Positions 1-64,000 of a stretch of DNA of 64,000 nucleotides are shown here, in pieces. The DNA comes from Leuconostoc gelidum subsp. gelidum KCTC 3527 (GTDB taxonomy: Bacteria; Bacillota; Bacilli; Lactobacillales; Lactobacillaceae): NCBI RefSeq assembly GCF_000166715.1, contig NZ_AEMI01000019.1, positions 1 through 64,000 of the forward strand. The letters run 5' to 3'. How positions within the stretch are numbered: position 1 is the first letter of the stretch; each line of letters opens with the position of its first letter. The notes beneath the pieces were generated by a model that saw only the letters and a list, made by a program, of their open reading frames with translations, was not told where the DNA came from and searched no databases. Both the position numbers and the translations under genes were made by a program.

Positions 1-21
1 AACGTAACGTAGTGCTTTTTA

Positions 22-93
22 TAGCTCGTGAGAGAATCGAACTCTCGATTCCGCCGTGAAAGGGCAGCGTCTTAGCCGCTTGACCAACGAGCC
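22..93 (-). tRNA. tRNA-Glu (anticodon UUC)
   Basis: The minus strand folds as a 72-nt cloverleaf. The acceptor stem begins GGCTCGT and pairs with ACGAGCT, giving a G-U pair at position 1-72. The anticodon loop CTTTCAC sits on a CCGCC/GGCGG-like stem, and the T arm carries GTTCGATTC. The anticodon TTC reads Glu codons. CCA is not encoded. The gene stands alone here and has its own promoter. Confidence 0.95.
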
Positions 94-132
94 ATGGTCA
101 GTGATGCTTGATATCTACCAAACAACTATATT

Positions 133-161
133 AGTATAACAAGAAATCGTTTATTCGTCAA
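133..161 (-). promoter_or_regulatory. Promoter of tRNA-Glu
   Basis: On the minus strand TTGACG, a 17-bp spacer and TATACT lie about 40 bp upstream of the tRNA 5' end. The match to the vegetative sigma factor consensus is strong. Confidence 0.8.
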
Positions 162-231
162 TGATTAAACTAAAAATTGTTATTTTTTGGTGCGACTGTT
201 GTATTGAAAGACGCTGCGTGAAGCAAAAAAA

Positions 232-1272
232 TTAATTAAGAGGAACATCGACGGCCCAAGTTTCGGGTCCTTTTTCATCGCCGTATTGAATAGCAGTTAG
301 ACGGTCGTACAATTTTTGTGTCCATGGACCAACCTCTGTCTCCGAATAAAATACATGTTTATTACCATGATGTGTGATTGAACCAACAGGAGAAATAACT
401 GCTGCAGTACCCATAGCTCCTGCCTCGGTGAATTGGTCCAAGTCATTTATTGAGATGGTCGTCTCCTCGGCTTCAAGCCCAAGCTCCTTTGCGACTTCAA
501 GAAGTGAGTACTTCGTTACTGAAGGTAAAATTGAGGGTGACTTTGGTGTTAAGAAGCGACCATCTTTGGTGATACCAAAGAAGTTTGCTGAACCTAATTC
601 TTCAATATTTTCATGTAAACGGGGATCTAAATAAACGACATCAGAGTATCCAGCAGCGTGTGCCTGATCCCCAGCAAGCATTGATGCCCCGTAGTTACCG
701 CCAGCCTTAGCTGCACCCGTACCACCATGAGCTGCACGGTCATATTCATTAGTAACATAGGCTGTTGGCGTTAAACCGCCTTTATAGTATGCACCGACTG
801 GTGTTGCATAAACTTCAAAAACATAATTATCTGCAGGATGAACACCAACAACTGGTCCACCACCAAATTCAAATGGTCGAAGATAAAGTGTTGCACCAGT
901 ACCATATGGTGGGATAAAATCTTTATTTGCCTTTGTTACTTCCTGTAGGGCACGCAAGAACAATTTTTCAGGTACTGGAGCCATCATTAATCTTGCAGCG
1001 GAATTTTGTAAGCGTTGTGCGTTCCGGTCAGGGCGAAAGAGGTTAGCACCGCCATCTTGACGTCTGTATACTTTCAGTCCTTCAAAAATATTTTGTCCAT
1101 AATGCAAGCCAGTGGCTGCTTCATTCACTGGTATATTTGAGTCAGTTTCTAGGCCACCTTCACTCCACTTGCCATCTTTAAAATATGCGCGGAATCGATA
1201 AGGCAGATCGTGATATTCAAATCCAAGTTCTGACCAATTAAAATCTTTGGGTTGCGCTTTCTTCTGTGACAT
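232..1272 (-). CDS. ilvE: Branched-chain amino acid aminotransferase
   Basis: Class IV PLP-dependent aminotransferase that interconverts Leu, Ile and Val with their 2-oxo acids using glutamate/2-oxoglutarate in the cytosol. The 346 residues match the usual length of the longer IlvE form. The motif GGTGAAKAGGNYGAS near residue 190 carries the PLP-binding lysine, and ELGSANFFGI and GTAAVISPVG are typical of the family. The gene follows the EIIC-like gene by 56 bp on the same strand with no clear terminator or promoter between them. It is therefore probably cotranscribed from the branched-chain amino-acid-controlled leader upstream of that gene. The ribosome binding site is only a purine-rich AAGAAGAAG stretch. 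Function is confident; operon membership is inferred. Confidence 0.95.
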   Translation of the reverse strand: MSQKKAQPKDFNWSELGFEYHDLPYRFRAYFKDGKWSEGGLETDSNIPVNEAATGLHYGQNIFEGLKVYRRQDGGANLFRPDRNAQRLQNSAARLMMAPVPEKLFLRALQEVTKANKDFIPPYGTGATLYLRPFEFGGGPVVGVHPADNYVFEVYATPVGAYYKGGLTPTAYVTNEYDRAAHGGTGAAKAGGNYGASMLAGDQAHAAGYSDVVYLDPRLHENIEELGSANFFGITKDGRFLTPKSPSILPSVTKYSLLEVAKELGLEAEETTISINDLDQFTEAGAMGTAAVISPVGSITHHGNKHVFYSETEVGPWTQKLYDRLTAIQYGDEKGPETWAVDVPLN

Positions 1273-1328
1273 TTTCTTCTTCTTTCTTATAAAAATATAA
1301 TAATTTTACTATAACGCTTATAGCATAA

Positions 1329-2465
1329 TTAAACAACATCTAAATGTAAATCATTTGGTCGCGTTTTACCAACCTTTTTTAAGGTGTAATACATTGCCAT
1401 ACTACCGACAATTGGGACAACAATACCAAATATTGCGACAAGTAGCAGTGCCCGAGGATCTGAGGAAGCTAATGCTATTGGGGCAATAAAGCCATTTAAA
1501 CCAAGTCCAGCAATAGCAAATGGGACTTTTAAATTAAATACACCAACAGCGACCATGGCTGATATACCAGCTATGAAAGCTGGGCCAAACATAAGTAATG
1601 GACTTTTTAATAAATTAGGAAATTGCACTTTTGGTGTAACAATTGTTTGGGCAATATTTGCACCTACGTTATTTTGTGTCCAACCCATAGCTGTATAAAC
1701 AACGAATCCTGCGGTGGTGCCAATTAACGCTGCACCACCCGAAAGGGGATCTAACATGACAGCAATAGCAAGCGCTGCAGAAGAAGCTGGTGTCATTAAG
1801 AAGAGAAACCAAACGACTGAAACGATGAAAGAACCAAGAAAAGGATTGACATTCATTGTCGAAGCTAATGATTCAGATACCCAGTTTAAAAACGGCGTAG
1901 TTACTGCTGCTGTTCCTAAACCAAAGAATGTACCGGCAAGTGTAGCACTGAGCGGCACAAGCATCATGTCTAGCGGTGTCTTACCGGTTAACCAATTACC
2001 AATCAGTACAGCCAATAAGGCTGCTAAAACAGCAGAGATTGGTTGACCAGAAGTCAACACAATTGATCCAGCAGCCTGATCTGCTACCCACCCCGTTGCT
2101 GTGTGAGTTTGTGGCGCGACAGTTGAAGTAAAATAAACAGCGTTTGAACCAACTGTGGCGGCGATCAGAGCAGCACCAGTAGTTAAAATATTAGCACGCA
2201 TCATGATGGCAATGCCAACACCAAGTGCGGGGGCAAGTAGTTTTTGACCCATTAGGCCAGCTTGCACTAAAGGTGTGTATCCAATTATATTTCCGATTGA
2301 AGACATCAATAGTCCCATGCCAAGTACAGCGAGAATGGCATTTGAAATACCAGTTGAGACATCAAACACGACATCGCGAACGGATGAGGGTGGTTTTTTC
2401 TGGTTACCTGGTGATGGTGATATGTTATCATGTTTAGCTGGTGTGAGCGGGGTTGCTTGATTCAT
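1329..2465 (-). CDS. EIIC-family (PTS_EIIC_2-like) membrane transporter, probably amino-acid regulated
   Basis: Polytopic membrane protein of 378 residues with about nine or ten hydrophobic segments rich in Gly and Ala. It resembles the Pfam family usually named 'phosphotransferase system, EIIC' (PF13303), which has no phosphorylatable EIIA or EIIB domain attached. The ATG at 2465 was chosen because AGGAGG lies 7 bases before it; an upstream in-frame start at 2522 would put codons over the ribosome binding site. The N-terminus is a short hydrophilic Pro-rich tail. The gene lies behind a leader peptide ending Val-Val-Ile-Ile-Ile with an attenuator, and directly ahead of ilvE. That context argues for transport of a branched-chain amino acid or a related 2-oxo or hydroxy acid rather than a sugar. 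The substrate is inferred, not shown. Confidence 0.75.
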   Translation of the reverse strand: MNQATPLTPAKHDNISPSPGNQKKPPSSVRDVVFDVSTGISNAILAVLGMGLLMSSIGNIIGYTPLVQAGLMGQKLLAPALGVGIAIMMRANILTTGAALIAATVGSNAVYFTSTVAPQTHTATGWVADQAAGSIVLTSGQPISAVLAALLAVLIGNWLTGKTPLDMMLVPLSATLAGTFFGLGTAAVTTPFLNWVSESLASTMNVNPFLGSFIVSVVWFLFLMTPASSAALAIAVMLDPLSGGAALIGTTAGFVVYTAMGWTQNNVGANIAQTIVTPKVQFPNLLKSPLLMFGPAFIAGISAMVAVGVFNLKVPFAIAGLGLNGFIAPIALASSDPRALLLVAIFGIVVPIVGSMAMYYTLKKVGKTRPNDLHLDVV

Positions 2466-2550
2466 TGTAAGTCCTCCTAAGTATCGTTTTGCTAGTGATA
2501 AAATAATTTTTACAACTAACAACTGAACTGGTTCTTGAAATGTATAAAAA

Positions 2551-2587
2551 AATAAAAAGAGGCGCTAGTAATTTACTAGCGCCTCTT
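2551..2587 (-). terminator. Attenuator terminator of the EIIC-ilvE leader
   Basis: On the minus strand AAGAGGCGCTAG pairs perfectly with CTAGCGCCTCTT around a TAATTTA loop and is followed by a T-rich tail (TTTTTATTTTTTT). It lies between the leader peptide and the EIIC-like gene, so it must be bypassed for expression. Its 5' arm is also complementary to the upstream segment at 2616-2625 (TTAACTGGCG on the minus strand), which gives an alternative antiterminator pairing. Confidence 0.85.
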
Positions 2588-2630
2588 GAAAACATTGAGA
2601 AACTCAACATATTCACGCCAGTTAAGAAAA

Positions 2631-2672
2631 TGACTTCTCAACTGGTAGACAAAACAGACCAGCGAGGAGTCA
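2631..2672 (-). promoter_or_regulatory. Alternative attenuator stems downstream of the leader peptide
   Basis: Read on the minus strand, segment 1 (2659-2672, beginning at the leader-peptide stop codon) pairs with segment 2 (2631-2645) over about 14 bp. Segment 2 can instead pair with segment 3 (2616-2628) over 11 bp with one G-U. Segment 3 can in turn pair with the 5' arm of the terminator. The mutually exclusive arrangement is the hallmark of translation-coupled attenuation. Confidence 0.65.
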
Positions 2673-2735
2673 GATAATAATGACTACGTTGATCGTAATG
2701 AGATTTGTGAAATTGTATGAGTTTAGTGTGAACAT
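2670..2735 (-). CDS. Branched-chain amino acid leader peptide (21 aa)
   Basis: ATG at 2735 opens a 21-codon frame whose C-terminal half reads NLITINVVIII before TGA. That is one Leu, two Val and five Ile among the last eleven codons. AAGGA lies about 10 bases upstream of the ATG, and a consensus promoter lies about 35 bp upstream. The stop codon is the first base of the first attenuator stem. The frame is too short for normal gene calling. The codon run, position and downstream structures identify it as a regulatory leader peptide that senses charged tRNA-Ile/Val(/Leu), in the style of ilv/leu attenuators. The peptide itself is probably not functional. Confidence 0.8.
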   Translation of the reverse strand: MFTLNSYNFTNLITINVVIII

Positions 2736-2766
2736 CTCATTAGTTTCCTTTTATTTAATATTTAGT

Positions 2767-2795
2767 ATTATGTCATTAAATTAATTAAATGTCAA
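2767..2795 (-). promoter_or_regulatory. Promoter of the EIIC-ilvE operon
   Basis: Minus strand TTGACA (2790-2795), 17-bp spacer, CATAAT (2767-2772). Transcription would start near 2760, about 25 nt before the leader-peptide ATG. Confidence 0.85.
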
Positions 2796-2838
2796 CAGCG
2801 TAATCTTAAATTCATCTTGTGTCAAACATATGAGTATT

Positions 2839-2847
2839 TGATATAAT
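2839..2847 (+). promoter_or_regulatory. Extended -10 promoter of the 2-hydroxyacid dehydrogenase gene
   Basis: TGATATAAT is a consensus extended -10 element about 30 bp before the start codon. The -35 is poor (TTGTGT). It points away from the minus-strand promoter at 2767-2795. Confidence 0.6.
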
Positions 2848-2874
2848 GTAGTAAATGAGATTGGAGGCAGATTT

Positions 2875-3816
2875 ATGTTACTTTTGGCAGTAAAAGGAAT
2901 AACTGAATCAAACCGCAAATTTTTGTCACAATATGGTGTCACTGTTGTAACACCCGATACGATTACGGCACAACAAATACCTGAAATTGTCATTAGCTAC
3001 GCATGGGATGATGCCATTGGCCAAAAAATATTAGCAAATCCAAATGCAAAATTAAAATGGATTCAAACACAATCGGCAGGTGTAGATTATTTACCGTTAA
3101 AGAAACTAAAAGACTTTGGTGTTATTGTCACAAATGCCAGCGGATTAAAAGCCATTCCAATTGCACAAACAGTCTTAAGTTATATTCTATATTTTGCACG
3201 TGGTTTAAATATTTATGCATCACGAACGCATTGGGAACCTTATACAAATCAATACTTGATCACAGAATTACCTGTTTTAGTATTTGGTACGGGGCGTATT
3301 GGTCAGCAAATTGCCAGTCATATTAAAGCATTTGGTGGGACGGTTTACGGTGTGAATACAACCGGTCATATGGTTGATGGTTTTGACGAAGTCTATAGCA
3401 TGCATGACTATCAAAAAGCATTAGCAAAATCTCGCGTTGTTGTTGACGGTTTACCAGGTACACCTGAAACGGATAATTTTTTTAATAATCATTTTTTTGA
3501 TCAAGTTAATCAATTGTTTTTATTTATTAATATTGGTCGTGGGACAACCTTAAATCAAAATGACTTGTTGGCAGCAATTGACGATTCCCGTGTTAAATAT
3601 GCTGCGTTAGATGTGACTACACCTGAACCATTACCTAAAAATCATCCGTTATTCGACAGACCACAAGTATTATTGACACAACATACGAGTTGGGGGGAGA
3701 ATGCTAATGCGGGGCGCACTGGCGGACTATTTCGCTTATTTGAAAAGAATGTCCCTTCATTTGTAACAAACGGCACGATTCAATACAATATTGTCAATCT
3801 TGATAAAGGATACTAA
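2875..3816 (+). CDS. D-isomer-specific 2-hydroxyacid dehydrogenase family protein
   Basis: NAD-dependent oxidoreductase of 313 residues that would reduce a 2-oxo acid or oxidise a D-2-hydroxy acid in the cytosol. The N-terminal third is the split catalytic domain. VFGTGRIGQQIA near residue 137 is the GxGxxG dinucleotide motif, NIGRG near residue 222 carries the substrate-binding Arg, and QHTSWGENA near residue 267 carries the catalytic His. GGAGG lies 8 bases before ATG. The substrate cannot be read from the sequence. It lies divergently from the branched-chain amino-acid operon, so a D-2-hydroxyisocaproate-like substrate is possible but unproven. Confidence 0.85.
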   Translation: MLLLAVKGITESNRKFLSQYGVTVVTPDTITAQQIPEIVISYAWDDAIGQKILANPNAKLKWIQTQSAGVDYLPLKKLKDFGVIVTNASGLKAIPIAQTVLSYILYFARGLNIYASRTHWEPYTNQYLITELPVLVFGTGRIGQQIASHIKAFGGTVYGVNTTGHMVDGFDEVYSMHDYQKALAKSRVVVDGLPGTPETDNFFNNHFFDQVNQLFLFINIGRGTTLNQNDLLAAIDDSRVKYAALDVTTPEPLPKNHPLFDRPQVLLTQHTSWGENANAGRTGGLFRLFEKNVPSFVTNGTIQYNIVNLDKGY

Positions 3817-3875
3817 AATATAAGAACATACCAGAGCTGGCATGTTTAATAATTAAGAGGGAACACAGAACGTTT

Positions 3876-4592
3876 ATGAAAAAAATTGCGCATCGTGGCA
3901 TCTCAGCTCAAGCACCAGAAAATACGCGTGCCGCATTTAAAAAAATGGTAGCATTGAATGTTGAGTGGTTAGAAACAGATATTGATATGACGTCTGATGG
4001 TGAATTAATCCTCATTCATGACGATAAAGTTGATCGTGTGTCAAATGGCAGTGGTTCTGTCAATGATATGACGCTAATTGATTTACAGAAACTAGATTTT
4101 GGTCGGTGGTTTAGTGACGAGTATGCTAATGAGCGTATTGTGACCCTGAAATGGTTAATTGATTTTATTAATCACTATCATTTTAATGTTAATTTTGAAC
4201 TCAAAACAGCATTGAAATCTGACAAACAAAATGCCTATCTCACATCTGTTTGTCAGGCATTACGGCAGGTTAGTTCAAAGGTTAAAATTATTGTGTCAAG
4301 TTTTGATATTACTCTGCTTAAAAAATTTCATGTATTAATGCCTGATGTTCAAATAGGTGTTTTAATTGAGGGGAAACTACCAGATAACATTGTTGCAATT
4401 GCTAAAAATATCGGAGCTGTATATGTTCATCCTGATGTTGATTATCTTACAAAAGATCAAACTAAAAAATTGATTGATAATCATTTACAGGTGAATGTGT
4501 GGACAGTTAATGATATGATTGTGGCTGAAAAATTGGAGAAATGGCGAGTTGAAGCTATTTTTACGGATTTTCCAGAAGTGAAAGCAATATGA
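3876..4592 (+). CDS. Glycerophosphodiester phosphodiesterase family protein
   Basis: Cytosolic GDPD of 238 residues that would hydrolyse glycerophosphodiesters to sn-glycerol-3-phosphate and an alcohol. The start KKIAHRG gives the catalytic His-Arg, ENTRAAF follows, ETDIDMTSDGELILIHDD supplies the metal-binding Glu-x-Asp and the second catalytic His, and NFELK gives a further metal ligand. There is no signal peptide, so it acts inside the cell. GAGGGA lies rather far (about 13 bases) before ATG. It probably serves lipid head-group turnover. The gap before it holds a weak hairpin with arms AACAT/ATGTT and ACCAG/CTGG. Confidence 0.9.
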   Translation: MKKIAHRGISAQAPENTRAAFKKMVALNVEWLETDIDMTSDGELILIHDDKVDRVSNGSGSVNDMTLIDLQKLDFGRWFSDEYANERIVTLKWLIDFINHYHFNVNFELKTALKSDKQNAYLTSVCQALRQVSSKVKIIVSSFDITLLKKFHVLMPDVQIGVLIEGKLPDNIVAIAKNIGAVYVHPDVDYLTKDQTKKLIDNHLQVNVWTVNDMIVAEKLEKWRVEAIFTDFPEVKAI

Positions 4593-4627
4593 CACACGTG
4601 GTGATTTATAAAGTATATGCTTGAAAG

Positions 4628-4670
4628 CATGTCTATACCAATGAAACATTGTTTCTTTAGTATAGACATG
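4628..4670. repeat. Inverted repeat between the GDPD gene and folC
   Basis: CATGTCTATAC (4628-4638) is repeated in inverse orientation as GTATAGACATG (4660-4670), and the loop contains a second small hairpin (CAATG/CATTG). No T-run follows, so it is not a clear terminator. It may be a 5'-leader structure of folC or an operator. Confidence 0.5.
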
Positions 4671-4709
4671 TGATAAAATAGATTTCAGAGAAATTGTTGG
4701 AGGATTACT

Positions 4710-6038
4710 TTGGAAAAAGCATCAGAAAAACGTGAGGCTCGTATAGCGATTCGCTATAAAAATATTATTAAAAGTTTAGATAATACTTGGCATATAGTAG
4801 ATGACACACGTGTACCAATTGTTCGTCAAGTATTGGGGTGGTTAGATCATCCAGATCAAAAACTAAAAATAATTCATATCGCTGGGACTAATGGTAAGAG
4901 CTCTACTGGTGCTATGATGGGGGCAGTATTACAGGCCAATGGTTATTCATATGGTCGTTTTTCAAGCCCTTTTATTCTTTCAGCAAGAGAACAAATTTGT
5001 ATTGATGACGAGATGATTTCTAAAAGTGATTTTGTTGATTACTACGAACAGCTCATCAAATGTTTTAAACTTAATGGTGTCTCCGCAAACTATTTGACGT
5101 ATTTTGAATATTTTACGATTATATCTTTATTATATTTTGTAGATCATCAAGTCGATTTTGTTTTGTTTGAAGCGGGATTAGGTGGCCTTCGAGATGCAAC
5201 AAATGCAATAGATGCACCCTTGTTAACCGTTTTTACAAAAATTAGCATTGATCATCAGAATTTAATTGGTCGAAATTTAACTGAAATTTCAAAAAATAAA
5301 GCCGCAATTATTAAAAAAGGCACTTGGGTTATTGATTATGCTGGTCAAGATCTGACTGCACGAAAAGTTTTAAAGGCCCAAACAGAGGCTGTCGGTGCAA
5401 AATGGTTTGAATATAAACAAGATCAAATCATTATTGCTAATACAGCACCGTCAGGGCTAGATTTAATAATTAATGGCACACCTGGTTATTTTTTGAGTAT
5501 GCCTGGTGCTTTTCAAGTGCATAATTTTAGTATTGTCTTACAAATAAAAGCGGCTTTGACTGCGATGGGATACACATTTATACAAGGCAAAACGCGAGAA
5601 GGCCTTGCAAATGTCAAGCTGGTGGGTCGTATGAATTATCATAAGACATCAAATATTTTGTTTGATGCGGCTCACAATGTTGATGGGATAAACGGTTTGG
5701 TTTCGGCGCTTAATGCTTGGCATTTAAAAATTAAACCAACCTTGATTTTGGGTGTATTAAAAGATAAAGATTATCATGAAATGTTGGATACTATTGTACC
5801 TGTTGTACAACGGATTATAACGGTTACGCCAAATAATAAAACACGCGCATTATCTGCAGATGAACTCGCGGCTGAGTTATTGACAAACTACCAAAACATT
5901 GATGTCGAAATAGCAAGTGATGCTTCGGCAGCTATTTCACTTGCTATGCGTGTCCGAGAATCATCACAGGCTCTGATTGTTGTAACGGGTTCCTTTTACA
6001 CATTAAGTGCGATTCAAAAGGACCACCGAATGGCATGA
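4710..6038 (+). CDS. folC: Bifunctional folylpolyglutamate synthase/dihydrofolate synthase
   Basis: Mur-ligase-family enzyme of 442 residues that adds L-glutamate to dihydropteroate and to reduced folates in the cytosol, with ATP. HIAGTNGKSS near residue 57 is the P-loop, FEAGLGG near residue 153 is a family signature, and DGAH-like FDAAHNVDG lies in the C-terminal domain. The start is TTG at 4710, supported by TTGGAGGA six bases upstream; no ATG is better placed. Whether the dihydrofolate synthase activity is retained cannot be told from sequence alone. Confidence 0.9.
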   Translation: MEKASEKREARIAIRYKNIIKSLDNTWHIVDDTRVPIVRQVLGWLDHPDQKLKIIHIAGTNGKSSTGAMMGAVLQANGYSYGRFSSPFILSAREQICIDDEMISKSDFVDYYEQLIKCFKLNGVSANYLTYFEYFTIISLLYFVDHQVDFVLFEAGLGGLRDATNAIDAPLLTVFTKISIDHQNLIGRNLTEISKNKAAIIKKGTWVIDYAGQDLTARKVLKAQTEAVGAKWFEYKQDQIIIANTAPSGLDLIINGTPGYFLSMPGAFQVHNFSIVLQIKAALTAMGYTFIQGKTREGLANVKLVGRMNYHKTSNILFDAAHNVDGINGLVSALNAWHLKIKPTLILGVLKDKDYHEMLDTIVPVVQRIITVTPNNKTRALSADELAAELLTNYQNIDVEIASDASAAISLAMRVRESSQALIVVTGSFYTLSAIQKDHRMA

Positions 6039-6045
6039 CTATTTT

Positions 6046-6094
6046 GATATAATGACACAACGATACTGCCTATAGCTACTATAATTGTATCGTT
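6046..6094 (+). promoter_or_regulatory. dus promoter and 5' leader hairpin
   Basis: TGATATAAT (6045-6053) is an extended -10. The transcript would begin at about 6060, exactly at AACGATAC (6059-6066), which pairs with GTATCGTT (6087-6094); TATAG/CTATA inside extends the stem. The hairpin would thus form the extreme 5' end of the mRNA, perhaps protecting it. It is 24 bases upstream of the ATG. Confidence 0.55.
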
Positions 6095-6117
6095 TATAAT
6101 AATTAAGGAGAAGAGAT

Positions 6118-7248
6118 ATGACTGTAGAGTCTCCTCAAAATTTTTTCTGGGATGACGTCGTAAAACAGGCGCAACTAGTAAATAAGCAAACAGAGAAACA
6201 ACCTTTTTTTAGTATGGCACCAATGGAAGCCGTAACGGATACCGTCTTTCGACGCGTCATAGCACAAGCTGGTGGACCAGATGTTTACTATACCGAGTTT
6301 ACAAATGCTAGTTCAATGGTTCATCCACAAGCTAAATTTTCCGTTCAGGGTCGCTTAGCTGTGGCAGAAGATGAAAAGCAACCGGTTGCTCAAATTTGGG
6401 GTTCCCGACCAGAAGAAATCGCTGGCGCTGCAAAAATTTTGGCAACAATGGGGTATCAGGCAGTTGACATCAATATGGGTTGTCCAGATACAACTGTAAT
6501 TAAAAATGGTGCCGGTTCGGACTTGATTCGTCATCAAGAGTTGGCAAAAGAAATTATTTCTGCTGCTAAAAAATCAGGTCTAGCAGTATCTGTTAAGACC
6601 CGATTAGGTTTTTATCAAGCAGAAGAATTTCGTGATTGGCTACCTATTATTTTACGTCAACAGGTGGCTGTACTAACTATCCATTTGCGTTCACGTAAGG
6701 AAATGTCAAAGGCACCTGCACATGAAGAGTATATAGATGAAATTTTAGCTATGCGAGATGCCATTGCGCCTCAAACATTGATCCAAATAAATGGTGATAT
6801 TAAAACACGTCAAGCGGGGATACAACTTGTAAAAGATCATCCTGGTATTGATGGTATTATGATTGGCCGAGGTATATTTGAAAATCCATATGCGTTTGAA
6901 GTTAAACCCCAACAGCATACTTTAGAAGAATCAATTGCACTATTGAAATTACAATTGGATTTGTTTGACGATGTGAATGCAAATATTGCACCCAAACATT
7001 TTGAAGCATTGAAACGTTATTTCAAAATATATTTGCGTGGTTTTGCACACGCCTCAGCATTACGTCAACTATTGATGGAAACACATGCAACCGAGGAAGT
7101 ACGTGATATATTAGATCGTGAATTAGCAAAAGTGTATGCGGAAGTCGCCGCAGATGAACATATTTATCGCGATAACGGCGTCGCAAGTGCAGATGTGGCT
7201 GTAGCTAATCAACTAAAATTGGCACAGGAAACAAAAAAATATAATTAG
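6118..7248 (+). CDS. dus: tRNA-dihydrouridine synthase
   Basis: FMN-dependent enzyme of 376 residues that reduces specific uridines in the tRNA D-loop to dihydrouridine using NAD(P)H. It is a TIM barrel. MAPMEAVTDTVFRR near residue 33 is the FMN-binding N-terminal motif, DINMGCPDTTVIKNGAGS near residue 118 includes the catalytic Cys, VKTRLG is the substrate-proximal motif, and QINGDIKT with GIMIGRGIFENP binds the FMN phosphate. The length is longer than DusB of Bacillus because of a C-terminal helical extension. AAGGAGAAG precedes ATG by 6 bases. Which uridine is modified is not visible. Confidence 0.9.
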   Translation: MTVESPQNFFWDDVVKQAQLVNKQTEKQPFFSMAPMEAVTDTVFRRVIAQAGGPDVYYTEFTNASSMVHPQAKFSVQGRLAVAEDEKQPVAQIWGSRPEEIAGAAKILATMGYQAVDINMGCPDTTVIKNGAGSDLIRHQELAKEIISAAKKSGLAVSVKTRLGFYQAEEFRDWLPIILRQQVAVLTIHLRSRKEMSKAPAHEEYIDEILAMRDAIAPQTLIQINGDIKTRQAGIQLVKDHPGIDGIMIGRGIFENPYAFEVKPQQHTLEESIALLKLQLDLFDDVNANIAPKHFEALKRYFKIYLRGFAHASALRQLLMETHATEEVRDILDRELAKVYAEVAADEHIYRDNGVASADVAVANQLKLAQETKKYN

Positions 7249-7468
7249 TGCCTTATTGTATTTTTGGTTAATAACATGTTGTTAAATTGACAATATTAAC
7301 CTATGAAGACATGGTAGAATGGTTAAAAAATCCGATATGACTAACAAAACAACAATTTTTTGTATAATAGCAGTATTATTGTCTCTCAATAATATATGTG
7401 CATAAAAAGCTGTTAAATCAAGATTGAAAAATAAAATAAAGTCTATTTTGCATATAAAATAGTTTAAA

Positions 7469-7504
7469 AGTCGGTAACTTTCAAAACAAGTTGCTGATTT
7501 TTTT
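7469..7504 (+). terminator. Rho-independent terminator
   Basis: AGTCGGTAACTT pairs with AAGTTGCTGATT (12 bp including G-U pairs) followed by T7. It is 220 bp after dus and may end dus or a short RNA. Confidence 0.65.
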
Positions 7505-7685
7505 CATTGCCGACAATTTTCCTTCGTCTGTTCCGTTATTATAATACAATGACATATCAATGTATTACAGCTGGTGTTTTAGCCATTACAATCTTATCGC
7601 CGATGAGTTATGGCACAAATGTCGATAGAAAATAGCCAAGTAATGTTTATTAAGGAAATGTTAATTTAGAATTTTAATATATAAG

Positions 7686-7718
7686 CCGCTAGTTAGTTAA
7701 ATCTAATGGCGGTTTTTT
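7686..7718 (+). terminator. Rho-independent terminator
   Basis: CCGCTAGTTAG pairs with CTAATGGCGG with a single bulge and is followed by T6. Confidence 0.7.
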
Positions 7719-7732
7719 AGTACGTAAAAACT

Positions 7733-7785
7733 AAACTGGTTGAAAAAGACCAGTTTAAAGTAGCACTTTATATGGGTGCTTTTTT
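7733..7785 (+). terminator. Double hairpin ending in a terminator
   Basis: AAACTGGT/ACCAGTTT (7733-7756) is followed by AGCAC/GTGCT (7762-7780) and T6. It lies about 70 bp before the next start codon. Confidence 0.6.
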
Positions 7786-7854
7786 ATGTAACAAGTATTC
7801 GTACATGCATAATATTCATTTTTATCATATAATAATTACAAAGGAGAAATATTC

Positions 7855-8109
7855 ATGATCGCATTACATATTTTATTTGGTTTAATGATATTAGTTGGAG
7901 TTATCATGACCTCTGTTTCATTTCAAGGTGATACTGAAAAACTAACCAAACTACAAAAGTTTTCGTTAATTTTCACCACATCGGCAATTGGTTTAACAGT
8001 GGTTGCTGTGACGGCGGTGTCTAGTTCAATTTACATTGCGCTAGCAATGTTTGTTGCATTAGCTTTGTACGAATACTACGCATTCTTACGCAAAGCTAGC
8101 CAAAAATAA
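7855..8109 (+). CDS. Small hydrophobic membrane protein of unknown function
   Basis: 84 residues with three predicted membrane helices (about 3-22, 37-55 and 58-75) and a short basic C-terminal tail. AAAGGAG lies 7 bases before ATG. It is monocistronic: a terminator at 8120-8156 follows at once. I do not recognise a characterised family. It opens a cluster of very small genes between dus and murE. Confidence 0.7.
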   Translation: MIALHILFGLMILVGVIMTSVSFQGDTEKLTKLQKFSLIFTTSAIGLTVVAVTAVSSSIYIALAMFVALALYEYYAFLRKASQK

Positions 8110-8119
8110 ACTAAATACC

Positions 8120-8156
8120 AAAAAAGCGCAATCTTAAAAATAGGTTGCGCTTTTTT
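8120..8156 (+). terminator. Rho-independent terminator
   Basis: AAAAAAGCGCAA pairs with TTGCGCTTTTTT across a short A/T-rich loop. It ends the 84-aa membrane protein gene and could work in both directions. Confidence 0.9.
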
Positions 8157-8169
8157 ATTGGAGTGAATT

Positions 8170-8256
8170 ATGGATAAAGATGATATCATATGTACTATAT
8201 TTGCAATTACTGGTATGGTTGCTGTGGTTGCGGGAGTGATAGTTCAATTTAAATAA
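8170..8256 (+). CDS. Putative 28-aa single-pass membrane microprotein
   Basis: ATG at 8170 opens a 28-codon frame. It has an acidic N-terminus (MDKDD), one hydrophobic segment from residue 6 to about 25 (IICTIFAIT...VAGVIV) and a C-terminal QFK. GGAG lies 6 bases upstream. The size and layout resemble membrane microproteins, but the reading frame is short enough to be chance. No homologue is recognised. Confidence 0.45.
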   Translation: MDKDDIICTIFAITGMVAVVAGVIVQFK

Positions 8257-8275
8257 AGTCTTAACCCTCTAGTAG

Positions 8276-8281
8276 TACAAT
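8276..8281 (+). promoter_or_regulatory. -10 element of the 52-aa gene (CTAGTAGTACAAT motif)
   Basis: CTAGTAGTACAAT ends in a -10-like TACAAT, 10 bases before GGAGGT. Nearly the same block, CTAGTAGTATAAT, occurs 234 bp downstream ahead of the next small gene, again followed by GGAGGT. Confidence 0.5.
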
Positions 8282-8304
8282 AGTTATATCGGAGGTATTT
8301 GAAC

Positions 8305-8463
8305 ATGAAAAATAAACACCAGGTCGGCTTGTATACCGGTATATCTGCAGGTGTCATCGTGCTAATTACGGATTGGTTAAATCTTGAGAGGACGATATCG
8401 TTCTTTGTAGTTTTAATTACAGTATTTTTAGCAAGTTCTATAATCAATAAGCTGATAAAATAA
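8305..8463 (+). CDS. 52-aa small membrane protein
   Basis: ATG at 8305 follows GGAGG at 8291-8295 with good spacing. The 52-residue product has a basic start (MKNKHQ), a hydrophobic segment at about 9-23, a short hydrophilic turn (DWLNLERT) and a second hydrophobic segment at 31-47, and ends NKLIK. It therefore looks like a two-helix hairpin in the membrane. No family recognised. It has its own promoter-like element and good ribosome binding site, so it is more likely real than the 28-aa frame upstream. Confidence 0.6.
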   Translation: MKNKHQVGLYTGISAGVIVLITDWLNLERTISFFVVLITVFLASSIINKLIK

Positions 8464-8509
8464 TGTTTTATTGAACAAAACTCTAATTCAACCCACGTCT
8501 TTCTAGTAG

Positions 8510-8515
8510 TATAAT
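8510..8515 (+). promoter_or_regulatory. -10 element of the 73-aa gene (CTAGTAGTATAAT motif)
   Basis: TATAAT within CTAGTAGTATAAT, the second copy of the block found at 8269-8281. GGAGGT follows 11 bases later, although the start codon used downstream is 30 bases further on. Confidence 0.55.
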
Positions 8516-8560
8516 TATTGTTATTGGAGGTTAAAATACCACATTCACAACAAGGAACGC

Positions 8561-8782
8561 GTGACCGAGCTACTAGATTACATGCTGTATTTCAAAAAAC
8601 ATGATATCGATGTTACTAATGTATCATTCAACAGATTTGAGAATGAAATAAAAAACGGCAACATTTCAGGCCATGAAGATGATGTATTGGAAGTTACTGA
8701 TAATTTGATCGAGACTTTTAATAAAAAGATGAAAGAAAATTTTGAAGCAGGCAATTTACCTATACCTGAAAAAATGGACTAA
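8561..8782 (+). CDS. Small acidic protein of unknown function
   Basis: 73 residues, soluble, acidic and mostly helical, with no membrane segment and no recognised domain. The start is uncertain. GTG at 8561 has AAGGA four bases before it, while the better GGAGGT at 8526-8531 has no ATG, GTG or TTG at normal distance in this frame; an internal ATG at 8582 is a third choice. At the expected distance from GGAGGT lies an ATA opening a 22-codon frame in another phase, possibly a lost ORF. A terminator follows the stop codon. Confidence 0.6.
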   Translation: MTELLDYMLYFKKHDIDVTNVSFNRFENEIKNGNISGHEDDVLEVTDNLIETFNKKMKENFEAGNLPIPEKMD

Positions 8783-8809
8783 CCACGTATTAAGTTACGT
8801 GGTTTTTAT
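8781..8809 (+). terminator. Rho-independent terminator
   Basis: AACCACGTA pairs perfectly with TACGTGGTT, followed by TTTATT. It ends the 73-aa gene. Confidence 0.85.
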
Positions 8810-8840
8810 TATTGCAAAAATATGTACATCTTGCTATCAA

Positions 8841-8850
8841 TGGTATAATT
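8841..8850 (+). promoter_or_regulatory. Upstream candidate promoter of murE
   Basis: TGGTATAAT is an extended -10 element about 90 bp before murE. It would give a leader of about 80 nt that still lacks a Shine-Dalgarno sequence. It competes with the proximal TATAAT at 8922-8927. Confidence 0.4.
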
Positions 8851-8921
8851 AAATTGTTAAAATAAAAAGTTGGGATTTAGTTGGGAACACCAATCGTAAA
8901 CATTGATGTTACAACAGTTAG

Positions 8922-8927
8922 TATAAT
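8922..8927 (+). promoter_or_regulatory. Proximal -10 of murE, consistent with a leaderless mRNA
   Basis: TATAAT ends six bases before the murE ATG, which places the expected transcription start on or next to the A of ATG. No GGAGG-like sequence lies in the 30 bases upstream. Confidence 0.5.
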
Positions 8928-8933
8928 AGCAGT

Positions 8934-10409
8934 ATGAAACTTACAAGCAAAACAATTGAACAACTATTAATTGAGCAACAGCTATTGGTATCAAAACCAA
9001 ATATTGATATGGCTTTTGACTTTTTACATTATGACACGCGACAGGTGAAAGCCAACACGTTACTTGTCGTTAAAGGCTCCTTCCGAGCTGAATACTTGAC
9101 GCATACAGCTGATATAAAAGGTCTAATTACTGAGACAGTATTAGATGTTTCTTTACCACAGTGGCAAGTGACAAATGTTCAAAAAGCACTAGCTGTGTTG
9201 TCAATGGCTTTTTTTGATTACCCACAACAAGCCTTGTGGATTGGCGCTTTTACAGGAACAAAAGGTAAAACAACAGCTGCGTATATGGCATTTAATATCT
9301 TAAAAGATGCTACAAACAATCATACAGCTTTGTTTTCAACGGTTGATCGTATTACAGGTACAGAACCTGGAGACAAGAAAAAATCGGATTTAACAACACC
9401 GGAATCTTACGAACTATTTAAAGATATGCGTCAAGCGGTAGACAATGGTATGACGCATTTGATTATGGAAGTAAGCTCTCAAGCTTACTTGAAACAACGT
9501 GTCTACGGGCTACGCTATAATGTTGGCGCGTTTTTAAATATTTCGCCGGATCACATCGGACCGAATGAACACCCAAATTTTGAAGATTATCTGGCGCATA
9601 AAATGATGCTGTTTAATCATTCAGACCAAGTTATTGTGAATGCTGAAAGTGAGCATCTTAATACCGTTTTGGGACATGCGGGGCAAACACATGATAAGGT
9701 TTATACATACAGTTTAGCGGGTCAAGGTGGTGATTATACTTATGTCTCACGAGAAAGCGCTATTCACGAAAGTCGATTAATTGTTGAGACAAGTGATTTA
9801 AATGAACTTGCTGGTGAGTACCGCTTGAATTTACCAGGTGACTTTAATGAGTCAAACGCTATGGCAGCATTAATTATGACTGCACTGGCTGGCGCAAAAC
9901 ACGAAAATATGGTTCATGGATTAGATGTTGTTTTTATACCTGGTCGAATGTTAAGTTTGCCAATTGCAGGTCATGGCGTTGCCTTTGTAGACTATGCTCA
10001 TAATTATGCATCGATGCGTGCATTACTTAATTTTGCTCAAAACCAGTATCCAGAAGGTAAAGTGTTAGTTGTTGTTGGATCTCCTGGCAATAAAGGGGTA
10101 TCGCGACGCGCTGACTTTGGGCGAGTAGTTTCGGAACTGGCGGATATTGTCTATTTGACAGCTGACGATCCCCAGTTTGAATCGCCAAAGGCTATTGCCG
10201 ATGAAATTGCTGAAAATATTAATAATAAACAGCTTGAGGTTCATTTTGAAATGGATCGTATCAAGGCGATTTTTCAAGCTATTAAGCAATCAGGAGAGAG
10301 AGATATTGTTATAGTTGCTGGTAAAGGTGAAGATCCCTACCAAAAAATTAATGGTACGGATGTACCATATATTGGTGATTATGCAGTTGTTCAAAGTTAT
10401 CATGACTAA
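8934..10409 (+). CDS. murE: UDP-N-acetylmuramoyl-L-alanyl-D-glutamate--L-lysine ligase
   Basis: ATP-dependent Mur ligase of 491 residues that adds the third stem-peptide residue to UDP-MurNAc-L-Ala-D-Glu in the cytosol. TGTKGKTT at residues 107-114 is the P-loop, EVSSQA near 177 and NISPDHIGPNEH near 201 are central-domain motifs, and the C-terminal domain has TADDPQFE where meso-DAP enzymes have DNPR. That change indicates L-lysine as substrate, as in lactic acid bacteria. No Shine-Dalgarno sequence precedes ATG. The gene is monocistronic, with a strong terminator behind it. Confidence 0.93.
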   Translation: MKLTSKTIEQLLIEQQLLVSKPNIDMAFDFLHYDTRQVKANTLLVVKGSFRAEYLTHTADIKGLITETVLDVSLPQWQVTNVQKALAVLSMAFFDYPQQALWIGAFTGTKGKTTAAYMAFNILKDATNNHTALFSTVDRITGTEPGDKKKSDLTTPESYELFKDMRQAVDNGMTHLIMEVSSQAYLKQRVYGLRYNVGAFLNISPDHIGPNEHPNFEDYLAHKMMLFNHSDQVIVNAESEHLNTVLGHAGQTHDKVYTYSLAGQGGDYTYVSRESAIHESRLIVETSDLNELAGEYRLNLPGDFNESNAMAALIMTALAGAKHENMVHGLDVVFIPGRMLSLPIAGHGVAFVDYAHNYASMRALLNFAQNQYPEGKVLVVVGSPGNKGVSRRADFGRVVSELADIVYLTADDPQFESPKAIADEIAENINNKQLEVHFEMDRIKAIFQAIKQSGERDIVIVAGKGEDPYQKINGTDVPYIGDYAVVQSYHD

Positions 10410-10415
10410 ACTGAA

Positions 10416-10451
10416 TCAAAAAAATAGAAGTGTACGCTTCTATTTTTTTGA
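10416..10451. terminator. Terminator after murE
   Basis: AAAAATAGAAG pairs with CTTCTATTTTT around GTGTACG and is followed by further T. It is symmetrical and could act on both strands. Confidence 0.9.
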
Positions 10452-10484
10452 TTAGAAAATCAACTTGACGGCTTGGCTGTTATG

Positions 10485-10509
10485 CTAATGATAAATATGA
10501 TATCATTAG
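10485..10509. promoter_or_regulatory. Inverted-repeat operator over the start of the RHH gene
   Basis: CTAATGATA and TATCATTAG form perfect 9-bp arms around 7 bp, ending four bases before the ATG. TATCAT inside the right arm could be a -10 six bases before the ATG. Ribbon-helix-helix proteins commonly repress their own promoter, so this is a likely autoregulatory site. Confidence 0.55.
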
Positions 10510-10512
10510 TAT

Positions 10513-10863
10513 ATGACAAATCCAATTGATGAATCACACAAAAAATCAGGTAAAATACCATTGAGAATTGATCCGGAATTGCACGAAGTACTTGTAACGC
10601 GTGCAAACAAAGAAGGGCGTTCTCTGAATAATTATTTAACAAAATTATTAGAGGATGGTTTGCGACCCAAGAATTTCGAAGATCGTCAGTTTGTAGGTCA
10701 AGTGATCTCAGGTGAAAATTTTGATTTATCCAGTCGTTTAGTATCAGTTTCGGGTATTTATTATCGTTATTTGATTGATAATGCGATAATGGCTAAAGCA
10801 GATGCACGATATGCAATCATTGAAGCAAACGGAAATATTTTAACATTACGAGAATTGAAATAG
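10513..10863 (+). CDS. Ribbon-helix-helix (HicB/Arc-type) protein
   Basis: 116 residues. Positions 14-50 (IPLRIDPELHEVLVTRANKEGRSLNNYL...) match the HicB/Arc ribbon-helix-helix DNA-binding pattern, in which the first strand contacts DNA. The C-terminal 60 residues are of unknown type. No HicA-like toxin lies next to it, so a toxin-antitoxin role is not supported; it is more likely a transcription factor. A perfect inverted repeat overlaps its own start region. There is no Shine-Dalgarno sequence. Downstream is an SPFH gene on the same strand 46 bp away, possibly the same transcript. Confidence 0.7.
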   Translation: MTNPIDESHKKSGKIPLRIDPELHEVLVTRANKEGRSLNNYLTKLLEDGLRPKNFEDRQFVGQVISGENFDLSSRLVSVSGIYYRYLIDNAIMAKADARYAIIEANGNILTLRELK

Positions 10864-10909
10864 GGAATTATTTTTAATTCAATAAGCTCATTGAGTGAGG
10901 GAGAAAAAC

Positions 10910-11725
10910 ATGATTTTTTTTAGAATTGTACCACAGAATAATGCTGGATTAGTCGAAACACTGGGCAAATATAGTCGTCGTAAGGAAGCTGGTTTGCATT
11001 TTTATGTGCCATTTCTTCAAACAATTCGAAATGTCAGCTTGGCCATGCGTCCACTGCGTTTACCAGACTATTCAGTTATTACTGCTGATAACGCTGATAT
11101 TAAGGCTAGTGTGACGTTGAATTATCATGTAACAGATGCTGTGAAGTATATGTATGAAAACACTGACTCTGTAGAGTCAATGGCACAATTGGTACGTGGA
11201 CATTTACGAGATATTATTGGTCGTATGGAATTAAATGAAGCATTAGGTTCAACAACGAAAATTAATGTACAATTAGCGGAAGCAATTGGTGATCTAACCA
11301 ATACTTATGGCATCAACGTTGATCGTATAAATATTGATGAATTACGACCATCGGTATCCATTCAGGAAGCCATGGATAAACAATTAACAGCTGATCGAGA
11401 ACGTGTGGCTACAATTGCTAGGGCAGAGGGTCAAGCACGCTCGATTGAGCTCACTACAAAAGCGACAAATGATGCGTTGATGGCAACGGCTAAAGCAGAA
11501 GCGGATGCAACTAAAACGCGAGCTGATGCAGAACGTTATCGTATTGATACAGTACAAGCTGGACTAGCTGGAGCTGATGATAAGTATTTCCAAAACCAAT
11601 CAATTAATGCATTTACAACATTAGCTAGTTCTGCAGCTAATCTAGTCATTGTTGATGGTAAAGAAATATCTCAACTTGGTCAACTACCTGTGGTTGGTAA
11701 GTTACTTGAAAAAGGTTTGAAATAA
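10910..11725 (+). CDS. SPFH/Band 7 family protein
   Basis: 271 residues related to prohibitin/slipin/stomatin-like proteins. These form membrane-associated oligomers that scaffold membrane microdomains and proteases. The start ATG at 10910 follows GAGGGAG; a GTG 15 bases upstream would cover that site. The N-terminal IFFRIVPQNNAGLVETLGKYSRRKEAGLHF... segment is typical, although a strongly hydrophobic anchor is hardly visible. A helical Ala/Glu-rich stretch (about 150-210) is the coiled coil. The usual NfeD partner is not adjacent. Confidence 0.85.
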   Translation: MIFFRIVPQNNAGLVETLGKYSRRKEAGLHFYVPFLQTIRNVSLAMRPLRLPDYSVITADNADIKASVTLNYHVTDAVKYMYENTDSVESMAQLVRGHLRDIIGRMELNEALGSTTKINVQLAEAIGDLTNTYGINVDRINIDELRPSVSIQEAMDKQLTADRERVATIARAEGQARSIELTTKATNDALMATAKAEADATKTRADAERYRIDTVQAGLAGADDKYFQNQSINAFTTLASSAANLVIVDGKEISQLGQLPVVGKLLEKGLK

Positions 11726-11963
11726 TGACACAAAAATTATTTTCATTGAAATAGTGAGTTTAAGATATCATTGTTACTAATGAATCATTGAAGTAGTTAT
11801 TATTATTATTGACACTATTAAAACACAAAACCAAGTAAATGCATTGACAACTGTTAATTGATATTTTTGATAGATAAAGAAGACACAGTCTATATTGTCA
11901 TTGCTTGTGTGAACAAGAGCAACTGTAATAACATATATTAAATTTGTTTATTTGGTGGAGAAA

Positions 11964-13157
11964 ATGTTTAAAGAAAAAAATGTTTTAGTAATGGTTTCTG
12001 GTAGCGTTGCCGCTTACAAGTCTGCAACCTTGGTACGCTTATTGATAAAGTCTGGTGCCAAGGTTCGAGTTGGTATGACATCTGCAGCACAAGAGTTTAT
12101 TACAAGTAAAACCTTATCAATTCTGTCAGGAAATGATGTTTTAACGGATTTATTTGTTGGTCATACATCAGATATTGTCCATATCGACTGGGCGAAATGG
12201 GCTGATATCATTTTTGTTGTACCTGCTACAGCTAATCTTATTGGTAAACTGGCACAAGGAATAGCAGATGACGCTGTAACGACAACTATTATGGCATCAA
12301 CTGCTGACAAAATAATTGCCCCAGCAATGAATGATAACATGCTGGAAAACCCGGCTGTTGTGCGTAATATAGAAACATTAAAAAAAGACGGCTGGTTCGT
12401 AATTGAACCTGTTGTTGGCTTTTTAGCTGAAGGATATGCAGCACAAGGCCGCTTACCTGAACCAGTTGATATTTTACAGCAGTCTGCTGTGAGATTACGT
12501 GCAAAAGATGGCCTGTTAATAGGAAAAAAGATCATTATTACGGCCGGTGGCACACATGAAGCGCTAGATCCAGTACGTTATTTAACTAACCGTTCCAGTG
12601 GTAAGATGGGTTACGCTTTAGCTCACGCTGCTGTTGAAATGGGAGCAGAAGTTGTTTTGATTACAACAATAGCACGTGAAGATATATTTGGGGTAAAAAA
12701 AATATTTGTTAGTTCAGCTCAAGAGATGTTTGATGAGGCAATACACGCATTTGCAACGGCTGACATCTTTATCAGCGCCGCAGCAGTCTCTGACTTTAAA
12801 CCTGCAGAAAAAGCGATGCATAAAATTAAAAAGCAAGATGATGATGGTTTAACACTAAATCTTGTGCAAAATGCAGATATTTTACAAACTATCGGTCAAT
12901 CTAAAAAGAGTCATCAAATTGTGATCGGATTTGCTGCTGAAACACAAGATTTATTAGCACATGGACAAGACAAGTTAATCAAAAAGCATGCAGATATGTT
13001 AATTATTAATGATGTTAGCCGATCAGATACAGGTTTTTCATCAGATGACAATGCTGTTACAATTTTGATACCGGGCCGTTTACCAGAAACATTATCGAAA
13101 GCATCCAAAATAGATATTGCGCGAGCTATTATGACGCAAGTGATAACATTGAAATGA
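11964..13157 (+). CDS. coaBC: Bifunctional phosphopantothenoylcysteine decarboxylase/phosphopantothenate-cysteine ligase
   Basis: Two-domain enzyme of 397 residues for steps 2 and 3 of coenzyme A synthesis. The N-terminal CoaC flavodomain begins VLVMVSGSVAAYKS, and APAMNDNMLENPA near residue 112 has the catalytic PxMNxxMW-like motif (Glu replaces Trp). The C-terminal CoaB domain has ITAGGTHEALDPVRYLTNRSSGKMG near residue 192. ATG at 11964 was chosen with GGAG three bases before it; TTG or GTG starts 9-12 bases upstream are possible. The 240-bp gap upstream holds TTGACA-like boxes but nothing certain. Confidence 0.92.
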   Translation: MFKEKNVLVMVSGSVAAYKSATLVRLLIKSGAKVRVGMTSAAQEFITSKTLSILSGNDVLTDLFVGHTSDIVHIDWAKWADIIFVVPATANLIGKLAQGIADDAVTTTIMASTADKIIAPAMNDNMLENPAVVRNIETLKKDGWFVIEPVVGFLAEGYAAQGRLPEPVDILQQSAVRLRAKDGLLIGKKIIITAGGTHEALDPVRYLTNRSSGKMGYALAHAAVEMGAEVVLITTIAREDIFGVKKIFVSSAQEMFDEAIHAFATADIFISAAAVSDFKPAEKAMHKIKKQDDDGLTLNLVQNADILQTIGQSKKSHQIVIGFAAETQDLLAHGQDKLIKKHADMLIINDVSRSDTGFSSDDNAVTILIPGRLPETLSKASKIDIARAIMTQVITLK

Positions 13158-13275
13158 ACGACTATTTGTGATAGAATATGGTGTTACATATTGATTACAG
13201 GAGGAAAGATGTTGACAGTAGGATAATTAGTTATGATGTCAGAGACTAATTATAATAAAGTTTAAAATATCTTAA

Positions 13276-13281
13276 TATACT
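13276..13281 (+). promoter_or_regulatory. -10 of the DUF2187 gene, consistent with a leaderless mRNA
   Basis: TATACT ends six bases before ATG 13288 and no ribosome binding site is present. A good GGAGG at 13200-13205 instead precedes a five-codon frame (ATG at 13209). Confidence 0.45.
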
Positions 13282-13287
13282 AAAATA

Positions 13288-13563
13288 ATGACAGATGAAG
13301 AAGAAAGCAAGGCATCAAAGTATAATATTGGTGACGTTTTGCTCGCCCCAGCCTATGGCAATTTAGAAAAGCCATTTACTGGACAAGTTGAAAAGATATA
13401 TGAGAATGCACTTTTAGTTGAAATTACTGAAAATGATCCATCAGATCAGCCAACAGTTAATGAAATGAATCACCGAGCGATCGTTCGAATGGACGAAATC
13501 GAGGTAATTAAGCATGCACCAGTTCCGGCAGCAGAAAAAGTTGATGGCGACATCGAAGAGTAA
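13288..13563 (+). CDS. DUF2187 (YkvS-like) protein
   Basis: 91 residues with an acidic N-terminus and a small beta-barrel-like core (KYNIGDVLLAPAYG...GQVEKIYENALLVEIT...HRAIVRMDEIEVI). This resembles the DUF2187/YkvS family, whose fold recalls KOW-type RNA-binding barrels. The acidic C-terminal tail is extra. The start lacks a Shine-Dalgarno sequence and in-frame stops exclude a longer form. It sits just before the argS T-box. Function unknown. Confidence 0.65.
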   Translation: MTDEEESKASKYNIGDVLLAPAYGNLEKPFTGQVEKIYENALLVEITENDPSDQPTVNEMNHRAIVRMDEIEVIKHAPVPAAEKVDGDIEE

Positions 13564-13574
13564 ATAGTTTCATA

Positions 13575-13737
13575 TCATTTATACGTAGCGAATCTGAGAA
13601 GGTGAAAGTCAGATAATAGATGGAAACGGCGCGTACTTTGGGTTTTGAATGATATATTGAGTGGCGAAAGCTATTAGAGTGGTACCGCGGGTGAAAACTC
13701 GTCTCTTGTCAAAAATAACAAGAGACGAGTTTTTTTA
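13575..13737 (+). promoter_or_regulatory. T-box leader of argS
   Basis: GTGGTACCGCGGGTG at about 13678-13692 is the T-box antiterminator bulge that pairs with an uncharged tRNA acceptor end. Immediately downstream AACTCGTCTCTTGT pairs perfectly with ACAAGAGACGAGTT and T7 (13696-13736), the terminator. Stem I is unusually short: only about 115 nt lie between the preceding stop codon and the T-box. CGT at 13652-13654, an Arg codon followed by A, is the likeliest specifier but was not proved. Regulates argS by tRNA-Arg charging. Confidence 0.85.
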
Positions 13738-13793
13738 TCCATTTAATCAAAATAAGGTATAATAGTAACTAGTAAAAAAAGGAATGAATAATA

Positions 13794-15485
13794 ATGGCAA
13801 ATAATGAAATGGTTGTCGCTTCACTAGCAAAGGTGTTGACAGATTTTAAACCAGAAGAAATTTCAATGAAGTTAGAAACACCTAAATCATCGGAAATGGG
13901 TGATTTGGCATTTCCAACTTTCACTTTGGCAAAAGTTTTGCATCAGGCACCCCAGCAAATTGCAATTGACATCGTCACTAAAATTAATCAAACAGGCTTT
14001 GAAAAAGTTGTTGCGATTGGTCCTTATGTTAATTTCTTTTTAGATAAACCAGTCACATCAGGTAAAATTTTGCGTTTAATTCTTAAAGAACAATCGCATT
14101 TTGGTAGTAATACAGATGGCAATGGGAACAATGTTACGATCGATATGTCATCACCTAACATTGCTAAACCAATGTCTATGGGACATCTAAGATCAACCGT
14201 TATCGGTAATGCATTAGCAAACATTACAGCCAAAAATGGATATGTTCCTGTTAAAATTAACCATTTAGGAGATTGGGGAACACAGTTTGGTAAGTTGATT
14301 TATGCTTATAAGACTTGGGGTTCAGAGACTGAAGTTAAAGCTGATCCAATTGCTACGCTATTACGTTATTATGTTGAATTCCATGAGAAAGCTAAAAACG
14401 ATGATACGTTGAATGATGCAGGTCGTGCTTGGTTTAAAAAATTAGAAGATGGCGATTCAGAAGCACATCAGTTATGGCAATGGTTCCGTGCGGAATCATT
14501 GAAAGAGTTTACAGCAATTTATGATCGCTTGGATATTACATTTGATTCTTTTAACGGCGAAGCTTTCTATAATGATAAGATGGATAAAGTCGTTGATGCT
14601 TTAGAAGAAAAAAATCTTTTGGTGTCCTCACAGGGGGCTAAAATTGTTGACCTATCAGCTATTAATGCTAGTTTGACACCAGCAATGATAAAGCGGTCAG
14701 ATGGCGCTACATTGTATATGACACGTGATCTGGCAGCAGCTGTTTATCGCAAAGAAACGTATCATTTTTCAAAATCACTGTATGTGGTTGGTGGCGAACA
14801 ACGTGAGCATTTTGTACAAATGAAAGCAGTCTTATCATTAATGGGCTTTCCATGGGCAGACGACATTGAGCATATTTCATTTGGATTGATTACATTTAAT
14901 GGCAAAAAAATGTCGACACGTAAAGGTGATGTTGTGTTGCTAAAAGATGTCTTAGATGATGCACATGAGTTAGCATTAAAGCAAATACAAGAAAAAAATC
15001 CGGCACTTGAGAATAAAAATATTGTGGCAGAACAAGTTGGCGCTGGTGCAGTTGTCTTTCATGATTTAATGAATGATAGAACAAACAATTTTGATTTTAA
15101 TTTAGAGGAAGTTGTTCGTTTTGAGGGTGACACAGGACCCTATGTTCAGTATACTAATGCGCGTGCAAAATCAATTTTGCGTAAATCTGGTGTAACAATT
15201 GTTGATAATAATTTAAACTTGGATGACGTGGCAACATGGGACATCGTGACAATCCTTAATAGTTTTCCAGAAACAGTGCAACGTGCATGGCAACAACGTG
15301 AGGCAAGTATCATTGCAAAATATGCTTTAAACTTGTCACGAGCATTTAATAGATATTATGCTAATTCAAAAATTTTAACAAATGATCAGCAACTAAATGC
15401 ACGTTTAGCGTTAGTGCAATCTGTGTCGATTGTCCTATCAGAAAGTTTACGTTTGTTAGGTGTGAAGTCACCAGAGGAAATGTAA
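13794..15485 (+). CDS. argS: Arginyl-tRNA synthetase
   Basis: Class I aminoacyl-tRNA synthetase of 563 residues charging tRNA-Arg. The N-terminal Add-1 domain (about 1-110) contacts the tRNA D-loop. SPNIAKPMSMGHLRST near residue 120 is the HIGH-type motif, GKKMSTRKGDVV near residue 368 is the KMSKS-type motif, and an anticodon-binding helical domain ends in ALRLLGVKSPEEM-like residues. AAAGGA precedes the ATG. It is controlled by the T-box leader upstream and followed after 36 bp by argR, so the two may share a transcript. Confidence 0.95.
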   Translation: MANNEMVVASLAKVLTDFKPEEISMKLETPKSSEMGDLAFPTFTLAKVLHQAPQQIAIDIVTKINQTGFEKVVAIGPYVNFFLDKPVTSGKILRLILKEQSHFGSNTDGNGNNVTIDMSSPNIAKPMSMGHLRSTVIGNALANITAKNGYVPVKINHLGDWGTQFGKLIYAYKTWGSETEVKADPIATLLRYYVEFHEKAKNDDTLNDAGRAWFKKLEDGDSEAHQLWQWFRAESLKEFTAIYDRLDITFDSFNGEAFYNDKMDKVVDALEEKNLLVSSQGAKIVDLSAINASLTPAMIKRSDGATLYMTRDLAAAVYRKETYHFSKSLYVVGGEQREHFVQMKAVLSLMGFPWADDIEHISFGLITFNGKKMSTRKGDVVLLKDVLDDAHELALKQIQEKNPALENKNIVAEQVGAGAVVFHDLMNDRTNNFDFNLEEVVRFEGDTGPYVQYTNARAKSILRKSGVTIVDNNLNLDDVATWDIVTILNSFPETVQRAWQQREASIIAKYALNLSRAFNRYYANSKILTNDQQLNARLALVQSVSIVLSESLRLLGVKSPEEM

Positions 15486-15521
15486 CTGTTATCTAACACG
15501 TTCTCAATTAGGAGAAATTAT

Positions 15522-15992
15522 ATGATTTCAAAACAACAACGTCAAGAACTCATTCTTGATATCATTCAGAATCAGCCAATCACTAGTCAAGAAGAATTAC
15601 TGAGTGAACTTTTAAAGCATCGTGTTGAAACAACACAAACAACGGTTTCAAGGGATATTCGCGCATTAGGTATCGTAAGAATTAAGGATATTAATAATGA
15701 TTTACGTTATCAACAATTGCAAGATCAGGGTGAGACACCTGACCTAATCGTAACAGAAAATGCGATAGATGCTGCTATCATTGAATATGCTGTATTTGTC
15801 AAGCGTGTTCAGTTTATGACAATTATAAGGACAACAGATTCAAGTGGTAATGCCGTTGCTGGCATCATTGACGATGCAAACTTGCCGCAAGTCATTGCAA
15901 CATTAGCTGGATTTGACACAATTTATGTGACAAGTCCAGATGAAGTAAGTGCAGAAGCGTTAACTAAACGTTGGTCGGCATTGATAGGATAA
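15522..15992 (+). CDS. argR: Arginine repressor
   Basis: 156 residues. The N-terminal winged helix (about 1-70; TTVSRDIRALGIVRIK is the recognition region) binds ARG boxes, and the C-terminal domain (about 85-150; GNAVAGIIDDANLPQVIATLAGFDTIYV) makes the hexamer and binds arginine. It couples arginine levels to arginine metabolism. The gene sits between argS and a PBP gene, which starts 3 bp after its stop, as is common in lactic acid bacteria. TTAGGAGA is the ribosome binding site. Confidence 0.93.
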   Translation: MISKQQRQELILDIIQNQPITSQEELLSELLKHRVETTQTTVSRDIRALGIVRIKDINNDLRYQQLQDQGETPDLIVTENAIDAAIIEYAVFVKRVQFMTIIRTTDSSGNAVAGIIDDANLPQVIATLAGFDTIYVTSPDEVSAEALTKRWSALIG

Positions 15993-15995
15993 TCT

Positions 15996-18056
15996 ATGAA
16001 TTGGTTGAAGCATATTATTAAAAAAATAAACGAAAAACTTTCCCCATTCGCTAAACGTTGGCAGTTTGGACGTTTTCTTATCATAGTTTTTTTATCATTT
16101 TTTTTGATTATGAGTGTGTACTTGGTTACTTTAGCGAAAACAGCGCATGTTAAAAATTTACATGCAACGTTAGCACAAACAACAACGGTCTATGATGATT
16201 CAGGCACAAAAGCTGGGGAACTGTATTCGCAAAAGGGAACTTATGTCAAGTATAGTCGTATATCTCAAAATATGCGTGATGCGGTTATATCAAGTGAGGA
16301 TCGGAATTTTTATCATGAGTATGGCTTTTCTGTGAAAGGAATTGCTCGTTCAGCGGTACTTAATCTCAAGAATAAATTGTTAGGTTCATCTACTATCGCT
16401 GGTGGCGGTTCTACTTTGACACAACAACTTGTTAAAAATGCTTATTTGACGCAAGAGCAGACAATAACTCGTAAGGCTAAAGAAATTTTCTTATCGATGC
16501 AAGTTGAACAAGATTATACAAAAAATCAAATATTAACTATGTATCTTAATAACGCTTGGTTTGGTAATGGTGTTTGGGGTGTTGAAGATGCATCTCAAAA
16601 ATATTTTGGTGTTCATGCTAGCGAGTTGACAACTTCACAAGCAGCAACTTTGACTGCGATGTTACCAAGCCCAGCACTCTATAATCCAATTGATCATCCA
16701 CAAGCTGCAATTAAACGTCGAAATGTCGTTTTAAGTACAATGGTAGCAACAAAACGTTTGTCAGCATCACAATTAAAGCAATCACAAGCTGTACCCATGA
16801 CTTTGAATGATACGTATGATAGTTCAAACAAATATCAATATCCATGGTTTTTTGATTCAGTTATCAGTGAAGCTATTAAAACATATGGCTTAACTGAAAG
16901 TGATGTCATGAATCGTGGCTATAAAATTTATACAACACTAAATCAACAAGATCAAACAAATTTACAACAAAATTTTAATAATAGTGCCATGTTTAATTAC
17001 AATACGGATGCGCAAGCAGCAAGTGTTGTGCTAAATGCGAAAACAGGTGGCGTTCGTGCACTTGTGGGTGGTCGTGAAGAAGAGCACACATTCCGAGGCT
17101 TTAATTATGCAACGCAATCAAAATTGTCACCAGGTTCATCAATTAAACCAATTGCTGTGTACGCACCTGCCTTAGAAAAAGGTTATAGTATCGACACAAG
17201 CTTACCGAATATGACACGCACGTTTGGTACAAATGGTTGGGAAGTTCATAATGCTTTGAATGTGCAAACAGATAACGTACCTATGTATGAAGCTTTAGAG
17301 CACTCCTACAATGTGCCGGCGGTTTATTTATTAAATAAGATTGGTGTGAATGCGGGTTATGCTAGTGCACGCAAATTCGGTTTACCATTATCAGATAAAG
17401 ATAAAAATCTTGCGTTGTCTCTAGGTGGGTTAACAGTTGGTGTTTCTCCTATGCAAATGGCACAAGCATACACCGCTTTTGCCAATGATGGTGTCATGAG
17501 TGACGCACACTTTATTACAAAAATTGTTGATGCGACTGGAAAAGTAATTGTGAATCACCCTAAAGCTAAGCAAAAGCGTGTTATTAGTTCGCGAGTTGCA
17601 GATAATATGACACGTATGATGCTCGGCACTTATACTAATGGGACCGGTTTAGGGGCAGCACCGGCTGGTTTTACTATTGCTGGTAAAACAGGCACAACCG
17701 AAAATCCCAATGATACGGAAAATAGTCAATCATCGAAAGATTCTTGGGCAATGGCGTATACAAAGGATGTTGTCGAAGCTACTTGGATGGGGTTAGATGA
17801 TAAGAGCAAAAATAATAGCTTGCCCCTCGGATTAACAGCAACTATGGGGCCTTTGGTAAAAACTTCATTAGAGGAAATTTTGCCAAATACACCAGGAACA
17901 AACTTTACTGTAACAAATCCAAACAGTGGCACCGACAGTACTAGTAAGGCATTTAAGTGGTCAGATATTGGTTCTGATTTCTCAAAGGGAATTGATAATG
18001 CTGTAGAAGGTGCCAATAAAACTTGGCAAACTATTAAGGGATTATTTGGCAATTAA
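15996..18056 (+). CDS. Class A penicillin-binding protein (PBP1A/2A family)
   Basis: Bifunctional peptidoglycan glycosyltransferase and transpeptidase of 686 residues at the outer face of the membrane. It has a basic cytoplasmic tail and a membrane anchor at about 26-48. The GT51 domain has SSEDRNFYHEYGF (catalytic Glu101) and GGSTLTQQLVKN. The transpeptidase domain has SSIK with catalytic Ser381 and Lys384, SYN in EHSYNVP, and the KTGTT box. The C-terminus is a Ser/Thr-rich tail. The start lies 3 bp after argR; AGGAT precedes it. The exact paralogue is not certain. Confidence 0.92.
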   Translation: MNWLKHIIKKINEKLSPFAKRWQFGRFLIIVFLSFFLIMSVYLVTLAKTAHVKNLHATLAQTTTVYDDSGTKAGELYSQKGTYVKYSRISQNMRDAVISSEDRNFYHEYGFSVKGIARSAVLNLKNKLLGSSTIAGGGSTLTQQLVKNAYLTQEQTITRKAKEIFLSMQVEQDYTKNQILTMYLNNAWFGNGVWGVEDASQKYFGVHASELTTSQAATLTAMLPSPALYNPIDHPQAAIKRRNVVLSTMVATKRLSASQLKQSQAVPMTLNDTYDSSNKYQYPWFFDSVISEAIKTYGLTESDVMNRGYKIYTTLNQQDQTNLQQNFNNSAMFNYNTDAQAASVVLNAKTGGVRALVGGREEEHTFRGFNYATQSKLSPGSSIKPIAVYAPALEKGYSIDTSLPNMTRTFGTNGWEVHNALNVQTDNVPMYEALEHSYNVPAVYLLNKIGVNAGYASARKFGLPLSDKDKNLALSLGGLTVGVSPMQMAQAYTAFANDGVMSDAHFITKIVDATGKVIVNHPKAKQKRVISSRVADNMTRMMLGTYTNGTGLGAAPAGFTIAGKTGTTENPNDTENSQSSKDSWAMAYTKDVVEATWMGLDDKSKNNSLPLGLTATMGPLVKTSLEEILPNTPGTNFTVTNPNSGTDSTSKAFKWSDIGSDFSKGIDNAVEGANKTWQTIKGLFGN

Positions 18057-18121
18057 GAATTATCGATTGATTTAGTAATGACAGTGTATACAGTTTATTG
18101 AAAGCAAAAAGGAAAAGAAAA

Positions 18122-18475
18122 ATGACAGTTAATATTTATGATAATGCCAATGAAATGGCAAATGTATTGAAGCAAACACAAGAATATACAGCATGGCAAA
18201 AATCTTTTGATGAAATTCAAAATAATGAAGAAGCTAAGAGCCTGTTTGGTAAGTTCCAAGAGGTGCAAGTTGAAGTGCAAAAAATGATGCAAGTCCAACA
18301 ACAACCAAATCCAGAACAAGAAAAAGAATGGGATATTATTGCAGCTGAAGTGCAAAAAAATGAACTCATTACAGCACTTTTAACAGCTGAACAGGCATTA
18401 AATAAGCTATTAACGGAGCTTAATGATATTATCACAAAACCTGTTGCTGATGCTTACGCACAACTACGAAAGTAA
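18122..18475 (+). CDS. YlbF/YmcA family regulator
   Basis: 117-residue all-helical cytosolic protein with a long charged and Gln-rich middle (QVQVEVQKMMQVQQQPNPEQEKEWD). This is characteristic of the YlbF/YmcA (DUF964) family, whose Bacillus members form a complex modulating RNase Y and phosphorelay signalling. ATG 18122 has AAAAAGGAAAAG before it; an upstream TTG in frame is less likely. The family call is good, and the role in this organism is inferred. Confidence 0.8.
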   Translation: MTVNIYDNANEMANVLKQTQEYTAWQKSFDEIQNNEEAKSLFGKFQEVQVEVQKMMQVQQQPNPEQEKEWDIIAAEVQKNELITALLTAEQALNKLLTELNDIITKPVADAYAQLRK

Positions 18476-18479
18476 GTGC

Positions 18480-18507
18480 GAAAACAATCAATTTGGTTGT
18501 TTTTGTA
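18480..18507 (+). terminator. Weak terminator after the YlbF-family gene
   Basis: AAAACAA pairs with TTGTTTT around CCAA-like bases, followed by TG and T. It is short; read-through to lepB is likely. Confidence 0.45.
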
Positions 18508-18527
18508 TATAAAAAGAGAGAAATACT

Positions 18528-19160
18528 ATGCAAAATAAATTTGTTCAGTTTCTAAAAGAGTGGATTGTACCAATCTTGGTCGCCGTTGTTGTGGTTGGCT
18601 TGATTCGAACTTTCTTATTCGAATTTGTAAGAGTAAATGGGCCATCAATGACGCCCAACTTGCAAAACGGTGAATTGGTTTTGTTAAGTAAAGTTTCTAA
18701 ATATAAACGTGGTGATGTTGTGGTGTTTGATGCACGTCAGGAAGATCCAAGAATTAGATCTGGAGAAAAAGATTATGTCAAACGGATCATTGGTTTACCA
18801 GGAGATACGGTTTCATATAAAAACTCTAATTTATATGTGAATAACAAACTAGTTAATCAAAACTACATTGGCATCAATGAACAAACACAAGGTACTGAAA
18901 TGTCATTTGGCAGCACGTGGTCATTGAAAACATTATCATCTACTGATCAATGGAAAGAAAAAGATCGTAATCATAATAGGGTGCCAGCAGGTGAATACTT
19001 TGTCATGGGTGATCACCGGTCAGTGTCTAATGATGGTCGTTATTTTGGATTTATTGATAAGCAACATATTAGAGGAAAAGTCTATGTACCTTTCTGGAAT
19101 TCAAATAAAACAGCTAAGCAAAATGTTAACAGTCAGAATAAACTTTTTTTTGCAAATTGA
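18528..19160 (+). CDS. lepB: Type I signal peptidase
   Basis: Membrane-anchored Ser/Lys protease of 210 residues that removes Sec and Tat signal peptides on the outer membrane face. One transmembrane helix (about 12-32) is followed by RVNGPSMTPNL with the nucleophile Ser (about 40), YVKRIIGLPGD with the general-base Lys (about 83), and MGDHRSVSNDGRYFG near residue 154. A spacer insert between the boxes is typical of Gram-positive enzymes. AAGAGAG precedes ATG. Confidence 0.93.
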   Translation: MQNKFVQFLKEWIVPILVAVVVVGLIRTFLFEFVRVNGPSMTPNLQNGELVLLSKVSKYKRGDVVVFDARQEDPRIRSGEKDYVKRIIGLPGDTVSYKNSNLYVNNKLVNQNYIGINEQTQGTEMSFGSTWSLKTLSSTDQWKEKDRNHNRVPAGEYFVMGDHRSVSNDGRYFGFIDKQHIRGKVYVPFWNSNKTAKQNVNSQNKLFFAN

Positions 19161-19162
19161 AT

Positions 19163-19191
19163 TTGCTTAGTTGTGAAAAAAATGATAATAT
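19163..19191 (+). promoter_or_regulatory. Promoter of the pyr operon
   Basis: TTGCTT, 17-bp spacer, TAATAT (with an overlapping GATAAT) directly ahead of the PyrR-type leader. The match to consensus is moderate. Confidence 0.5.
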
Positions 19192-19206
19192 ATGAGAAAC
19201 AATAAA

Positions 19207-19321
19207 AACCTTTAATTAAGTCCAGAGAGACTTACAAGGCTTTTAGATACTTGGGTCAAAGTCCATTCTTTGACCGTAATTTTCTAGAACCGCGTAAGTC
19301 AAAAGGCTTATGCGGTTTTTT
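19207..19321 (+). promoter_or_regulatory. PyrR-dependent attenuator of the pyr operon
   Basis: ACCTTTAATTAAGTCCAGAGAGACTTACAAGG-like anti-antiterminator region: AGTCCAGAGAGACT (19219-19232) is the PyrR RNA-binding loop seen in Firmicutes pyr leaders. A perfect hairpin GGTCAAAG/CTTTGACC follows (19254-19275), then the terminator AACCGCGTAAG/CTTATGCGGTT and T6 (19288-19321), 17 bases before the pyrB start. High UMP would make PyrR bind and favour termination. pyrR is not in this operon. Confidence 0.88.
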
Positions 19322-19338
19322 GTATAAAGAGGAGTATT

Positions 19339-20250
19339 ATGCGACATTTTTTGAATATAAATTCAGTAAATGAATCTGATGTGCTAAAATTAATTCAACG
19401 GGCCTTAGCATTTAAGTCAGGTGTGCAGCCCAATCAGACTAATTTGACGGTAAGTAATTTGTTTTTTGAAAATTCTACACGTACGCATAGCAGTTTTCAG
19501 ATGGCAGAAAATAAGTTAGGTTTTCAACAAATTAGAATTGATCCGCAAAGCAGTTCAATGTCAAAAGGTGAAAGTTTAGTCGATACGTTGAAAACACTAA
19601 AAGCTATTGGTGTTGATGTTGCTGTTATTAGGCATAGTGTTACGAGTTGGTATGAAAGTGTCCTGAGTGCAGAAGGACATGCTATACCGCAGCTTGTGAA
19701 TGCTGGGGATGGCAGTGGGCAGCATCCTTCTCAAAGTTTGCTAGATTTGGTGACAATTTACGAACAATTTGGTCATTTTGATGGTTTAAATATTCGAATT
19801 GTTGGTGATTTAATGCATTCTCGTGTGGCACGTTCAAATGCGGAAATTTTGAAAAAATTAGGCGCTAATATGACATTTTCAGGTCCTGAAAATTGGCGAC
19901 CAAAAGATTTTAGTCAATTTGGTAAGTTTGTGGTTATTGATGAAGAGTGGGAAAAACTTGATGTTGTGATGTTTCTGCGTGTGCAGCATGAACGTATCAC
20001 ACAGACTGAAAATCAAATTTTTTTAACCAAACAATATCATGCTAAATTTGGACTGAATAAATCACGATATGAACAACTCAAAGCGCAGGCAATTATCATG
20101 CATCCAGCACCAGTTAATCGTGACGTGGAAATTGCCGATGAATTTGTTGAGGCGCCAAAGTCACGTATTTTCGAACAAATGACCAATGGGGTGTTTGCAA
20201 GGATGGCAATATTAGAATATACAATGGAGACAAATCATGCAACTTATTAA
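19339..20250 (+). CDS. pyrB: Aspartate carbamoyltransferase, catalytic chain
   Basis: Second step of UMP synthesis: carbamoyl phosphate plus aspartate give carbamoyl aspartate. 303 residues, cytosolic trimer. FENSTRTHSSF near residue 50 is the carbamoyl-phosphate loop (STRTH for the usual STRTR), AGDGSGQHPSQSLLD near residue 126 carries the HPxQ motif, and MHPAPVNRDVE near residue 255 holds the PxNR segment. No regulatory pyrI is present, as in other Firmicutes. GAGGAG precedes ATG, and the 3' end overlaps pyrC by 14 bp. Confidence 0.96.
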   Translation: MRHFLNINSVNESDVLKLIQRALAFKSGVQPNQTNLTVSNLFFENSTRTHSSFQMAENKLGFQQIRIDPQSSSMSKGESLVDTLKTLKAIGVDVAVIRHSVTSWYESVLSAEGHAIPQLVNAGDGSGQHPSQSLLDLVTIYEQFGHFDGLNIRIVGDLMHSRVARSNAEILKKLGANMTFSGPENWRPKDFSQFGKFVVIDEEWEKLDVVMFLRVQHERITQTENQIFLTKQYHAKFGLNKSRYEQLKAQAIIMHPAPVNRDVEIADEFVEAPKSRIFEQMTNGVFARMAILEYTMETNHATY

Positions 20251-21505
20251 GAATGCTAAAATTTTAGAAGATAGTCATTTAGTTACACGAGACGTGCTGA
20301 TTGATGGTAAAAAAATTGTTAAAGTATCAGAAAATTGTCATTTAGAGGTTGATACGATTGATGCTAAAGGTGCATTTCTATCAAGTGGACTTGTCGACGT
20401 GCATGTTCATTTTCGTGAACCTGGTTTTGATTATAAGGAAACGATTGCGACTGGTTCTCAAGCTGCTGCACGCGGCGGTTTTACAACGGTTATTGCGATG
20501 CCAAACCTTAACCCTGTGCCAGACACGGCCGAACGTATCGCTGCGCAAATTAAATTAAATGAAATAAATGGTACGGTCCATGTTAAGCAATATGGGGCTG
20601 TTTCGGCTGATTTGACAGCATCTAAAGTATCAGATATTTCAGGAATGGCTGCTGCGGGGGCTGTTGCCTTTAGTAACGATGGTAAAGGTGTGCAAACCGC
20701 TGATACCATGTTACAAGCCATGTTAGCTGCTGCAAAAGCTGATAAACCATTAGCAGCACACTTAGAGGATGATTCCTTGTTACATGGTGGGGTTATGAAC
20801 GCTGGAAAACAATCTGAAAAATTAGAAATTCCAGGAATTACTGGTTTAGCGGAAAGCTCACAACTGGCGCGTGATTTGATGTTAGCTAAAGCAACAGGGG
20901 TGCACTATCATGTTGCGCACATCTCGACGAAAGAGTCGGTTGCATTAGTTCGAATTGCAAAATTGCAAGGCGTAAATGTTACAGCTGAAGTTTCACCACA
21001 TCATCTTTTGCTCTCTGATATGGATATCAAAGGTGATAATGCGCTATTCAAAATGAATCCACCTTTACGTTCACAGGCAGATCGACAAGCCGTATTAGCG
21101 GGATTATTGGATGGCACAATTGATATGATTGCAACAGACCATGCACCACATGGTACGGCAGAAAAAAATAAGCCATTTCGAGAAGCACCATTTGGGATTA
21201 CAGGAATTGAAACGAGTTTTCAATTGTTGTACACACATTTAGTTAGATCAGGCGTCATGACGCTAGAGACACTTTTGCAACGCATGATAAGTGCACCAAT
21301 AGCTTCTTTTAAACTTGAGGCACCAACTGAGATTAAGCCTGGTGAAACGGCTGACCTAGCTTTGTTTGATTTAGAACATCAGAAAACTATTTCAGTAGAT
21401 AATTTTAAATCAAAAGGTAAGAACACACCCTTTATGGGTTGGCAAGTTTACGGTAATACACTTGCAACTTGGGTTGACGGCCAGTTAGTTTATCAATCAT
21501 TTTGA
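20237..21505 (+). CDS. pyrC: Dihydroorotase
   Basis: Class I dihydroorotase of 422 residues closing carbamoyl aspartate to dihydroorotate with zinc. VDVHVHFREPGFDYKET near residue 58 gives the first two metal-binding His and the substrate Arg, HVAHIST near 228 another His, and ATDHAPH near 302 the metal Asp. The start overlaps the pyrB end, with GGAG upstream, so translation is probably coupled. Third step of the UMP pathway. Confidence 0.96.
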   Translation: MQLIKNAKILEDSHLVTRDVLIDGKKIVKVSENCHLEVDTIDAKGAFLSSGLVDVHVHFREPGFDYKETIATGSQAAARGGFTTVIAMPNLNPVPDTAERIAAQIKLNEINGTVHVKQYGAVSADLTASKVSDISGMAAAGAVAFSNDGKGVQTADTMLQAMLAAAKADKPLAAHLEDDSLLHGGVMNAGKQSEKLEIPGITGLAESSQLARDLMLAKATGVHYHVAHISTKESVALVRIAKLQGVNVTAEVSPHHLLLSDMDIKGDNALFKMNPPLRSQADRQAVLAGLLDGTIDMIATDHAPHGTAEKNKPFREAPFGITGIETSFQLLYTHLVRSGVMTLETLLQRMISAPIASFKLEAPTEIKPGETADLALFDLEHQKTISVDNFKSKGKNTPFMGWQVYGNTLATWVDGQLVYQSF

Positions 21506-21538
21506 GCGACGAAAACACGATAACGAGGATAATAAGAC

Positions 21539-22627
21539 ATGAAAAAACGCTATATAGTACTTGAAAACGGATCAGTATACGAAGGGGAGTCCTTCGGATC
21601 TGATGTGGATGTGATGGCAGAATTGGTCTTCAATACTGGCATGTCAGGCTATCAAGAATCAATAACTGATTTGTCATATCGTGGTGAAATGATTGTTTTT
21701 ACCTATCCTCTAATTGGAAATTATGGTATTAATCGTGATGATTTTGAAAGTTTACGACCGGCAGCTTCAGCAATCATTGTCCATGAAATTGCACGCCGGC
21801 CAAGCAATTGGCGTCAAATGATGAGTTTGGAAGAATGGGCAGAACGAACGAATATGCCTGGCATTACTGGCGTTGATACACGTGCATTAACGCGTGAATT
21901 GCGTGATAACGGCGTTATGAAAGCTGCTTTAGTCAATGAAGTAACCGATGACATTTTCTCAGAGATTAAAAAATTTGTTCCTTCAAAAAGGATGGTTGCT
22001 GATGCGACAACAAAGACGCAATACCAAAATCCAACGGATGGTGTGTCAATTGCCTTAATTGATTTTGGATTAAAAAATTCAATTTTACGTTCTTTAGCTA
22101 AAAGAGGGGTCAATGTCATGGTGTTTCCAGCAGATGTTGACGCGGAGACTATTTTAGCTGCTAATCCTGATGGCATATTATTATCAAATGGTCCAGGCAA
22201 TCCACAGGATGTTGCTTACGCTATCCCCACAATACAAACATTGCAAGAACAGTTACCACTGATGGGTATTTGCTTAGGACATCAATTGTTTGCAATAGCT
22301 AATGGTGCTGAAACATACAAATTAAAATTTGGGCATCGTGGTTTCAATCACGCGGTTCGTAATTTGTCAAAAGAACGGCTAGACTTTACTTCTCAAAATC
22401 ATGGCTATGCAGTTAATCGAGATAGTTTATCAAAAACAGAACTCGTTGTGACACATGAAGAAATTAATGATCACACAGTTGAGGGTGTTAGATTAAAAAA
22501 TCATCACGCTTTCTCTGTTCAATTTCATCCGGACGCAGCACCGGGTCCACATGATGCTGAATATCTATTTGATGATTTTTTGAACATGATTAAAAACGCA
22601 AAGAAGGAGACAACACAAAATGCCTAA
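21539..22627 (+). CDS. carA: Carbamoyl-phosphate synthase, small (glutaminase) subunit
   Basis: 362 residues. The N-terminal domain is specific to CarA. The C-terminal class I amidotransferase has SNGPGNP near residue 218, [11 protein letters not shown] with the nucleophile Cys near residue 244, and [13 protein letters not shown] with the catalytic His. It supplies ammonia from glutamine to CarB. The last 8 bp overlap carB. The position inside the pyr operon marks it as the pyrimidine-linked copy (pyrAA). Confidence 0.96.
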
Positions 22628-25600
22628 ACGCACTGACATCAAAAAAATATTGGTGATTGGCTCTGGCCCAATTGTTATTGGTCAAGCAGCAGAATTTGAT
22701 TATTCTGGCACGCAAGCTGCACTAAGTTTAAAAGAAGAAGGCTATTACGTCATTTTAGTTAACTCTAATCCTGCAACAATTATGACGGACGCAGAAATTG
22801 CAGATAAAGTTTATATTGAACCCTTATCAATTGATTTTATTGAGCGTATTTTGCGTAAAGAGCGGCCCGATGCCATTTTACCAACATTAGGTGGTCAGAC
22901 TGGTTTAAATATGGCTAAAGATTTGTCTGAAGCTGGCATATTAAATGATTTAAATATTGAGTTGTTAGGTACAAAACTATCAGCAATTGAAGAAGCTGAA
23001 GATCGCGAAGAATTCAAAGCACTCATGGAACGCTTGAATGAACCTATTCCTGAATCAACGATTGCCACGACACTAGATGAAGCATTAGAATTCGCTGATA
23101 CACACAGTTATCCGGTTATTGTACGCCCAGCGTACACATTGGGTGGCACAGGTGGTGGTATCGCTGAAACGCATGCAGAATTAACTGAAATTGCGGCAAA
23201 TGGTTTAGAATTATCACCAGTCACGCAAGTCTTGATTGAACGATCAATTGCTGGCTATAAAGAAATTGAATTTGAAGTCATGCGTGATGCACATGATAAT
23301 GCGTTAGTTGTCGCATCAATGGAAAACTTTGATCCAGTTGGTATACATACGGGTGATTCAATTGTCACAGCACCGGTACAAACACTGTCAGACCGTGAAG
23401 TTCAAATGATGCGTGATGCTGCGTTGAAAATTATTCGTGCTTTAAAAATTGAAGGTGGTGTCAATATTCAAATGGCACTCGATCCAGATTCATACAAGTA
23501 TTACATTATTGAAGTCAATCCACGTGTATCGCGTTCATCTGCACTAGCATCCAAAGCCACAGGATATCCTATTGCTAAAATGGCAGCCAAAATTGCTGTT
23601 GGTTTGAATTTAGATGAAATTATTAATCCCGTTACTGGTACAACTAAGGCAGAATTTGAACCGGCATTGGACTATGTGGTATTTAAAATTCCGCGCTGGC
23701 CATTTGATAAATTTGCATCGGCTGATCGTAGTTTAGGGACGCAAATGAAGGCAACAGGGGAAGTTATGGCAATTGGCCGTAACATGGAAGAGGCATTATT
23801 GAAGGCTGTACGTTCATTAGAAATTGACGCAATAGGGCTAGATGATATCACATTTGATGAATTATCAGACGAAGACCTATTGCAGTCATTAATGCCTGCC
23901 CGTGATGATCGTTTATTTATGATTGCTGACTTATTACGCCGTGGCGTAACAATTGAGGCTATTCACGACAAAACTTTAATTGATGAATTCTTTTTGGACA
24001 AAGTGCTTCATATTATTGAAATTGAACGTGATCTAGCACATAATATTGGTGATCTTGATCAACTCGCCTATGCCAAAAAAAATGGTTTTGCTGACGCAAC
24101 TATCGCAAATATCTGGCATAAAACGACAGCTGAGGTTCGTCAATTAAGAACACAAGCAAGTATTTTACCTGTTTATAAAATGGTTGATACTGTGGCGGCT
24201 GAATTTGAGTCGCAAACACCATATTACTATGCAACATATGAGCGTGAAAATGAATCAATCAAAACGCCTAAAAAATCTGTCATTGTACTGGGTTCAGGCC
24301 CAATACGTATTGGACAAGGCGTGGAGTTTGATTACGCTACTGTTCATGCAGTAAAAGCTATTCAACGTGCGGGTTACGAAGCGATTATTATGAACTCTAA
24401 TCCTGAAACTGTCTCAACTGATTTTTCTATTTCTGACAAATTGTATTTTGAGCCGTTAACATTAGAAGATGTTTTAAATGTGATTGATTTAGAAAATCCG
24501 ATTGGTGTTGTTGTACAATTTGGGGGTCAAACAGCTATTAATTTAGCACAACCATTGACAGAAAATGGTGTTAATATTTTAGGCACAGCAGTTGAAGATT
24601 TGAACCGTGCTGAAGATCGTGAAGCCTTTGATCAGGTCATAAAACAATTAAAACTACCACAACCCATAGGGAAAACAGCTACAACAGTTCCTGGTGCTTT
24701 GGCAGCGGCACAAGAAATAGGTTATCCAGTTTTGATTCGGCCATCGTATGTACTTGGTGGACGTGCAATGGAAATTGTGACTTCAGATGAAGAATTAAAC
24801 GATTATATGCAACGTGCGGTTAAGGTGTCAAATGATCATCCCGTCTTGATTGATTCATATTTAGTTGGTCAAGAAGCCGAGGTTGATGTGTTATCAGATG
24901 GTGAAACAGTTGTTATTCCCGGTATAATGGAGCATATTGAGCGTGCAGGTGTCCATTCTGGTGATTCTATGTCCGTCTACCCACCGCAATATTTATCACA
25001 AAAAGTTCAAGATGAAATGACGCAGGCAGCTATCAATTTATCACAAGCCATGAATACGATTGGCTTGATGAATGTGCAGTTCGTTATTCATGAAAATACA
25101 GCTTATGTCATTGAAGTGAATCCACGAGCGTCGAGAACTGTACCATTTATTTCGAAAGTGACACATATCCCATTAGCACAATTGGCAACACGTGTCATGC
25201 TGGGTGAAAAACTAGCTGACATGGGATTTGAAACTGGATTAGTACCGGCAGATGACATGGTTCATGTTAAAGCACCTATTTTCTCATTTACCAAGCTACC
25301 AGATGTCGATTCATTACTCGGGCCTGAAATGAAATCTACTGGTGAAGTGATGGGCTCTGATACGACTTTACCAAAAGCCCTTTATAAAGCCTTTGTGGCT
25401 TCAAACATTAAAGTACCACAATATGGCAATGTTCTCTTTACAGTCGCTGACGATGATAAAGAAGAAGCGCTAATTTTGGCTAAACGATTCAATAATTTAG
25501 GATTTGCTTTGTTTGCAACATCAGGTACTGGTGCATATCTTGAGGTCAATGATATGCCTGTTGAAATTTTAGATAAAATTTCGGAATCTAGCAATAATTC

Positions 25601-25799
25601 AGTAGAAGCACTGAAATCACAAAAGTTACAAGTTGTTATTAATACAACTCAGGCTGATGACCGGGCAGAATCTGATGGTCGTCTCATCCGTAATGCAGCA
25701 ATCGAAAATGCTGTACCATTGTTTACAGCACTGGACACAGTTAACGCTTTTCTCGATGTTTTGGAGAGTCGTAGTTTTACAGTCAATGAAATGAAATAG
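22620..25799 (+). CDS. carB: Carbamoyl-phosphate synthase, large subunit
   Basis: 1059 residues making carbamoyl phosphate from bicarbonate, ammonia and two ATP. Two homologous halves each begin with a GSGPI(V/R)IGQ motif (about residues 15 and 561) and contain an ATP-grasp domain with VNPR ([32 protein letters not shown]). The final 130 residues are the methylglyoxal-synthase-like allosteric domain that binds UMP. Length matches the family. It overlaps carA by 8 bp (stop and start coupled). Confidence 0.97.
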
Positions 25800-25856
25800 T
25801 GGTTAATTGATAAAATGACTAATAAAATTGTCCAGTGAGACAAATTAGGAGAAAAA

Positions 25857-26783
25857 ATGATAATAAATAATCGTCTGACGGTTAACCTACCGGGATTAAA
25901 TATGAAAAATCCTGTGATGAACTCTTCTGGTTCTGTATATTTTGGCTTAGAAGATAAAGGATTTGGAATTGAAAAAACAGGGGCACTAGTCACTAAAACA
26001 GTTACCATGACACCACGTGTTGGTAATCCGAAACCTTGGATTATTGAAACGCCAAGCGGTATTTTGAACTCAGTTGGGTTAGCTAACCCAGGTATCGAAA
26101 AGGTAATATCAGATATGTTGCCTGCTATTCATGAAAAATATTGTGATGACATGCCGGTGATGGTTTCAATTGCTGGCGAAACTGTACAAGAATATGTTGC
26201 GTTAGCACATCAGTTAACACATACAGGTTTTGTAACTGCGATTGAAGTCAATTTATCGTGTCCTAATGTTGATCGTGGGGGTATGGCTTTTGGTGTTGAT
26301 GCACAAACGGCATCTGAAGTTATTGCTGCGTTACGACAAGTCACTCATTTACCGCTTTATGCTAAATTATCACCAAATGTGACAGATATTAAACCAATTG
26401 TAAAAGCACTTGAAGTTGCTGGTGCGGATGGCATTGTTCTGATTAATACAGTTATGGGAATGAGTTTTGACTTGGCAAAACGTCAAGCACGGTTAGCACG
26501 GGGTATAGGTGGTATGTCTGGTAAATCAATTCATCCTATTGCTGTACGTTTTGTTTATGAAGCTGCTCAGACAGTTAACATTCCGATAATTGGTGTCGGT
26601 GGCATTACTGGTGTTGCTGATGTGTTGGAATTGCTGATGGCAGGAGCTAGTGCTGTACAAGTTGGTGGTGCGCTAACTCAGAGACCTGAAGCAATGTTAG
26701 AGATTATTGAAGCGCTGCCTGCGGCGTTAGATAAGTATGAGTTTACTGATGTTCGAGCTGTGACCAACACCTTTAGAAAGTAA
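25857..26783 (+). CDS. pyrD: Dihydroorotate dehydrogenase, class 1 (1B-like)
   Basis: FMN enzyme of 308 residues oxidising dihydroorotate to orotate in the cytosol. The N-terminal NNRLTVNLPGLNMKNPVMNSSG and VNLSCPNV (catalytic Cys near residue 130) resemble class 1B catalytic subunits, which normally work with the FAD/2Fe-2S subunit PyrK and NAD. No pyrK lies in this operon, so electron acceptor and partner are open. AGGAGAAAAA precedes ATG. Confidence 0.92.
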   Translation: MIINNRLTVNLPGLNMKNPVMNSSGSVYFGLEDKGFGIEKTGALVTKTVTMTPRVGNPKPWIIETPSGILNSVGLANPGIEKVISDMLPAIHEKYCDDMPVMVSIAGETVQEYVALAHQLTHTGFVTAIEVNLSCPNVDRGGMAFGVDAQTASEVIAALRQVTHLPLYAKLSPNVTDIKPIVKALEVAGADGIVLINTVMGMSFDLAKRQARLARGIGGMSGKSIHPIAVRFVYEAAQTVNIPIIGVGGITGVADVLELLMAGASAVQVGGALTQRPEAMLEIIEALPAALDKYEFTDVRAVTNTFRK

Positions 26784-26821
26784 ATATAGATTAATTTATT
26801 TAGAAAGGAATATCCTCTATC

Positions 26822-27514
26822 ATGAAACGACCGGTATTTATAGCATTAGATTTTCCTGATGCAAAAACAACAAGACTTTTCCTCAATGATTTTCTTAAAA
26901 TGGCTGATAAGCCTGCAATAAAAATCGGCATGGAATTATTTTTTGCAGAAGGACCAGAATTTGTCCGCGAACTACGCAGTCAAGGTTTTACAATTTTCCT
27001 GGATTTGAAACTTTATGATATTCCAACAACAGTTGGTCATGCGGTTGCTAGTATTGCAAAATTAAATGTTCAATACCTGACAGTTCATGCTGCTGGTGGT
27101 ACAAAAATGTTACGACAGGCTGTAGCGAATAAAGGTGAGGAAATGAAGTTACTAGCGGTCACGCAATTAACTTCTTTTTCAGAAGCTGAAATGCGGGCAA
27201 CACAATTAACGTCGTCAACCATGACGGAAAATGTCATTCATTTAGCTGAATTAGCTTACCAATCAGGAATTGATGGGACAATTAGTGCCCCGTTGGAAGC
27301 AGGCCTCATTCAACAAAAAACGAATGCCTCCTTTCTACGTGTAACGCCGGGAATTCGATTGACTGGCGATTCAACTGATGATCAAATGCGCATTACAACA
27401 CCCGCAAAAGCACGTGAATTGGGTGCTACTGGCTTAGTTGTTGGTCGTTCAATTACTAAATCCAATGATCCTGTGTCAGCCTACCAACGTGTACTATTAG
27501 AATGGAGCAATTAG
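26822..27514 (+). CDS. pyrF: Orotidine-5'-phosphate decarboxylase
   Basis: Last step of UMP synthesis: decarboxylates OMP. 230 residues, TIM barrel. FIALDFPD at the start, FLDLKLYDIPTTVGHA near residue 59 with the catalytic Asp-Lys-x-x-Asp (here DLKLYD), and the phosphate-binding TPGIRL and GLVVGRSIT motifs. GAAAGGAAT lies before ATG. The stop codon abuts the pyrE start. Confidence 0.96.
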   Translation: MKRPVFIALDFPDAKTTRLFLNDFLKMADKPAIKIGMELFFAEGPEFVRELRSQGFTIFLDLKLYDIPTTVGHAVASIAKLNVQYLTVHAAGGTKMLRQAVANKGEEMKLLAVTQLTSFSEAEMRATQLTSSTMTENVIHLAELAYQSGIDGTISAPLEAGLIQQKTNASFLRVTPGIRLTGDSTDDQMRITTPAKARELGATGLVVGRSITKSNDPVSAYQRVLLEWSN

Positions 27515-28147
27515 ATGTTAAATTATGCAGAACAAGTAGCAAATGATTTACTTGCAATTGGTGCAGTAAAATTTTCTCCAGAAAAACCGTTTACTTGGGC
27601 ATCGGGTATTAAAAGCCCTATTTATACAGATAATCGTATGACTATTGGCTACCCAAAAGTCCGTCAAAATATTTATGAAGGTTTAGCCGCATTAATTCAA
27701 GAATCATTTGACGATGTTGAAATCATTGGTGGTGTTGCAACGGCTGGTATTCCACATGCTGCATGGGTTTCTGAGAAACTGAATAAACCCATGATTTATG
27801 TACGGTCTAAGCCAAAAGACCATGGTGCAGGTCGTCAAACAGAAGGCGCAGTTATTGCTGGTAAAAAAGTTGTATTAATTGATGATTTAATTTCAACGGG
27901 AGGATCGGTATTAAGTGCTGCTGAAGCGATACGTAAAGAAGGCGCTAATGTTTTAGGTGTTGTATCAATTTTTTCATATGAATTATCTGAAGGATTGACT
28001 AATTTCACCAATGCAAAATTGACTTTCAAATCGTTAACAACGTATTCTCAACTGGTAGCCGCAGCTATTGAACGTGGTGATCTAAACAAGTCTCAATTGA
28101 CAACATTACAAAATTGGCAACAAAATCCTAACAAATGGCAATTATAA
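27515..28147 (+). CDS. pyrE: Orotate phosphoribosyltransferase
   Basis: Joins orotate to PRPP to give OMP. 210 residues, type I phosphoribosyltransferase fold. KPFTWASGIKSPIYTDNR near residue 24 binds orotate, RSKPKDHGAGRQTEGA near residue 98 is the flexible catalytic loop, and VVLIDDLISTGGS near residue 121 is the PRPP motif. ATG starts one base after the pyrF stop; GGAG lies inside the pyrF end. Last gene of the operon, with a strong terminator after it. Confidence 0.96.
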   Translation: MLNYAEQVANDLLAIGAVKFSPEKPFTWASGIKSPIYTDNRMTIGYPKVRQNIYEGLAALIQESFDDVEIIGGVATAGIPHAAWVSEKLNKPMIYVRSKPKDHGAGRQTEGAVIAGKKVVLIDDLISTGGSVLSAAEAIRKEGANVLGVVSIFSYELSEGLTNFTNAKLTFKSLTTYSQLVAAAIERGDLNKSQLTTLQNWQQNPNKWQL

Positions 28148-28156
28148 GTGGCGACT

Positions 28157-28194
28157 AAAAAATCTCTGGAGAAAGTTCTCCAGAGATTTTTTTT
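28157..28194. terminator. Bidirectional terminator between pyrE and lexA
   Basis: AAAAAATCTCTGGAGAA pairs perfectly with TTCTCCAGAGATTTTTT around two bases. It is flanked by A and T runs, so it ends both the pyr operon (plus) and lexA (minus). Confidence 0.95.
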
Positions 28195-28834
28195 AATAGA
28201 TTGCATCACGGTATAAGCCGATGACTTTACCCAAAATAGAAACGCTTTTAAGAATAATCGGTGCCATTGCATCATTTTCAGGTTGTAAACGGAAATGGTC
28301 TGCTTCTCGAAAAAAACGTTTAACTGTTGCTTCGTTATCATCATTCATCGCTACCACAACATCGCCATTATCAGCGTTATCTTGTTTACGAACAATGACC
28401 TTATCACCATCTAAGATACCAATATTGACCATAGAGTTACCACGAACATTTAGCATAAACATGTCACCATCAAATTGCATCAAATTATCAGGAATTGGAA
28501 AAAATTCAGTGGCTTCTTCTTCAACGGCCAAGATAGGTGTACCAGCCGTAACAAGTCCTAGTACGGGGATACGGCCAGGAGTAGTCGATACACCCAATGC
28601 TTCTAAACCAGCATCAGTGACTTCAATGGCACGAGCACGAGGTTTTGAGGCATCTTTTAAAAGGTATCCTTTTTTTACTAGTCGTTCGATATGACCATGA
28701 ATTGTTGAGGAAGAAGACAAGCCGACAGCTTCACCAACCTCACGCACTGTAGGTGGATAGCCATTTGTTATTTGTGCTTCATGGATAAACCTTAGCACCT
28801 GTAGCTGTTTACTTTCTTGAATTTGAATTGTCAT
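28193..28834 (-). CDS. lexA: LexA repressor
   Basis: SOS repressor and latent protease of 213 residues. The N-terminal winged helix spans about 1-70 ([26 protein letters not shown]). The cleavage site is Ala97-Gly98 in VTAGTP, and the catalytic dyad is Ser134 (RGNSMV) and Lys172 (ATVKRF). RecA filaments trigger self-cleavage. AAGGAATGAG lies before the ATG on the minus strand. A perfect LexA box over the promoter shows autoregulation. Confidence 0.97.
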
Positions 28835-28878
28835 TTTTGGATCTCATTCCTTAATACTACTCGATTTAATATGTACTA

Positions 28879-28907
28879 ATTATAACGAAAAAATAAAGAT
28901 AAATCAA
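28879..28907 (-). promoter_or_regulatory. lexA promoter
   Basis: Minus strand TTGATT (28902-28907), 17-bp spacer, TATAAT (28879-28884). Confidence 0.85.
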
Positions 28908-28918
28908 ACATTTGTTCG
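28905..28918. promoter_or_regulatory. LexA (SOS) box
   Basis: CGAACAAATGTTTG on the minus strand is an exact fit to the Firmicutes box CGAAC-N4-GTTYG. It overlaps the lexA -35 element, so LexA would block its own promoter. Confidence 0.93.
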
Positions 28919-29037
28919 TTTTTTTAGGTTTTAATAAGTTATCTATCAAAAACATTTATTATTTCTTTAAAAGTGCGTCTAATTTCAGAGAAAATCTGTG
29001 GATAATATTGTTGAAAGCCAGAGGTTAGTATTTTAAG

Positions 29038-29057
29038 AAATAATGACGTCATTATTT
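29038..29057. promoter_or_regulatory. 20-bp perfect palindrome ahead of the yneF promoter
   Basis: AAATAATGAC is followed directly by its complement GTCATTATTT. It ends 12 bp before the -10 (TATAAT, 29070-29075) and covers the expected -35 position, as an operator would. No known regulator site was recognised. Confidence 0.5.
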
Positions 29058-29105
29058 TGTACTTTATGCTATAATTAACCTTAGAAATTTATTAAGGGGA
29101 AGACT

Positions 29106-29345
29106 ATGACTTTAAGTATCGGACTCGTCATCTTGATTGCAGTTTTGACTTTAATTATTGGATTGGCGGCTGGATTCTTCTTAGCACGTAACTCAATGAA
29201 GAGTTACTTAGCAAAAAATCCACCAATTTCAGAAGAAATGATGAAGTCAATGATGATGTCAATGGGTCAAAAACCATCACAAAAGAAATTAAATCAAATG
29301 ATGGCTCAGATGAAGCAACAAAGCGAACAAGCGCAAAAAAAATAA
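29106..29345 (+). CDS. yneF: YneF family (UPF0154) small membrane protein
   Basis: 79 residues: one N-terminal membrane helix (about 4-25, [21 protein letters not shown]) and a basic, Met- and Gln-rich cytoplasmic tail with [24 protein letters not shown], the family signature. Function is unknown. It lies next to lexA, as in several Firmicutes. AAGGGGAAG precedes the ATG. Confidence 0.88.
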
Positions 29346-29369
29346 GCCTTAAAGGCTTATTTTTTTTCA
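29336..29369. terminator. Bidirectional terminator between yneF and plsC
   Basis: AATAAGCCTT pairs with AAGGCTTATT, with A and T runs outside. The yneF stop codon lies within the left arm and the plsC-like gene ends at the right arm. Confidence 0.9.
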
Positions 29370-29992
29370 CGTTTAGGGTCAACATAAACGAAGTTAGGAT
29401 CTATCTCGTGATCTAGCTGATCAAAAGCGTCTTGAATCATCTGTGTATATTTGGCAATGTTTTCTTTATTTAACCTGTCTTTACGGTCTATTATAATAGG
29501 TTCACCGAAATTAATGGTGGTATTGTTTCGTTTAAACAGCTGTCCAAAGGATACTGGTCCTTGGTATACAGCGGGAACAATCGCTTTTCCTGACATCTTT
29601 GCGATCAATAAAGAACCCGATTTTAATTCATCATTGTGTCTGGAACCAGAAGGAAACATGATAAGTGAACGATTGCCGTGCTTTAATTCGTTAACTGGTA
29701 TTTTGATAACACTCGGGCCAACATTTTCTCTATCAACTGGGAATGCGCCGGCAGATTTAATGAGCCATGCAAGTGGTGGAAATTTAAAAAGTTCAATTTT
29801 AGCCATAAATATAAAATGTTTTGGGTAGGCAGCAATCGCATACCAAACAGGATCCCACCACGTACGATGTGGTCCGACCAAAACGTAGTTATCGTCAGCA
29901 GGTATACGATTTCGATTCATATACTTGATTCGACCATTTACTGCCCACATTAGGCCAACAGCTACGCCGCGCAAAAAATCATAAAATTTCAT
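29357..29992 (-). CDS. plsC: 1-acyl-sn-glycerol-3-phosphate acyltransferase family protein
   Basis: 211-residue membrane-associated acyltransferase of phospholipid synthesis that makes phosphatidic acid from lysophosphatidic acid. GPHRTWWDPV near residue 42 is the HX4D catalytic motif, GAFPVDRE near residue 76 the glycerophosphate-binding block, and IMFPSGSRHN near residue 114 the third block (FPEGxR variant, with Ser for Glu). The short hydrophobic N-terminus probably tethers it. GAGGTGA precedes ATG on the minus strand. Other lysophospholipid acceptors are possible. Confidence 0.88.
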   Translation of the reverse strand: MKFYDFLRGVAVGLMWAVNGRIKYMNRNRIPADDNYVLVGPHRTWWDPVWYAIAAYPKHFIFMAKIELFKFPPLAWLIKSAGAFPVDRENVGPSVIKIPVNELKHGNRSLIMFPSGSRHNDELKSGSLLIAKMSGKAIVPAVYQGPVSFGQLFKRNNTTINFGEPIIIDRKDRLNKENIAKYTQMIQDAFDQLDHEIDPNFVYVDPKREKK

Positions 29993-30050
29993 TATTAGTC
30001 ACCTCATAAACTACCTTAACTATTTTACACGATAAAGCGAGAAAAAAACA

Positions 30051-30812
30051 ATGATTGAACCAATTCTTAATCCAGGTGAGCGTATCGATGGCTTACCTTC
30101 ACAAAATATTCATATTATTCAAAATCCAGATATGTTTGCATACTCACTAGATGCGATTTTATTGGCACATTTTGCTGATGTTAAGGGAAAAGGGCGTGGA
30201 TTGACTGTAGATCTAGGCGCTGGTACAGGTGCTGTTGGTTTATTTTATGCACCAAAAGTTACTGGACTGATTAAATTAGTGGAAATTCAACCAGAACTAG
30301 CCGAAATGGCAAAACGAAGCATTGCAATGAATGGGTTACAGGGTCGTGTTAGCGTCTTGCAGTCAGATATGAAAGCTATATTTGATGATATTCAACCAGG
30401 CTCAGTAGAAACCGTCTTGTCGAACCCACCATACTTTCCATTAAACGATACAACAAAAACAAATCAAGATGAACACTATGAATTAGCACGACACGAACTG
30501 ACGATAGATTTGCCAGGGTTGGCCCAAGTTGCCAATAAGTTACTTAAAAATAATGGCAAATTTTATATGGTTCACCGACCAGAACGATTGGCCGATATTT
30601 TTTCGGCATTTTCAGCACGAAAATTAATGATTAAGCGTATACAATTTGTCTATGGCAAAGCTGACCGAGAAGCGAATATGGTACTTATTGAGGCAATAAA
30701 AGCTGGACGTTTAGGTGGCGTTCGCATTATGCCACCAATTGTGGCGTATGAGCAAACAAATGAATATACAAAGCAGGTACAAAATATTTTATATGGACAA
30801 TCGTGGACATGA
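30051..30812 (+). CDS. tRNA1(Val) (adenine-N6)-methyltransferase-like protein (YabB family)
   Basis: SAM-dependent methyltransferase of 253 residues. VDLGAGTGAVGLFYA near residue 50 is the SAM motif I, and VLSNPPYFPL near residue 122 is the NPPY motif of amino-group methylases. Bacillus YabB is annotated as a tRNA adenine methyltransferase. The next gene is a YazA-type GIY-YIG protein joined by an ATGA overlap, the same pair as yabB-yazA in Bacillus. The ribosome binding site is weak. Confidence 0.87.
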   Translation: MIEPILNPGERIDGLPSQNIHIIQNPDMFAYSLDAILLAHFADVKGKGRGLTVDLGAGTGAVGLFYAPKVTGLIKLVEIQPELAEMAKRSIAMNGLQGRVSVLQSDMKAIFDDIQPGSVETVLSNPPYFPLNDTTKTNQDEHYELARHELTIDLPGLAQVANKLLKNNGKFYMVHRPERLADIFSAFSARKLMIKRIQFVYGKADREANMVLIEAIKAGRLGGVRIMPPIVAYEQTNEYTKQVQNILYGQSWT

Positions 30813-31090
30813 TAAAACCTTATTACTTTTACGTCTTATATACGGCTGATGGTTATTTTTATGCTGGCTTTACCGATGACGTACAACGTCGATTTAAGAC
30901 ACACCAGGTACGTAAAGGTGCGAAGTTTACACGTGTCAAATCAAGACATCCCTTACAATTAATTTATGATGCACAGTTTGATACAAAAAGTGACGCACTA
31001 CGAGCCGAAGCAAGTTTTAAAAAATTAACAAGAAAAAATAAAGAGAAATTTTTGATAGCGCATCAGGTTAATGCAAAAATTTGGGTCTAA
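30809..31090 (+). CDS. GIY-YIG domain protein (YazA family)
   Basis: 93 residues covering the GIY-YIG nuclease core: YYFYVLYTADGYFYAGFTDD (GIY-YIG equivalents YVLYT...YAG), the conserved RRFKTHQ with Arg, and a downstream Glu in RAEASFKKLTR. The start at 30809 overlaps the stop of the upstream gene (ATGA). A GTG two codons earlier is the alternative. Substrate unknown; possibly DNA repair. Confidence 0.88.
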   Translation: MIKPYYFYVLYTADGYFYAGFTDDVQRRFKTHQVRKGAKFTRVKSRHPLQLIYDAQFDTKSDALRAEASFKKLTRKNKEKFLIAHQVNAKIWV

Positions 31091-31094
31091 TGGC

Positions 31095-31123
31095 TTGCAA
31101 TGCTGTTAATTATTTCGTATAAT
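31095..31123 (+). promoter_or_regulatory. rpsB promoter
   Basis: TTGCAA, 17-bp spacer, TATAAT. The leader RNA would start near 31130. Confidence 0.88.
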
Positions 31124-31129
31124 AATAGC

Positions 31130-31229
31130 TGTTGTAATTAACAACAAATACACACGGCAAACAAGTTCACATAGGTGCAGAAATGTCATTGTGAATGTCG
31201 AATTTGTCGGCGGAAAAACCTAGGAGACC
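31130..31229 (+). promoter_or_regulatory. Structured rpsB leader
   Basis: About 100 nt of untranslated leader. CGGCAAA (about 31157-31163) pairs with TTTGTCG (31203-31209), and inside it TTCACA pairs with TGTGAA. A purine-rich single strand with TAGGAG (the ribosome binding site) follows. Ribosomal protein S2 represses its own operon in other bacteria, so this is probably the S2-responsive leader. Confidence 0.6.
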
Positions 31230-31234
31230 ATATC

Positions 31235-32011
31235 ATGGCAGTTATTTCAATGAAAGAACTCCTCGAAGCAGGAGTACACTTTGGGCACCAAACACGTCGT
31301 TGGGACCCAAAAATGGATGAATACATCTTTACAGAACGTAATGGTATTCATATCATCGATTTACAAAAGACAGTTAAACTTGTTGATGAAGCTTATAACT
31401 TTGTCCGTAATGCATCAACAGATGATGCTAACTTCTTGTTTGTTGGTACAAAGAAACAGGCATCAGATGCTATTGCTGAAGAAGCAACACGTGCTGGTCA
31501 ATATTTCATCAACCATCGCTGGTTGGGTGGTACTTTGACTAACTGGAATACAATTAAGACACGTATCCAACGTTTGAAGGATTTGGAAGTTATGGCCGAA
31601 GATGGCACTTTCGAACAATTACCTAAAAAAGAAGTTGTTTTGCTAAACAAGCAACGTGAAAAGTTGGATAAGTTTTTGGGTGGTGTTAAAGATATGCCTG
31701 GTTTACCAGATGTATTGTTTGTTGTTGATCCTAAGAAGGAAGAAATAGCTGTTAAGGAAGCAAATATGTTAAACATTCCCGTTGTGGCTATGATTGACAC
31801 AAATGCTAACCCTGAAGTTGTTGATGTTAAGATTCCTGCCAATGATGATGCTATTCGTGCAGTTCGTTTAATCACTGCTAAGATGGCTGATGCTATTATT
31901 GAAGGTCGTCAAGGACAAGATTCAGCCCCTGAAGATGCTTTTGTAGCTGGGAATGAAAACACAGAATCAATTGAAGAAATCACTAATATCGTTGAAGAAG
32001 GCAATAATTAA
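31235..32011 (+). CDS. rpsB: 30S ribosomal protein S2
   Basis: 258 residues, small-subunit protein needed for S1 binding and translation start. [32 protein letters not shown] at the N-terminus and [13 protein letters not shown] near residue 93 are diagnostic. The ATG at 31235 was chosen over upstream TTG because TAGGAG lies 8 bases before it and the N-terminus matches the family. An acidic C-terminal tail extends it beyond the core. First gene of rpsB-tsf-pyrH-frr. Confidence 0.97.
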
Positions 32012-32023
32012 TATTTGAATGAC

Positions 32024-32072
32024 AAATGCCGTTCCTGCGGACCTGTTTGGGATGCGGATTGGCATTTTTATT
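32024..32072 (+). terminator. Partial terminator between rpsB and tsf
   Basis: AAATGCC pairs with GGCATTT across a GC-containing loop, followed by TTATTT. The long loop suggests incomplete termination; an extended -10 (TGTTATAAT, 32095-32103) follows and could drive tsf separately. Confidence 0.55.
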
Positions 32073-32135
32073 TGTCCGAAACGTGTAAAAAGCATGTTAT
32101 AATGAAAACATAAATATTTTTAGAGGAGCAATATA

Positions 32136-33011
32136 ATGGCAATTACTGCTGCACAAGTAAAAGAATTACGTGATAAGACATCTGTTGGTATGATGGATGC
32201 AAAGAAGGCTTTGGTTGAAGCTGATGGTGACTTGGAAAAAGCAATTGACTTGCTTCGTGAAAAGGGTATGGCTAAGGCTGCTAAAAAAGGTGACCGCGTT
32301 GCTGCCGAAGGTATGACTTATGTTGCTGTTGCTGGCAATAAAGCAGCTATTATTGAATTGAACTCAGAAACTGATTTCGTTGCGGGAAACGCTGAATTTA
32401 ATGACTTGTTAAAGACTGTTGCAAATACAATCGTTGAATTTGCGCCTGCAGATGTTGAATCTGCACTGGCTTTGGAGATAGAAGCTGGGCAAACTTTGAA
32501 TGATAAGATTGTTGGAACAACACAAATTACTGGTGAAAAGATTACTTTGCGCCGTTTCACTGTTGTTGAAAAATCAGAATCTGAAAATTTTGGTGCATAC
32601 TCTCATTTAGCAGGGTCAATTTCTTCACTAGTTGTTGTTGAGGGTGCCTCAGAGACAGCTGCTAAAGACATCGCGATGCATGTTGCAGCTATTGCACCAC
32701 AATATGTTTCAGATAATGAAGTACCAACAGAAGTTGTTGATCGAGAAAAAGCTGTTCAGCTTGCATCTGAAGACTTAGCTGGTAAGCCTGATAATATCAA
32801 AGAAAAAATGGTCGAAGGACGTATTAAAAAATTCTTGGCTGAAATTTCATTGTTGGATCAAGCGTTTGTTAAGAATGGTGACCAAACTGTTGCACAATTT
32901 ATTGCGGCACAAAATGGTTCTGTAAAATCATTTGTACGTTACCAAGTTGGTGATGGCATTGAAAAGAAAGTGACTGATTTAGCTGAAGAAGTTGCTAAAC
33001 AATTAGGGTAA
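32136..33011 (+). CDS. tsf: Translation elongation factor Ts
   Basis: 291 residues. Nucleotide exchange factor that releases GDP from EF-Tu. The N-terminal UBA-like domain has [33 protein letters not shown] near residue 80 is the TDFVA motif that contacts EF-Tu. GAGGAG lies before ATG. A terminator follows. Confidence 0.97.
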
Positions 33012-33018
33012 TAAATAT

Positions 33019-33055
33019 TAAAAGTGCGTTATATAATCATAACGTACTTTTTTTG
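33019..33055 (+). terminator. Terminator after tsf
   Basis: AAAGTGCGTTAT pairs with ATAACGTACTTT (one G-U) and is followed by T-rich sequence. Confidence 0.88.
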
Positions 33056-33102
33056 CGATATATTTTTGGTATAATTGATTAGCATAGAAAATGAGGTAAA
33101 TC

Positions 33103-33828
33103 ATGTCGGATATGAAATATAAACGTGTTTTGATGAAACTTTCTGGTGAAGCGTTGGCTGGAGAAAAAGGTCAAGGCATTGATCTTGAAACAGTTTCTGA
33201 AATTGCACAAGATTTAAAAGAAGTTCATGACCTAGGAACACAAATTGCAATCGTTGTTGGTGGTGGTAATTTATGGCGCGGTGAACCAGCTTCAAAAGTT
33301 GGTATGGAACGTTCACGTGCAGATTATACTGGCATGCTTGGTACAACGATGAACGCTCTCGTGTTGCAAGATGCATTGGAACGTGCTGGTGTTGACACAC
33401 GTGTTCAAACAGCCATTACAATGCAACAAATTGCTGAACCATATATTCGTGGTCGTGCTATTCGTCATTTAGAAAAAGGAAGAATTGTTATTTTTGCAGC
33501 TGGGACAGGTTCGCCTTATTTCTCAACAGACACAACAGCTGCATTGCGAGCAAATGAAATTAACGCGGATGCTATTTTGATGGGTAAAAATGGTGTTGAT
33601 GGCATCTATGATTCGGACCCTAATAAAAATGCAAATGCTGTTAAGTATACCGAACTAACTCATTTGGATATTTTGCAAAAGGGATTGAAAGTGATGGATT
33701 CAACAGCTAGTTCACTATCAATGGACAACAATATGCCACTCGTAGTATTCAACTTAAACACACCAGGTAATTTAAAACGTGTTGTACTGGGTGAAAAAAT
33801 CGGGACAACGGTTACAGGAGGAAAATAA
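33103..33828 (+). CDS. pyrH: UMP kinase
   Basis: Hexameric amino-acid-kinase-fold enzyme of 241 residues that makes UDP from UMP with ATP, the step after the pyr pathway encoded upstream. [13 protein letters not shown] at the N-terminus, [10 protein letters not shown] near residue 52 and [17 protein letters not shown] near residue 136 are the nucleotide and UMP sites. The stop TAA overlaps the frr ATG. Confidence 0.97.
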
Positions 33829-34373
33829 TGGCTTTTAACTTAACAGACGCTAAGACACGTATGCAAGGTGCTCAAGATGCTTTAAAACGTGAATTGGGAA
33901 GTATCCGTACGGGACGTGCTAATCCGCACATTTTAGACCGTATCGAAGTAGAATATTATGGTGCAATGACACCTTTAAAGCAAGTTGCTTCAATTTCTGT
34001 TCCTGAGGCGCGTATTTTATTGATTACACCATTTGACAAATCAGCTTTAGAAGAAATTGTTCGTGCAATTAACATGTCTGATTTGGGACTTAATCCAGCT
34101 TCCGACGGGAATATTGTACGTTTGGCAATTCCTCAAATGACGGAAGAAGGTCGTAAAGATCTAGCTAAGCAAGTGAAAGCTGAGGCTGAAAAAGCAAAAG
34201 TTTCCATTCGTAATGTCCGTCGTGATGCAATGGATACGGTCAAAAAAGACAAAGAATTACCTGAAGATGATGTACGAAATGCTGAAGATGATGTTCAAAA
34301 GTTAACTGATGATAATATTAAGGCAATCGACGTCATTGCAGCTGAAAAAGAAAAAGAATTGTTGACAATTTGA
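33828..34373 (+). CDS. frr: Ribosome recycling factor
   Basis: 181 residues; with EF-G it splits the post-termination ribosome. ELGSIRTGRANPHILDRIEVEYYGAMTPL and the long charged helices (RKDLAKQVKAEAEKAKVSIRNVRRDAMD) are typical. TAATG overlap with pyrH suggests coupled translation; GGAGG lies inside the pyrH end. Confidence 0.97.
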   Translation: MAFNLTDAKTRMQGAQDALKRELGSIRTGRANPHILDRIEVEYYGAMTPLKQVASISVPEARILLITPFDKSALEEIVRAINMSDLGLNPASDGNIVRLAIPQMTEEGRKDLAKQVKAEAEKAKVSIRNVRRDAMDTVKKDKELPEDDVRNAEDDVQKLTDDNIKAIDVIAAEKEKELLTI

Positions 34374-34426
34374 AGATGTTTTAAAATTTTTAGTGGCAGA
34401 TATACTGTGACACTAAACTATCATAA

Positions 34427-34453
34427 AAACTTGACGCATCGTCAAGTTTTTTT
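34427..34453 (+). terminator. Terminator after frr
   Basis: AAACTTGACG pairs with CGTCAAGTTT around three bases, followed by T-run. Confidence 0.92.
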
Positions 34454-34471
34454 ATTTGGAGGATATTTATT

Positions 34472-35605
34472 GTGCGCAGGTATTTGAGATATTGGCAAGA
34501 AGCGTTTGATTTTCGCGGTGGCGCTTATCGATTAGACTATTGGTTGGTTCAGGTTGTTAACAACCTGATCTTTGCCTTGATAGTTTTTATTGTTGGTACT
34601 ATTTTTAACGAATGGATGTTATCAAGTTACATTTCCTCAATATTTAGTCTATTCATATTTATACCGAATATATCCATATTCATTCGCCGATTACGAGATT
34701 CAGGCTTACCTCAGCAAACTGTGGCATTGATATTATTTAGTCCATTTTTAATTGGTATTCTTAGTGGCATTATTACTGCACTTGGTTTATTGATTGCTGC
34801 ACCATTTCTATTGTTGATATATTTAATTGGTATAATTTACTTGCTCTTTCGACGTTCAGCCTATTGGACACCATATCTAGATATACAACAAAAAATAAAT
34901 TATGCCATTGTCTTTGTTACCATCATTGTGCTGATAATTGGATTACAAATTTTTACGATTAAAAAACAAATGACTGGTATTAATAATATATGGCAAAAAG
35001 CGCTAAAACAACAAGTCCAGCAAACACAACGTGAATCAAAATTGATTGACAAGTCGGCTAGTAGTCAAACAAATATTGAATCAATTTTATCTAGTGCTGC
35101 GCCTGATACTCATAATTCAGGAAAAACTCAAAAACCAATACCTGACATTTCAGTTAAAGCGTTACCAGATGATAAAGCAACTGCTAGTTATCGTAATTTA
35201 CCTGAAATGCGGTTGGGAGATAATGATTTTGGGACCTTCACGGCTCAAGGCCACTGGGAACAAGACAGTTCGACACTACAATGGTTGTTAAGCATACAAG
35301 AGGAACGTGTGTTGATTATGACCAGCACAATGGGACAAGGGTTCGGCGTTGATATATCTAGCTTGCCATTTAAAAAAATTGTTGGGCAAAGTTATTTTCA
35401 GTTAAAACAGCAGGGCGATTTACAGGTTTGGCGTATTGATGGTACTTACAAAGAGCCATCAACGGGTCAAATTAAAGCAATGAGTTATTTGGAATGGCAT
35501 ATGCCAAATTGTCATATTCGTGTGATGTATTTAATTTCTCAGTCGAGGCCATTGCTAAATACAATAATTAATTCGGTGTCAACAACGTACGACAATGCGT
35601 TATAA
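34472..35605 (+). CDS. DUF805 membrane protein with extracytoplasmic C-terminal domain
   Basis: 377 residues. The first 150 residues match DUF805: YWQEAFDFRGGAYRLDYW followed by four membrane helices. A fifth helix at about 147-167 is followed by a 200-residue hydrophilic domain, presumably outside the cell, with a Ser/Gln-rich linker and a compact beta-rich end (about 235-375). No function is known. The start is GTG with TTGGAGGA upstream. The combination of DUF805 with this tail is less common than DUF805 alone. Confidence 0.75.
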   Translation: MRRYLRYWQEAFDFRGGAYRLDYWLVQVVNNLIFALIVFIVGTIFNEWMLSSYISSIFSLFIFIPNISIFIRRLRDSGLPQQTVALILFSPFLIGILSGIITALGLLIAAPFLLLIYLIGIIYLLFRRSAYWTPYLDIQQKINYAIVFVTIIVLIIGLQIFTIKKQMTGINNIWQKALKQQVQQTQRESKLIDKSASSQTNIESILSSAAPDTHNSGKTQKPIPDISVKALPDDKATASYRNLPEMRLGDNDFGTFTAQGHWEQDSSTLQWLLSIQEERVLIMTSTMGQGFGVDISSLPFKKIVGQSYFQLKQQGDLQVWRIDGTYKEPSTGQIKAMSYLEWHMPNCHIRVMYLISQSRPLLNTIINSVSTTYDNAL

Positions 35606-35659
35606 ATATGATGAAACACTTGACGTTTTAATAGTTGCAGTGCATAATAAATATATTCA

Positions 35660-35806
35660 GTTTACTAGCTAAGATATCATGTGGCGATGATGGAGTGTGT
35701 AAGCAACTCAAGTGTCGGAAATATTTTCCGGAAATCAGGTGGAACCGCGTGTAAGCGTCCTGATGTCAATTATTTTGACATTGGAATGGATTATGGGCGG
35801 TTTTTT
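35660..35806 (+). promoter_or_regulatory. T-box leader (probably glycine)
   Basis: AGGTGGAACCGCG (35737-35749) is the T-box. TCGGAAA/TTTCCGG upstream is stem III, and GAGT/ACTC with GTGGCGATGATGG lies in a compact stem I that offers GGC as a Gly specifier. Downstream GATGTCAA/TTGACATT and finally GCGGTT with T6 (35797-35806) make the terminator, pairing with AACCGC of the T-box region. glyQ-glyS lie 1.3 kb downstream, behind a two-gene insertion. Confidence 0.82.
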
Positions 35807-35902
35807 AGTGTCGGAAAGGGGAAATAACACACAGTATTTTTTAAAAGTTATGTGATTCTTATTCAAAACGACATAAGCTCAGTAACTCTGTTAAAGTGCT
35901 AT

Positions 35903-35955
35903 AAAGATATATAAATACATATCTTTTGTGCAAAGATATGTATTTATATATCTTT
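35903..35955. repeat. Perfect 24-bp inverted repeat ahead of the SatD-like gene
   Basis: Arms 35903-35926 and 35932-35955 are exact reverse complements around TGTGC. Each arm is itself a dyad of the form AAAGATAT-N8-ATATCTTT, so the region holds two palindromic sites whose centres are 29 bp apart. It abuts the -10 at 35963-35968. It reads as a double operator; a cruciform or RNA hairpin is also possible. Confidence 0.75.
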
Positions 35956-35959
35956 TGTG

Positions 35960-35968
35960 TGATATACT
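35960..35968 (+). promoter_or_regulatory. Extended -10 of the SatD-like gene (leaderless layout)
   Basis: TGATATACT ends six bases before ATG 35975; no Shine-Dalgarno sequence is present. The inverted repeat lies immediately upstream over the -35 region. Confidence 0.6.
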
Positions 35969-35974
35969 TCAAAT

Positions 35975-36709
35975 ATGGAAAAAAAGCAGACAATTTATTT
36001 CGAATTAGATGTGGTTAACTCACGACTAGTTAAAGATAATAATGTGTTGATACAGCAAATCATGAACGTGACAGATTATTTAAACAAATTCACTAAACAA
36101 ACACTAGTAATGCCATTTCAAGTGCACAATGGTGACGCGATTTCTGGTGCGGTACAATCAATTAATACACGAGATGACATTGTTAAAATTTATCAAGCAT
36201 TGACAACCTATCTAATCATGCAAGCCATGACTTTGCAATTATATATGGCTGTTGGTGTTGGCAATATTGATACAAATTTTAATAATACAAAAGATGAAGC
36301 GTTGGTCAATGGGTCAGCCGTAGTATTGGCCCGAAATATAGCGATGCCAGCGTTGAAATTAATTTCAGCCAAACAAATGGATAAAAAATTAGGCATTCAA
36401 ACTGATTTTAAAAAAGCACCTATTTTACTGAAAATAGCTACTGATCATGAAAGCATGTCAGTAGTTGAACACATTCTTATGTTAGTTTACGAGTTCGAAC
36501 TCAATACAGATAAAAAGCGTTTAATTTATTCAACGTTGCAAAATTCTGAGAATTGGCGCGATGATCTGCCAAAATTAATTGCTGTAAAAAATAGTGGATT
36601 TAAAGAGACAGACACACTTAAACAAATTGAAAACCGTGCACGTATGTTGGTTACCAAAGCAGATGTGCAAGCTGTTAATAACCAGTTAGCAGTATTTGAG
36701 GAAAAGTAA
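35975..36709 (+). CDS. SatD-like protein
   Basis: 244 residues, soluble. The opening YFELDVVNSRLVKD, the central FQVHNGDAISGAVQ and LYMAVGVGNID follow the order seen in SatD-family proteins (GDIxxS, then GDEFQG, then RxGIGxG). That order in turn recalls nucleotidyl-cyclase/GGDEF folds. Here the metal-type residues are partly altered (GDAISG), so the catalytic state is doubtful. SatD function is unknown. ATG has no ribosome binding site but a -10 six bases upstream. It precedes a membrane protein gene one base after its stop codon, so the two are coupled. The similarity is recalled and was not searched. Confidence 0.55.
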   Translation: MEKKQTIYFELDVVNSRLVKDNNVLIQQIMNVTDYLNKFTKQTLVMPFQVHNGDAISGAVQSINTRDDIVKIYQALTTYLIMQAMTLQLYMAVGVGNIDTNFNNTKDEALVNGSAVVLARNIAMPALKLISAKQMDKKLGIQTDFKKAPILLKIATDHESMSVVEHILMLVYEFELNTDKKRLIYSTLQNSENWRDDLPKLIAVKNSGFKETDTLKQIENRARMLVTKADVQAVNNQLAVFEEK

Positions 36710-37099
36710 ATGAAACAAGAATTAATAGACACGGCATTTAAAGTTGTCGGGTGGTTAGTAGTAAGCTATCTCTATGGGGTAATGATCAGTTTTATTCTGA
36801 GCAAAATTGGTCAAAAAAAATGGCAACCTGTAGCTGGTAAAAAAGCTGATCCGTTTATACATGGTCAACTCATTGGTAATATTGAACGTACTTTTGCGAT
36901 GTTATTAATTTCATTGGGTAATGTTGGTGCTATGAGTATGATTGTCGCTATTAAAGGATTTGCGCGATGGGGTGAATTATCTAAATTGGATAATGACGTG
37001 CAAAGTATTGCTATTGATAAATTTATTATTGGTAATTTACTGAGTTTAGGATTTCCGGTTTTAATTGCAACAATTTGGTTTTTTGCTAATAAGTTTTAA
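36710..37099 (+). CDS. Small membrane protein paired with SatD-like (DUF3307-like C-terminal part)
   Basis: 129 residues, three membrane helices (about 10-32, 60-82 and 103-126). HGQLIGNIERTFAMLLISLGNVGAMSMIVAIKGFARWGEL and the late FIIGNLLSLGFPVLIATIWF recall the C-terminal half of DUF3307 membrane proteins, which often sit beside satD genes. The usual N-terminal part of DUF3307 is missing. The start follows the SatD-like stop directly, with GAGGAAAAG before it. Function unknown. Confidence 0.5.
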   Translation: MKQELIDTAFKVVGWLVVSYLYGVMISFILSKIGQKKWQPVAGKKADPFIHGQLIGNIERTFAMLLISLGNVGAMSMIVAIKGFARWGELSKLDNDVQSIAIDKFIIGNLLSLGFPVLIATIWFFANKF

Positions 37100-37141
37100 T
37101 AAAATAATTTTAAAAATTAAAATATTTAAAGGAAAAGAAAA

Positions 37142-38086
37142 ATGACAAATACAAAATTATCATTACAAGATATTATTTTGACCCTCCAACAATACTGGGC
37201 TAAACAAGGGGCAAACTTAATGCAAGCATACGACAATGAGGTTGGTGCTGGAACGCAATCGCCATACACATTTTTACGTGCAAATGGTCCTGAACCTTGG
37301 CACGCAGCATATGTTCAACCATCGCGTCGTCCTGCTGACGGACGCTATGGCGATAATCCAAATCGCTTATTCCAGCATCATCAATTTCAAGTTGTTATGA
37401 AACCATCCCCATCAAACATTCAAGAATTGTATTTAGGTTCGCTTGAAGCTTTGGGAATTAAATCATTAGAACATGATATACGTTTTGTCGAAGATAACTG
37501 GGAAAATCCATCAATGGGTGCAGCAGGCATTGGTTGGGAAGTTTGGTTGGATGGTATGGAAGTCACACAGTTTACTTATTTTCAACAAGTAGGTGGCATT
37601 GAGGTGGATTCTGTTACAGCTGAGGTAACTTATGGTTTAGAGCGATTGGCATCATATATTCAAGATGTCCCTACAGTGTATGATCTTGAGTGGGGTAATG
37701 GTGTACTTTATGGTGATATTTTCAAAGAACCTGAATATGAACATTCAAAATATGCTTTTGAATGTTCTGACCAAGAAATGTTGTTGAGACATTTTGATGA
37801 ATTTGAGGCTGAAGCAACGCGTTTATTGTCATTAGGATTGGTTCACCCAGCATACGATTATATTTTGAAATCATCACACGCGTTTAACTTATTAGATGCG
37901 CGTGGCACAGTTTCAGTCACAGAACGTGCAGGTTATTTACACCGGATTCGTACAATGGCACGTCGTGTATCAAAAGTATTTATTGAAGCCCGTTCAAAGC
38001 TTGGGTTCCCATTATTAAAAGATAGTGATTTACGTGAAAAATATTTAGGTGTGAACGGTAAATATGCACAGAAGGAGGAAATGTAA
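37142..38086 (+). CDS. glyQ: Glycyl-tRNA synthetase, alpha subunit
   Basis: 314 residues; class II catalytic chain of the heterotetrameric (alpha2-beta2) bacterial glycyl-tRNA synthetase. [31 protein letters not shown] at the N-terminus, [27 protein letters not shown] and [18 protein letters not shown] are diagnostic. AAAGGAAAAG precedes ATG. The usual T-box lies 1.3 kb upstream rather than next to the gene. Followed by glyS after 2 bp. Confidence 0.97.
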
Positions 38087-38088
38087 CT

Positions 38089-40149
38089 ATGTCAAAATTT
38101 TTACTAGAAATTGGTTTAGAAGAAATTCCAGCACATTTGGTAACGAGTTCAGAAGCACAATTAATTGCACGCACAACAAAATTTTTGTCTGAGCATCGTT
38201 TGTCAGTAGGCCATATTCAACCTTACTCTACACCACGTCGATTAGCGGTAGAGTTGAGTGATGTGTCATCTGAATCAGAGGCATTATCAGAAGAAAAGCG
38301 TGGGCCATCTATTGAACGAGCAAAAGATGATAATGGTGATTGGTCAAAAGCAGCCCAAGGATTTGCTCGAGGGCAAGGTATGACGCCAGAAAACTTTGAA
38401 GAACATGATGGTTATGTTTGGCTAACTAAACATACGTCAGGCGTGCCAGCGGCTGATATTTTAGCTAGTATTGGTGAAGAAGTTATTGCACAAATGAAAT
38501 TCACAACATATATGAAATGGGCAAACAATGACTTTTTGTATGTGCGACCAATTCGATGGATTGTTGCTTTACTTGATGATGAAGTGATTGATTTTAACCT
38601 TCTAGAAGTTCAAACAGGACGTGTGACACGTGGACATCGTTTTTTGTCAAATGAACATATCACAATTGCTAATGCGGGATCATATGTGGCGACCTTAAAG
38701 GCGGCCTATGTTATTGTAAATGCAGCAACACGTAAGGGTATTATACAGTCACAACTTGAAAATATTGCAAATCAAAATAATTGGTTATTAGATTTGAGCT
38801 CAGATGCAGCGCAAAATTTGTTGGAGGAAGTTAATAATATTGTTGAATGGCCGACGGCATTTTCTGGTGGCTTTGAAAATAAATACTTAGAACTGCCAGA
38901 TGAAGTGTTAATGACATCAATGCGTGAACATCAGCGCTTTTTCTATGTAACAAATCAATCAAATGATTTGTTACCATACTTTCTATCTGTCCGTAATGGT
39001 AATTCTGAACATCTTGATAATGTCATTGCGGGAAATGAGAAAGTGTTAGTCGCTCGATTAGAAGATGCCGAATTTTTCTATCAAGAGGATCAACAAAAAA
39101 CCATTGAAGATAGTATGACAAAGGTTAAAAAATTGGTTTTCCATGAAAAAATAGGGACAGTATACGAACATATGCAGCGTGTTGGGCGACTAGCTGCTAG
39201 TTTAGCTGATGAGTTGCAATTTGATGAGACACAAAAAGTTGATTTAGCACGTGCATCTGAAATATACAAGTTTGATTTGATGACTGGCATGATTGGTGAA
39301 TTTGATGAATTACAAGGCATTATGGGTGAACATTATGCGCAACTATTTGGTGAAAGCGCTGCAGTGGCCAGTGCCATAAGAGAACATTATATGCCAGTTT
39401 CTGCTAATGGTAGCATTGCAGAAACTGAAGTTGGCGCCGTGTTAGCAATAGCTGATAAACTAGATACCATTGTTACTTTCTTTTCGGCTGATCTTATTCC
39501 CTCTGGATCAAATGACCCGTATGGTTTGCGACGCGCAGCAAACGGGGTGGTTAGGACGCTTCAAAGTAAACACTGGCATGTTGCATTACGCCCATTACTG
39601 TCTGAATTTATAAAATCTAATGGTAAGGTCACCGAGAATGCTGATGTAACTGCGATTATGACATTTATTTTAGATCGTGTTCGTAAACTAGCTTTGGATG
39701 GCGATGTACGGCCAGATATTGTGGCTGCGGGAACAGCTCTGACGCCTGACGTGGATGTTGTTTACATTGCAGATCGTACGCAAACGCTGGCAAATCATGC
39801 TGGTGATGATAATTTCCGTGATATTATTGAAGCATTAACCCGTGTTTCGCGTTTGGCCATGAAGCAAGCAACAGAAGGTCTTATCGATGAAAGCTTGTTT
39901 GAAAATCAAGCCGAACAGGCACTATTTATGGCAACAAAAAAGATTGATTTGAAAATGCTAAAATCTCAAGGTGAAGAAGCAGTGTACAGTGCATTAGCTG
40001 AACTACAAAAACCAATTGCAGCTTACTTTGAAGTGACAATGGTTAATGCTGATGATGAGCAGGTTAAAAACAATCGTTATATGCAATTACATATGATTGA
40101 TAAACTTATTGCTGCGTTGGGTGATTTAGAACAAATTGTGATTAAATAG
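38089..40149 (+). CDS. glyS: Glycyl-tRNA synthetase, beta subunit
   Basis: 686 residues; beta chain that binds tRNA-Gly and completes the enzyme. FLLEIGLEEIPAHLV at the N-terminus, REHQRFFYVTNQ near residue 282 and the HD-like region (EFDELQGIMGEHYA, near residue 405) are typical. GGAGG lies just before the start in the end of glyQ. Length fits the family. Confidence 0.97.
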   Translation: MSKFLLEIGLEEIPAHLVTSSEAQLIARTTKFLSEHRLSVGHIQPYSTPRRLAVELSDVSSESEALSEEKRGPSIERAKDDNGDWSKAAQGFARGQGMTPENFEEHDGYVWLTKHTSGVPAADILASIGEEVIAQMKFTTYMKWANNDFLYVRPIRWIVALLDDEVIDFNLLEVQTGRVTRGHRFLSNEHITIANAGSYVATLKAAYVIVNAATRKGIIQSQLENIANQNNWLLDLSSDAAQNLLEEVNNIVEWPTAFSGGFENKYLELPDEVLMTSMREHQRFFYVTNQSNDLLPYFLSVRNGNSEHLDNVIAGNEKVLVARLEDAEFFYQEDQQKTIEDSMTKVKKLVFHEKIGTVYEHMQRVGRLAASLADELQFDETQKVDLARASEIYKFDLMTGMIGEFDELQGIMGEHYAQLFGESAAVASAIREHYMPVSANGSIAETEVGAVLAIADKLDTIVTFFSADLIPSGSNDPYGLRRAANGVVRTLQSKHWHVALRPLLSEFIKSNGKVTENADVTAIMTFILDRVRKLALDGDVRPDIVAAGTALTPDVDVVYIADRTQTLANHAGDDNFRDIIEALTRVSRLAMKQATEGLIDESLFENQAEQALFMATKKIDLKMLKSQGEEAVYSALAELQKPIAAYFEVTMVNADDEQVKNNRYMQLHMIDKLIAALGDLEQIVIK

Positions 40150-40198
40150 TTATAAAATTATATGACTTACCAATGAAACTAAACAAGGGTGAATGATT

Positions 40199-41248
40199 AT
40201 GTTAAATATTGCATATATTGGTTTTGGAAAAAGTACAAATCGTTACCATTTACCATACTTAAAACTACGATTAAACCAGTTCAAAGTAAGTCGTATTGTG
40301 ACACCAACACTCGGGAAACGGCCGGCAGATCAATTTGAATGGGAAACAACAGGCACTATTTTTTCTACTGATGTACAAAATATTATCAACGATAGTACTA
40401 TTGATCTTGTAGTTGTTGTCACACCATCTTCTAGTCATTACGCGATGACTAAAAAACTACTTGAAGCTGGTAAAAATGTACTGGTTGATAAACCAATGGC
40501 AGCAAATTTTGATGAAGCAAAAATACTTGTTGATTTAGCACGTAAACAAGGTCTATTCATTATGCCATATCAGAGTCGTAGATTTGATAGCGATTTTTTA
40601 ACTGTAAAACAAGTCATAGAGAACGGTTATTTGGGTCGTTTAGTAGACTTAGAGGTCCACATGGATCACTATAGGCCAAATGACGGCATCTTTGAAGGGC
40701 CTGCTATTGATGGCTCTTTATATGGACATGGTGTTCATTTAGTCGACCAAGTTGTCAGTTTGTTTGGCGCACCAAAATCAGCAATGTACGATTTACGAGC
40801 AACACGTATTTTAGAGGCAACTTTGGATGATCAAATAGAAGTCAATATGTTCTATAAAAATGCACTGAAGGCAACAATACAAACAACTGAATTAGCAACT
40901 ATTCAGTATCCAAAATGGCAATTGCGTGGTACACATGGCACCTTTATTAAATATGATGTTGATGAACAAGAAAACGATTTAAAAGCTGGAATTATGCCAG
41001 GAACTGTTGGTTTTGGGTTAGATACACCACAAAATTATGGCAAACTTGTTTATTTCAATCAAAGCGGAGATCGTATTGAAAAAATGGTTCCTAGTGTTTT
41101 AGGTGATTATGGGCGTATATATGATAGTGTATTTGATACCTTGGTGAACGGTGCGCCAAAACTTGTCAGTGACGAACAAATGTTAACGGTTATGAAATTA
41201 TTATCAACAGGTGTGTCAACTGATTCCAACAAATTGGTATCCTTTTAA
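40199..41248 (+). CDS. Gfo/Idh/MocA family oxidoreductase
   Basis: 349 residues, NAD(P)-dependent. The N-terminal Rossmann fold starts LNIAYIGFGKSTNRYHLPYL; VTPSSSHYAMTKKLLEAGKNVLVDKPMA near residue 78 carries the EKP-type motif (here DKP) with the catalytic Lys. The C-terminal alpha/beta domain follows. ATG 40199 with AAGGGTGA eight bases upstream was preferred to the ATG two codons before. Substrate unknown. Bacterial relatives include scyllo-inositol and sugar dehydrogenases. A long-loop hairpin (CGTG/CACG plus T7) after the gene may terminate it. Confidence 0.88.
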   Translation: MLNIAYIGFGKSTNRYHLPYLKLRLNQFKVSRIVTPTLGKRPADQFEWETTGTIFSTDVQNIINDSTIDLVVVVTPSSSHYAMTKKLLEAGKNVLVDKPMAANFDEAKILVDLARKQGLFIMPYQSRRFDSDFLTVKQVIENGYLGRLVDLEVHMDHYRPNDGIFEGPAIDGSLYGHGVHLVDQVVSLFGAPKSAMYDLRATRILEATLDDQIEVNMFYKNALKATIQTTELATIQYPKWQLRGTHGTFIKYDVDEQENDLKAGIMPGTVGFGLDTPQNYGKLVYFNQSGDRIEKMVPSVLGDYGRIYDSVFDTLVNGAPKLVSDEQMLTVMKLLSTGVSTDSNKLVSF

Positions 41249-41389
41249 TATCAACTAATTAAATCATTTCAAAAAATAGACGTGTTGCGCATCAGAAATG
41301 GTACGGCTCACGTTTTTTTCTGTCTATTCATGATAAAATAGACTAGATAGAAAAATTGAAAGTATACGCATAACTCGCGTGATAAAAAA

Positions 41390-43243
41390 ATGACAGAAAT
41401 TAACTTAGAACAACTTAAAGAACGACAAAAGCATATCCGTAATTTTTCAATTGTGGCACATATCGATCATGGAAAATCAACGATTGCAGATCGTATTTTA
41501 GAGCAGACACACACTGTAGCTGAACGTGATATGCAAAATCAATTGCTTGATACTATGGACTTAGAGCGTGAACGTGGGATTACAATTAAATTAAATGCAG
41601 TCGAAGTACATTACGATGCAAATGATGGTGAAACCTACATTTTTCATTTAATTGATACACCAGGACATGTTGATTTTTCCTACGAAGTGTCGCGCTCACT
41701 AGCTGCTGCTGAAGGGGCTATACTAGTTGTTGATGCAGCACAGGGCGTGGAAGCACAGACACTTGCTAATGTTTATTTAGCGTTAGATAATGATCTAGAA
41801 ATCTTGCCGGTTATCAATAAAATTGATTTACCTGCTGCTGATGCAGAAAAAGTTCGTGCAGAAATTGAAGATCTTATTGGCATTGATGCATCGGAGGCGG
41901 TATTAGCTTCAGCTAAAAAAGGCATTGGCATTCCTGAATTATTGGAAAAAATTGTAGTTGATTTACCCGCACCGACAGGCGATTTAACAGCGCCATTACG
42001 CGCGTTGATTTTTGATTCAGCCTATGATGCTTATCGAGGTGTTGTGATCAATATGCGGGTGCGTGAAGGTATCGTTAAGCCTGGTGATAAAATTAAGATG
42101 ATGAACACTGGCGCAGAGTATGAAGTCAATGAGGTTGGTGTGATGTCACCAAGTGCCCAGAAACGTGATTATTTAATGGCTGGGGATGTCGGTTATCTAA
42201 CAGCAGCAATCAAAGATATTCACACAACGCATTCTGGTGATACAATAACTTCTGTTAATAATCCGGCCAGTGAACCATTATCTGGCTATAAACCTATGAC
42301 GCCCATGGTCTATTCGGGTCTATATCCATCTGATAATGCTAAGTACACAGATTTACGTGATGCGTTAGAAAAGTTGCAACTCAACGATGCTGCTTTAACA
42401 TTTGATCCTGAAACATCACAAGCCTTAGGATTTGGCTATCGTGTTGGTTTTCTTGGCCTATTGCATATGGATGTCGTTCAAGAACGCTTGGAACGTGAGT
42501 TTGACTTGGACTTGGTGACCACTGCACCTTCTGTTACATACCATGTGATGACAAATGATGACGAACTCATTGAAATTGAAAATCCATCTGAAATGCCTGA
42601 TGCTTCAAAAATTAAATATATCGAAGAACCTTATGTTGATGCTCAAATTATGGTGCCAAATGAGTATGTTGGCGCTGTGATGGAACTTGCACAACGTAAA
42701 CGGGGCGATTTTGATACGATGGAATACTTAGATGAGACTCGAGTGAACGTGAAGTACAAAATTCCTTTATCAGAAATAATTTTTGATTTTTTTGATAAAC
42801 TCAAATCAAGCACACGAGGATATGCATCATTAGATTATGAAATTTTTGGGTATCGTCAGTCTGATCTAGTTAAAATTGATATATTATTAAACTCTGAAAA
42901 AGTGGATGCACTGAGCTTTATTGTTCATCGTGATTTTGCAGCAGAACGTGGTCGTGTCATTACATCAAAGTTGAAAGAAATTATTCCACGTCAAAATTTT
43001 GAGATTCCGGTTCAGGCAGCCATTGGTGCAAAAATTTTGGCACGTACAAATATCAAAGCTTATCGTAAAGACGTGACATCAAAAATCCATACAGGCGATC
43101 CGGATCGCCGTGCCAAATTGTTAGATAAACAAAAACGTGGTAAAGCGCGTATGAAGTCAGTTGGTACAGTTGAAGTGCCACAAGAAGCTTTCATGGCAGT
43201 ATTGAAAACAGATGATGATACGCAGTACGCACGTGGAAATTAA
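41390..43243 (+). CDS. lepA: Elongation factor 4 (LepA)
   Basis: GTPase of 617 residues that acts on stalled or back-translocating ribosomes. [19 protein letters not shown] near residue 17 is the P-loop; [14 protein letters not shown] and NKIDLPAA are G2, G3 and G4. The C-terminal domain ([14 protein letters not shown]-like end) is LepA-specific. The translation start ATG 41390 has no good Shine-Dalgarno sequence and an in-frame stop excludes a much longer form. Confidence 0.96.
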
Positions 43244-43350
43244 TGCTATTTTGTGATTTAAATGTACTGTTTTCAAGAGGTGCAATGAGATGAACTTATG
43301 TCAAAAAATGCTAGTAACCAGCATTTGAGGCATATTACAAGGAGACAGAT

Positions 43351-44421
43351 ATGTCATTATTTGACAAAATAAAAAAATATTGGCCGTTTGGCGGCCATAG
43401 AATGCGCGCAATCGGTTTCGAACGCGCTTTAACGATTGATCAGCCAAACGTTTTTATTGAGAAAAATATTTTGCAACCTAAACCTTCTGATCATGAATTA
43501 TTAGTCAAAGTTGCTGCCAGTGCCATTAATCCTGTTGATACAAAAATGCGCAGTACTTATCAAAAGGATGGTCAATTTCGTATTCTTGGATTTGATGCGA
43601 CTGGTGAGGTAATTGGATTAGGAAAAAACGTCTCAAAATTTGAAATTGGTGATTTAGTATATTATGCAGGTGTTCAAATAAATCCGGGTGCTAACGCGCA
43701 ATATCAAGTTGTCAATGAATCACTTGTCGGACATGCCCCAGTTAAAATTAGTGTAGCTGAAACTGCTGCTATGCCTTTGACAGCAATTACTGCAGTTGAA
43801 ATTCTACAGTCTTTTGGATTTGATGTGATTGAAAATGAGGGAATTGGTAAAAGTGTTTTTATTTTGAATGGTGCTGGCGGGGTTGGCTCAACTCTCATTC
43901 AACTGGCAAAATATTTAGGGCTAACAGTGATCACAACGGCCTCGCGACCGGAATCTGTGACATGGGTAAAATCACTTGGCGCGGATTATATTTTAGACTA
44001 TCATCAAGATTTACATGAACAGTTAATTCAAATCAAGCACGATAAAGTCGACTATATTGCTATTTTACAAGATACCAATAAATATTGGCCACTAGTATTA
44101 GAGTCAATTAAGCCATTTGGTCGTATTGCATCGATTGTAGAAACGAGTGGACCAATTGATATTGGTCCACTCAAAAATATTGGTGCGCAATTCAACTGGG
44201 TGTTTATGTTTGCAAAAGGAAATTATGGTGTTAACATGTCAAGTCAAGGTGAAGCATTGAACAAAATAGCTGACTTGTTGGATAATAAAGTGATTCAATC
44301 CACACTAACTAAGACCTACAAAGGACTGACTGTTGACAACATTAAACAGGCCACTCAAGATGTTGAGAGTGGACATATGATTGGTAAAGTTGTTATTTTA
44401 CACGATGAGGAACCATTATGA
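43351..44421 (+). CDS. Zinc-type alcohol dehydrogenase-like/quinone oxidoreductase family protein
   Basis: MDR-superfamily oxidoreductase of 356 residues, NAD(P)H-dependent. LLVKVAASAINPVDTKMR near residue 50, FDATGEVIGLGKNVSKFEIGDLVYYAG near residue 80, and FILNGAGGVGSTLIQLAK near residue 168 (cofactor loop) fit the quinone-reductase branch, which lacks the catalytic zinc. An extra 17-residue N-terminal segment (MSLFDKIKKYWPFGGHR) precedes the usual start Met; the ATG at 43351 has AAGGAG, the inner one does not. It overlaps prmA by 4 bp. Confidence 0.87.
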   Translation: MSLFDKIKKYWPFGGHRMRAIGFERALTIDQPNVFIEKNILQPKPSDHELLVKVAASAINPVDTKMRSTYQKDGQFRILGFDATGEVIGLGKNVSKFEIGDLVYYAGVQINPGANAQYQVVNESLVGHAPVKISVAETAAMPLTAITAVEILQSFGFDVIENEGIGKSVFILNGAGGVGSTLIQLAKYLGLTVITTASRPESVTWVKSLGADYILDYHQDLHEQLIQIKHDKVDYIAILQDTNKYWPLVLESIKPFGRIASIVETSGPIDIGPLKNIGAQFNWVFMFAKGNYGVNMSSQGEALNKIADLLDNKVIQSTLTKTYKGLTVDNIKQATQDVESGHMIGKVVILHDEEPL

Positions 44422-45293
44422 ATTGGCAAGCAGTAAGGGTCGACACGAATACTGAGGCAGTCGAATTTGTATGCGATTTATTAATATCTGTTGGTGCTGA
44501 TGGCGTTCAAATCGATGAAACAAATGGGATATCAGTCATCGCTTATTATGAAGATAATGACCAATTATCCCCTATCCTTTCAAACATCCAAGCACGACTT
44601 CAATTATTATCAAAAATGGCGGTAGATCCTTCACCGGCAACTGTGCATGTGAGTGGTATATCTCAGTCAGATTGGGAAAATAATTGGAAGAAATATTATC
44701 ATGCGCAGCGCATCACGCGGCATTTGACAGTTGTGCCATCATGGGAGACATTTAAACCACAACAATCAGAAGAAATGCCAATTATTATGGATCCGCAATT
44801 GAGCTTCGGTACGGGGACACATGAAACAACGCGTCTTATGATGCAAGCATTAGAGACAGTTGTACGTGGTGGTGAATCCATGATTGACGTTGGTACAGGT
44901 TCTGGGGTTTTAGCAGTCGCGGCTAAACTATTAGGTGTTCGTTCTGTTTTGGCGACAGATATTGATGATGTGTCCGTAAAAGTTGCAAAAGAAAACTTGA
45001 TGTTAAATCCAATTGCGGCAGATATCAAGGTTATCACGAGCGATTTATTATTAAATGTTGATTCACAACCTGTTGATTTGATTGTGGCAAATATCTTGGC
45101 GGATGTTATTGAAAGATTAATTCCACAGACAATTTCACGGTTAAAACCAAAAGGCTATTTTTTAGTATCGGGTATTTATGACGCCATTGCGCCACATATT
45201 GAAGAACAATTACATGCTAATGGTTATGAAATTGTTCAAAAATCCCAAATGGGTGAGTGGCATAGTTATATTACACAAATTAAGGAAAAATAA
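44418..45293 (+). CDS. prmA: Ribosomal protein L11 methyltransferase
   Basis: SAM-dependent enzyme of 291 residues that methylates Lys and the N-terminus of ribosomal protein L11. An N-terminal L11-binding domain precedes LSFGTGTHETTRLMMQAL near residue 130, IDVGTGSGVLAVAA near residue 156 (SAM motif I) and DLIVANILADV near residue 218. The start overlaps the preceding gene (ATGA). rsmE follows after 2 bp; prmA-rsmE is a conserved pair in Firmicutes. Confidence 0.95.
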   Translation: MNWQAVRVDTNTEAVEFVCDLLISVGADGVQIDETNGISVIAYYEDNDQLSPILSNIQARLQLLSKMAVDPSPATVHVSGISQSDWENNWKKYYHAQRITRHLTVVPSWETFKPQQSEEMPIIMDPQLSFGTGTHETTRLMMQALETVVRGGESMIDVGTGSGVLAVAAKLLGVRSVLATDIDDVSVKVAKENLMLNPIAADIKVITSDLLLNVDSQPVDLIVANILADVIERLIPQTISRLKPKGYFLVSGIYDAIAPHIEEQLHANGYEIVQKSQMGEWHSYITQIKEK

Positions 45294-45295
45294 TC

Positions 45296-46039
45296 ATGCA
45301 ACGTTACTTTTTAAAAAAATTAATTAACAGTGATCATATAACGTTGACAAAAGATCAAGATATTTTCAAACATTTTGGCAAAGTATTACGTGCACGAGTT
45401 GGCTCACAGGCAGAGTTTGTGAGCGTTGATTTGAAAGTTGTCATTGGTGAAGTTGTAGCTATTGATGAAGCGAAGATCACGTTGGCAGTTAAGTCAAGAT
45501 TAGAAAGCAATGTTGAATTACCAATAAATGTCACAATTATTGTGTCACCACTTAAAAATGACCGTTCCGATTGGCTTGTTCAAAAAGCAACTGAGTTGGG
45601 GGTAAAGCAAATTGTATTTGCTGAAATGACACGTACAGTGGTTGACTGGAAAAAACAAGAAGCGAAAAAAGCAGTGCGGTTACAAAAAATTGCACAAGCT
45701 GCTGCTGAACAATCTCATCGGTTGTTAATTCCACAAATTCAATTTTTAACTTGGCAAAATGTGCTTGATTTACCTAAACAAATGGGGTTGGTAGCTTGGG
45801 AAGAGTCTGCTCGTACGGGTGAAGTTGCAACTTTGGTTAAATCAATTAATGAGATGCCTATAGATACAGATGTGAATCTTATTTTTGGGCCAGAGGGTGG
45901 ATTGACGATTTTAGAAATTGAAGCGTTGGCTCGTCGTGAATATTATCCAGCCGGACTAGGACCAAGAATTTTACGCGCAGAAACAGCGCCTTTATATGCG
46001 CTGTCGGCAATTAGTGTCTTGCGCGAGTTAAATGAATAG
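45296..46039 (+). CDS. rsmE: 16S rRNA (uracil-1498-N3)-methyltransferase
   Basis: SPOUT-class methyltransferase of 247 residues acting on U1498 in the small-subunit decoding region. The N-terminal PUA-like barrel is followed by SPLKNDRSDWLVQKATELGVKQIVFAEMTRTV (about 83-114) and the knot region FGPEGGLTILEIEA and GPRILRAETAPLYALSAIS, which binds SAM. Cotranscribed with prmA. Confidence 0.95.
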   Translation: MQRYFLKKLINSDHITLTKDQDIFKHFGKVLRARVGSQAEFVSVDLKVVIGEVVAIDEAKITLAVKSRLESNVELPINVTIIVSPLKNDRSDWLVQKATELGVKQIVFAEMTRTVVDWKKQEAKKAVRLQKIAQAAAEQSHRLLIPQIQFLTWQNVLDLPKQMGLVAWEESARTGEVATLVKSINEMPIDTDVNLIFGPEGGLTILEIEALARREYYPAGLGPRILRAETAPLYALSAISVLRELNE

Positions 46040-46095
46040 TTTATAATAAATAATACATACTTACATATTTTTTTTTAATTAAAGGGTGGTCAGAT

Positions 46096-46533
46096 ATGAA
46101 AAAAGCATTTAACAAATTTTATGGTTATCAGTGGCTGACTGCCATTTTATTGGGCTTTTTTTTACCTTTCTTTGCGCAACAAATTGGTTTTCGCGAAATT
46201 CATCAAGTCATTTGGTTGTACCTTATTGTTAATGGCAGTTACACATTATATTTTGGTTATGCTATTCGTAAGCATGGCTATTCGCCATTATTGATTTTAC
46301 TCGTACCAGCTATTTTTGGTGGTGTTTCAACGTTTTGGTTAAAACTCGTTGCTACGCAATATGGTTTCTATTTTAGTTTGCTATATATTGTGCTCAGTCT
46401 ATTTACATTTTTTGGTGATACACGTGATGACCCTGATGAAAATTTGATTCCAATTGAGAATGGTTTTCAGGATCTAGCCTCTGGGACTGAAAAAGATTTT
46501 TCGCTACCGATTGATGGTGGGTTTAAGTCTTAA
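46096..46533 (+). CDS. Small membrane protein of unknown function
   Basis: 145 residues with four membrane helices (about 12-30, 37-55, 62-83 and 88-107) and a 35-residue acidic cytoplasmic tail (GDTRDDPDEN...). No family recognised. AAAGGGTGG lies before ATG. Monocistronic with a strong terminator. Confidence 0.7.
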   Translation: MKKAFNKFYGYQWLTAILLGFFLPFFAQQIGFREIHQVIWLYLIVNGSYTLYFGYAIRKHGYSPLLILLVPAIFGGVSTFWLKLVATQYGFYFSLLYIVLSLFTFFGDTRDDPDENLIPIENGFQDLASGTEKDFSLPIDGGFKS

Positions 46534-46574
46534 GTGAGCAGTATACTTTTACTAAATAGATTGTCATTATTGTG

Positions 46575-46600
46575 AAAAAGCGCGAAATTTCGCGCTTTTT
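46575..46600. terminator. Bidirectional terminator
   Basis: AAAAAGCGCGAAA followed directly by TTTCGCGCTTTTT, a 26-bp perfect palindrome with flanking A and T runs. Confidence 0.92.
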
Positions 46601-46668
46601 CTGGTATAGTTATATAAGGTATTTTACCGATATGTGCGAATTGAACATATTTAATTGGAGGAAAAAAA

Positions 46669-48291
46669 TTGATCACAGTATCAGAAATGAGTTTCAGCTT
46701 TGCTGGACCTAAATTATATCAGGATGTTTCTTTAAAGTTGATACCTGGAAATACTTATGGCATTATTGGTGCCAATGGTGCCGGAAAATCGACTTTTTTA
46801 AAATTACTTCAGGGTGAACTATTACCAACTGAAGGGACAATTACCATTGGTGATGGGGAGCGATTGTCTTCTTTGCAACAAGATCATTTTGCTTTTGATG
46901 CCTTCACAGTACTAGATACTGTTGTTCAAGGACATAAAAGACTATATGAAGTTAAAACTGAGATGGATGCGATCTACGCTAAACCTGATTTCAATGATGA
47001 GGATGGTGTCCGTGTTGCTGATTTAGGTGCAGAATTTGAAGAGCTTGATGGTTGGAACGCTGAAGTTGAAGCTGGACAGTTATTAAGTAAATTGGGTATC
47101 TCAGATACGATGCATAATACTTTAATGGGAGAACTGACAGAAAACGACAAAGTTAAAGTTTTGTTAGCGCAAGCATTATTTGGGAACCCAGATATTTTGG
47201 TATTAGATGAACCAACAAACGGCTTAGATGTGCAAACGATTAACTGGCTAGAGGATTTCTTAGCAGATTTTCCCAACCTAGTGATTGTTGTATCGCATGA
47301 TCGTCATTTTTTAAATGCTGTGTCCACCAATATCTTAGATGTTGATTTCGGTAAAATTACACCATTTGTTGGTAATTATGATTTTTGGCGTGAATCTTCA
47401 GAATTAGCTCAACGTTTGGCTTCACAACAGAACTCTAAAAAAGAAGAACAAATTAAACAATTACAAGAATTCGTTGCACGTTTTTCAGCGAACGCGTCGA
47501 AATCTAAGCAAGCAACTGCACGTAAAAAACAATTAGATAAAATTACACTTGATGATATTAAACCCTCATCACGTAAGTATCCATTTATTAATTTTCCACT
47601 TAACCGTGAAATGGGAAATGACATGATCCGTTTGGAAAATATTTCCAAAACAATTGATGGCGAAAAAGTGTTGGATAACATCTCGTTTATTGGGCGTCCC
47701 GGTGATAAAATTGCAATTTTATCACGTTCTGATTTGGCAACGACAACATTAATGCAAATTATTGCTGGCACAATGACGCCAGACACCGGTACTGTTAATT
47801 GGGGTGTGACAACAACACAGTCATACATTGCCAAAGATTTAAATGATAACTTTGAAAATCAAGATGTGACGATTTTAGATTGGTTACGTGATTTTGCAGA
47901 AGAAGAACAAAAAGATAACACGAGCCTTCGTGGCATGCTTGGACAGTTATTATTCCGTGGTGATGATTCGCTCAAAGCAATTAAAGTTTTATCGGGTGGT
48001 GAAAAAGTTCGTATAACACTAGCCAAAATGATGTTACTCAAGGCAAATGTTTTATTAATGGATGATCCAACAAATCATTTGGATTTGGAGTCGATTCAAT
48101 CTTTAAATGACGCTGTTGTTAATTTCAAGGGCGGTATCATTATCACTTCACATGACCATGAGTTCTTAGCAACGACGGCAAATCATGTTATTGAAGTTTC
48201 TGCTAAAGGTGTTGTTGACCGTGTAGATACATCTTATGATGAATTTATTTCAACCGAGAGCACACAAGAAAAAGTTGCGGCACTTTACTAA
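46669..48291 (+). CDS. ABC-F family ATPase (YkpA/YbiT type)
   Basis: 540-residue soluble protein with two ABC domains and an interdomain linker, acting at the ribosome in characterised relatives. NBD1 has an intact Walker A (GANGAGKST, 34-42) and Walker B (LVLDEPTN, Glu181), but its signature is ELTEND (155-160). NBD2 has a broken P-loop (SRSDLATTTL, 352-361, no Lys), Asp466 in place of the catalytic Glu (MDDPTN) and an intact signature LSGGE (441-445). In a head-to-tail pair, one composite site is therefore complete and the other lost. The start is TTG with GGAGG upstream. Orthologues of this branch also tend to have a weak second P-loop. Confidence 0.9.
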   Translation: MITVSEMSFSFAGPKLYQDVSLKLIPGNTYGIIGANGAGKSTFLKLLQGELLPTEGTITIGDGERLSSLQQDHFAFDAFTVLDTVVQGHKRLYEVKTEMDAIYAKPDFNDEDGVRVADLGAEFEELDGWNAEVEAGQLLSKLGISDTMHNTLMGELTENDKVKVLLAQALFGNPDILVLDEPTNGLDVQTINWLEDFLADFPNLVIVVSHDRHFLNAVSTNILDVDFGKITPFVGNYDFWRESSELAQRLASQQNSKKEEQIKQLQEFVARFSANASKSKQATARKKQLDKITLDDIKPSSRKYPFINFPLNREMGNDMIRLENISKTIDGEKVLDNISFIGRPGDKIAILSRSDLATTTLMQIIAGTMTPDTGTVNWGVTTTQSYIAKDLNDNFENQDVTILDWLRDFAEEEQKDNTSLRGMLGQLLFRGDDSLKAIKVLSGGEKVRITLAKMMLLKANVLLMDDPTNHLDLESIQSLNDAVVNFKGGIIITSHDHEFLATTANHVIEVSAKGVVDRVDTSYDEFISTESTQEKVAALY

Positions 48292-48310
48292 AATTGTAAT
48301 GAATAAATAC

Positions 48311-48346
48311 CATGCAAAAAAGCGCCTAGTAGCGCTTTTTTGCATG
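48311..48346. terminator. Terminator between the ABC-F gene and mvaS
   Basis: CATGCAAAAAAGCGC pairs with GCGCTTTTTTGCATG around CTAGTA. It overlaps the mvaS promoter (TGGTATAAT at 48345-48353). Confidence 0.92.
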
Positions 48347-48353
48347 GTATAAT
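48345..48353 (+). promoter_or_regulatory. mvaS promoter (extended -10)
   Basis: TGGTATAAT directly abuts the terminator hairpin, whose right arm occupies the -35 position. Confidence 0.6.
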
Positions 48354-48375
48354 AATTTCAGAGGAATTTTAAATA

Positions 48376-49536
48376 ATGATAATAGGTATTGATAAAATGG
48401 CATTCTACACTCCTAACTATGTGTTAGATCTTGTCACATTAGCAAAGTCTCGTGGTGATGAACCAGATAAATATACAATAGGCATCGGACAGAATCGACA
48501 AACCGTCGTGCCTAACTTTGAAGATGTCGTTACAATGGGTGCCAATGCAGCTATAAAAATTATGACGGCTGATGATCGTGAAAAAACAGATCTCATTATT
48601 TTTGCGACAGAGTCTGGTATCGATAATTCAAAATCAAGTGCGCTTTATATACAAAAATTGCTTGGATTTTCTGAATTTGTGCGGACTATTGAACTCAAAC
48701 AAGCATGTTACGCGGGTACTTATGGTTTAATGCAAGCGCGTGATTACGTCGCAACGCATCCTGGAAGACGCGTATTGGTTGTTGCATCAGATATTGCCCG
48801 TTATGGTTTATCAACGCCTGGGGAAGTTACACAGGGTGCTGGTGCAATCGCTATGATAGTATCGGAGGCACCTAAAATTGTTAGTATTAATACTGATTCT
48901 GTATATATGAGTCGCAATGTTTCTGATTTTTGGCGTCCAGTTGATCGTCAAGAAGCACTTGTCGATGGGCACTTATCAACTGATATTTATAAAGAAATGT
49001 TTCTGACATTGTGGCAGCGTTACCAATTAAAAACAAAGCAACAATTAAATGATTTTGCAGGATTTGCGTTTCATCTACCTTATACAAAAATGGGTAAAAA
49101 AGCACTTGATCAAATCATAAATGAAGCAACACTGGCACATCAACAAAAGCTAACACATCATTTGCAAGCCAGTCAAAAATTCAACCGAGAAGTTGGCAAT
49201 CTTTACACTGGTTCGGTTTATTTAAGCCTCTTGTCATTACTAAGTTATGCTACTGATTTAAAATCTGGGGATAAATTAGCTGTTTTTAGTTATGGATCAG
49301 GTGCAGAGGCAGAACTTTATTCTGTCACCCTTCAAAACGGTTTTGAAAATCACGTACCAGCTAAAATGACACAACAATTATTATCGAAACGGCAACTTGT
49401 TTCTGTGCATCAGTATGAAACTATGTTTAAATCCCAGCTGTATGATTCTCATATTAATATCAATTCAAATGCTGTTAAAGACACCAAGTTATTCCAATTT
49501 TTAGGTTGGCACAATGGTGAACGTGTTTATAGGTGA
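48376..49536 (+). CDS. mvaS: Hydroxymethylglutaryl-CoA synthase
   Basis: Mevalonate-pathway enzyme of 386 residues joining acetyl-CoA and acetoacetyl-CoA to HMG-CoA for isoprenoid synthesis. GIDKMAFYTPNYVLDL at the start, ELKQACYAGTYGLMQA near residue 105 with the catalytic Cys, and FHLPYTKMGKKA near residue 235 with the catalytic His match bacterial HMG-CoA synthases. AGAGGAAT is the ribosome binding site. Monocistronic. Confidence 0.95.
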   Translation: MIIGIDKMAFYTPNYVLDLVTLAKSRGDEPDKYTIGIGQNRQTVVPNFEDVVTMGANAAIKIMTADDREKTDLIIFATESGIDNSKSSALYIQKLLGFSEFVRTIELKQACYAGTYGLMQARDYVATHPGRRVLVVASDIARYGLSTPGEVTQGAGAIAMIVSEAPKIVSINTDSVYMSRNVSDFWRPVDRQEALVDGHLSTDIYKEMFLTLWQRYQLKTKQQLNDFAGFAFHLPYTKMGKKALDQIINEATLAHQQKLTHHLQASQKFNREVGNLYTGSVYLSLLSLLSYATDLKSGDKLAVFSYGSGAEAELYSVTLQNGFENHVPAKMTQQLLSKRQLVSVHQYETMFKSQLYDSHININSNAVKDTKLFQFLGWHNGERVYR

Positions 49537-49609
49537 GCATTCTCAAAAAAATGGCATTGAACAAGTAAATACTGTATAATAATCTAAATAACTTTTAAAG
49601 AGGAAAAAA

Positions 49610-49882
49610 ATGGCTAAAGCAGTTGTAACAGTTATAGGGAAAGATAAACCTGGAATTATAGCCGGTGTTTCTAAGACATTATCGGACCATAACATTAATA
49701 TTTTAGATGTATCACAGACAATTATGTCTGATATTTTCACAATGAGTATGCTAGTTAGTTTGGCACAACTAGATGAAGAATTTAATAAACTTCAAGATGA
49801 TTTAAATCTACTTGGCAAGCAACTTACTGTTGAAATTCATACACAACGCGAAGAAATATTTGATGCAATGAGTCGTGTTTGA
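49610..49882 (+). CDS. ACT domain protein (UPF0237)
   Basis: 90 residues making a single ACT ligand-binding domain followed by a short helical extension (VTVIGKDKPGIIAGVSKTLSDHNINILDVSQ). It belongs to UPF0237, almost always next to a UPF0210 gene, as here (51 bp downstream). Probably senses an amino acid for the partner. Function not established. Confidence 0.9.
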   Translation: MAKAVVTVIGKDKPGIIAGVSKTLSDHNINILDVSQTIMSDIFTMSMLVSLAQLDEEFNKLQDDLNLLGKQLTVEIHTQREEIFDAMSRV

Positions 49883-49933
49883 GTAACGTCAAGCATCATA
49901 GCAGACTAGTTACACAAAAAATTGGGAGAAATT

Positions 49934-51277
49934 ATGGAAACTACTCAAATAACTGAGACCATTAATATGGTCTCAGAAGAGCATTTAGACATTCGAACTG
50001 TTACGATGGGTATTTCTTTGCTCGATACCATAGCTGGCACACCACAAGAAACTGCAAAAAATATTTATCAAAAAATTACAACTTATGCAAAGAATCTTGT
50101 TAAAGTAACACAGCAAATTGAGCGTGAATTTGGTATTCCGATTACAAACAAACGCATTAGTGTGACGCCTATTGCTTTGATTGCCGGGAAAGCAACGCCT
50201 GATGAGATGCTGTACTACGCGCATGCTTTAGATGATGCTGCTAAGGCTGTGGGAGTAGATTTTATTGGCGGGTATTCCGCATTAGTCCAAAAAGGGTTTG
50301 CCAATGGTGACTTAGCCTTGATCAAGTCGTTGCCACGCGTGTTAACTGAAACAGATCTGGTTATGTCAAGTGTTAATATTGGGTCGACAAAGGCTGGTAT
50401 TAACTTAGATGCCATCAAACTGATGGGTGAAACAATTAAAGCGATTACTGATAAGTCGGATACTGCGAACGCAAAAATGGTTGTTTTTGCTAATGCGGTA
50501 GAAGATAATCCATTCATGGCTGGTGCCTTTCACGGTGTAAGTGAAGCTGACGTTGTTATTAATGTCGGTGTTTCTGGACCAGGTGTTGTAAAACGTGCCA
50601 TTGAAAAAGTTAAGGGCGAATCAATTCAGGTTGTTGCCGAAACGATTAAGAAAACAGCTTTTAAAATTACACGTGTTGGTCAAATGGTTGGTGCATTAGC
50701 GGCTGAACGTTTGGGTGTCGAGTTTGGGATAGTTGATTTGAGCTTAGCGCCTACACCGGCGCGTGGTGATTCAGTTGCGGAAGTACTGGAAGAAATCGGA
50801 CTTGAAATGGTTGGGACACATGGGACAACAGCAGCATTAATGTTACTAAATGATGCTGTTAAAAAAGGTGGTGTCATGGCATCGCAACGCGTTGGTGGTT
50901 TATCTGGTGCCTTTATTCCCGTCTCTGAGGATGCTGGTATGATTGATGCTGTTAAGGCAGGAGTACTATCGTTAGCAAAACTTGAAGCAATGACTGCTGT
51001 TTGTTCCGTTGGACTAGACATGATTGCAATTCCAGGTGAAACCGATGCAACAACTATTGCGGCAATGATTGCTGATGAAGCGGCAATTGGTGTACAAAAT
51101 AATAAAACAACCGCAGTACGAATTTTACCAACTAATGGCGCTAAAGTTGGGGATATGATTGATTATGGTGGTTTATTGGGAACGGCACCAGTGATGTCAG
51201 TAGTTGAGAAATCAAGTGCAGAATTCATTAATCGTGGTGGCCATATTCCCGCACCTATTCATTCATTTAAAAACTAA
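49934..51277 (+). CDS. UPF0210 (DUF711/PFL) family protein
   Basis: 447-residue cytosolic protein. Glycyl-radical-enzyme-like fold has been proposed for the family but activity is unknown. [12 protein letters not shown] and the C-terminal [28 protein letters not shown] are family signatures. ATG 49934 follows GGGAGAAATT; an in-frame TTG 12 bases earlier would cover the ribosome binding site. It forms a pair with the ACT gene. Confidence 0.9.
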
Positions 51278-51326
51278 AAATGCATGGCATAATACATGAT
51301 TAATGTGAAAACATTATGATTATCAT

Positions 51327-51361
51327 AAAAGCGATCTTATCTTTTTGATAAGATCGCTTTT
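51327..51361. terminator. Bidirectional terminator after the UPF0210 gene
   Basis: AAAAGCGATCTTATC pairs with GATAAGATCGCTTTT around five T. It may also end the minus-strand gene that follows. Confidence 0.92.
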
Positions 51362-51385
51362 ATATTTTAATATTGATCACATGAA

Positions 51386-51820
51386 TTATTTTGATTTCTG
51401 TGGTGTTTGTTCTATAGGTTGTTGATTTGTTGAATTAGATTGTCCAGCCATAATAGCAATATAGACAATTAAGACGATAATGACGATACTTGCCAAAACA
51501 CGAGCTGGGCGATGCAAAAAAGATGTTATATGGTTTCGTATCTTGGATGATTGCTGTGTGCCACTGTTGCTCTCTGTCATGGCAGACTCGAGTGCATACG
51601 CAAAACTGTTTGAGTCAACAACTTTAGCATTTGATTCGTAGGGGACAATGGCAATTTCTCTCGTATCAGATAATTTCAATTGCTTTGGATTAATATGATG
51701 CGCATCACGATTAGCTAAAATGTTTTGACGAAAACTGCTAATCGCGCGTAATGATTTATTTTTAAAAAATAAAACGTTTTGATGTAATTGTTCTAATGGT
51801 GTTTGGATAGGTATTTTCAT
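51386..51820 (-). CDS. Membrane-anchored protein of unknown function
   Basis: 144 residues. A basic, hydrophilic N-terminal 100 residues is followed by one membrane helix at about 109-128 (VLASIVIIVLIVYIAIMAG) and a short polar Gln/Ser-rich tail. This is the layout of a C-terminal-anchored protein. GAGGAG lies upstream of ATG on the minus strand. No family recognised. Confidence 0.65.
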   Translation of the reverse strand: MKIPIQTPLEQLHQNVLFFKNKSLRAISSFRQNILANRDAHHINPKQLKLSDTREIAIVPYESNAKVVDSNSFAYALESAMTESNSGTQQSSKIRNHITSFLHRPARVLASIVIIVLIVYIAIMAGQSNSTNQQPIEQTPQKSK

Positions 51821-51967
51821 AGGGAGACTCCTCTGTGATTAGTTTAAGAATTTAGTCAAACTATTTCTAACCCTAATTATATCGAAAAAAAAACATAATT
51901 TGGGTATGTTTGAATGATTGTAACTAAATTAAAGTCTTCTTAATTTTTGAAACGAGTGAATAGCGCG

Positions 51968-51973
51968 TATAAT
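51968..51973 (+). promoter_or_regulatory. -10 of the xer-type gene (leaderless layout)
   Basis: TATAAT ends six bases before ATG 51980. The only -35-like sequence is TTGAAA at a 15-bp spacing, and there is no Shine-Dalgarno sequence. Confidence 0.5.
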
Positions 51974-51979
51974 AAAATT

Positions 51980-52891
51980 ATGCAAACACGAGAACAACAA
52001 TTGTATCAAGTCTATATCGCATCTGAGCGACAATATTCGCCGTTGACTTTGAAGGCATATGTATCTGATATTGACGAATTTGTGATGTTTTTAACGAAAA
52101 ATGGTGGATTCACTAACTTTAAAACAGTACAAATATTAGATGTAAGAGTCTACTTAAACGACTTGTATGAACGGAAATTAGCGCGAACAACTATTTCTAG
52201 GAAAATCAGTAGTTTACGTATGTTCTACCAATTCATGATTGCCAATCAATTTGTGACTGATAATCCATTTGATAACGTGTCCCTTCGAAAACATGAAAAT
52301 CATCTCCCAGAATTTTTTTATGAAACAGAAATGACCACACTATTCGATGTCGCATATAATCCCGAAGATTTATTGTGGCAAAGAAATGCAGCTATATTAG
52401 AGTTTTTGTATGCTACAGGTGCACGTGTGGCAGAAATTGCCAATTTGACGATGACGCAATTAGATTTTTCGCAGCGATTAGTTTTAATTCATGGCAAGGG
52501 AAATAAGGATAGATACGTGCCATTTGGTCATTTTGCAGCACAAGCGCTATCGCAATATTTAAAAGAGACACGTCCTAAACTGATAGCAAAGCAAGTACCA
52601 CATGATTTTGTGTTTGTTAATCACCGTGGTGAACCAATAACAACTGCAGGGATTACATATATTTTAAACGAATTAATGAAGCGTTCGACATTAACTGGTA
52701 AAATTCATCCACATATGTTACGTCACACATTTGCGACGCATTTGCTTAATAATGGCGCTGATATGCGCACAGTACAAGAATTATTAGGTCATGTTAATTT
52801 ATCGACAACACAAATGTACACGCATGTGACGCGTGAAAATTTACAAAAAAATTACCAAAATTTTTTTCCACGTGCCAAAAAAAAGCTGTAA
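51980..52891 (+). CDS. Tyrosine recombinase of the XerC/XerD type
   Basis: 303 residues. The N-terminal SAM-like domain (about 1-95) and the catalytic domain match XerC/D-type dimer-resolution recombinases. Catalytic residues read Arg149 (ATGARVAE), Lys173 (HGKGNKDR), His245 and Arg248 (HMLRH), His271 (LGHVN) and Tyr280 (QMYTH). ATG 51980 was chosen over a TTG at 51947 since TATAAT lies within that extension and no ribosome binding site precedes either. No dif-like site was found nearby. Which of XerC or XerD it replaces is not clear. Confidence 0.9.
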   Translation: MQTREQQLYQVYIASERQYSPLTLKAYVSDIDEFVMFLTKNGGFTNFKTVQILDVRVYLNDLYERKLARTTISRKISSLRMFYQFMIANQFVTDNPFDNVSLRKHENHLPEFFYETEMTTLFDVAYNPEDLLWQRNAAILEFLYATGARVAEIANLTMTQLDFSQRLVLIHGKGNKDRYVPFGHFAAQALSQYLKETRPKLIAKQVPHDFVFVNHRGEPITTAGITYILNELMKRSTLTGKIHPHMLRHTFATHLLNNGADMRTVQELLGHVNLSTTQMYTHVTRENLQKNYQNFFPRAKKKL

Positions 52892-52944
52892 ACGCTTAAC
52901 ATTAATTACATTTATCTCTCAAAATTTGGTAGAATATAGGTATT

Positions 52945-53823
52945 ATGATTAAACTAGAAAATAAAAACTTAAAAGTGATGATTAATGAAGAAGGTGCCGA
53001 ATTAACTAGCGTGTGGCACAAACAAGCCGAATTGGAATATATTTGGATTGGCGATCCAAAATATTGGGGGCGCCATGCATCTAATTTGTTCCCTATTGTG
53101 GGCCGTTTACGTGGTGATCAGTACAAAGTTGCAGGTGAAACCTATTTTATGAATCAACATGGTTTTGCGCGAAACACAGTTTTTGACGTGATTGAACATG
53201 ACGATAATCATGCTCTTTTTCGGATTCATGATACGGGTTCGACAATGCGTGTTTATCCATTCAAATTTCAGCTAGATATTCGCTATGATTTAACAGATGA
53301 TAATGATCTTAAAATTGCGTATATTGTTCACAATACGGACACAGAAGAATCATTATTTTTCAGTGTTGGTGGACATCCAGCATTTAATTTACCACTTGAT
53401 GGTGGTAAATTTTCAGATTATTATGTTTCGATTGAGCCGGAAAAACTTTATGATCGCGTTCGTTTGACAGGTCCTTACTCAAATCCAAATGTACCGACTC
53501 CTTTTAATGCAAATATTCCATTACGATTACGTCAAGAAGATTATCATGATGATGCGATTATTTTAAAGTTGGATCGTCAAAAAACGTCATTTTTACTTGC
53601 ACGTTTAGCTAACCAACATGGGTTACGTATGACGTTAGATAATGCACAATTTTTAGGTATTTGGACACCAGCTGGAAAAGAGGCGCCCTTTATTGCATTA
53701 GAACCATGGTGGGGAATTGCTGATACAGTTGATTCAACTGGCAACTTTAAAGAAAAATTTGGTGTGAATGTTTTGGCAGCAGGGGACACATTCAACGGGA
53801 CTTATAGTTTGAAATTTTTCTAA
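52945..53823 (+). CDS. Aldose 1-epimerase family protein (LacX-like)
   Basis: 292 residues, beta-sandwich mutarotase fold. GRHASNLFPIVGRLRGDQYKV near residue 44 and NQHGFARNTVF near residue 68 give the substrate Arg and catalytic His; SVGGHPAFNLPL near residue 147 carries the second His, and WTPAGKEAPFIALEPWWGIAD near residue 237 the catalytic Glu. Specific sugar not known. The -10-like TAGAAT lies nine bases before ATG and no ribosome binding site is evident. Confidence 0.87.
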   Translation: MIKLENKNLKVMINEEGAELTSVWHKQAELEYIWIGDPKYWGRHASNLFPIVGRLRGDQYKVAGETYFMNQHGFARNTVFDVIEHDDNHALFRIHDTGSTMRVYPFKFQLDIRYDLTDDNDLKIAYIVHNTDTEESLFFSVGGHPAFNLPLDGGKFSDYYVSIEPEKLYDRVRLTGPYSNPNVPTPFNANIPLRLRQEDYHDDAIILKLDRQKTSFLLARLANQHGLRMTLDNAQFLGIWTPAGKEAPFIALEPWWGIADTVDSTGNFKEKFGVNVLAAGDTFNGTYSLKFF

Positions 53824-53940
53824 ACGATGTTTGCGTCAGAAAAATATTGAAATAGGTTATTAAAATGTTCTTTTAGTTTTAATATGTATTGATATTTTCA
53901 TCGTCTAAGTAAACTCATGAGATGAAAATAAAACCAATTG

Positions 53941-54170
53941 TGTGTGTTCAGGGAAGCCAAGATATTGAGATCTGGGGCGAAAGCAGTTTGACAAAAAATT
54001 CATTGAAGATCAATTGAAAGTAATTTTCAGGTCTGCATTAGCAGTCTATGGGGCCTTAAGTTATGAGATCATTCTTTTTAACATGGTTTTGATATCTTAA
54101 AATCAGATGGCACCGTGGAAAGTTGTCCTGAAAATATTGCAATGAGCAAATATTTTCAGGACAGCTTTTT
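53941..54170 (+). promoter_or_regulatory. T-box leader of the trp remnant
   Basis: AGATGGCACCGTGG (54105-54117) is the T-box. GTCCTGAAAATATT pairs perfectly with AATATTTTCAGGAC and TTTTT follows (54125-54170): the terminator. In stem I TGG occurs in TCTGGGG (53971-53977) and CTATGGGG (54046-54053), and the second is a plausible Trp specifier. The Trp assignment rests mainly on trpC and trpF sequence downstream. Confidence 0.85.
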
Positions 54171-54242
54171 ATTGACTCTAAAAATACTTGTACATGTAGA
54201 AATATTTGAAAAATAAAGTGATAACATCAAGTATAGGTTAAG

Positions 54243-54562
54243 GACAATTTATTCTTGAGTTATTGGTGTCCGTTGTCAACAAGGGGTTGCGCTTGCATAG
54301 CGAACTTATGAACTTATGAATTTTTGGCATTAGTAATTGTAACTTGAAAAATTTTTCAATTAATTTTAACAATACACAACGTTTACGTGACATGATGCCT
54401 AAAGATATACTTGTCATGTCTGATTTGAGCATCAAAACACATGCTGACACAGTATTGCTGGAGATCTTACAAGTAGACGATATTTCAATTGATGATATCT
54501 TTATGAAGCGTAAAGATAAAATAGATATGATTAAAAGTGGATGGGATAATACGTGCGTATGA
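54243..54562 (+). pseudogene. trpC: trpC remnant (indole-3-glycerol-phosphate synthase, C-terminal part)
   Basis: In one reading frame the region carries LELLVSVVN (compare LxVLVEVHN of TrpC), then an in-frame TGA at 54317-54319, then GISNCNLKNFSINFNNT (compare GINNRNLKTFxVDL), PKDILVMSDLSIKTHAD (compare SESGIxxxxD) and MKRKDKIDMIKSG. Conserved catalytic or ring positions are changed (NNRNL to SNCNL, SESG to SDLS). The N-terminal two thirds of the gene are gone. The stop overlaps the trpF start (ATGA), as in an intact trpC-trpF junction. A non-functional gene fragment. Confidence 0.82.
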
Positions 54563-55146
54563 CTAAAATTAAACTTTGTGGTAACTTTCGTGTTGAAGAT
54601 GCTGACCTTTTAAATAAAGTGCAACCTGATATGGCAGGCATTATTTTTGCACCAGGACAGCGTAGAACAGTAAATTTGATGACGGCGCTTAAAATACGCG
54701 AACGTTTAAATGATAGTATTCCACTATATGGTGTATTTGTTAATCAAAATGTGATGGACATGTTAACTTTTTTTGCTAATGGCCTCATCCAAGGTGTACA
54801 ACTACATGGTGAAGAATCAGAATTAGAAGTAACATTATTACGGGAAAGAAATGTTCCTGTGATTCAAGTGGTTAAACCACAGCAAGCAATGCTTAAAACA
54901 GCAGCAAACTATGTATTGCTAGATAACGAATTTGGCTCTGGAAAAACATTTGATTGGCGTATTGTACCACCAAAGCCCTTACGCCAAACACCTTTAATGT
55001 TGGCGGGTGGCTTGACAACTGACAATTTGCAAGATGCGATAAATCAAGTCCAGCCAGAATGGGTTGATATTTCTAGTGGTGATGAGGTAGCCGGCAATAA
55101 AAATCTGGAAAAAATGCGTACTTTAGTCGATATCGTACGACAATAG
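54559..55146 (+). CDS. trpF: Phosphoribosylanthranilate isomerase
   Basis: 195 residues; (beta/alpha)8 barrel that converts PRA to CdRP in tryptophan synthesis. KLCGNFR retains the catalytic Cys7 but has NFR for the usual L(T/K)R; Asp122 in LLDNEF is the general acid; FAPGQRR, GVFVNQ, VQLHGEE, LAGGLTTDN and DISSGDEVAG (usually SSGVE) complete the motifs. The frame is open but several conserved positions have drifted, as if selection had relaxed. The other trp genes are absent here. It is coupled to the trpC remnant by ATGA. Confidence 0.85.
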   Translation: MTKIKLCGNFRVEDADLLNKVQPDMAGIIFAPGQRRTVNLMTALKIRERLNDSIPLYGVFVNQNVMDMLTFFANGLIQGVQLHGEESELEVTLLRERNVPVIQVVKPQQAMLKTAANYVLLDNEFGSGKTFDWRIVPPKPLRQTPLMLAGGLTTDNLQDAINQVQPEWVDISSGDEVAGNKNLEKMRTLVDIVRQ

Positions 55147-55281
55147 ACAGCTAAATAATAATATTTTAGAATAATAAGGTAACGTCTGTAGAAAAAATAG
55201 AACAGGTTGTAAAGAATAGAGTTTTAAGAAATTGTTAAATCAATCACAATCATAACAAAATTTGTTAACCTATAAGAGTTA

Positions 55282-55337
55282 CTGTTGGCAACTAAGAAAA
55301 GTAGTTTAGCAAAGAATGCTACGAGCGTTCTCAACAG
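55282..55337 (+). promoter_or_regulatory. Putative structured RNA in the pnuC leader
   Basis: CTGTTG (55282-55287) pairs with CAACAG (55332-55337) and encloses two hairpins, AACTA/TAGTT and GAATGCT/AGCGTTC, so it folds as a three-way junction. It ends 21 bases before the GGAGG of pnuC. A translation-controlling riboswitch is a reasonable guess; ligand unknown. Confidence 0.45.
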
Positions 55338-55373
55338 ATCAGCTTTCAAAAAACAAACGGAGGATTTGACGAC

Positions 55374-56075
55374 ATGTTAAAAGCGCTTAATAAATCATGG
55401 TTGTTTGACTCATTTGGGGTACTTATTGTTATTTTTGCGGCCTATACGTCGGGCTATCTTTTTGATAATCTAACGCAAACTGTATTCTTTTCAAAAAATG
55501 AATGGGCTAAATATGTACCATTTGGTATAATTTCAGTGATATCATCTAGTTTATCTATTATTTCTACACGCTTGACCGCTAGGTTGAATAAAGTTGGGAA
55601 CATTGTGGGAACTATCAATACGCTCATGTCAGGTGTCATTGATTTTATGCTCGGCAACAACGGTGCTATATTGACATATCCAGTGTCTTTTTTACTCAAT
55701 GCTGCATCGATTAAGGGCTGGCGCCAATATGAAGACAAACGTGTTAATCGTGCGACTGATTTCAAGAAATGGCTGCCACTCGTAGTTGGCGGCGCAATCA
55801 TATTAAGTTTAGGTTTGAATTATTTAGCTTTTCAAAATACAAGTCCGTTATTTTGGTTAGCAAGTGCAGTTTTTAGTCTTTCTTTAATTCCAAATATATT
55901 AAATATTTTCAAAATTGAAGACCAGTGGTTATTTTGGATTTTTTATAACTTTGTCCAATTAGTGAAAGCTACTATGCAAGGCAATTTTGCTAATGTTGGA
56001 AAATATTTATATTATATTGTAAATAGCGGCGTCGCTTATCCAATATGGCGTATGGCTAGACAAAATGATTCATAA
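55374..56075 (+). CDS. pnuC: PnuC-family nicotinamide riboside/mononucleotide transporter
   Basis: 233 residues with about seven membrane helices. The pattern YPVSFLLNAASIKGWRQY and DQWLFWIFYNFVQLVKATMQGNF matches PnuC facilitators, which take up a vitamin-like nicotinamide nucleoside for NAD synthesis. CGGAGGA lies before ATG. The 225-bp leader upstream is AT-rich and structured. Orthologues with other vitamin substrates (PnuT, PnuX) exist, so the substrate is likely but not certain. Confidence 0.87.
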   Translation: MLKALNKSWLFDSFGVLIVIFAAYTSGYLFDNLTQTVFFSKNEWAKYVPFGIISVISSSLSIISTRLTARLNKVGNIVGTINTLMSGVIDFMLGNNGAILTYPVSFLLNAASIKGWRQYEDKRVNRATDFKKWLPLVVGGAIILSLGLNYLAFQNTSPLFWLASAVFSLSLIPNILNIFKIEDQWLFWIFYNFVQLVKATMQGNFANVGKYLYYIVNSGVAYPIWRMARQNDS

Positions 56076-56185
56076 TGATATTGAAGATGTTTAAAAGAGG
56101 TCTTTTTAATGCTACTTGGTGCAAACAACGCAGCATGGTAGAATAAATAACAGGCGCTGTTAAAATATATGAATCGAGTAGTTAA

Positions 56186-56785
56186 ATGATTAAAAAAATA
56201 ATCGTAGCATCCAATAATTCCGCAAAAACACGTGAAATACAAGGTGTTTTTGCGGAATTTGGCGTATCAATTATTAATTATCGTGAATTAATTGATGAAC
56301 AAAAATTTCCGATTGAAACAGCCTCAAATCAATATCTTAATGCCTTAAATAAGGCACAATATATTCAACAATTTTTACCAAATGATAATATCTTGGCTGA
56401 TGATACTGGCGCCTATTTTGCAGCTTTTCCTGAACGTTTTGGATTAACAACCTCACGAGAATTAAAGGCACTTGGATTAAAATCAATTCATGAAGAAAAC
56501 GATTATTTATTGCATCTTTATAATTCAGATGTTACTCGCAGTGCCTACTTAGAGGCTTTATTTGTTCTAGTTATGCCTCATGGTAGAATAGTTTCTAGCC
56601 ATGGTCGTGGTGGGATCATTGTTGCACAAAATGAACGTGGCAACTATTCAGTTGGATTTGATGCACTATTTGTAGCCGAAAATGGTAAGACATTTGCTGA
56701 AATGCCTATGAACGAAAGGGTGGGTTATTCACACCGCGGTCGTGCAGCAAAAAAATTGTTGCAAGAAATAGACCAAACATTTTAA
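56186..56785 (+). CDS. XTP/dITP diphosphatase family protein (HAM1/RdgB)
   Basis: 199 residues; house-cleaning pyrophosphatase that hydrolyses non-canonical purine nucleotides such as dITP and XTP. KIIVASNNSAKTREIQ at the start, ILADDTGAYF near residue 69 with the metal-binding Asp, SVGFDALFV near residue 152 and YSHRGRAAKKL near residue 180 are the family motifs. The lack of the usual G after ADDTG (SGL) and low similarity elsewhere mark a divergent member. No clear ribosome binding site. Confidence 0.85.
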   Translation: MIKKIIVASNNSAKTREIQGVFAEFGVSIINYRELIDEQKFPIETASNQYLNALNKAQYIQQFLPNDNILADDTGAYFAAFPERFGLTTSRELKALGLKSIHEENDYLLHLYNSDVTRSAYLEALFVLVMPHGRIVSSHGRGGIIVAQNERGNYSVGFDALFVAENGKTFAEMPMNERVGYSHRGRAAKKLLQEIDQTF

Positions 56786-56886
56786 AACATTAACTAATTT
56801 AGAATTAGATTGGCAGTTATATGTTTAGAAAAGGTTATCTTCTTGTTAGTATTAGCATGACTATGACATATTCATTAAAAAAAGGA

Positions 56887-56915
56887 TTGCTATTCTTAAA
56901 AAAGTGAGCTATAAT
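56887..56915 (+). promoter_or_regulatory. Promoter of the putative small RNA
   Basis: TTGCTA, 17-bp spacer, TATAAT. Transcription would start near 56922, just before a hairpin-rich, terminator-ended stretch. Confidence 0.7.
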
Positions 56916-56921
56916 AAAAAG

Positions 56922-56987
56922 GACCAACTGGGTAGAATCTATCTACCTACCCGCCACTTATTCTTCGGAGTAAGTGGCGTTTTTTAG
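56922..56987 (+). ncRNA. Candidate 65-nt small RNA
   Basis: The stretch between a consensus promoter and a strong terminator has no reading frame. GGGTAG (56930-56935) can pair with CTACCC (56947-56952), and GCCACTTA (56953-56960) pairs with TAAGTGGC around TTCTTCGGAG, followed by T6. It is independent of the tex gene, whose own promoter-like TATAAT lies further on. No known RNA class was recognised. Confidence 0.6.
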
Positions 56988-57153
56988 TTTGTTAGCAACA
57001 GATTGTAATTTGATGATTTACACGATAGTCAATTAGAACAAATATTTATGTGATGACAGTTTCGGATTCACGTTATAATTAATAGTACGGACGACATAAT
57101 TGATATGTGTGCGATAATTTATTTTTTGAAAGAAGATAACGGTAAACAACAAC

Positions 57154-59346
57154 ATGACAGAGCTCGTTATAACAGAACTAACACAAACAGATACTGCTAA
57201 ACAAGTGTCTCAAGTACTTAACATCACCTTTAAGCAGGTTAACGCAACACTCACGTTATTAGGCGATGGCGCCACGATACCTTTCATTTCTCGTTATCGT
57301 AAAGAAATGACGGGTGAACTTGATGAAGTACAAATTCGAGATATTCAATCAACGGCTAAAAAAGTTCATGATTTGGCTGACCGTAAGCACACTGTTTTAA
57401 AAGCAGTGCAAGAGCAGCAGCAACTCACACCGGATTTGCAAAAAGTAATTCAATCGGCAGAAACATTACAAATTGTGGAGGACTTATATCTACCCTATAA
57501 ACAAAAAAGGCGTACAAAAGCAATGATAGCTCGAGAAAATGGGTTACAACCACTGGCCGATTTTGTCCTTTCACATGTAACAGCTGATATTCCTAGCGCG
57601 TTGTACATTAACGATGCACTACCAACTCCAGAAGATGTGTTGGCAGGCTTACATGAAATATTAGCCGAACAAATTGGTGAAAACGCCATTTATCGACAAT
57701 GGTTACGTACGCGAATGGGTGCGGATGGTGTGTTAGTATCAAACATCAAGCGTTCTGGTAAAGAAAAAGATGAGCAAGAAGTTTATGGGCAATATTATGA
57801 TTACAATGAGTCAATTAAAACATTACGTGATAACAAATTTCGTATTTTAGCTGTTAATCGTGGCGAAAAAGAGGGGATTTTAACAGTTAAAATTGATTTT
57901 ACCGAAGCTCGTATGATTCATTTTATTCAAACAAAAGAATTAAATGGACAGCCTGCATCTGGATTAGGATACCAAGTACTACGTGTAGCGATTGAGGATG
58001 CTTATAAACGTTTTATCCAACCCGCTGTAGCACGTGAAATTCGACAAGAATTAACGACACAAGCACAAGAACAAGCTATTAAAGTTTTTGGGGATAACTT
58101 GTATCATTTATTAATGCAGGCACCACTTAAAGACAAAGTTGTTATGGGATTTGATCCAGGATTTAGGACAGGTTCTAAGTTGGCGATTGTTGATGGCAAT
58201 GGCAAGTTCTTAAAAAAACAAGTTATCTATCCACATAAACCAGCCAATGCCCAGCAACGACATGAGGCAGGTGAAATATTTGAATCCTTAATACATGAAT
58301 TTGATGTCCAATTGGTCGCAATTGGGAATGGTACGGCTTCACGTGAATCAGAGGAGTTTGCTGCTGATCACTTACCAAGTGGTGTTCAGTATGCAATCGT
58401 TAATGAGGCGGGGGCTTCAGTTTATTCTGCATCTGATGCAGCGCGAGAAGAATTTCCTGATTTACATGTTGAAGAGCGTTCGGCTATTTCTATTGGTCGT
58501 CGCATCCAAGATCCTTTAGCAGAATTAATTAAAATCGATCCAAAATCAGTTGGTGTCGGTCAGTATCAGCATGATCTCAATGCTAAATCACTTGATGAAC
58601 AAGTTGATCATGTTGTAGAGACAGCAGTTAATCAGGTCGGTGTTAATTTGAACACAGCAAGTGCGGCATTACTCACGCATATTGCAGGTTTGAACAAAAT
58701 TCTAGCTCAAAATATTGTGACATATCGTCATTCAATTGGTGAATTTACTTCCCGAACACAACTTAAAAAAGTGACACGCTTAGGACCCAAAGCTTTTGAA
58801 CAATCGGCAGGATTTTTACGTATTTTATCAGGTAAAAATGTCTTGGATAATACAGATATCCATCCAGAAAGCTATCCGGCTGCCAAACAGCTTCTAGAAT
58901 TGGCTCATGTAACACCGCAAACATTAGCAACGCAATCAGCCAATGACGCGTTAAGGATGTTAGATAAGGCAGACATAGCTAATAAACTGGCAATTGGTAT
59001 ACAAACATTACATGATGTGATTAGTAGTTTACAAAAGCCAGGTCGTGATGGCCGTTCAGAGATGGTGGGGGCGCTATTAAAATCAGATATTTTGCATATT
59101 GAAGACTTAAAAGCTGGTATGAAAATGCAAGGCACTGTGCGTAATGTCGTTGATTTTGGTGCGTTTGTTGATCTTGGTGTTAAACATGACGGGTTGGTCC
59201 ATATTTCTCGTTTGGCAAAGCGCCGTGTGAAAGTACCATCTGAAGTTGTTGCTGTTGGCGATATTGTTGATGTTTGGGTGGTTGACGTTGATGAGAAGCG
59301 CCAACGAATTGGACTAACAATGGTTAATCCAGAGGAGAATAATTAA
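57154..59346 (+). CDS. tex: Tex family S1 RNA-binding transcription accessory protein
   Basis: 730 residues. The N-terminal Tex-N helical region, a YqgF/RNase H-like domain with MGFDPGFRTGSKLAIVD near residue 329, a helix-hairpin-helix region (VGVNLNTASAALLTHIAGLN near 498), and a C-terminal S1 domain (GMKMQGTVRNVVDFGAFVDLGVKHDGLVHIS, near 655). Binds nucleic acid and affects transcription and stress tolerance. It overlaps the next gene by one base (TAATG). The ribosome binding site is weak. Confidence 0.96.
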   Translation: MTELVITELTQTDTAKQVSQVLNITFKQVNATLTLLGDGATIPFISRYRKEMTGELDEVQIRDIQSTAKKVHDLADRKHTVLKAVQEQQQLTPDLQKVIQSAETLQIVEDLYLPYKQKRRTKAMIARENGLQPLADFVLSHVTADIPSALYINDALPTPEDVLAGLHEILAEQIGENAIYRQWLRTRMGADGVLVSNIKRSGKEKDEQEVYGQYYDYNESIKTLRDNKFRILAVNRGEKEGILTVKIDFTEARMIHFIQTKELNGQPASGLGYQVLRVAIEDAYKRFIQPAVAREIRQELTTQAQEQAIKVFGDNLYHLLMQAPLKDKVVMGFDPGFRTGSKLAIVDGNGKFLKKQVIYPHKPANAQQRHEAGEIFESLIHEFDVQLVAIGNGTASRESEEFAADHLPSGVQYAIVNEAGASVYSASDAAREEFPDLHVEERSAISIGRRIQDPLAELIKIDPKSVGVGQYQHDLNAKSLDEQVDHVVETAVNQVGVNLNTASAALLTHIAGLNKILAQNIVTYRHSIGEFTSRTQLKKVTRLGPKAFEQSAGFLRILSGKNVLDNTDIHPESYPAAKQLLELAHVTPQTLATQSANDALRMLDKADIANKLAIGIQTLHDVISSLQKPGRDGRSEMVGALLKSDILHIEDLKAGMKMQGTVRNVVDFGAFVDLGVKHDGLVHISRLAKRRVKVPSEVVAVGDIVDVWVVDVDEKRQRIGLTMVNPEENN

Positions 59347-59915
59347 TGATCATACAACCTGCCAAACAAATCGATCAGGCAGCGATTTTAAAACTTGAAC
59401 AAACAATATTTGATGATATGTCATTAGAAATATATGAAGAATTGAGTGTAGCTGACGTCCAGGCGGCATGGGCGCTTGCGGTCGCGACTTCAGAAAAAAG
59501 TCGTTATCATTACAGCCGCGCAATAGTTGCCAAAAATGATGACAATGAAGTGGTGGGGGTGCTTTTTGGTTATCCAGACACAGAAGAAAAGATACTTGAT
59601 AACACGCTACAGACAATATTAGCTGATAAATATAGCTATCATCGCTGGTTGTTTAGTGACTCAGAAGTTTTTGATAATGAATGGTATCTCGATTCAATTG
59701 TTGTGACAGACGCGGTGCGTGGACAAGGAATTGGCAAGCAATTGATCAAATCTGCTGAAATTCGTGCCAAACAAGAAGCGCGCGAGACGATTGGGCTAAA
59801 TGTTGATGATGGTAATCCAAGGGCCCAAAAATTATATGCCGCGTTAGGTTTTGAGTCGGTAGGTAAAATAATGATTGGCAAACATGCATATACACATATG
59901 CAAAAAAAGGTGTGA
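59346..59915 (+). CDS. GNAT family N-acetyltransferase
   Basis: 189 residues with the GNAT fold. WYLDSIVVTDAVRGQGIGKQLIKSAEIRAKQ (about 115-145) carries the acetyl-CoA RGQGIG loop, and GLNVDDGNPRAQKLYAALGFESVG (about 149-172) the C-terminal strand. The ATG overlaps the tex stop, so translation is coupled. Substrate unknown. Confidence 0.88.
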   Translation: MIIQPAKQIDQAAILKLEQTIFDDMSLEIYEELSVADVQAAWALAVATSEKSRYHYSRAIVAKNDDNEVVGVLFGYPDTEEKILDNTLQTILADKYSYHRWLFSDSEVFDNEWYLDSIVVTDAVRGQGIGKQLIKSAEIRAKQEARETIGLNVDDGNPRAQKLYAALGFESVGKIMIGKHAYTHMQKKV

Positions 59916-59955
59916 AAAAAAGTCTTCACTAGCCACTGCTAGTGAAGACTTTTTT
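59915..59955. terminator. Bidirectional terminator
   Basis: AAAAAAGTCTTCACTAG pairs perfectly with CTAGTGAAGACTTTTTT. It ends the acetyltransferase gene and, on the minus strand, the YitT-type gene. Confidence 0.94.
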
Positions 59956-60844
59956 AGAAGAAAATAAATTTTTTCTTGGGGCGCAGATAAGAAAACCCTT
60001 CACCTAATTGTTCTTGTGCGGTAAATATAGAGACAAACGCTTTAGGGTCGATTTCTTGAATAATATGTTGTACCGTGCTGACCTCGGATGGATCAACCAC
60101 AGCATAAACAACTCGCTGATCGCGATGTGAGTAGCCACCTTCAGATTTTAAGAAACTTGTACCGCGTTCCAACTCATGCATAATTGCATGTGATATTTCT
60201 TCAGGATAATCCGTAAAAATCATAAATGATCTGGCAGTATAGGCGCCTTGTTGCGTTAAACCAACGACTTGTGCAAATACAAAGGAGGCAATTAAAGTGT
60301 ACATCATGTGGATCACGTCAATATAAATTAAAGACATCAATAGTACAACAACATCTAAGGCAAACATAGTACGGCCAATTTGGATACCTAATTTTTGTTC
60401 CATAATGCGTGCAATCACATCCGTACCACCAGAGGTGCCACCAAATCTAAACACAACACCAAGACCAATGCCTGACATAATGCCAGCCAAGAGACCGGCA
60501 ATTAGCATGTCGTGGTGAAGTGCTGGAGGCATTGGAAATTTTTGCCAGACATAGAGCCAAAATGATAATGAAATAATTCCCCAAATTGTATAGATTAAAG
60601 ACCGTCGGCCAAGAACACGGTAACCAATAATCAGTAAAGGAATGTTTAGAATCAAGTTGGTATACGCAGGATTCCAGTTAAATAATGCAAGCAAGATCAG
60701 CGTAATACCCGATAATCCACCTTCAGCTAATTGATTGGTGATATTAATATTAATTAAACTCCAACCATAAAAACCTGTGCCAATCGTAATCATGATGATA
60801 TCTTTTATTGAAATACGTGCTAAATTTGTATTGTCCATAGACAA
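59954..60844 (-). CDS. YitT family membrane protein
   Basis: 296 residues. The N-terminal two thirds is the DUF161 membrane domain (about six helices; EGGLSGITLILLALFNWNP and FRFGGTSGGTDVIARIMEQKLG are typical) and the C-terminal 80 residues are the cytosolic DUF2179 domain (GYSHRDQRVVYAVVDPSEVSTVQHIIQEIDPKAFVSI). Function is unknown. The start is TTG at 60844 five bases from GAGGAG; ATG at 60838 is eleven bases away and equally possible. Confidence 0.9.
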   Translation of the reverse strand: MSMDNTNLARISIKDIIMITIGTGFYGWSLININITNQLAEGGLSGITLILLALFNWNPAYTNLILNIPLLIIGYRVLGRRSLIYTIWGIISLSFWLYVWQKFPMPPALHHDMLIAGLLAGIMSGIGLGVVFRFGGTSGGTDVIARIMEQKLGIQIGRTMFALDVVVLLMSLIYIDVIHMMYTLIASFVFAQVVGLTQQGAYTARSFMIFTDYPEEISHAIMHELERGTSFLKSEGGYSHRDQRVVYAVVDPSEVSTVQHIIQEIDPKAFVSIFTAQEQLGEGFSYLRPKKKFIFF

Positions 60845-60940
60845 TTTTTCTCCTCACATACATTGATTTCATTTTATCATAAAATCTATTGGCAGGGACG
60901 TCTGTAAATTTGGTATAATAGGTTAAATTGAGAGGTGCAT

Positions 60941-61399
60941 ATGGCAAATAATGATTATAAACGTCCTAAATTTCAGAAATCAACGCATAACATACGTAAT
61001 TTTTTTATTTTAATGGCAGGGATAGTTATTATTGGATTAGGTGTGTTTATCTATATTGGTTACTCGTCGTCACCAAAAACGTCAGAACCAATAACACAAA
61101 GTACCGCGAATAGTAGTACAATTAACGAAACAATTGATTCAAATGTGAAAGAATCTAGTGGTGAGAACAGCACTAGTCACGCTACTGATGCCTCACGGTC
61201 ATCTAGCTCGTCTTCTTCTAGTAGCTCTGATAAAGATTCAGCTCATTTGAAAGGAAAAAGCATCACAGAAGCAATAAATTGGGCCAAATCCCATGGCCGC
61301 TATTATTCATGGTCCATTACATCTGGTGGTGACGATGCTGTTGTTACTTCAGTGACAGATGATGGACACAATATTAGTTTTGTTGCATCTGAAAAATAA
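60941..61399 (+). CDS. Membrane-anchored protein with Ser-rich linker and PASTA-like end
   Basis: 152 residues. A basic cytoplasmic tail (1-23), one membrane helix (about 24-45), a low-complexity linker rich in Ser and Thr (about 50-107, including a run of Ser) and a C-terminal segment (HLKGKSITEAINWAKSHGRYYSWSITSGGDDAVVTSVTDDG) resembling a PASTA repeat. It may bind cell wall. ATG 60941 with GAGAGGTG upstream was preferred. The PASTA likeness is a judgement from pattern only. Confidence 0.65.
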   Translation: MANNDYKRPKFQKSTHNIRNFFILMAGIVIIGLGVFIYIGYSSSPKTSEPITQSTANSSTINETIDSNVKESSGENSTSHATDASRSSSSSSSSSSDKDSAHLKGKSITEAINWAKSHGRYYSWSITSGGDDAVVTSVTDDGHNISFVASEK

Positions 61400-61418
61400 A
61401 ATAGTAAGAGAGTATCAT

Positions 61419-62234
61419 ATGCCACATAAAATTTTAACGATCGCCGGTTCTGATTCTCTTGCTGGTGGGGGTATTCAGGCTGATTTAGCAACTTTTGCCA
61501 ACTATGAGTATTTTGGATTGAGTGTGATCACGGCAATTGTCACGATCACACCAACGGATTTTAAAATATATCCAGTTGACCTTAAAATTATTGAAGCACA
61601 ATTGAAATCGGCATTAGCATTGGATGATATTGTAGCAGTCAAGGTCGGTCTACTTCCTACACCCGAGATTATAACCCTTGTAACCAGCTATTTATCACAA
61701 ATTAATGTACCAATTGTGGTTGACCCAGTGATGGTGTTTAAAGAAACAGATCAGGTTAACGTTAAAAATATTGCAGACACGTTAAAAACGCAGCTATTAC
61801 CGCTAGCTACTATTGTCACGCCAAATCTAAATGAGGCACAAATTTTAGCGAACCAGCGAATTGAAAGTGTTAATGATATGAAACATGTGGCAGCTGCTAT
61901 TGCTCATTATGGTTGCAAAAACATTGTTGTTAAGGGTGGTTCTAAAATTCCTGGTAACCAAGCAATTGATATATTATTTGATCGTAAAGAATTTTACATA
62001 TATCAGCAAGATAAGATACACACATCTGAATTGTATCACAACGGTGCAGGCTGTACTTTATCTGCAAGTCTTGCTGCTAATTTAGGGCATTCATTTAATG
62101 TGGTTCATGCGCTTAAGGATGCGAAAGATTTTGTTTGGCAGGGCATTCAAAATGGGGTGACATTAAATTCAAAATTCAGTGATGGTAACGTATGGCAGGG
62201 TGCACGGAGAAAGAATCATGAAACAAAAATTTAA
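61419..62234 (+). CDS. Pyridoxine/hydroxymethylpyrimidine kinase (PdxK/ThiD family)
   Basis: Ribokinase-like vitamin kinase of 271 residues. ILTIAGSDSLAGGGIQADLATF at the start, VVDPVMVFKE near residue 103 and the C-terminal NGAGCTLSASLAANL near residue 205 (GxGC/D-type anion hole with Cys) fit ThiD and the Gram-positive PdxK branch. The next gene is an ECF S component, overlapping by 17 bp, so the pair imports and traps a vitamin B6 or thiamine precursor. Start ATG at 61419. Confidence 0.9.
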   Translation: MPHKILTIAGSDSLAGGGIQADLATFANYEYFGLSVITAIVTITPTDFKIYPVDLKIIEAQLKSALALDDIVAVKVGLLPTPEIITLVTSYLSQINVPIVVDPVMVFKETDQVNVKNIADTLKTQLLPLATIVTPNLNEAQILANQRIESVNDMKHVAAAIAHYGCKNIVVKGGSKIPGNQAIDILFDRKEFYIYQQDKIHTSELYHNGAGCTLSASLAANLGHSFNVVHALKDAKDFVWQGIQNGVTLNSKFSDGNVWQGARRKNHETKI

Positions 62235-62721
62235 TACAAAGCAAATGACTATGTTAGCAGTGATGATTGCACTGAATGTTTCACTGTCATATATTGTTAG
62301 AATTCCAGTACCAGCAACAAATGGTTTCGTCAATTTAGTTGAAGCTGGCATATTTCTGACTGCAATACTTGGTGGTTCACGTAATGGCTTAATTGTTGGT
62401 GGACTCAGTGGTTTGCTATTGGATTTGTTGGCTGGCTATCCACAATGGATGATTTTTTCGTTGGTTATCCATGGTATGGAAGGTTTAGTTGTTGGTTATT
62501 TTGGTTATCAAAAAAAATTACCTAGTCAAATTATTGGTTTAGTAATTGGTTCATTAATTATGATTATTGGTTATCTGTTAGCTGGCACATTTTTATATAA
62601 TTGGACGGCTGGCTTAGCATCAATTGTTGGTAACGTTGCACAGGCAGTTATGGGTTTGATTATTGCACTCGTTTTAATCCCAGTATTTAAACAGTTACCA
62701 CAAATTAATTTTAAAAACTAA
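62218..62721 (+). CDS. ECF transporter substrate-binding (S) component
   Basis: 167 residues with about five or six membrane helices. KQMTMLAVMIALNVSLSYIVRIPVPATNGFVNLVEAG and ILGGSRNGLIVGGLSGLLLDLLAGYPQWMIFS match the S components that bind vitamins and dock to the shared EcfAA'T module. ATG 62218 overlaps the kinase stop and has GGAGAAAG upstream. Substrate: pyridoxine-type or the thiamine pyrimidine, by linkage to the kinase; not resolved. Confidence 0.87.
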   Translation: MKQKFNTKQMTMLAVMIALNVSLSYIVRIPVPATNGFVNLVEAGIFLTAILGGSRNGLIVGGLSGLLLDLLAGYPQWMIFSLVIHGMEGLVVGYFGYQKKLPSQIIGLVIGSLIMIIGYLLAGTFLYNWTAGLASIVGNVAQAVMGLIIALVLIPVFKQLPQINFKN

Positions 62722-62729
62722 AAGTAGAG

Positions 62730-62756
62730 GCGACAGGTTTTTGTCTGTTGCTTTTT
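62730..62756 (+). terminator. Terminator after the ECF S gene
   Basis: GCGACAG pairs with CTGTTGC (one G-U) around GTTTTTGT, followed by T5. Confidence 0.75.
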
Positions 62757-62776
62757 CATGTTATGAGGTGTATTTC

Positions 62777-63970
62777 ATGAAGTATCATTTTTCACGTGAT
62801 TTACGTGATAGCGATAGAGCGCAACTCTATCGTGCATTAGACTTTTTTAATATTGCGGCTTATTTTAAAACCGTGGCTGATCAAGAAGAATTATTTGGTT
62901 TCGGATCACAGCAAGAGGCTGATGTGCCAAATAAATTAAATGGTAATATTATATTTGGTGGTTATCCTTTTGATGAACAAGTCGTGCAAAGTTCTAAATT
63001 GATGAATGGCATTTGGTTTATACCACTAATTTTTGTAAAAATTACTCGAAATATCATTATTTTTGAATCTGATACTGTCGATAATTTTAACGAATGGTTA
63101 ACAAAATTCAAGGTCATACCTATATCAAAAGTTGCTAGCCATGTTATCACGAGTGAATTAGATTGGACATTACGGACACAAAAGTTAATTAATACGATAA
63201 TTAGTAATGACAAGCTCAAGAAAGTCGTTTTGGGACGACAACATCAGTATGCACTTTCAGATACATTATTGGCCTCAGCGCTTGTTCATGCGTTAATCAC
63301 ACAAAAAAATACGTATCACGTTATTTTAAAATATCAGCAGGAAATGTTTGTTTCGGCAACACCAGAACGTTTAGTTAAGGTGACTGATGGGCAGGTTAAA
63401 ACAGCAGCAGTTGCTGGCACAATCCGTAGAGGAAATACACAAACTGAAGATAAATTGCTTGGTGATGCATTACTAAATAGTCATAAAAATCAACAAGAGC
63501 ACCGATATGTTGTCAATAACATTTATCAAAAACTACAAAATATGACAACAAACTTATATTTACCATCTCAACCAATTTTATTACAAAACAGGCAATTACA
63601 GCATCTGTATACACCAATTAGTGCCAATTTAATTAAAGAGTACACAGTACTTGATGTTGTTAATGCCTTACATCCGACGCCAGCACTTGGTGGTGTACCA
63701 CAAGAAGAGGCGCTGCACTACATTAAAGTGCATGAAAGATTGCCACGTGGCTTATTTGCAGCACCTATTGGCTATTATACGTCAAATAATAGTGGTGAGT
63801 TTGTTGTAGGTATTAGATCAATGTATATCAATCAAGTAGCGCATACGGCAACTTTATTTGCTGGTGCAGGTATTGTTTCTGATTCTAATGCGACACAAGA
63901 ATACCAAGAAACTAATTTAAAATTAGAACCAATGCGACAATTACTGAAAGGTGATGTCAATGACAATTAA
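62777..63970 (+). CDS. menF: Isochorismate synthase
   Basis: Chorismate-utilising enzyme of 397 residues that makes isochorismate, the first step to menaquinone. The C-terminal half has the family core: AGTIRRGNTQTEDKLLGDALLNSHKNQQEH (about 220-250, magnesium-binding and catalytic region), HPTPALGGVPQEEAL and GIRSMY. ATG 62777 with GAGGTG upstream was chosen over upstream in-frame starts in the terminator. The stop overlaps the start of menD. Confidence 0.93.
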   Translation: MKYHFSRDLRDSDRAQLYRALDFFNIAAYFKTVADQEELFGFGSQQEADVPNKLNGNIIFGGYPFDEQVVQSSKLMNGIWFIPLIFVKITRNIIIFESDTVDNFNEWLTKFKVIPISKVASHVITSELDWTLRTQKLINTIISNDKLKKVVLGRQHQYALSDTLLASALVHALITQKNTYHVILKYQQEMFVSATPERLVKVTDGQVKTAAVAGTIRRGNTQTEDKLLGDALLNSHKNQQEHRYVVNNIYQKLQNMTTNLYLPSQPILLQNRQLQHLYTPISANLIKEYTVLDVVNALHPTPALGGVPQEEALHYIKVHERLPRGLFAAPIGYYTSNNSGEFVVGIRSMYINQVAHTATLFAGAGIVSDSNATQEYQETNLKLEPMRQLLKGDVNDN

Positions 63971-64000
63971 TTCGCTTACTAAAAATACGAAGCATCTATT
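63960..64000 (+). CDS. menD: menD start (partial)
   Basis: ATG 63960 (AAAGGTG six bases earlier, and another in-frame ATG at 63954) begins MTINSLTKNTKHL and runs off the window. The overlap with menF and the order menF-menD in other bacteria make it the start of 2-succinyl-5-enolpyruvyl-6-hydroxy-3-cyclohexene-1-carboxylate synthase. Only 13 codons are visible, so this is by context. Confidence 0.6.
   Translation, partial: MTINSLTKNTKHL

Follow-up and report, generated by a model that had tools for sequence, protein, structure and literature searches.

The window, a 64,000-nucleotide stretch of Leuconostoc gelidum subsp. gelidum KCTC 3527 (contig NZ_AEMI01000019.1, positions 1 to 64,000), very probably contains a ribosome-mediated attenuator that senses the charging of isoleucine and valine tRNAs and controls an EIIC-fold protein, proposed to be a branched-chain amino acid permease, together with ilvE. 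We computed the parts of the sequence, their conservation and covariation, and their dependence on ribosome position in an equilibrium folding model. From these we infer that ribosomes would stall in the leader, that transcriptional read-through would change, that ilvE would be cotranscribed, and that the permease would carry branched-chain amino acids.

Layout of the leader region

Read along the minus strand, positions 2795 to 2557 contain a promoter, then a ribosome binding site and a 21-codon peptide, and finally four RNA helices that exclude one another. The sigma-70-type promoter (2767 to 2795, minus strand) has TTGACA at 2795-2790 and CATAAT at 2772-2767, separated by a 17-nt spacer with a TG extension before the −10 box, and scored 11 of 12 matches in a consensus scan. 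Both TTGACATTT and CATAAT were unchanged across the 18 Leuconostoc leaders that we compared. The Shine-Dalgarno sequence of the leader peptide, AAGGA, lies at 2746 to 2750 on the same strand, and its GGA was likewise invariant (18/18). The open reading frame (ORF) itself runs from ATG to TGA (2670 to 2735, minus strand) and encodes MFTLNSYNFTNLITINVVIII-stop, in which Ile or Val accounts for seven of the final nine codons.

All four helices lie on the minus strand downstream of this frame. Helix P1 (segments 1:2; 2631 to 2672) has a 5′ arm at 2672-2658 that starts with the TGA stop codon and a 3′ arm at 2646-2631. Helix P2 (segments 2:3; 2618 to 2645), the anti-antiterminator, shares the 3′ arm of P1 and pairs 2645-2634 with 2629-2618. 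The antiterminator hairpin (segments 3:4; 2575 to 2622) has one strand in common with P2, in the latter's 3′ part, and the other with the terminator, in its 5′ arm; it pairs 2622-2615 with 2582-2575, and the linker between segments 3 and 4 folds as its apical stem (2610-2603 with 2599-2592). The intrinsic terminator (segments 4:5; 2557 to 2587) is a 14-bp stem followed by a U run. The region thus combines a promoter placed well upstream of the gene, an intervening terminator, and antiterminator and terminator structures that are mutually exclusive and that covary. The initial annotation had recognized the promoter, the ribosome binding site, the 21-codon peptide, the stem at the stop codon, a second, exclusive stem, and the terminator, all of which were confirmed by our scans and folds and by conservation in 18/18 leaders. 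It had also described a short segment able to pair with the 5′ arm of the terminator; this pairing holds, but it is part of a complete antiterminator hairpin to which the paired linker also belongs.

The leader RNA folds at −70.2 kcal/mol, compared with a mean of −36.0 in 200 dinucleotide shuffles (z −8.9; none of the 200 was as good), and its minimum-energy fold contains both the terminator and P2. A search against Rfam gave no match to the leader at the gathering score, and cmscan of the window returned PyrR and tRNA alone. The PyrR binding site (RF00515, 63.5 bits) lies at 19205-19323 on the plus strand. Since the fold energy, the numbers of cells changed on both sides of a pair, and the counts in upstream regions described below all exceed those of shuffled sequences, we reject a chance origin of the leader.

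Two further candidate elements were discarded. An upstream ATG at 2740 opens a 5-codon frame (MRCSH), and a comparable short out-of-frame ORF was found in only 3 of the 18 sequences (G000, G005, and G017). The coding stretch AACUUCAC can pair over a long range with GUGAAG just 3′ of segment 3, perfectly so in G003 and G016. Because this pairing is broken in G002, G006, and G014, we do not regard it as a conserved element; its computed mean probability was at most 0.14.

Conservation and covariation within Leuconostoc

We compared 18 complete leader regions from 19 genomes of the genus, excluding G004, in which the region is split over two contigs. Leader-region DNA was matched in 17 of the 19 genomes, and the leaders of G003 and G016 were recovered instead from upstream of the gene. 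Conserved Ile/Val codons and compensatory stem changes in relatives had been set as checks by the initial annotation, and both were found. The peptide, its reading frame, and the Ile/Val run were kept in 18/18 complete leaders. With few exceptions, the C terminus follows the pattern NFTxxIxINVVII(I/T/M)-stop, the exceptions being G007 (KFT), G014 (Val for the first Ile), G001 (IS), and G010 and G011 (NAV). An extra ATT in G003 and G016 preserves the frame (INIVVIII), and residues 2 to 7 vary freely. A short, Ile/Val-rich frame is therefore conserved, and the peptide is predicted from the sequence to be translated.

Each of the four helices folded within its own subregion in all 18 sequences, with P1 energies ranging from −10.9 to −23.8 kcal/mol. 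In alignment A1, 88.5% of cells were paired for P1 plus antiterminator and 94.0% for P2 plus terminator; when the partner was slid by 1 to 3 columns, pairing was 25 to 55% and 37 to 53%, respectively. Cells changed on both sides numbered 24 for P1 plus antiterminator (shuffled mean, 10.3) and 30 for P2 plus terminator (shuffled mean, 9.5), values reached by 0/500 shuffles in each case. Two other measures stayed within the shuffled range: pairs changed on both sides in P1 plus antiterminator showed no excess (136/500 shuffles reached the value), and neither did further pair types in P2 plus terminator (483/500). P1, P2, and the terminator all showed compensatory changes, as did the apical stem of the antiterminator. 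The antiterminator's lower stem (columns 182-189 with 229-236) is almost invariant, so its support comes from conservation, not covariation.

Ribosome position and the proposed switch

For each codon, we placed a ribosome footprint there and folded the RNA as far as the 5′ arm of the terminator. This equilibrium model is thermodynamic and ignores the kinetics of transcription; codon numbers refer to the 21-codon leader. The mean antiterminator probability over the 18 sequences was 0.66 with the ribosome at codon 13, 0.75 at codon 15, 0.66 at codons 17 and 18, and 0.58 at codon 19, and then fell to 0.40 at codon 20, 0.14 at codon 21, and 0.02 once the A site reached the stop codon. From these values, a ribosome stalled at codons 13 to 19 would leave segment 1 free, and one at the stop codon would mask it. 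The window's own sequence gave 0.93 when stalled versus 0.35 at the stop, a difference reached by 1/40 shuffles. Shuffling the stretch from the stop codon to the terminator gave mean stall/stop differences of −0.03 to 0.04.

The stall/stop difference exceeded 0.2 in 11, 12, 13, 13, 13, and 13 of the 18 sequences for front edges of 11 to 16 nt, respectively. Position dependence in this model was thus clear in 13/18 sequences, the window's included, and weak or absent in 5 (G001, G003, G016, G018, and G012; difference of at most 0.11 with a 13-nt edge). In G003, G016, G018, and G012, P1 is 4 to 8 kcal/mol weaker than P2; in G001 the arm remains paired (0.83) even with a ribosome at the stop. The initial annotation had supposed that a stall at early codons forms 1:2 and blocks the terminator and that a ribosome reaching the stop has the reverse effect. 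The folding model reproduces this logic, with little or no effect in those five sequences. In the model, I13, I15, V17, V18, and I19 are the likely control codons. Codons 20 and 21, both Ile, lie too near the stop to serve well in this role, since a stall at either would favor termination.

The switch that we propose would work as follows. When Ile and Val are plentiful, the ribosome would reach the stop codon and cover segment 1; segment 2 would then pair with segment 3 (P2), leaving segment 4 free for the terminator to form. With Ile or Val in short supply, the ribosome would instead wait at codons 13 to 19, its front edge leaving segment 1 free. P1 would form and release segment 3, which would pair with the 5′ arm of the terminator as the antiterminator, and RNA polymerase would read through.

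The ribosome-free mean antiterminator probability was 0.22, so the equilibrium model predicts mostly termination without a ribosome, whereas read-through would be expected if the RNA folded sequentially and P1 formed first. If folding follows transcription, expression should go up rather than be silenced when the start codon is removed, contrary to the textbook expectation.

The genes proposed to be controlled

The gene that follows the terminator (1329 to 2465, minus strand) encodes paralogue A of a PTS_EIIC_2 membrane protein (PF13303; Pfam E value of 1.2e-64, 218.9 bits against a gathering score of 28.9), for which we propose a role as a branched-chain amino acid permease. It is followed after 56 nt by ilvE (232 to 1272, minus strand), a branched-chain amino acid aminotransferase gene (NCBIfam NF009897, 1.8e-135; TIGR01123, 2.4e-118). 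An AlphaFold model of the EIIC protein (39 sequences; pLDDT 78, pTM 0.72) aligned in VIA-align with E. coli PtsG (IICB) at Z 17.6, MalT at 17.0, and ChbC at 14.3; the best non-PTS match had a Z of 6.7. A sequence search of solved structures found no relative (best E value, 0.58). In the model, then, paralogue A has an EIIC fold, and a shared fold does not establish a substrate. Pfam identified no EIIA or EIIB domain in the protein, and its two neighbors are ilvE and a D-2-hydroxyacid dehydrogenase gene; as judged from the protein and these two neighbors, the fused or adjacent EIIB/EIIA of a PTS sugar transporter is absent. No Glu occurs among the invariant columns of the 39 EIIC sequences. The dehydrogenase gene (PF02826; 2875-3816, plus strand) is divergent and starts about 80 bases from the leader promoter; its product might use as substrates the keto acids that IlvE produces.

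We did not find ilvC in the window's genome; it was found in 5 of the 19 genomes of the genus and not in the other 14. Nor did we find brnQ in the window's genome, which is rated 100% complete. Since neither gene was found there, the host should need branched-chain amino acid uptake. Across 80 named EIIC loci, ilvE was present at 21. It lay directly downstream of the EIIC gene at 9 of 12 Leuconostoc loci and at one Jeotgalibaca locus, directly upstream on the same strand at 10 loci (nine of them Liquorilactobacillus), and on the other strand at one.

Leaders of EIIC genes across the Lactobacillaceae

A protein search found the EIIC gene in 131 of 301 Lactobacillaceae genomes at an E value of ≤1e-40, counting loci among the matches listed; all 15 Leuconostoc genomes in this sample have two EIIC paralogues among those matches. 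We read 152 EIIC loci of relatives, 145 of which had at least 300 nt of upstream sequence. Our strict definition of a leader was a Shine-Dalgarno sequence and an ATG ORF of 14 to 30 codons with at least six Ile, Leu, or Val among its last 10 codons, followed 20 to 200 nt on by a terminator. Such leaders were found in 50 of the 145 upstream regions and in 1 of 7,250 shuffles of them. In the window itself, one lay ahead of 1 of 61 mechanically called ORFs of at least 120 amino acids, and that ORF was the EIIC gene. A looser definition (64 loci) includes chance-looking cases in genera g3, g20, and g38, and we therefore used the strict one for all counts.

By genus, strict leaders preceded 33/33 Leuconostoc genes (paralogue A, 18/18; paralogue B, 15/15), 7/7 in g18, 4/6 in g26, 4/10 in g2 (which includes Fructobacillus), 1/1 in g19, and 1/2 in g8; within the 145 upstream regions, all remaining genera had none. 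Among the latter are Lentilactobacillus (g14, 10 loci), Secundilactobacillus (g20, 12 loci), and Lactiplantibacillus (g38, 9 loci). At four loci in g29 and two in g7, leaders are visible by eye and fall outside the strict definition.

Paralogue B of Leuconostoc has a Leu leader with the consensus NNALLLNLLLI-stop. A generic folding model showed almost no ribosome dependence for these Leu-type leaders, so it does not support their switching; many leaders of other genera likewise showed almost no position dependence in it. The window's genome has its paralogue B at L054/L361 (G000:C7, minus strand), with the Leu-rich leader MIKTFYKQVNSALLRNLLLI-stop and a terminator, and in several other Leuconostoc genomes paralogue B adjoins brnQ1.

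Several other arrangements were seen. One genome of the Fructobacillus group (g2) has an additional, shortened EIIC copy that retains the leader MFQAACKKQVHRNVQISVVIII-stop (L268, 786-934). Genomes of Liquorilactobacillus (g30) and Ligilactobacillus (g22) have another hydrophobic leader type, containing YLVSLVIISTRDVLLNVSA and followed by a terminator, ahead of EIIC homologues (L103, L117, L121, and L127, with a related form in L121). In genus g6 (L067, L071, L114, and L144), EIIC homologues are preceded by terminators and by short ORFs whose Ile/Val/Leu runs lie toward the 5′ end (MLVIIIIGLLLDLVLII..., MIQSAIVLAIISLILVIIIV...).

Leaders at brnQ and ilv loci

A covariance model of the window-type leader gave 40 hits at an E value of ≤0.01 over the 301 genomes, some of which are not real leaders. 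Five hits beyond EIIC genes (L269, L270, L271, L273, and L277) are ILV-rich leaders adjoining brnQ genes in other genera, and two of the BrnQ proteins were confirmed as PF05525 (4e-120 and 4e-116). In one leader, MNSTNFTQVNNIIISAIIII, the NFTQ of some Leuconostoc leaders recurs. We discarded L272, L274, L275, L276, L278 to L281, L286, and L287 as terminators, coding sequence, or chance matches with no convincing ILV leader.

Leuconostoc also has a leader ahead of the brnQ1 operon (consensus TTTQIIISIIIIS-stop), present at 16/16 loci read, one of which has a brnQ remnant only; this count leaves out the remnant of G004. P1 begins at most 3 nt from the stop codon in 15 of the 16 and L352 folds otherwise. 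With the A site placed from −9 to −3, mean pairing of the terminator arm was 0.34 to 0.38; at the stop it was 0.16, as it was without a ribosome. Several individual leaders, L305, L307, and L360 among them, showed no rise. In two close relatives, G005 and G004, brnQ1 is a remnant (L303 and L304), and in G005 the leader persists ahead of the remnant operon (L360). In L351 (156-944, minus strand) and its relatives, the brnQ1 operon opens with an ORF of about 263 amino acids that has no Pfam match at 0.001.

Leaders of the same class (e.g., MNKIISATTKLILSVIVIIT-stop, with a hairpin at the stop and a terminator) also lie near the ilv operon (L283, 4843, plus strand; L284, 5251, reverse strand; L285, 5344, plus strand). 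At these three loci no ORF of at least 100 amino acids follows on the leader strand, except antisense within a convergent gene. This leader was matched as DNA in G012, G013, G014, and G018 and by the model in G001, which are all five of the ilvC-positive Leuconostoc genomes. It might be vestigial, or it might be a trans-acting RNA.

T-boxes beside leader peptides

The initial annotation had noted that T-boxes dominate the control of such genes in this group. T-boxes do occur: Rfam identified one at two of the three Leuconostoc brnQ2 loci that we scanned (L288, 95.3 bits; L290, 98.4 bits; L294 was under the cutoff), and the T-box core GGTGGTACCGCG is visible upstream of seven brnQ2 genes. Yet leader peptides recur on transport genes as well. 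Three Ligilactobacillus loci have a T-box on the EIIC strand (L191, 73.6 bits, E value of 2e-14; L210, 58.9 bits, 2e-10; L203, 45.3 bits, 5e-7), none of them reaching the gathering score of 93, and from the alignment we read the specifiers of L191 and L210 as CUC (Leu). The same three loci also have a T-box upstream of EIIC on the opposite strand, with the L191 specifier read as AUC (Ile). Rfam scans of L205 and L209 found no T-box. Regular-expression flags (e.g., in Liquorilactobacillus, where the ilvE coding sequence lies ahead of the gene) were not counted without an Rfam match. The window leader has neither an RF00230 match nor a T-box core.

Alternative explanations

The leader could be an attenuator of another kind, one in which the peptide is a nascent-chain arrest peptide or a general sensor of ribosome slowing, of the erm type, instead of a counter of Ile- and Val-tRNA charging. 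Codons 9 and 10 (TTC ACA, Phe-Thr) are invariant in 18/18 Leuconostoc leaders, as are the wobble bases of several control codons (ATC at 15, GTC at 18, ATT at 19 and 20) beyond what the amino acids need. However, only the Ile/Leu/Val run is kept across paralogues and genera (INVVIII, NNALLLNLLLI, TTTQIIISIIIIS, and IIVISPIVIII), and the adjoining or controlled genes of known family, ilvE and brnQ, concern branched-chain amino acids; we think this explanation improbable. It is harder still to see the short ORF as incidental to a ligand- or tRNA-binding riboswitch or a T-box variant, a reading that we consider extremely unlikely. The strong, conserved structure would suit it, as would the T-boxes at brnQ2 (2/3) and, below the gathering score, at the EIIC gene of the three Ligilactobacillus loci. 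Against it stand the missing Rfam match and T-box core in the window leader, a conserved reading frame whose one insertion preserves the frame, and the start of P1 at or within a few nucleotides of the stop codon in the leaders of several genes.

The sign of the response could also be reversed, with EIIC exporting branched-chain amino acids and being switched on by their excess as P1 re-forms after ribosome release and allows read-through. Two Ile codons stand directly before the stop, a stall there would mask segment 1 and favor termination in the model, and sequential folding after release would yield P1 and the antiterminator. BrnQ is a family of importers, and brnQ carries the same kind of leader, which speaks against export; so do the five of seven Ile/Val codons in the final run at which a stall would free segment 1 in the model, and the need for uptake expected of a host in which neither ilvC nor brnQ was found. 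We hold this reading to be quite improbable and favor an attenuator that responds to a shortage of charged Ile- or Val-tRNA.

Relation to known attenuators

In the classic trp, his, and ilv attenuators, the control codons overlap segment 1, and a stalled ribosome masks it. The Leuconostoc leader differs: segment 1 starts at the stop codon, and in the folding model stalls at codons 13 to 19 favor P1 and the antiterminator. His attenuators such as E. coli hisL have several alternating segments, the first of which is masked by the stalled ribosome. Several segments alternate in the Leuconostoc leader too, but here it would be the ribosome at the stop codon that does the masking; the extra hairpin would reverse what a stalled ribosome masks. 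A T-box does the same job, and does so upstream of the same gene in the three Ligilactobacillus loci, but it senses tRNA directly, without a leader peptide, and none was found in the window leader.

Rli60, the ilv-leu leader of Listeria monocytogenes, is an experimentally tested branched-chain leader attenuator (PMC5864092). Like the Leuconostoc leader, it combines a Gram-positive host, a branched-chain leader peptide, and a choice between terminator and antiterminator. Rli60 serves a biosynthetic operon, its terminator consists of segments 3 and 4, and start-codon and ribosome binding site mutants are reported to be superattenuated (PMC5864092); the Leuconostoc leader instead precedes a transport gene and ilvE and has one additional alternating hairpin. 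The S. aureus ilvD attenuator likewise joins a leader peptide rich in branched-chain amino acids to a terminator in a firmicute, but its 26-amino-acid peptide is Leu responsive, and the passages compared describe no P1/P2/antiterminator/terminator series of the Leuconostoc type (PMC5794164). The same paper cites predicted branched-chain leaders in Lactococcus lactis and Streptococcus (PMC5794164). C. glutamicum ilvBNC has a chain of overlapping hairpins ending in a terminator, with Val, Leu, and Ile control codons; it has three hairpins (AAT/AT/T) to the four of Leuconostoc, and it governs a biosynthetic operon in an actinobacterium (PMC11857589). The Listeria, S. aureus, and C. glutamicum attenuators all precede biosynthetic operons (PMC5864092, PMC5794164, and PMC11857589). 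His leaders are reported in some Firmicutes (PMC2965389 and PMC9413887). The main text of PMC2494555, on T-box-controlled transporters, contains no EIIC, Leuconostoc, or leader peptide. Among the matches listed in the open-licence literature, none reports leader peptides at these genes, whether in Leuconostoc or elsewhere in the Lactobacillaceae. As far as those matches go, the kind of regulation is known, and what is new is its target, its lineage, the amino-acid-specific set of leaders, and the order of the four helices.

Implications

In a group of food bacteria, leader-peptide attenuation recurs on transport genes; T-boxes occur alongside it, and at one and the same gene either may be used. 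Taken jointly, the loci permit a wider reading that to us stands evenly balanced: that Leuconostoc and its relatives run a small attenuator regulon in which the codon run states the purpose of the transporter, that PF13303 proteins are branched-chain permeases on a PTS sugar transporter fold, and that the leader near the ilv operon might act in trans. Under it, Ile/Val would mark EIIC-A with ilvE, Leu would mark EIIC-B, and Ile would mark the brnQ1 operon. An EIIC-like family without a known substrate thereby gains a testable function, and it offers a likely uptake route where neither ilvC nor brnQ was found.
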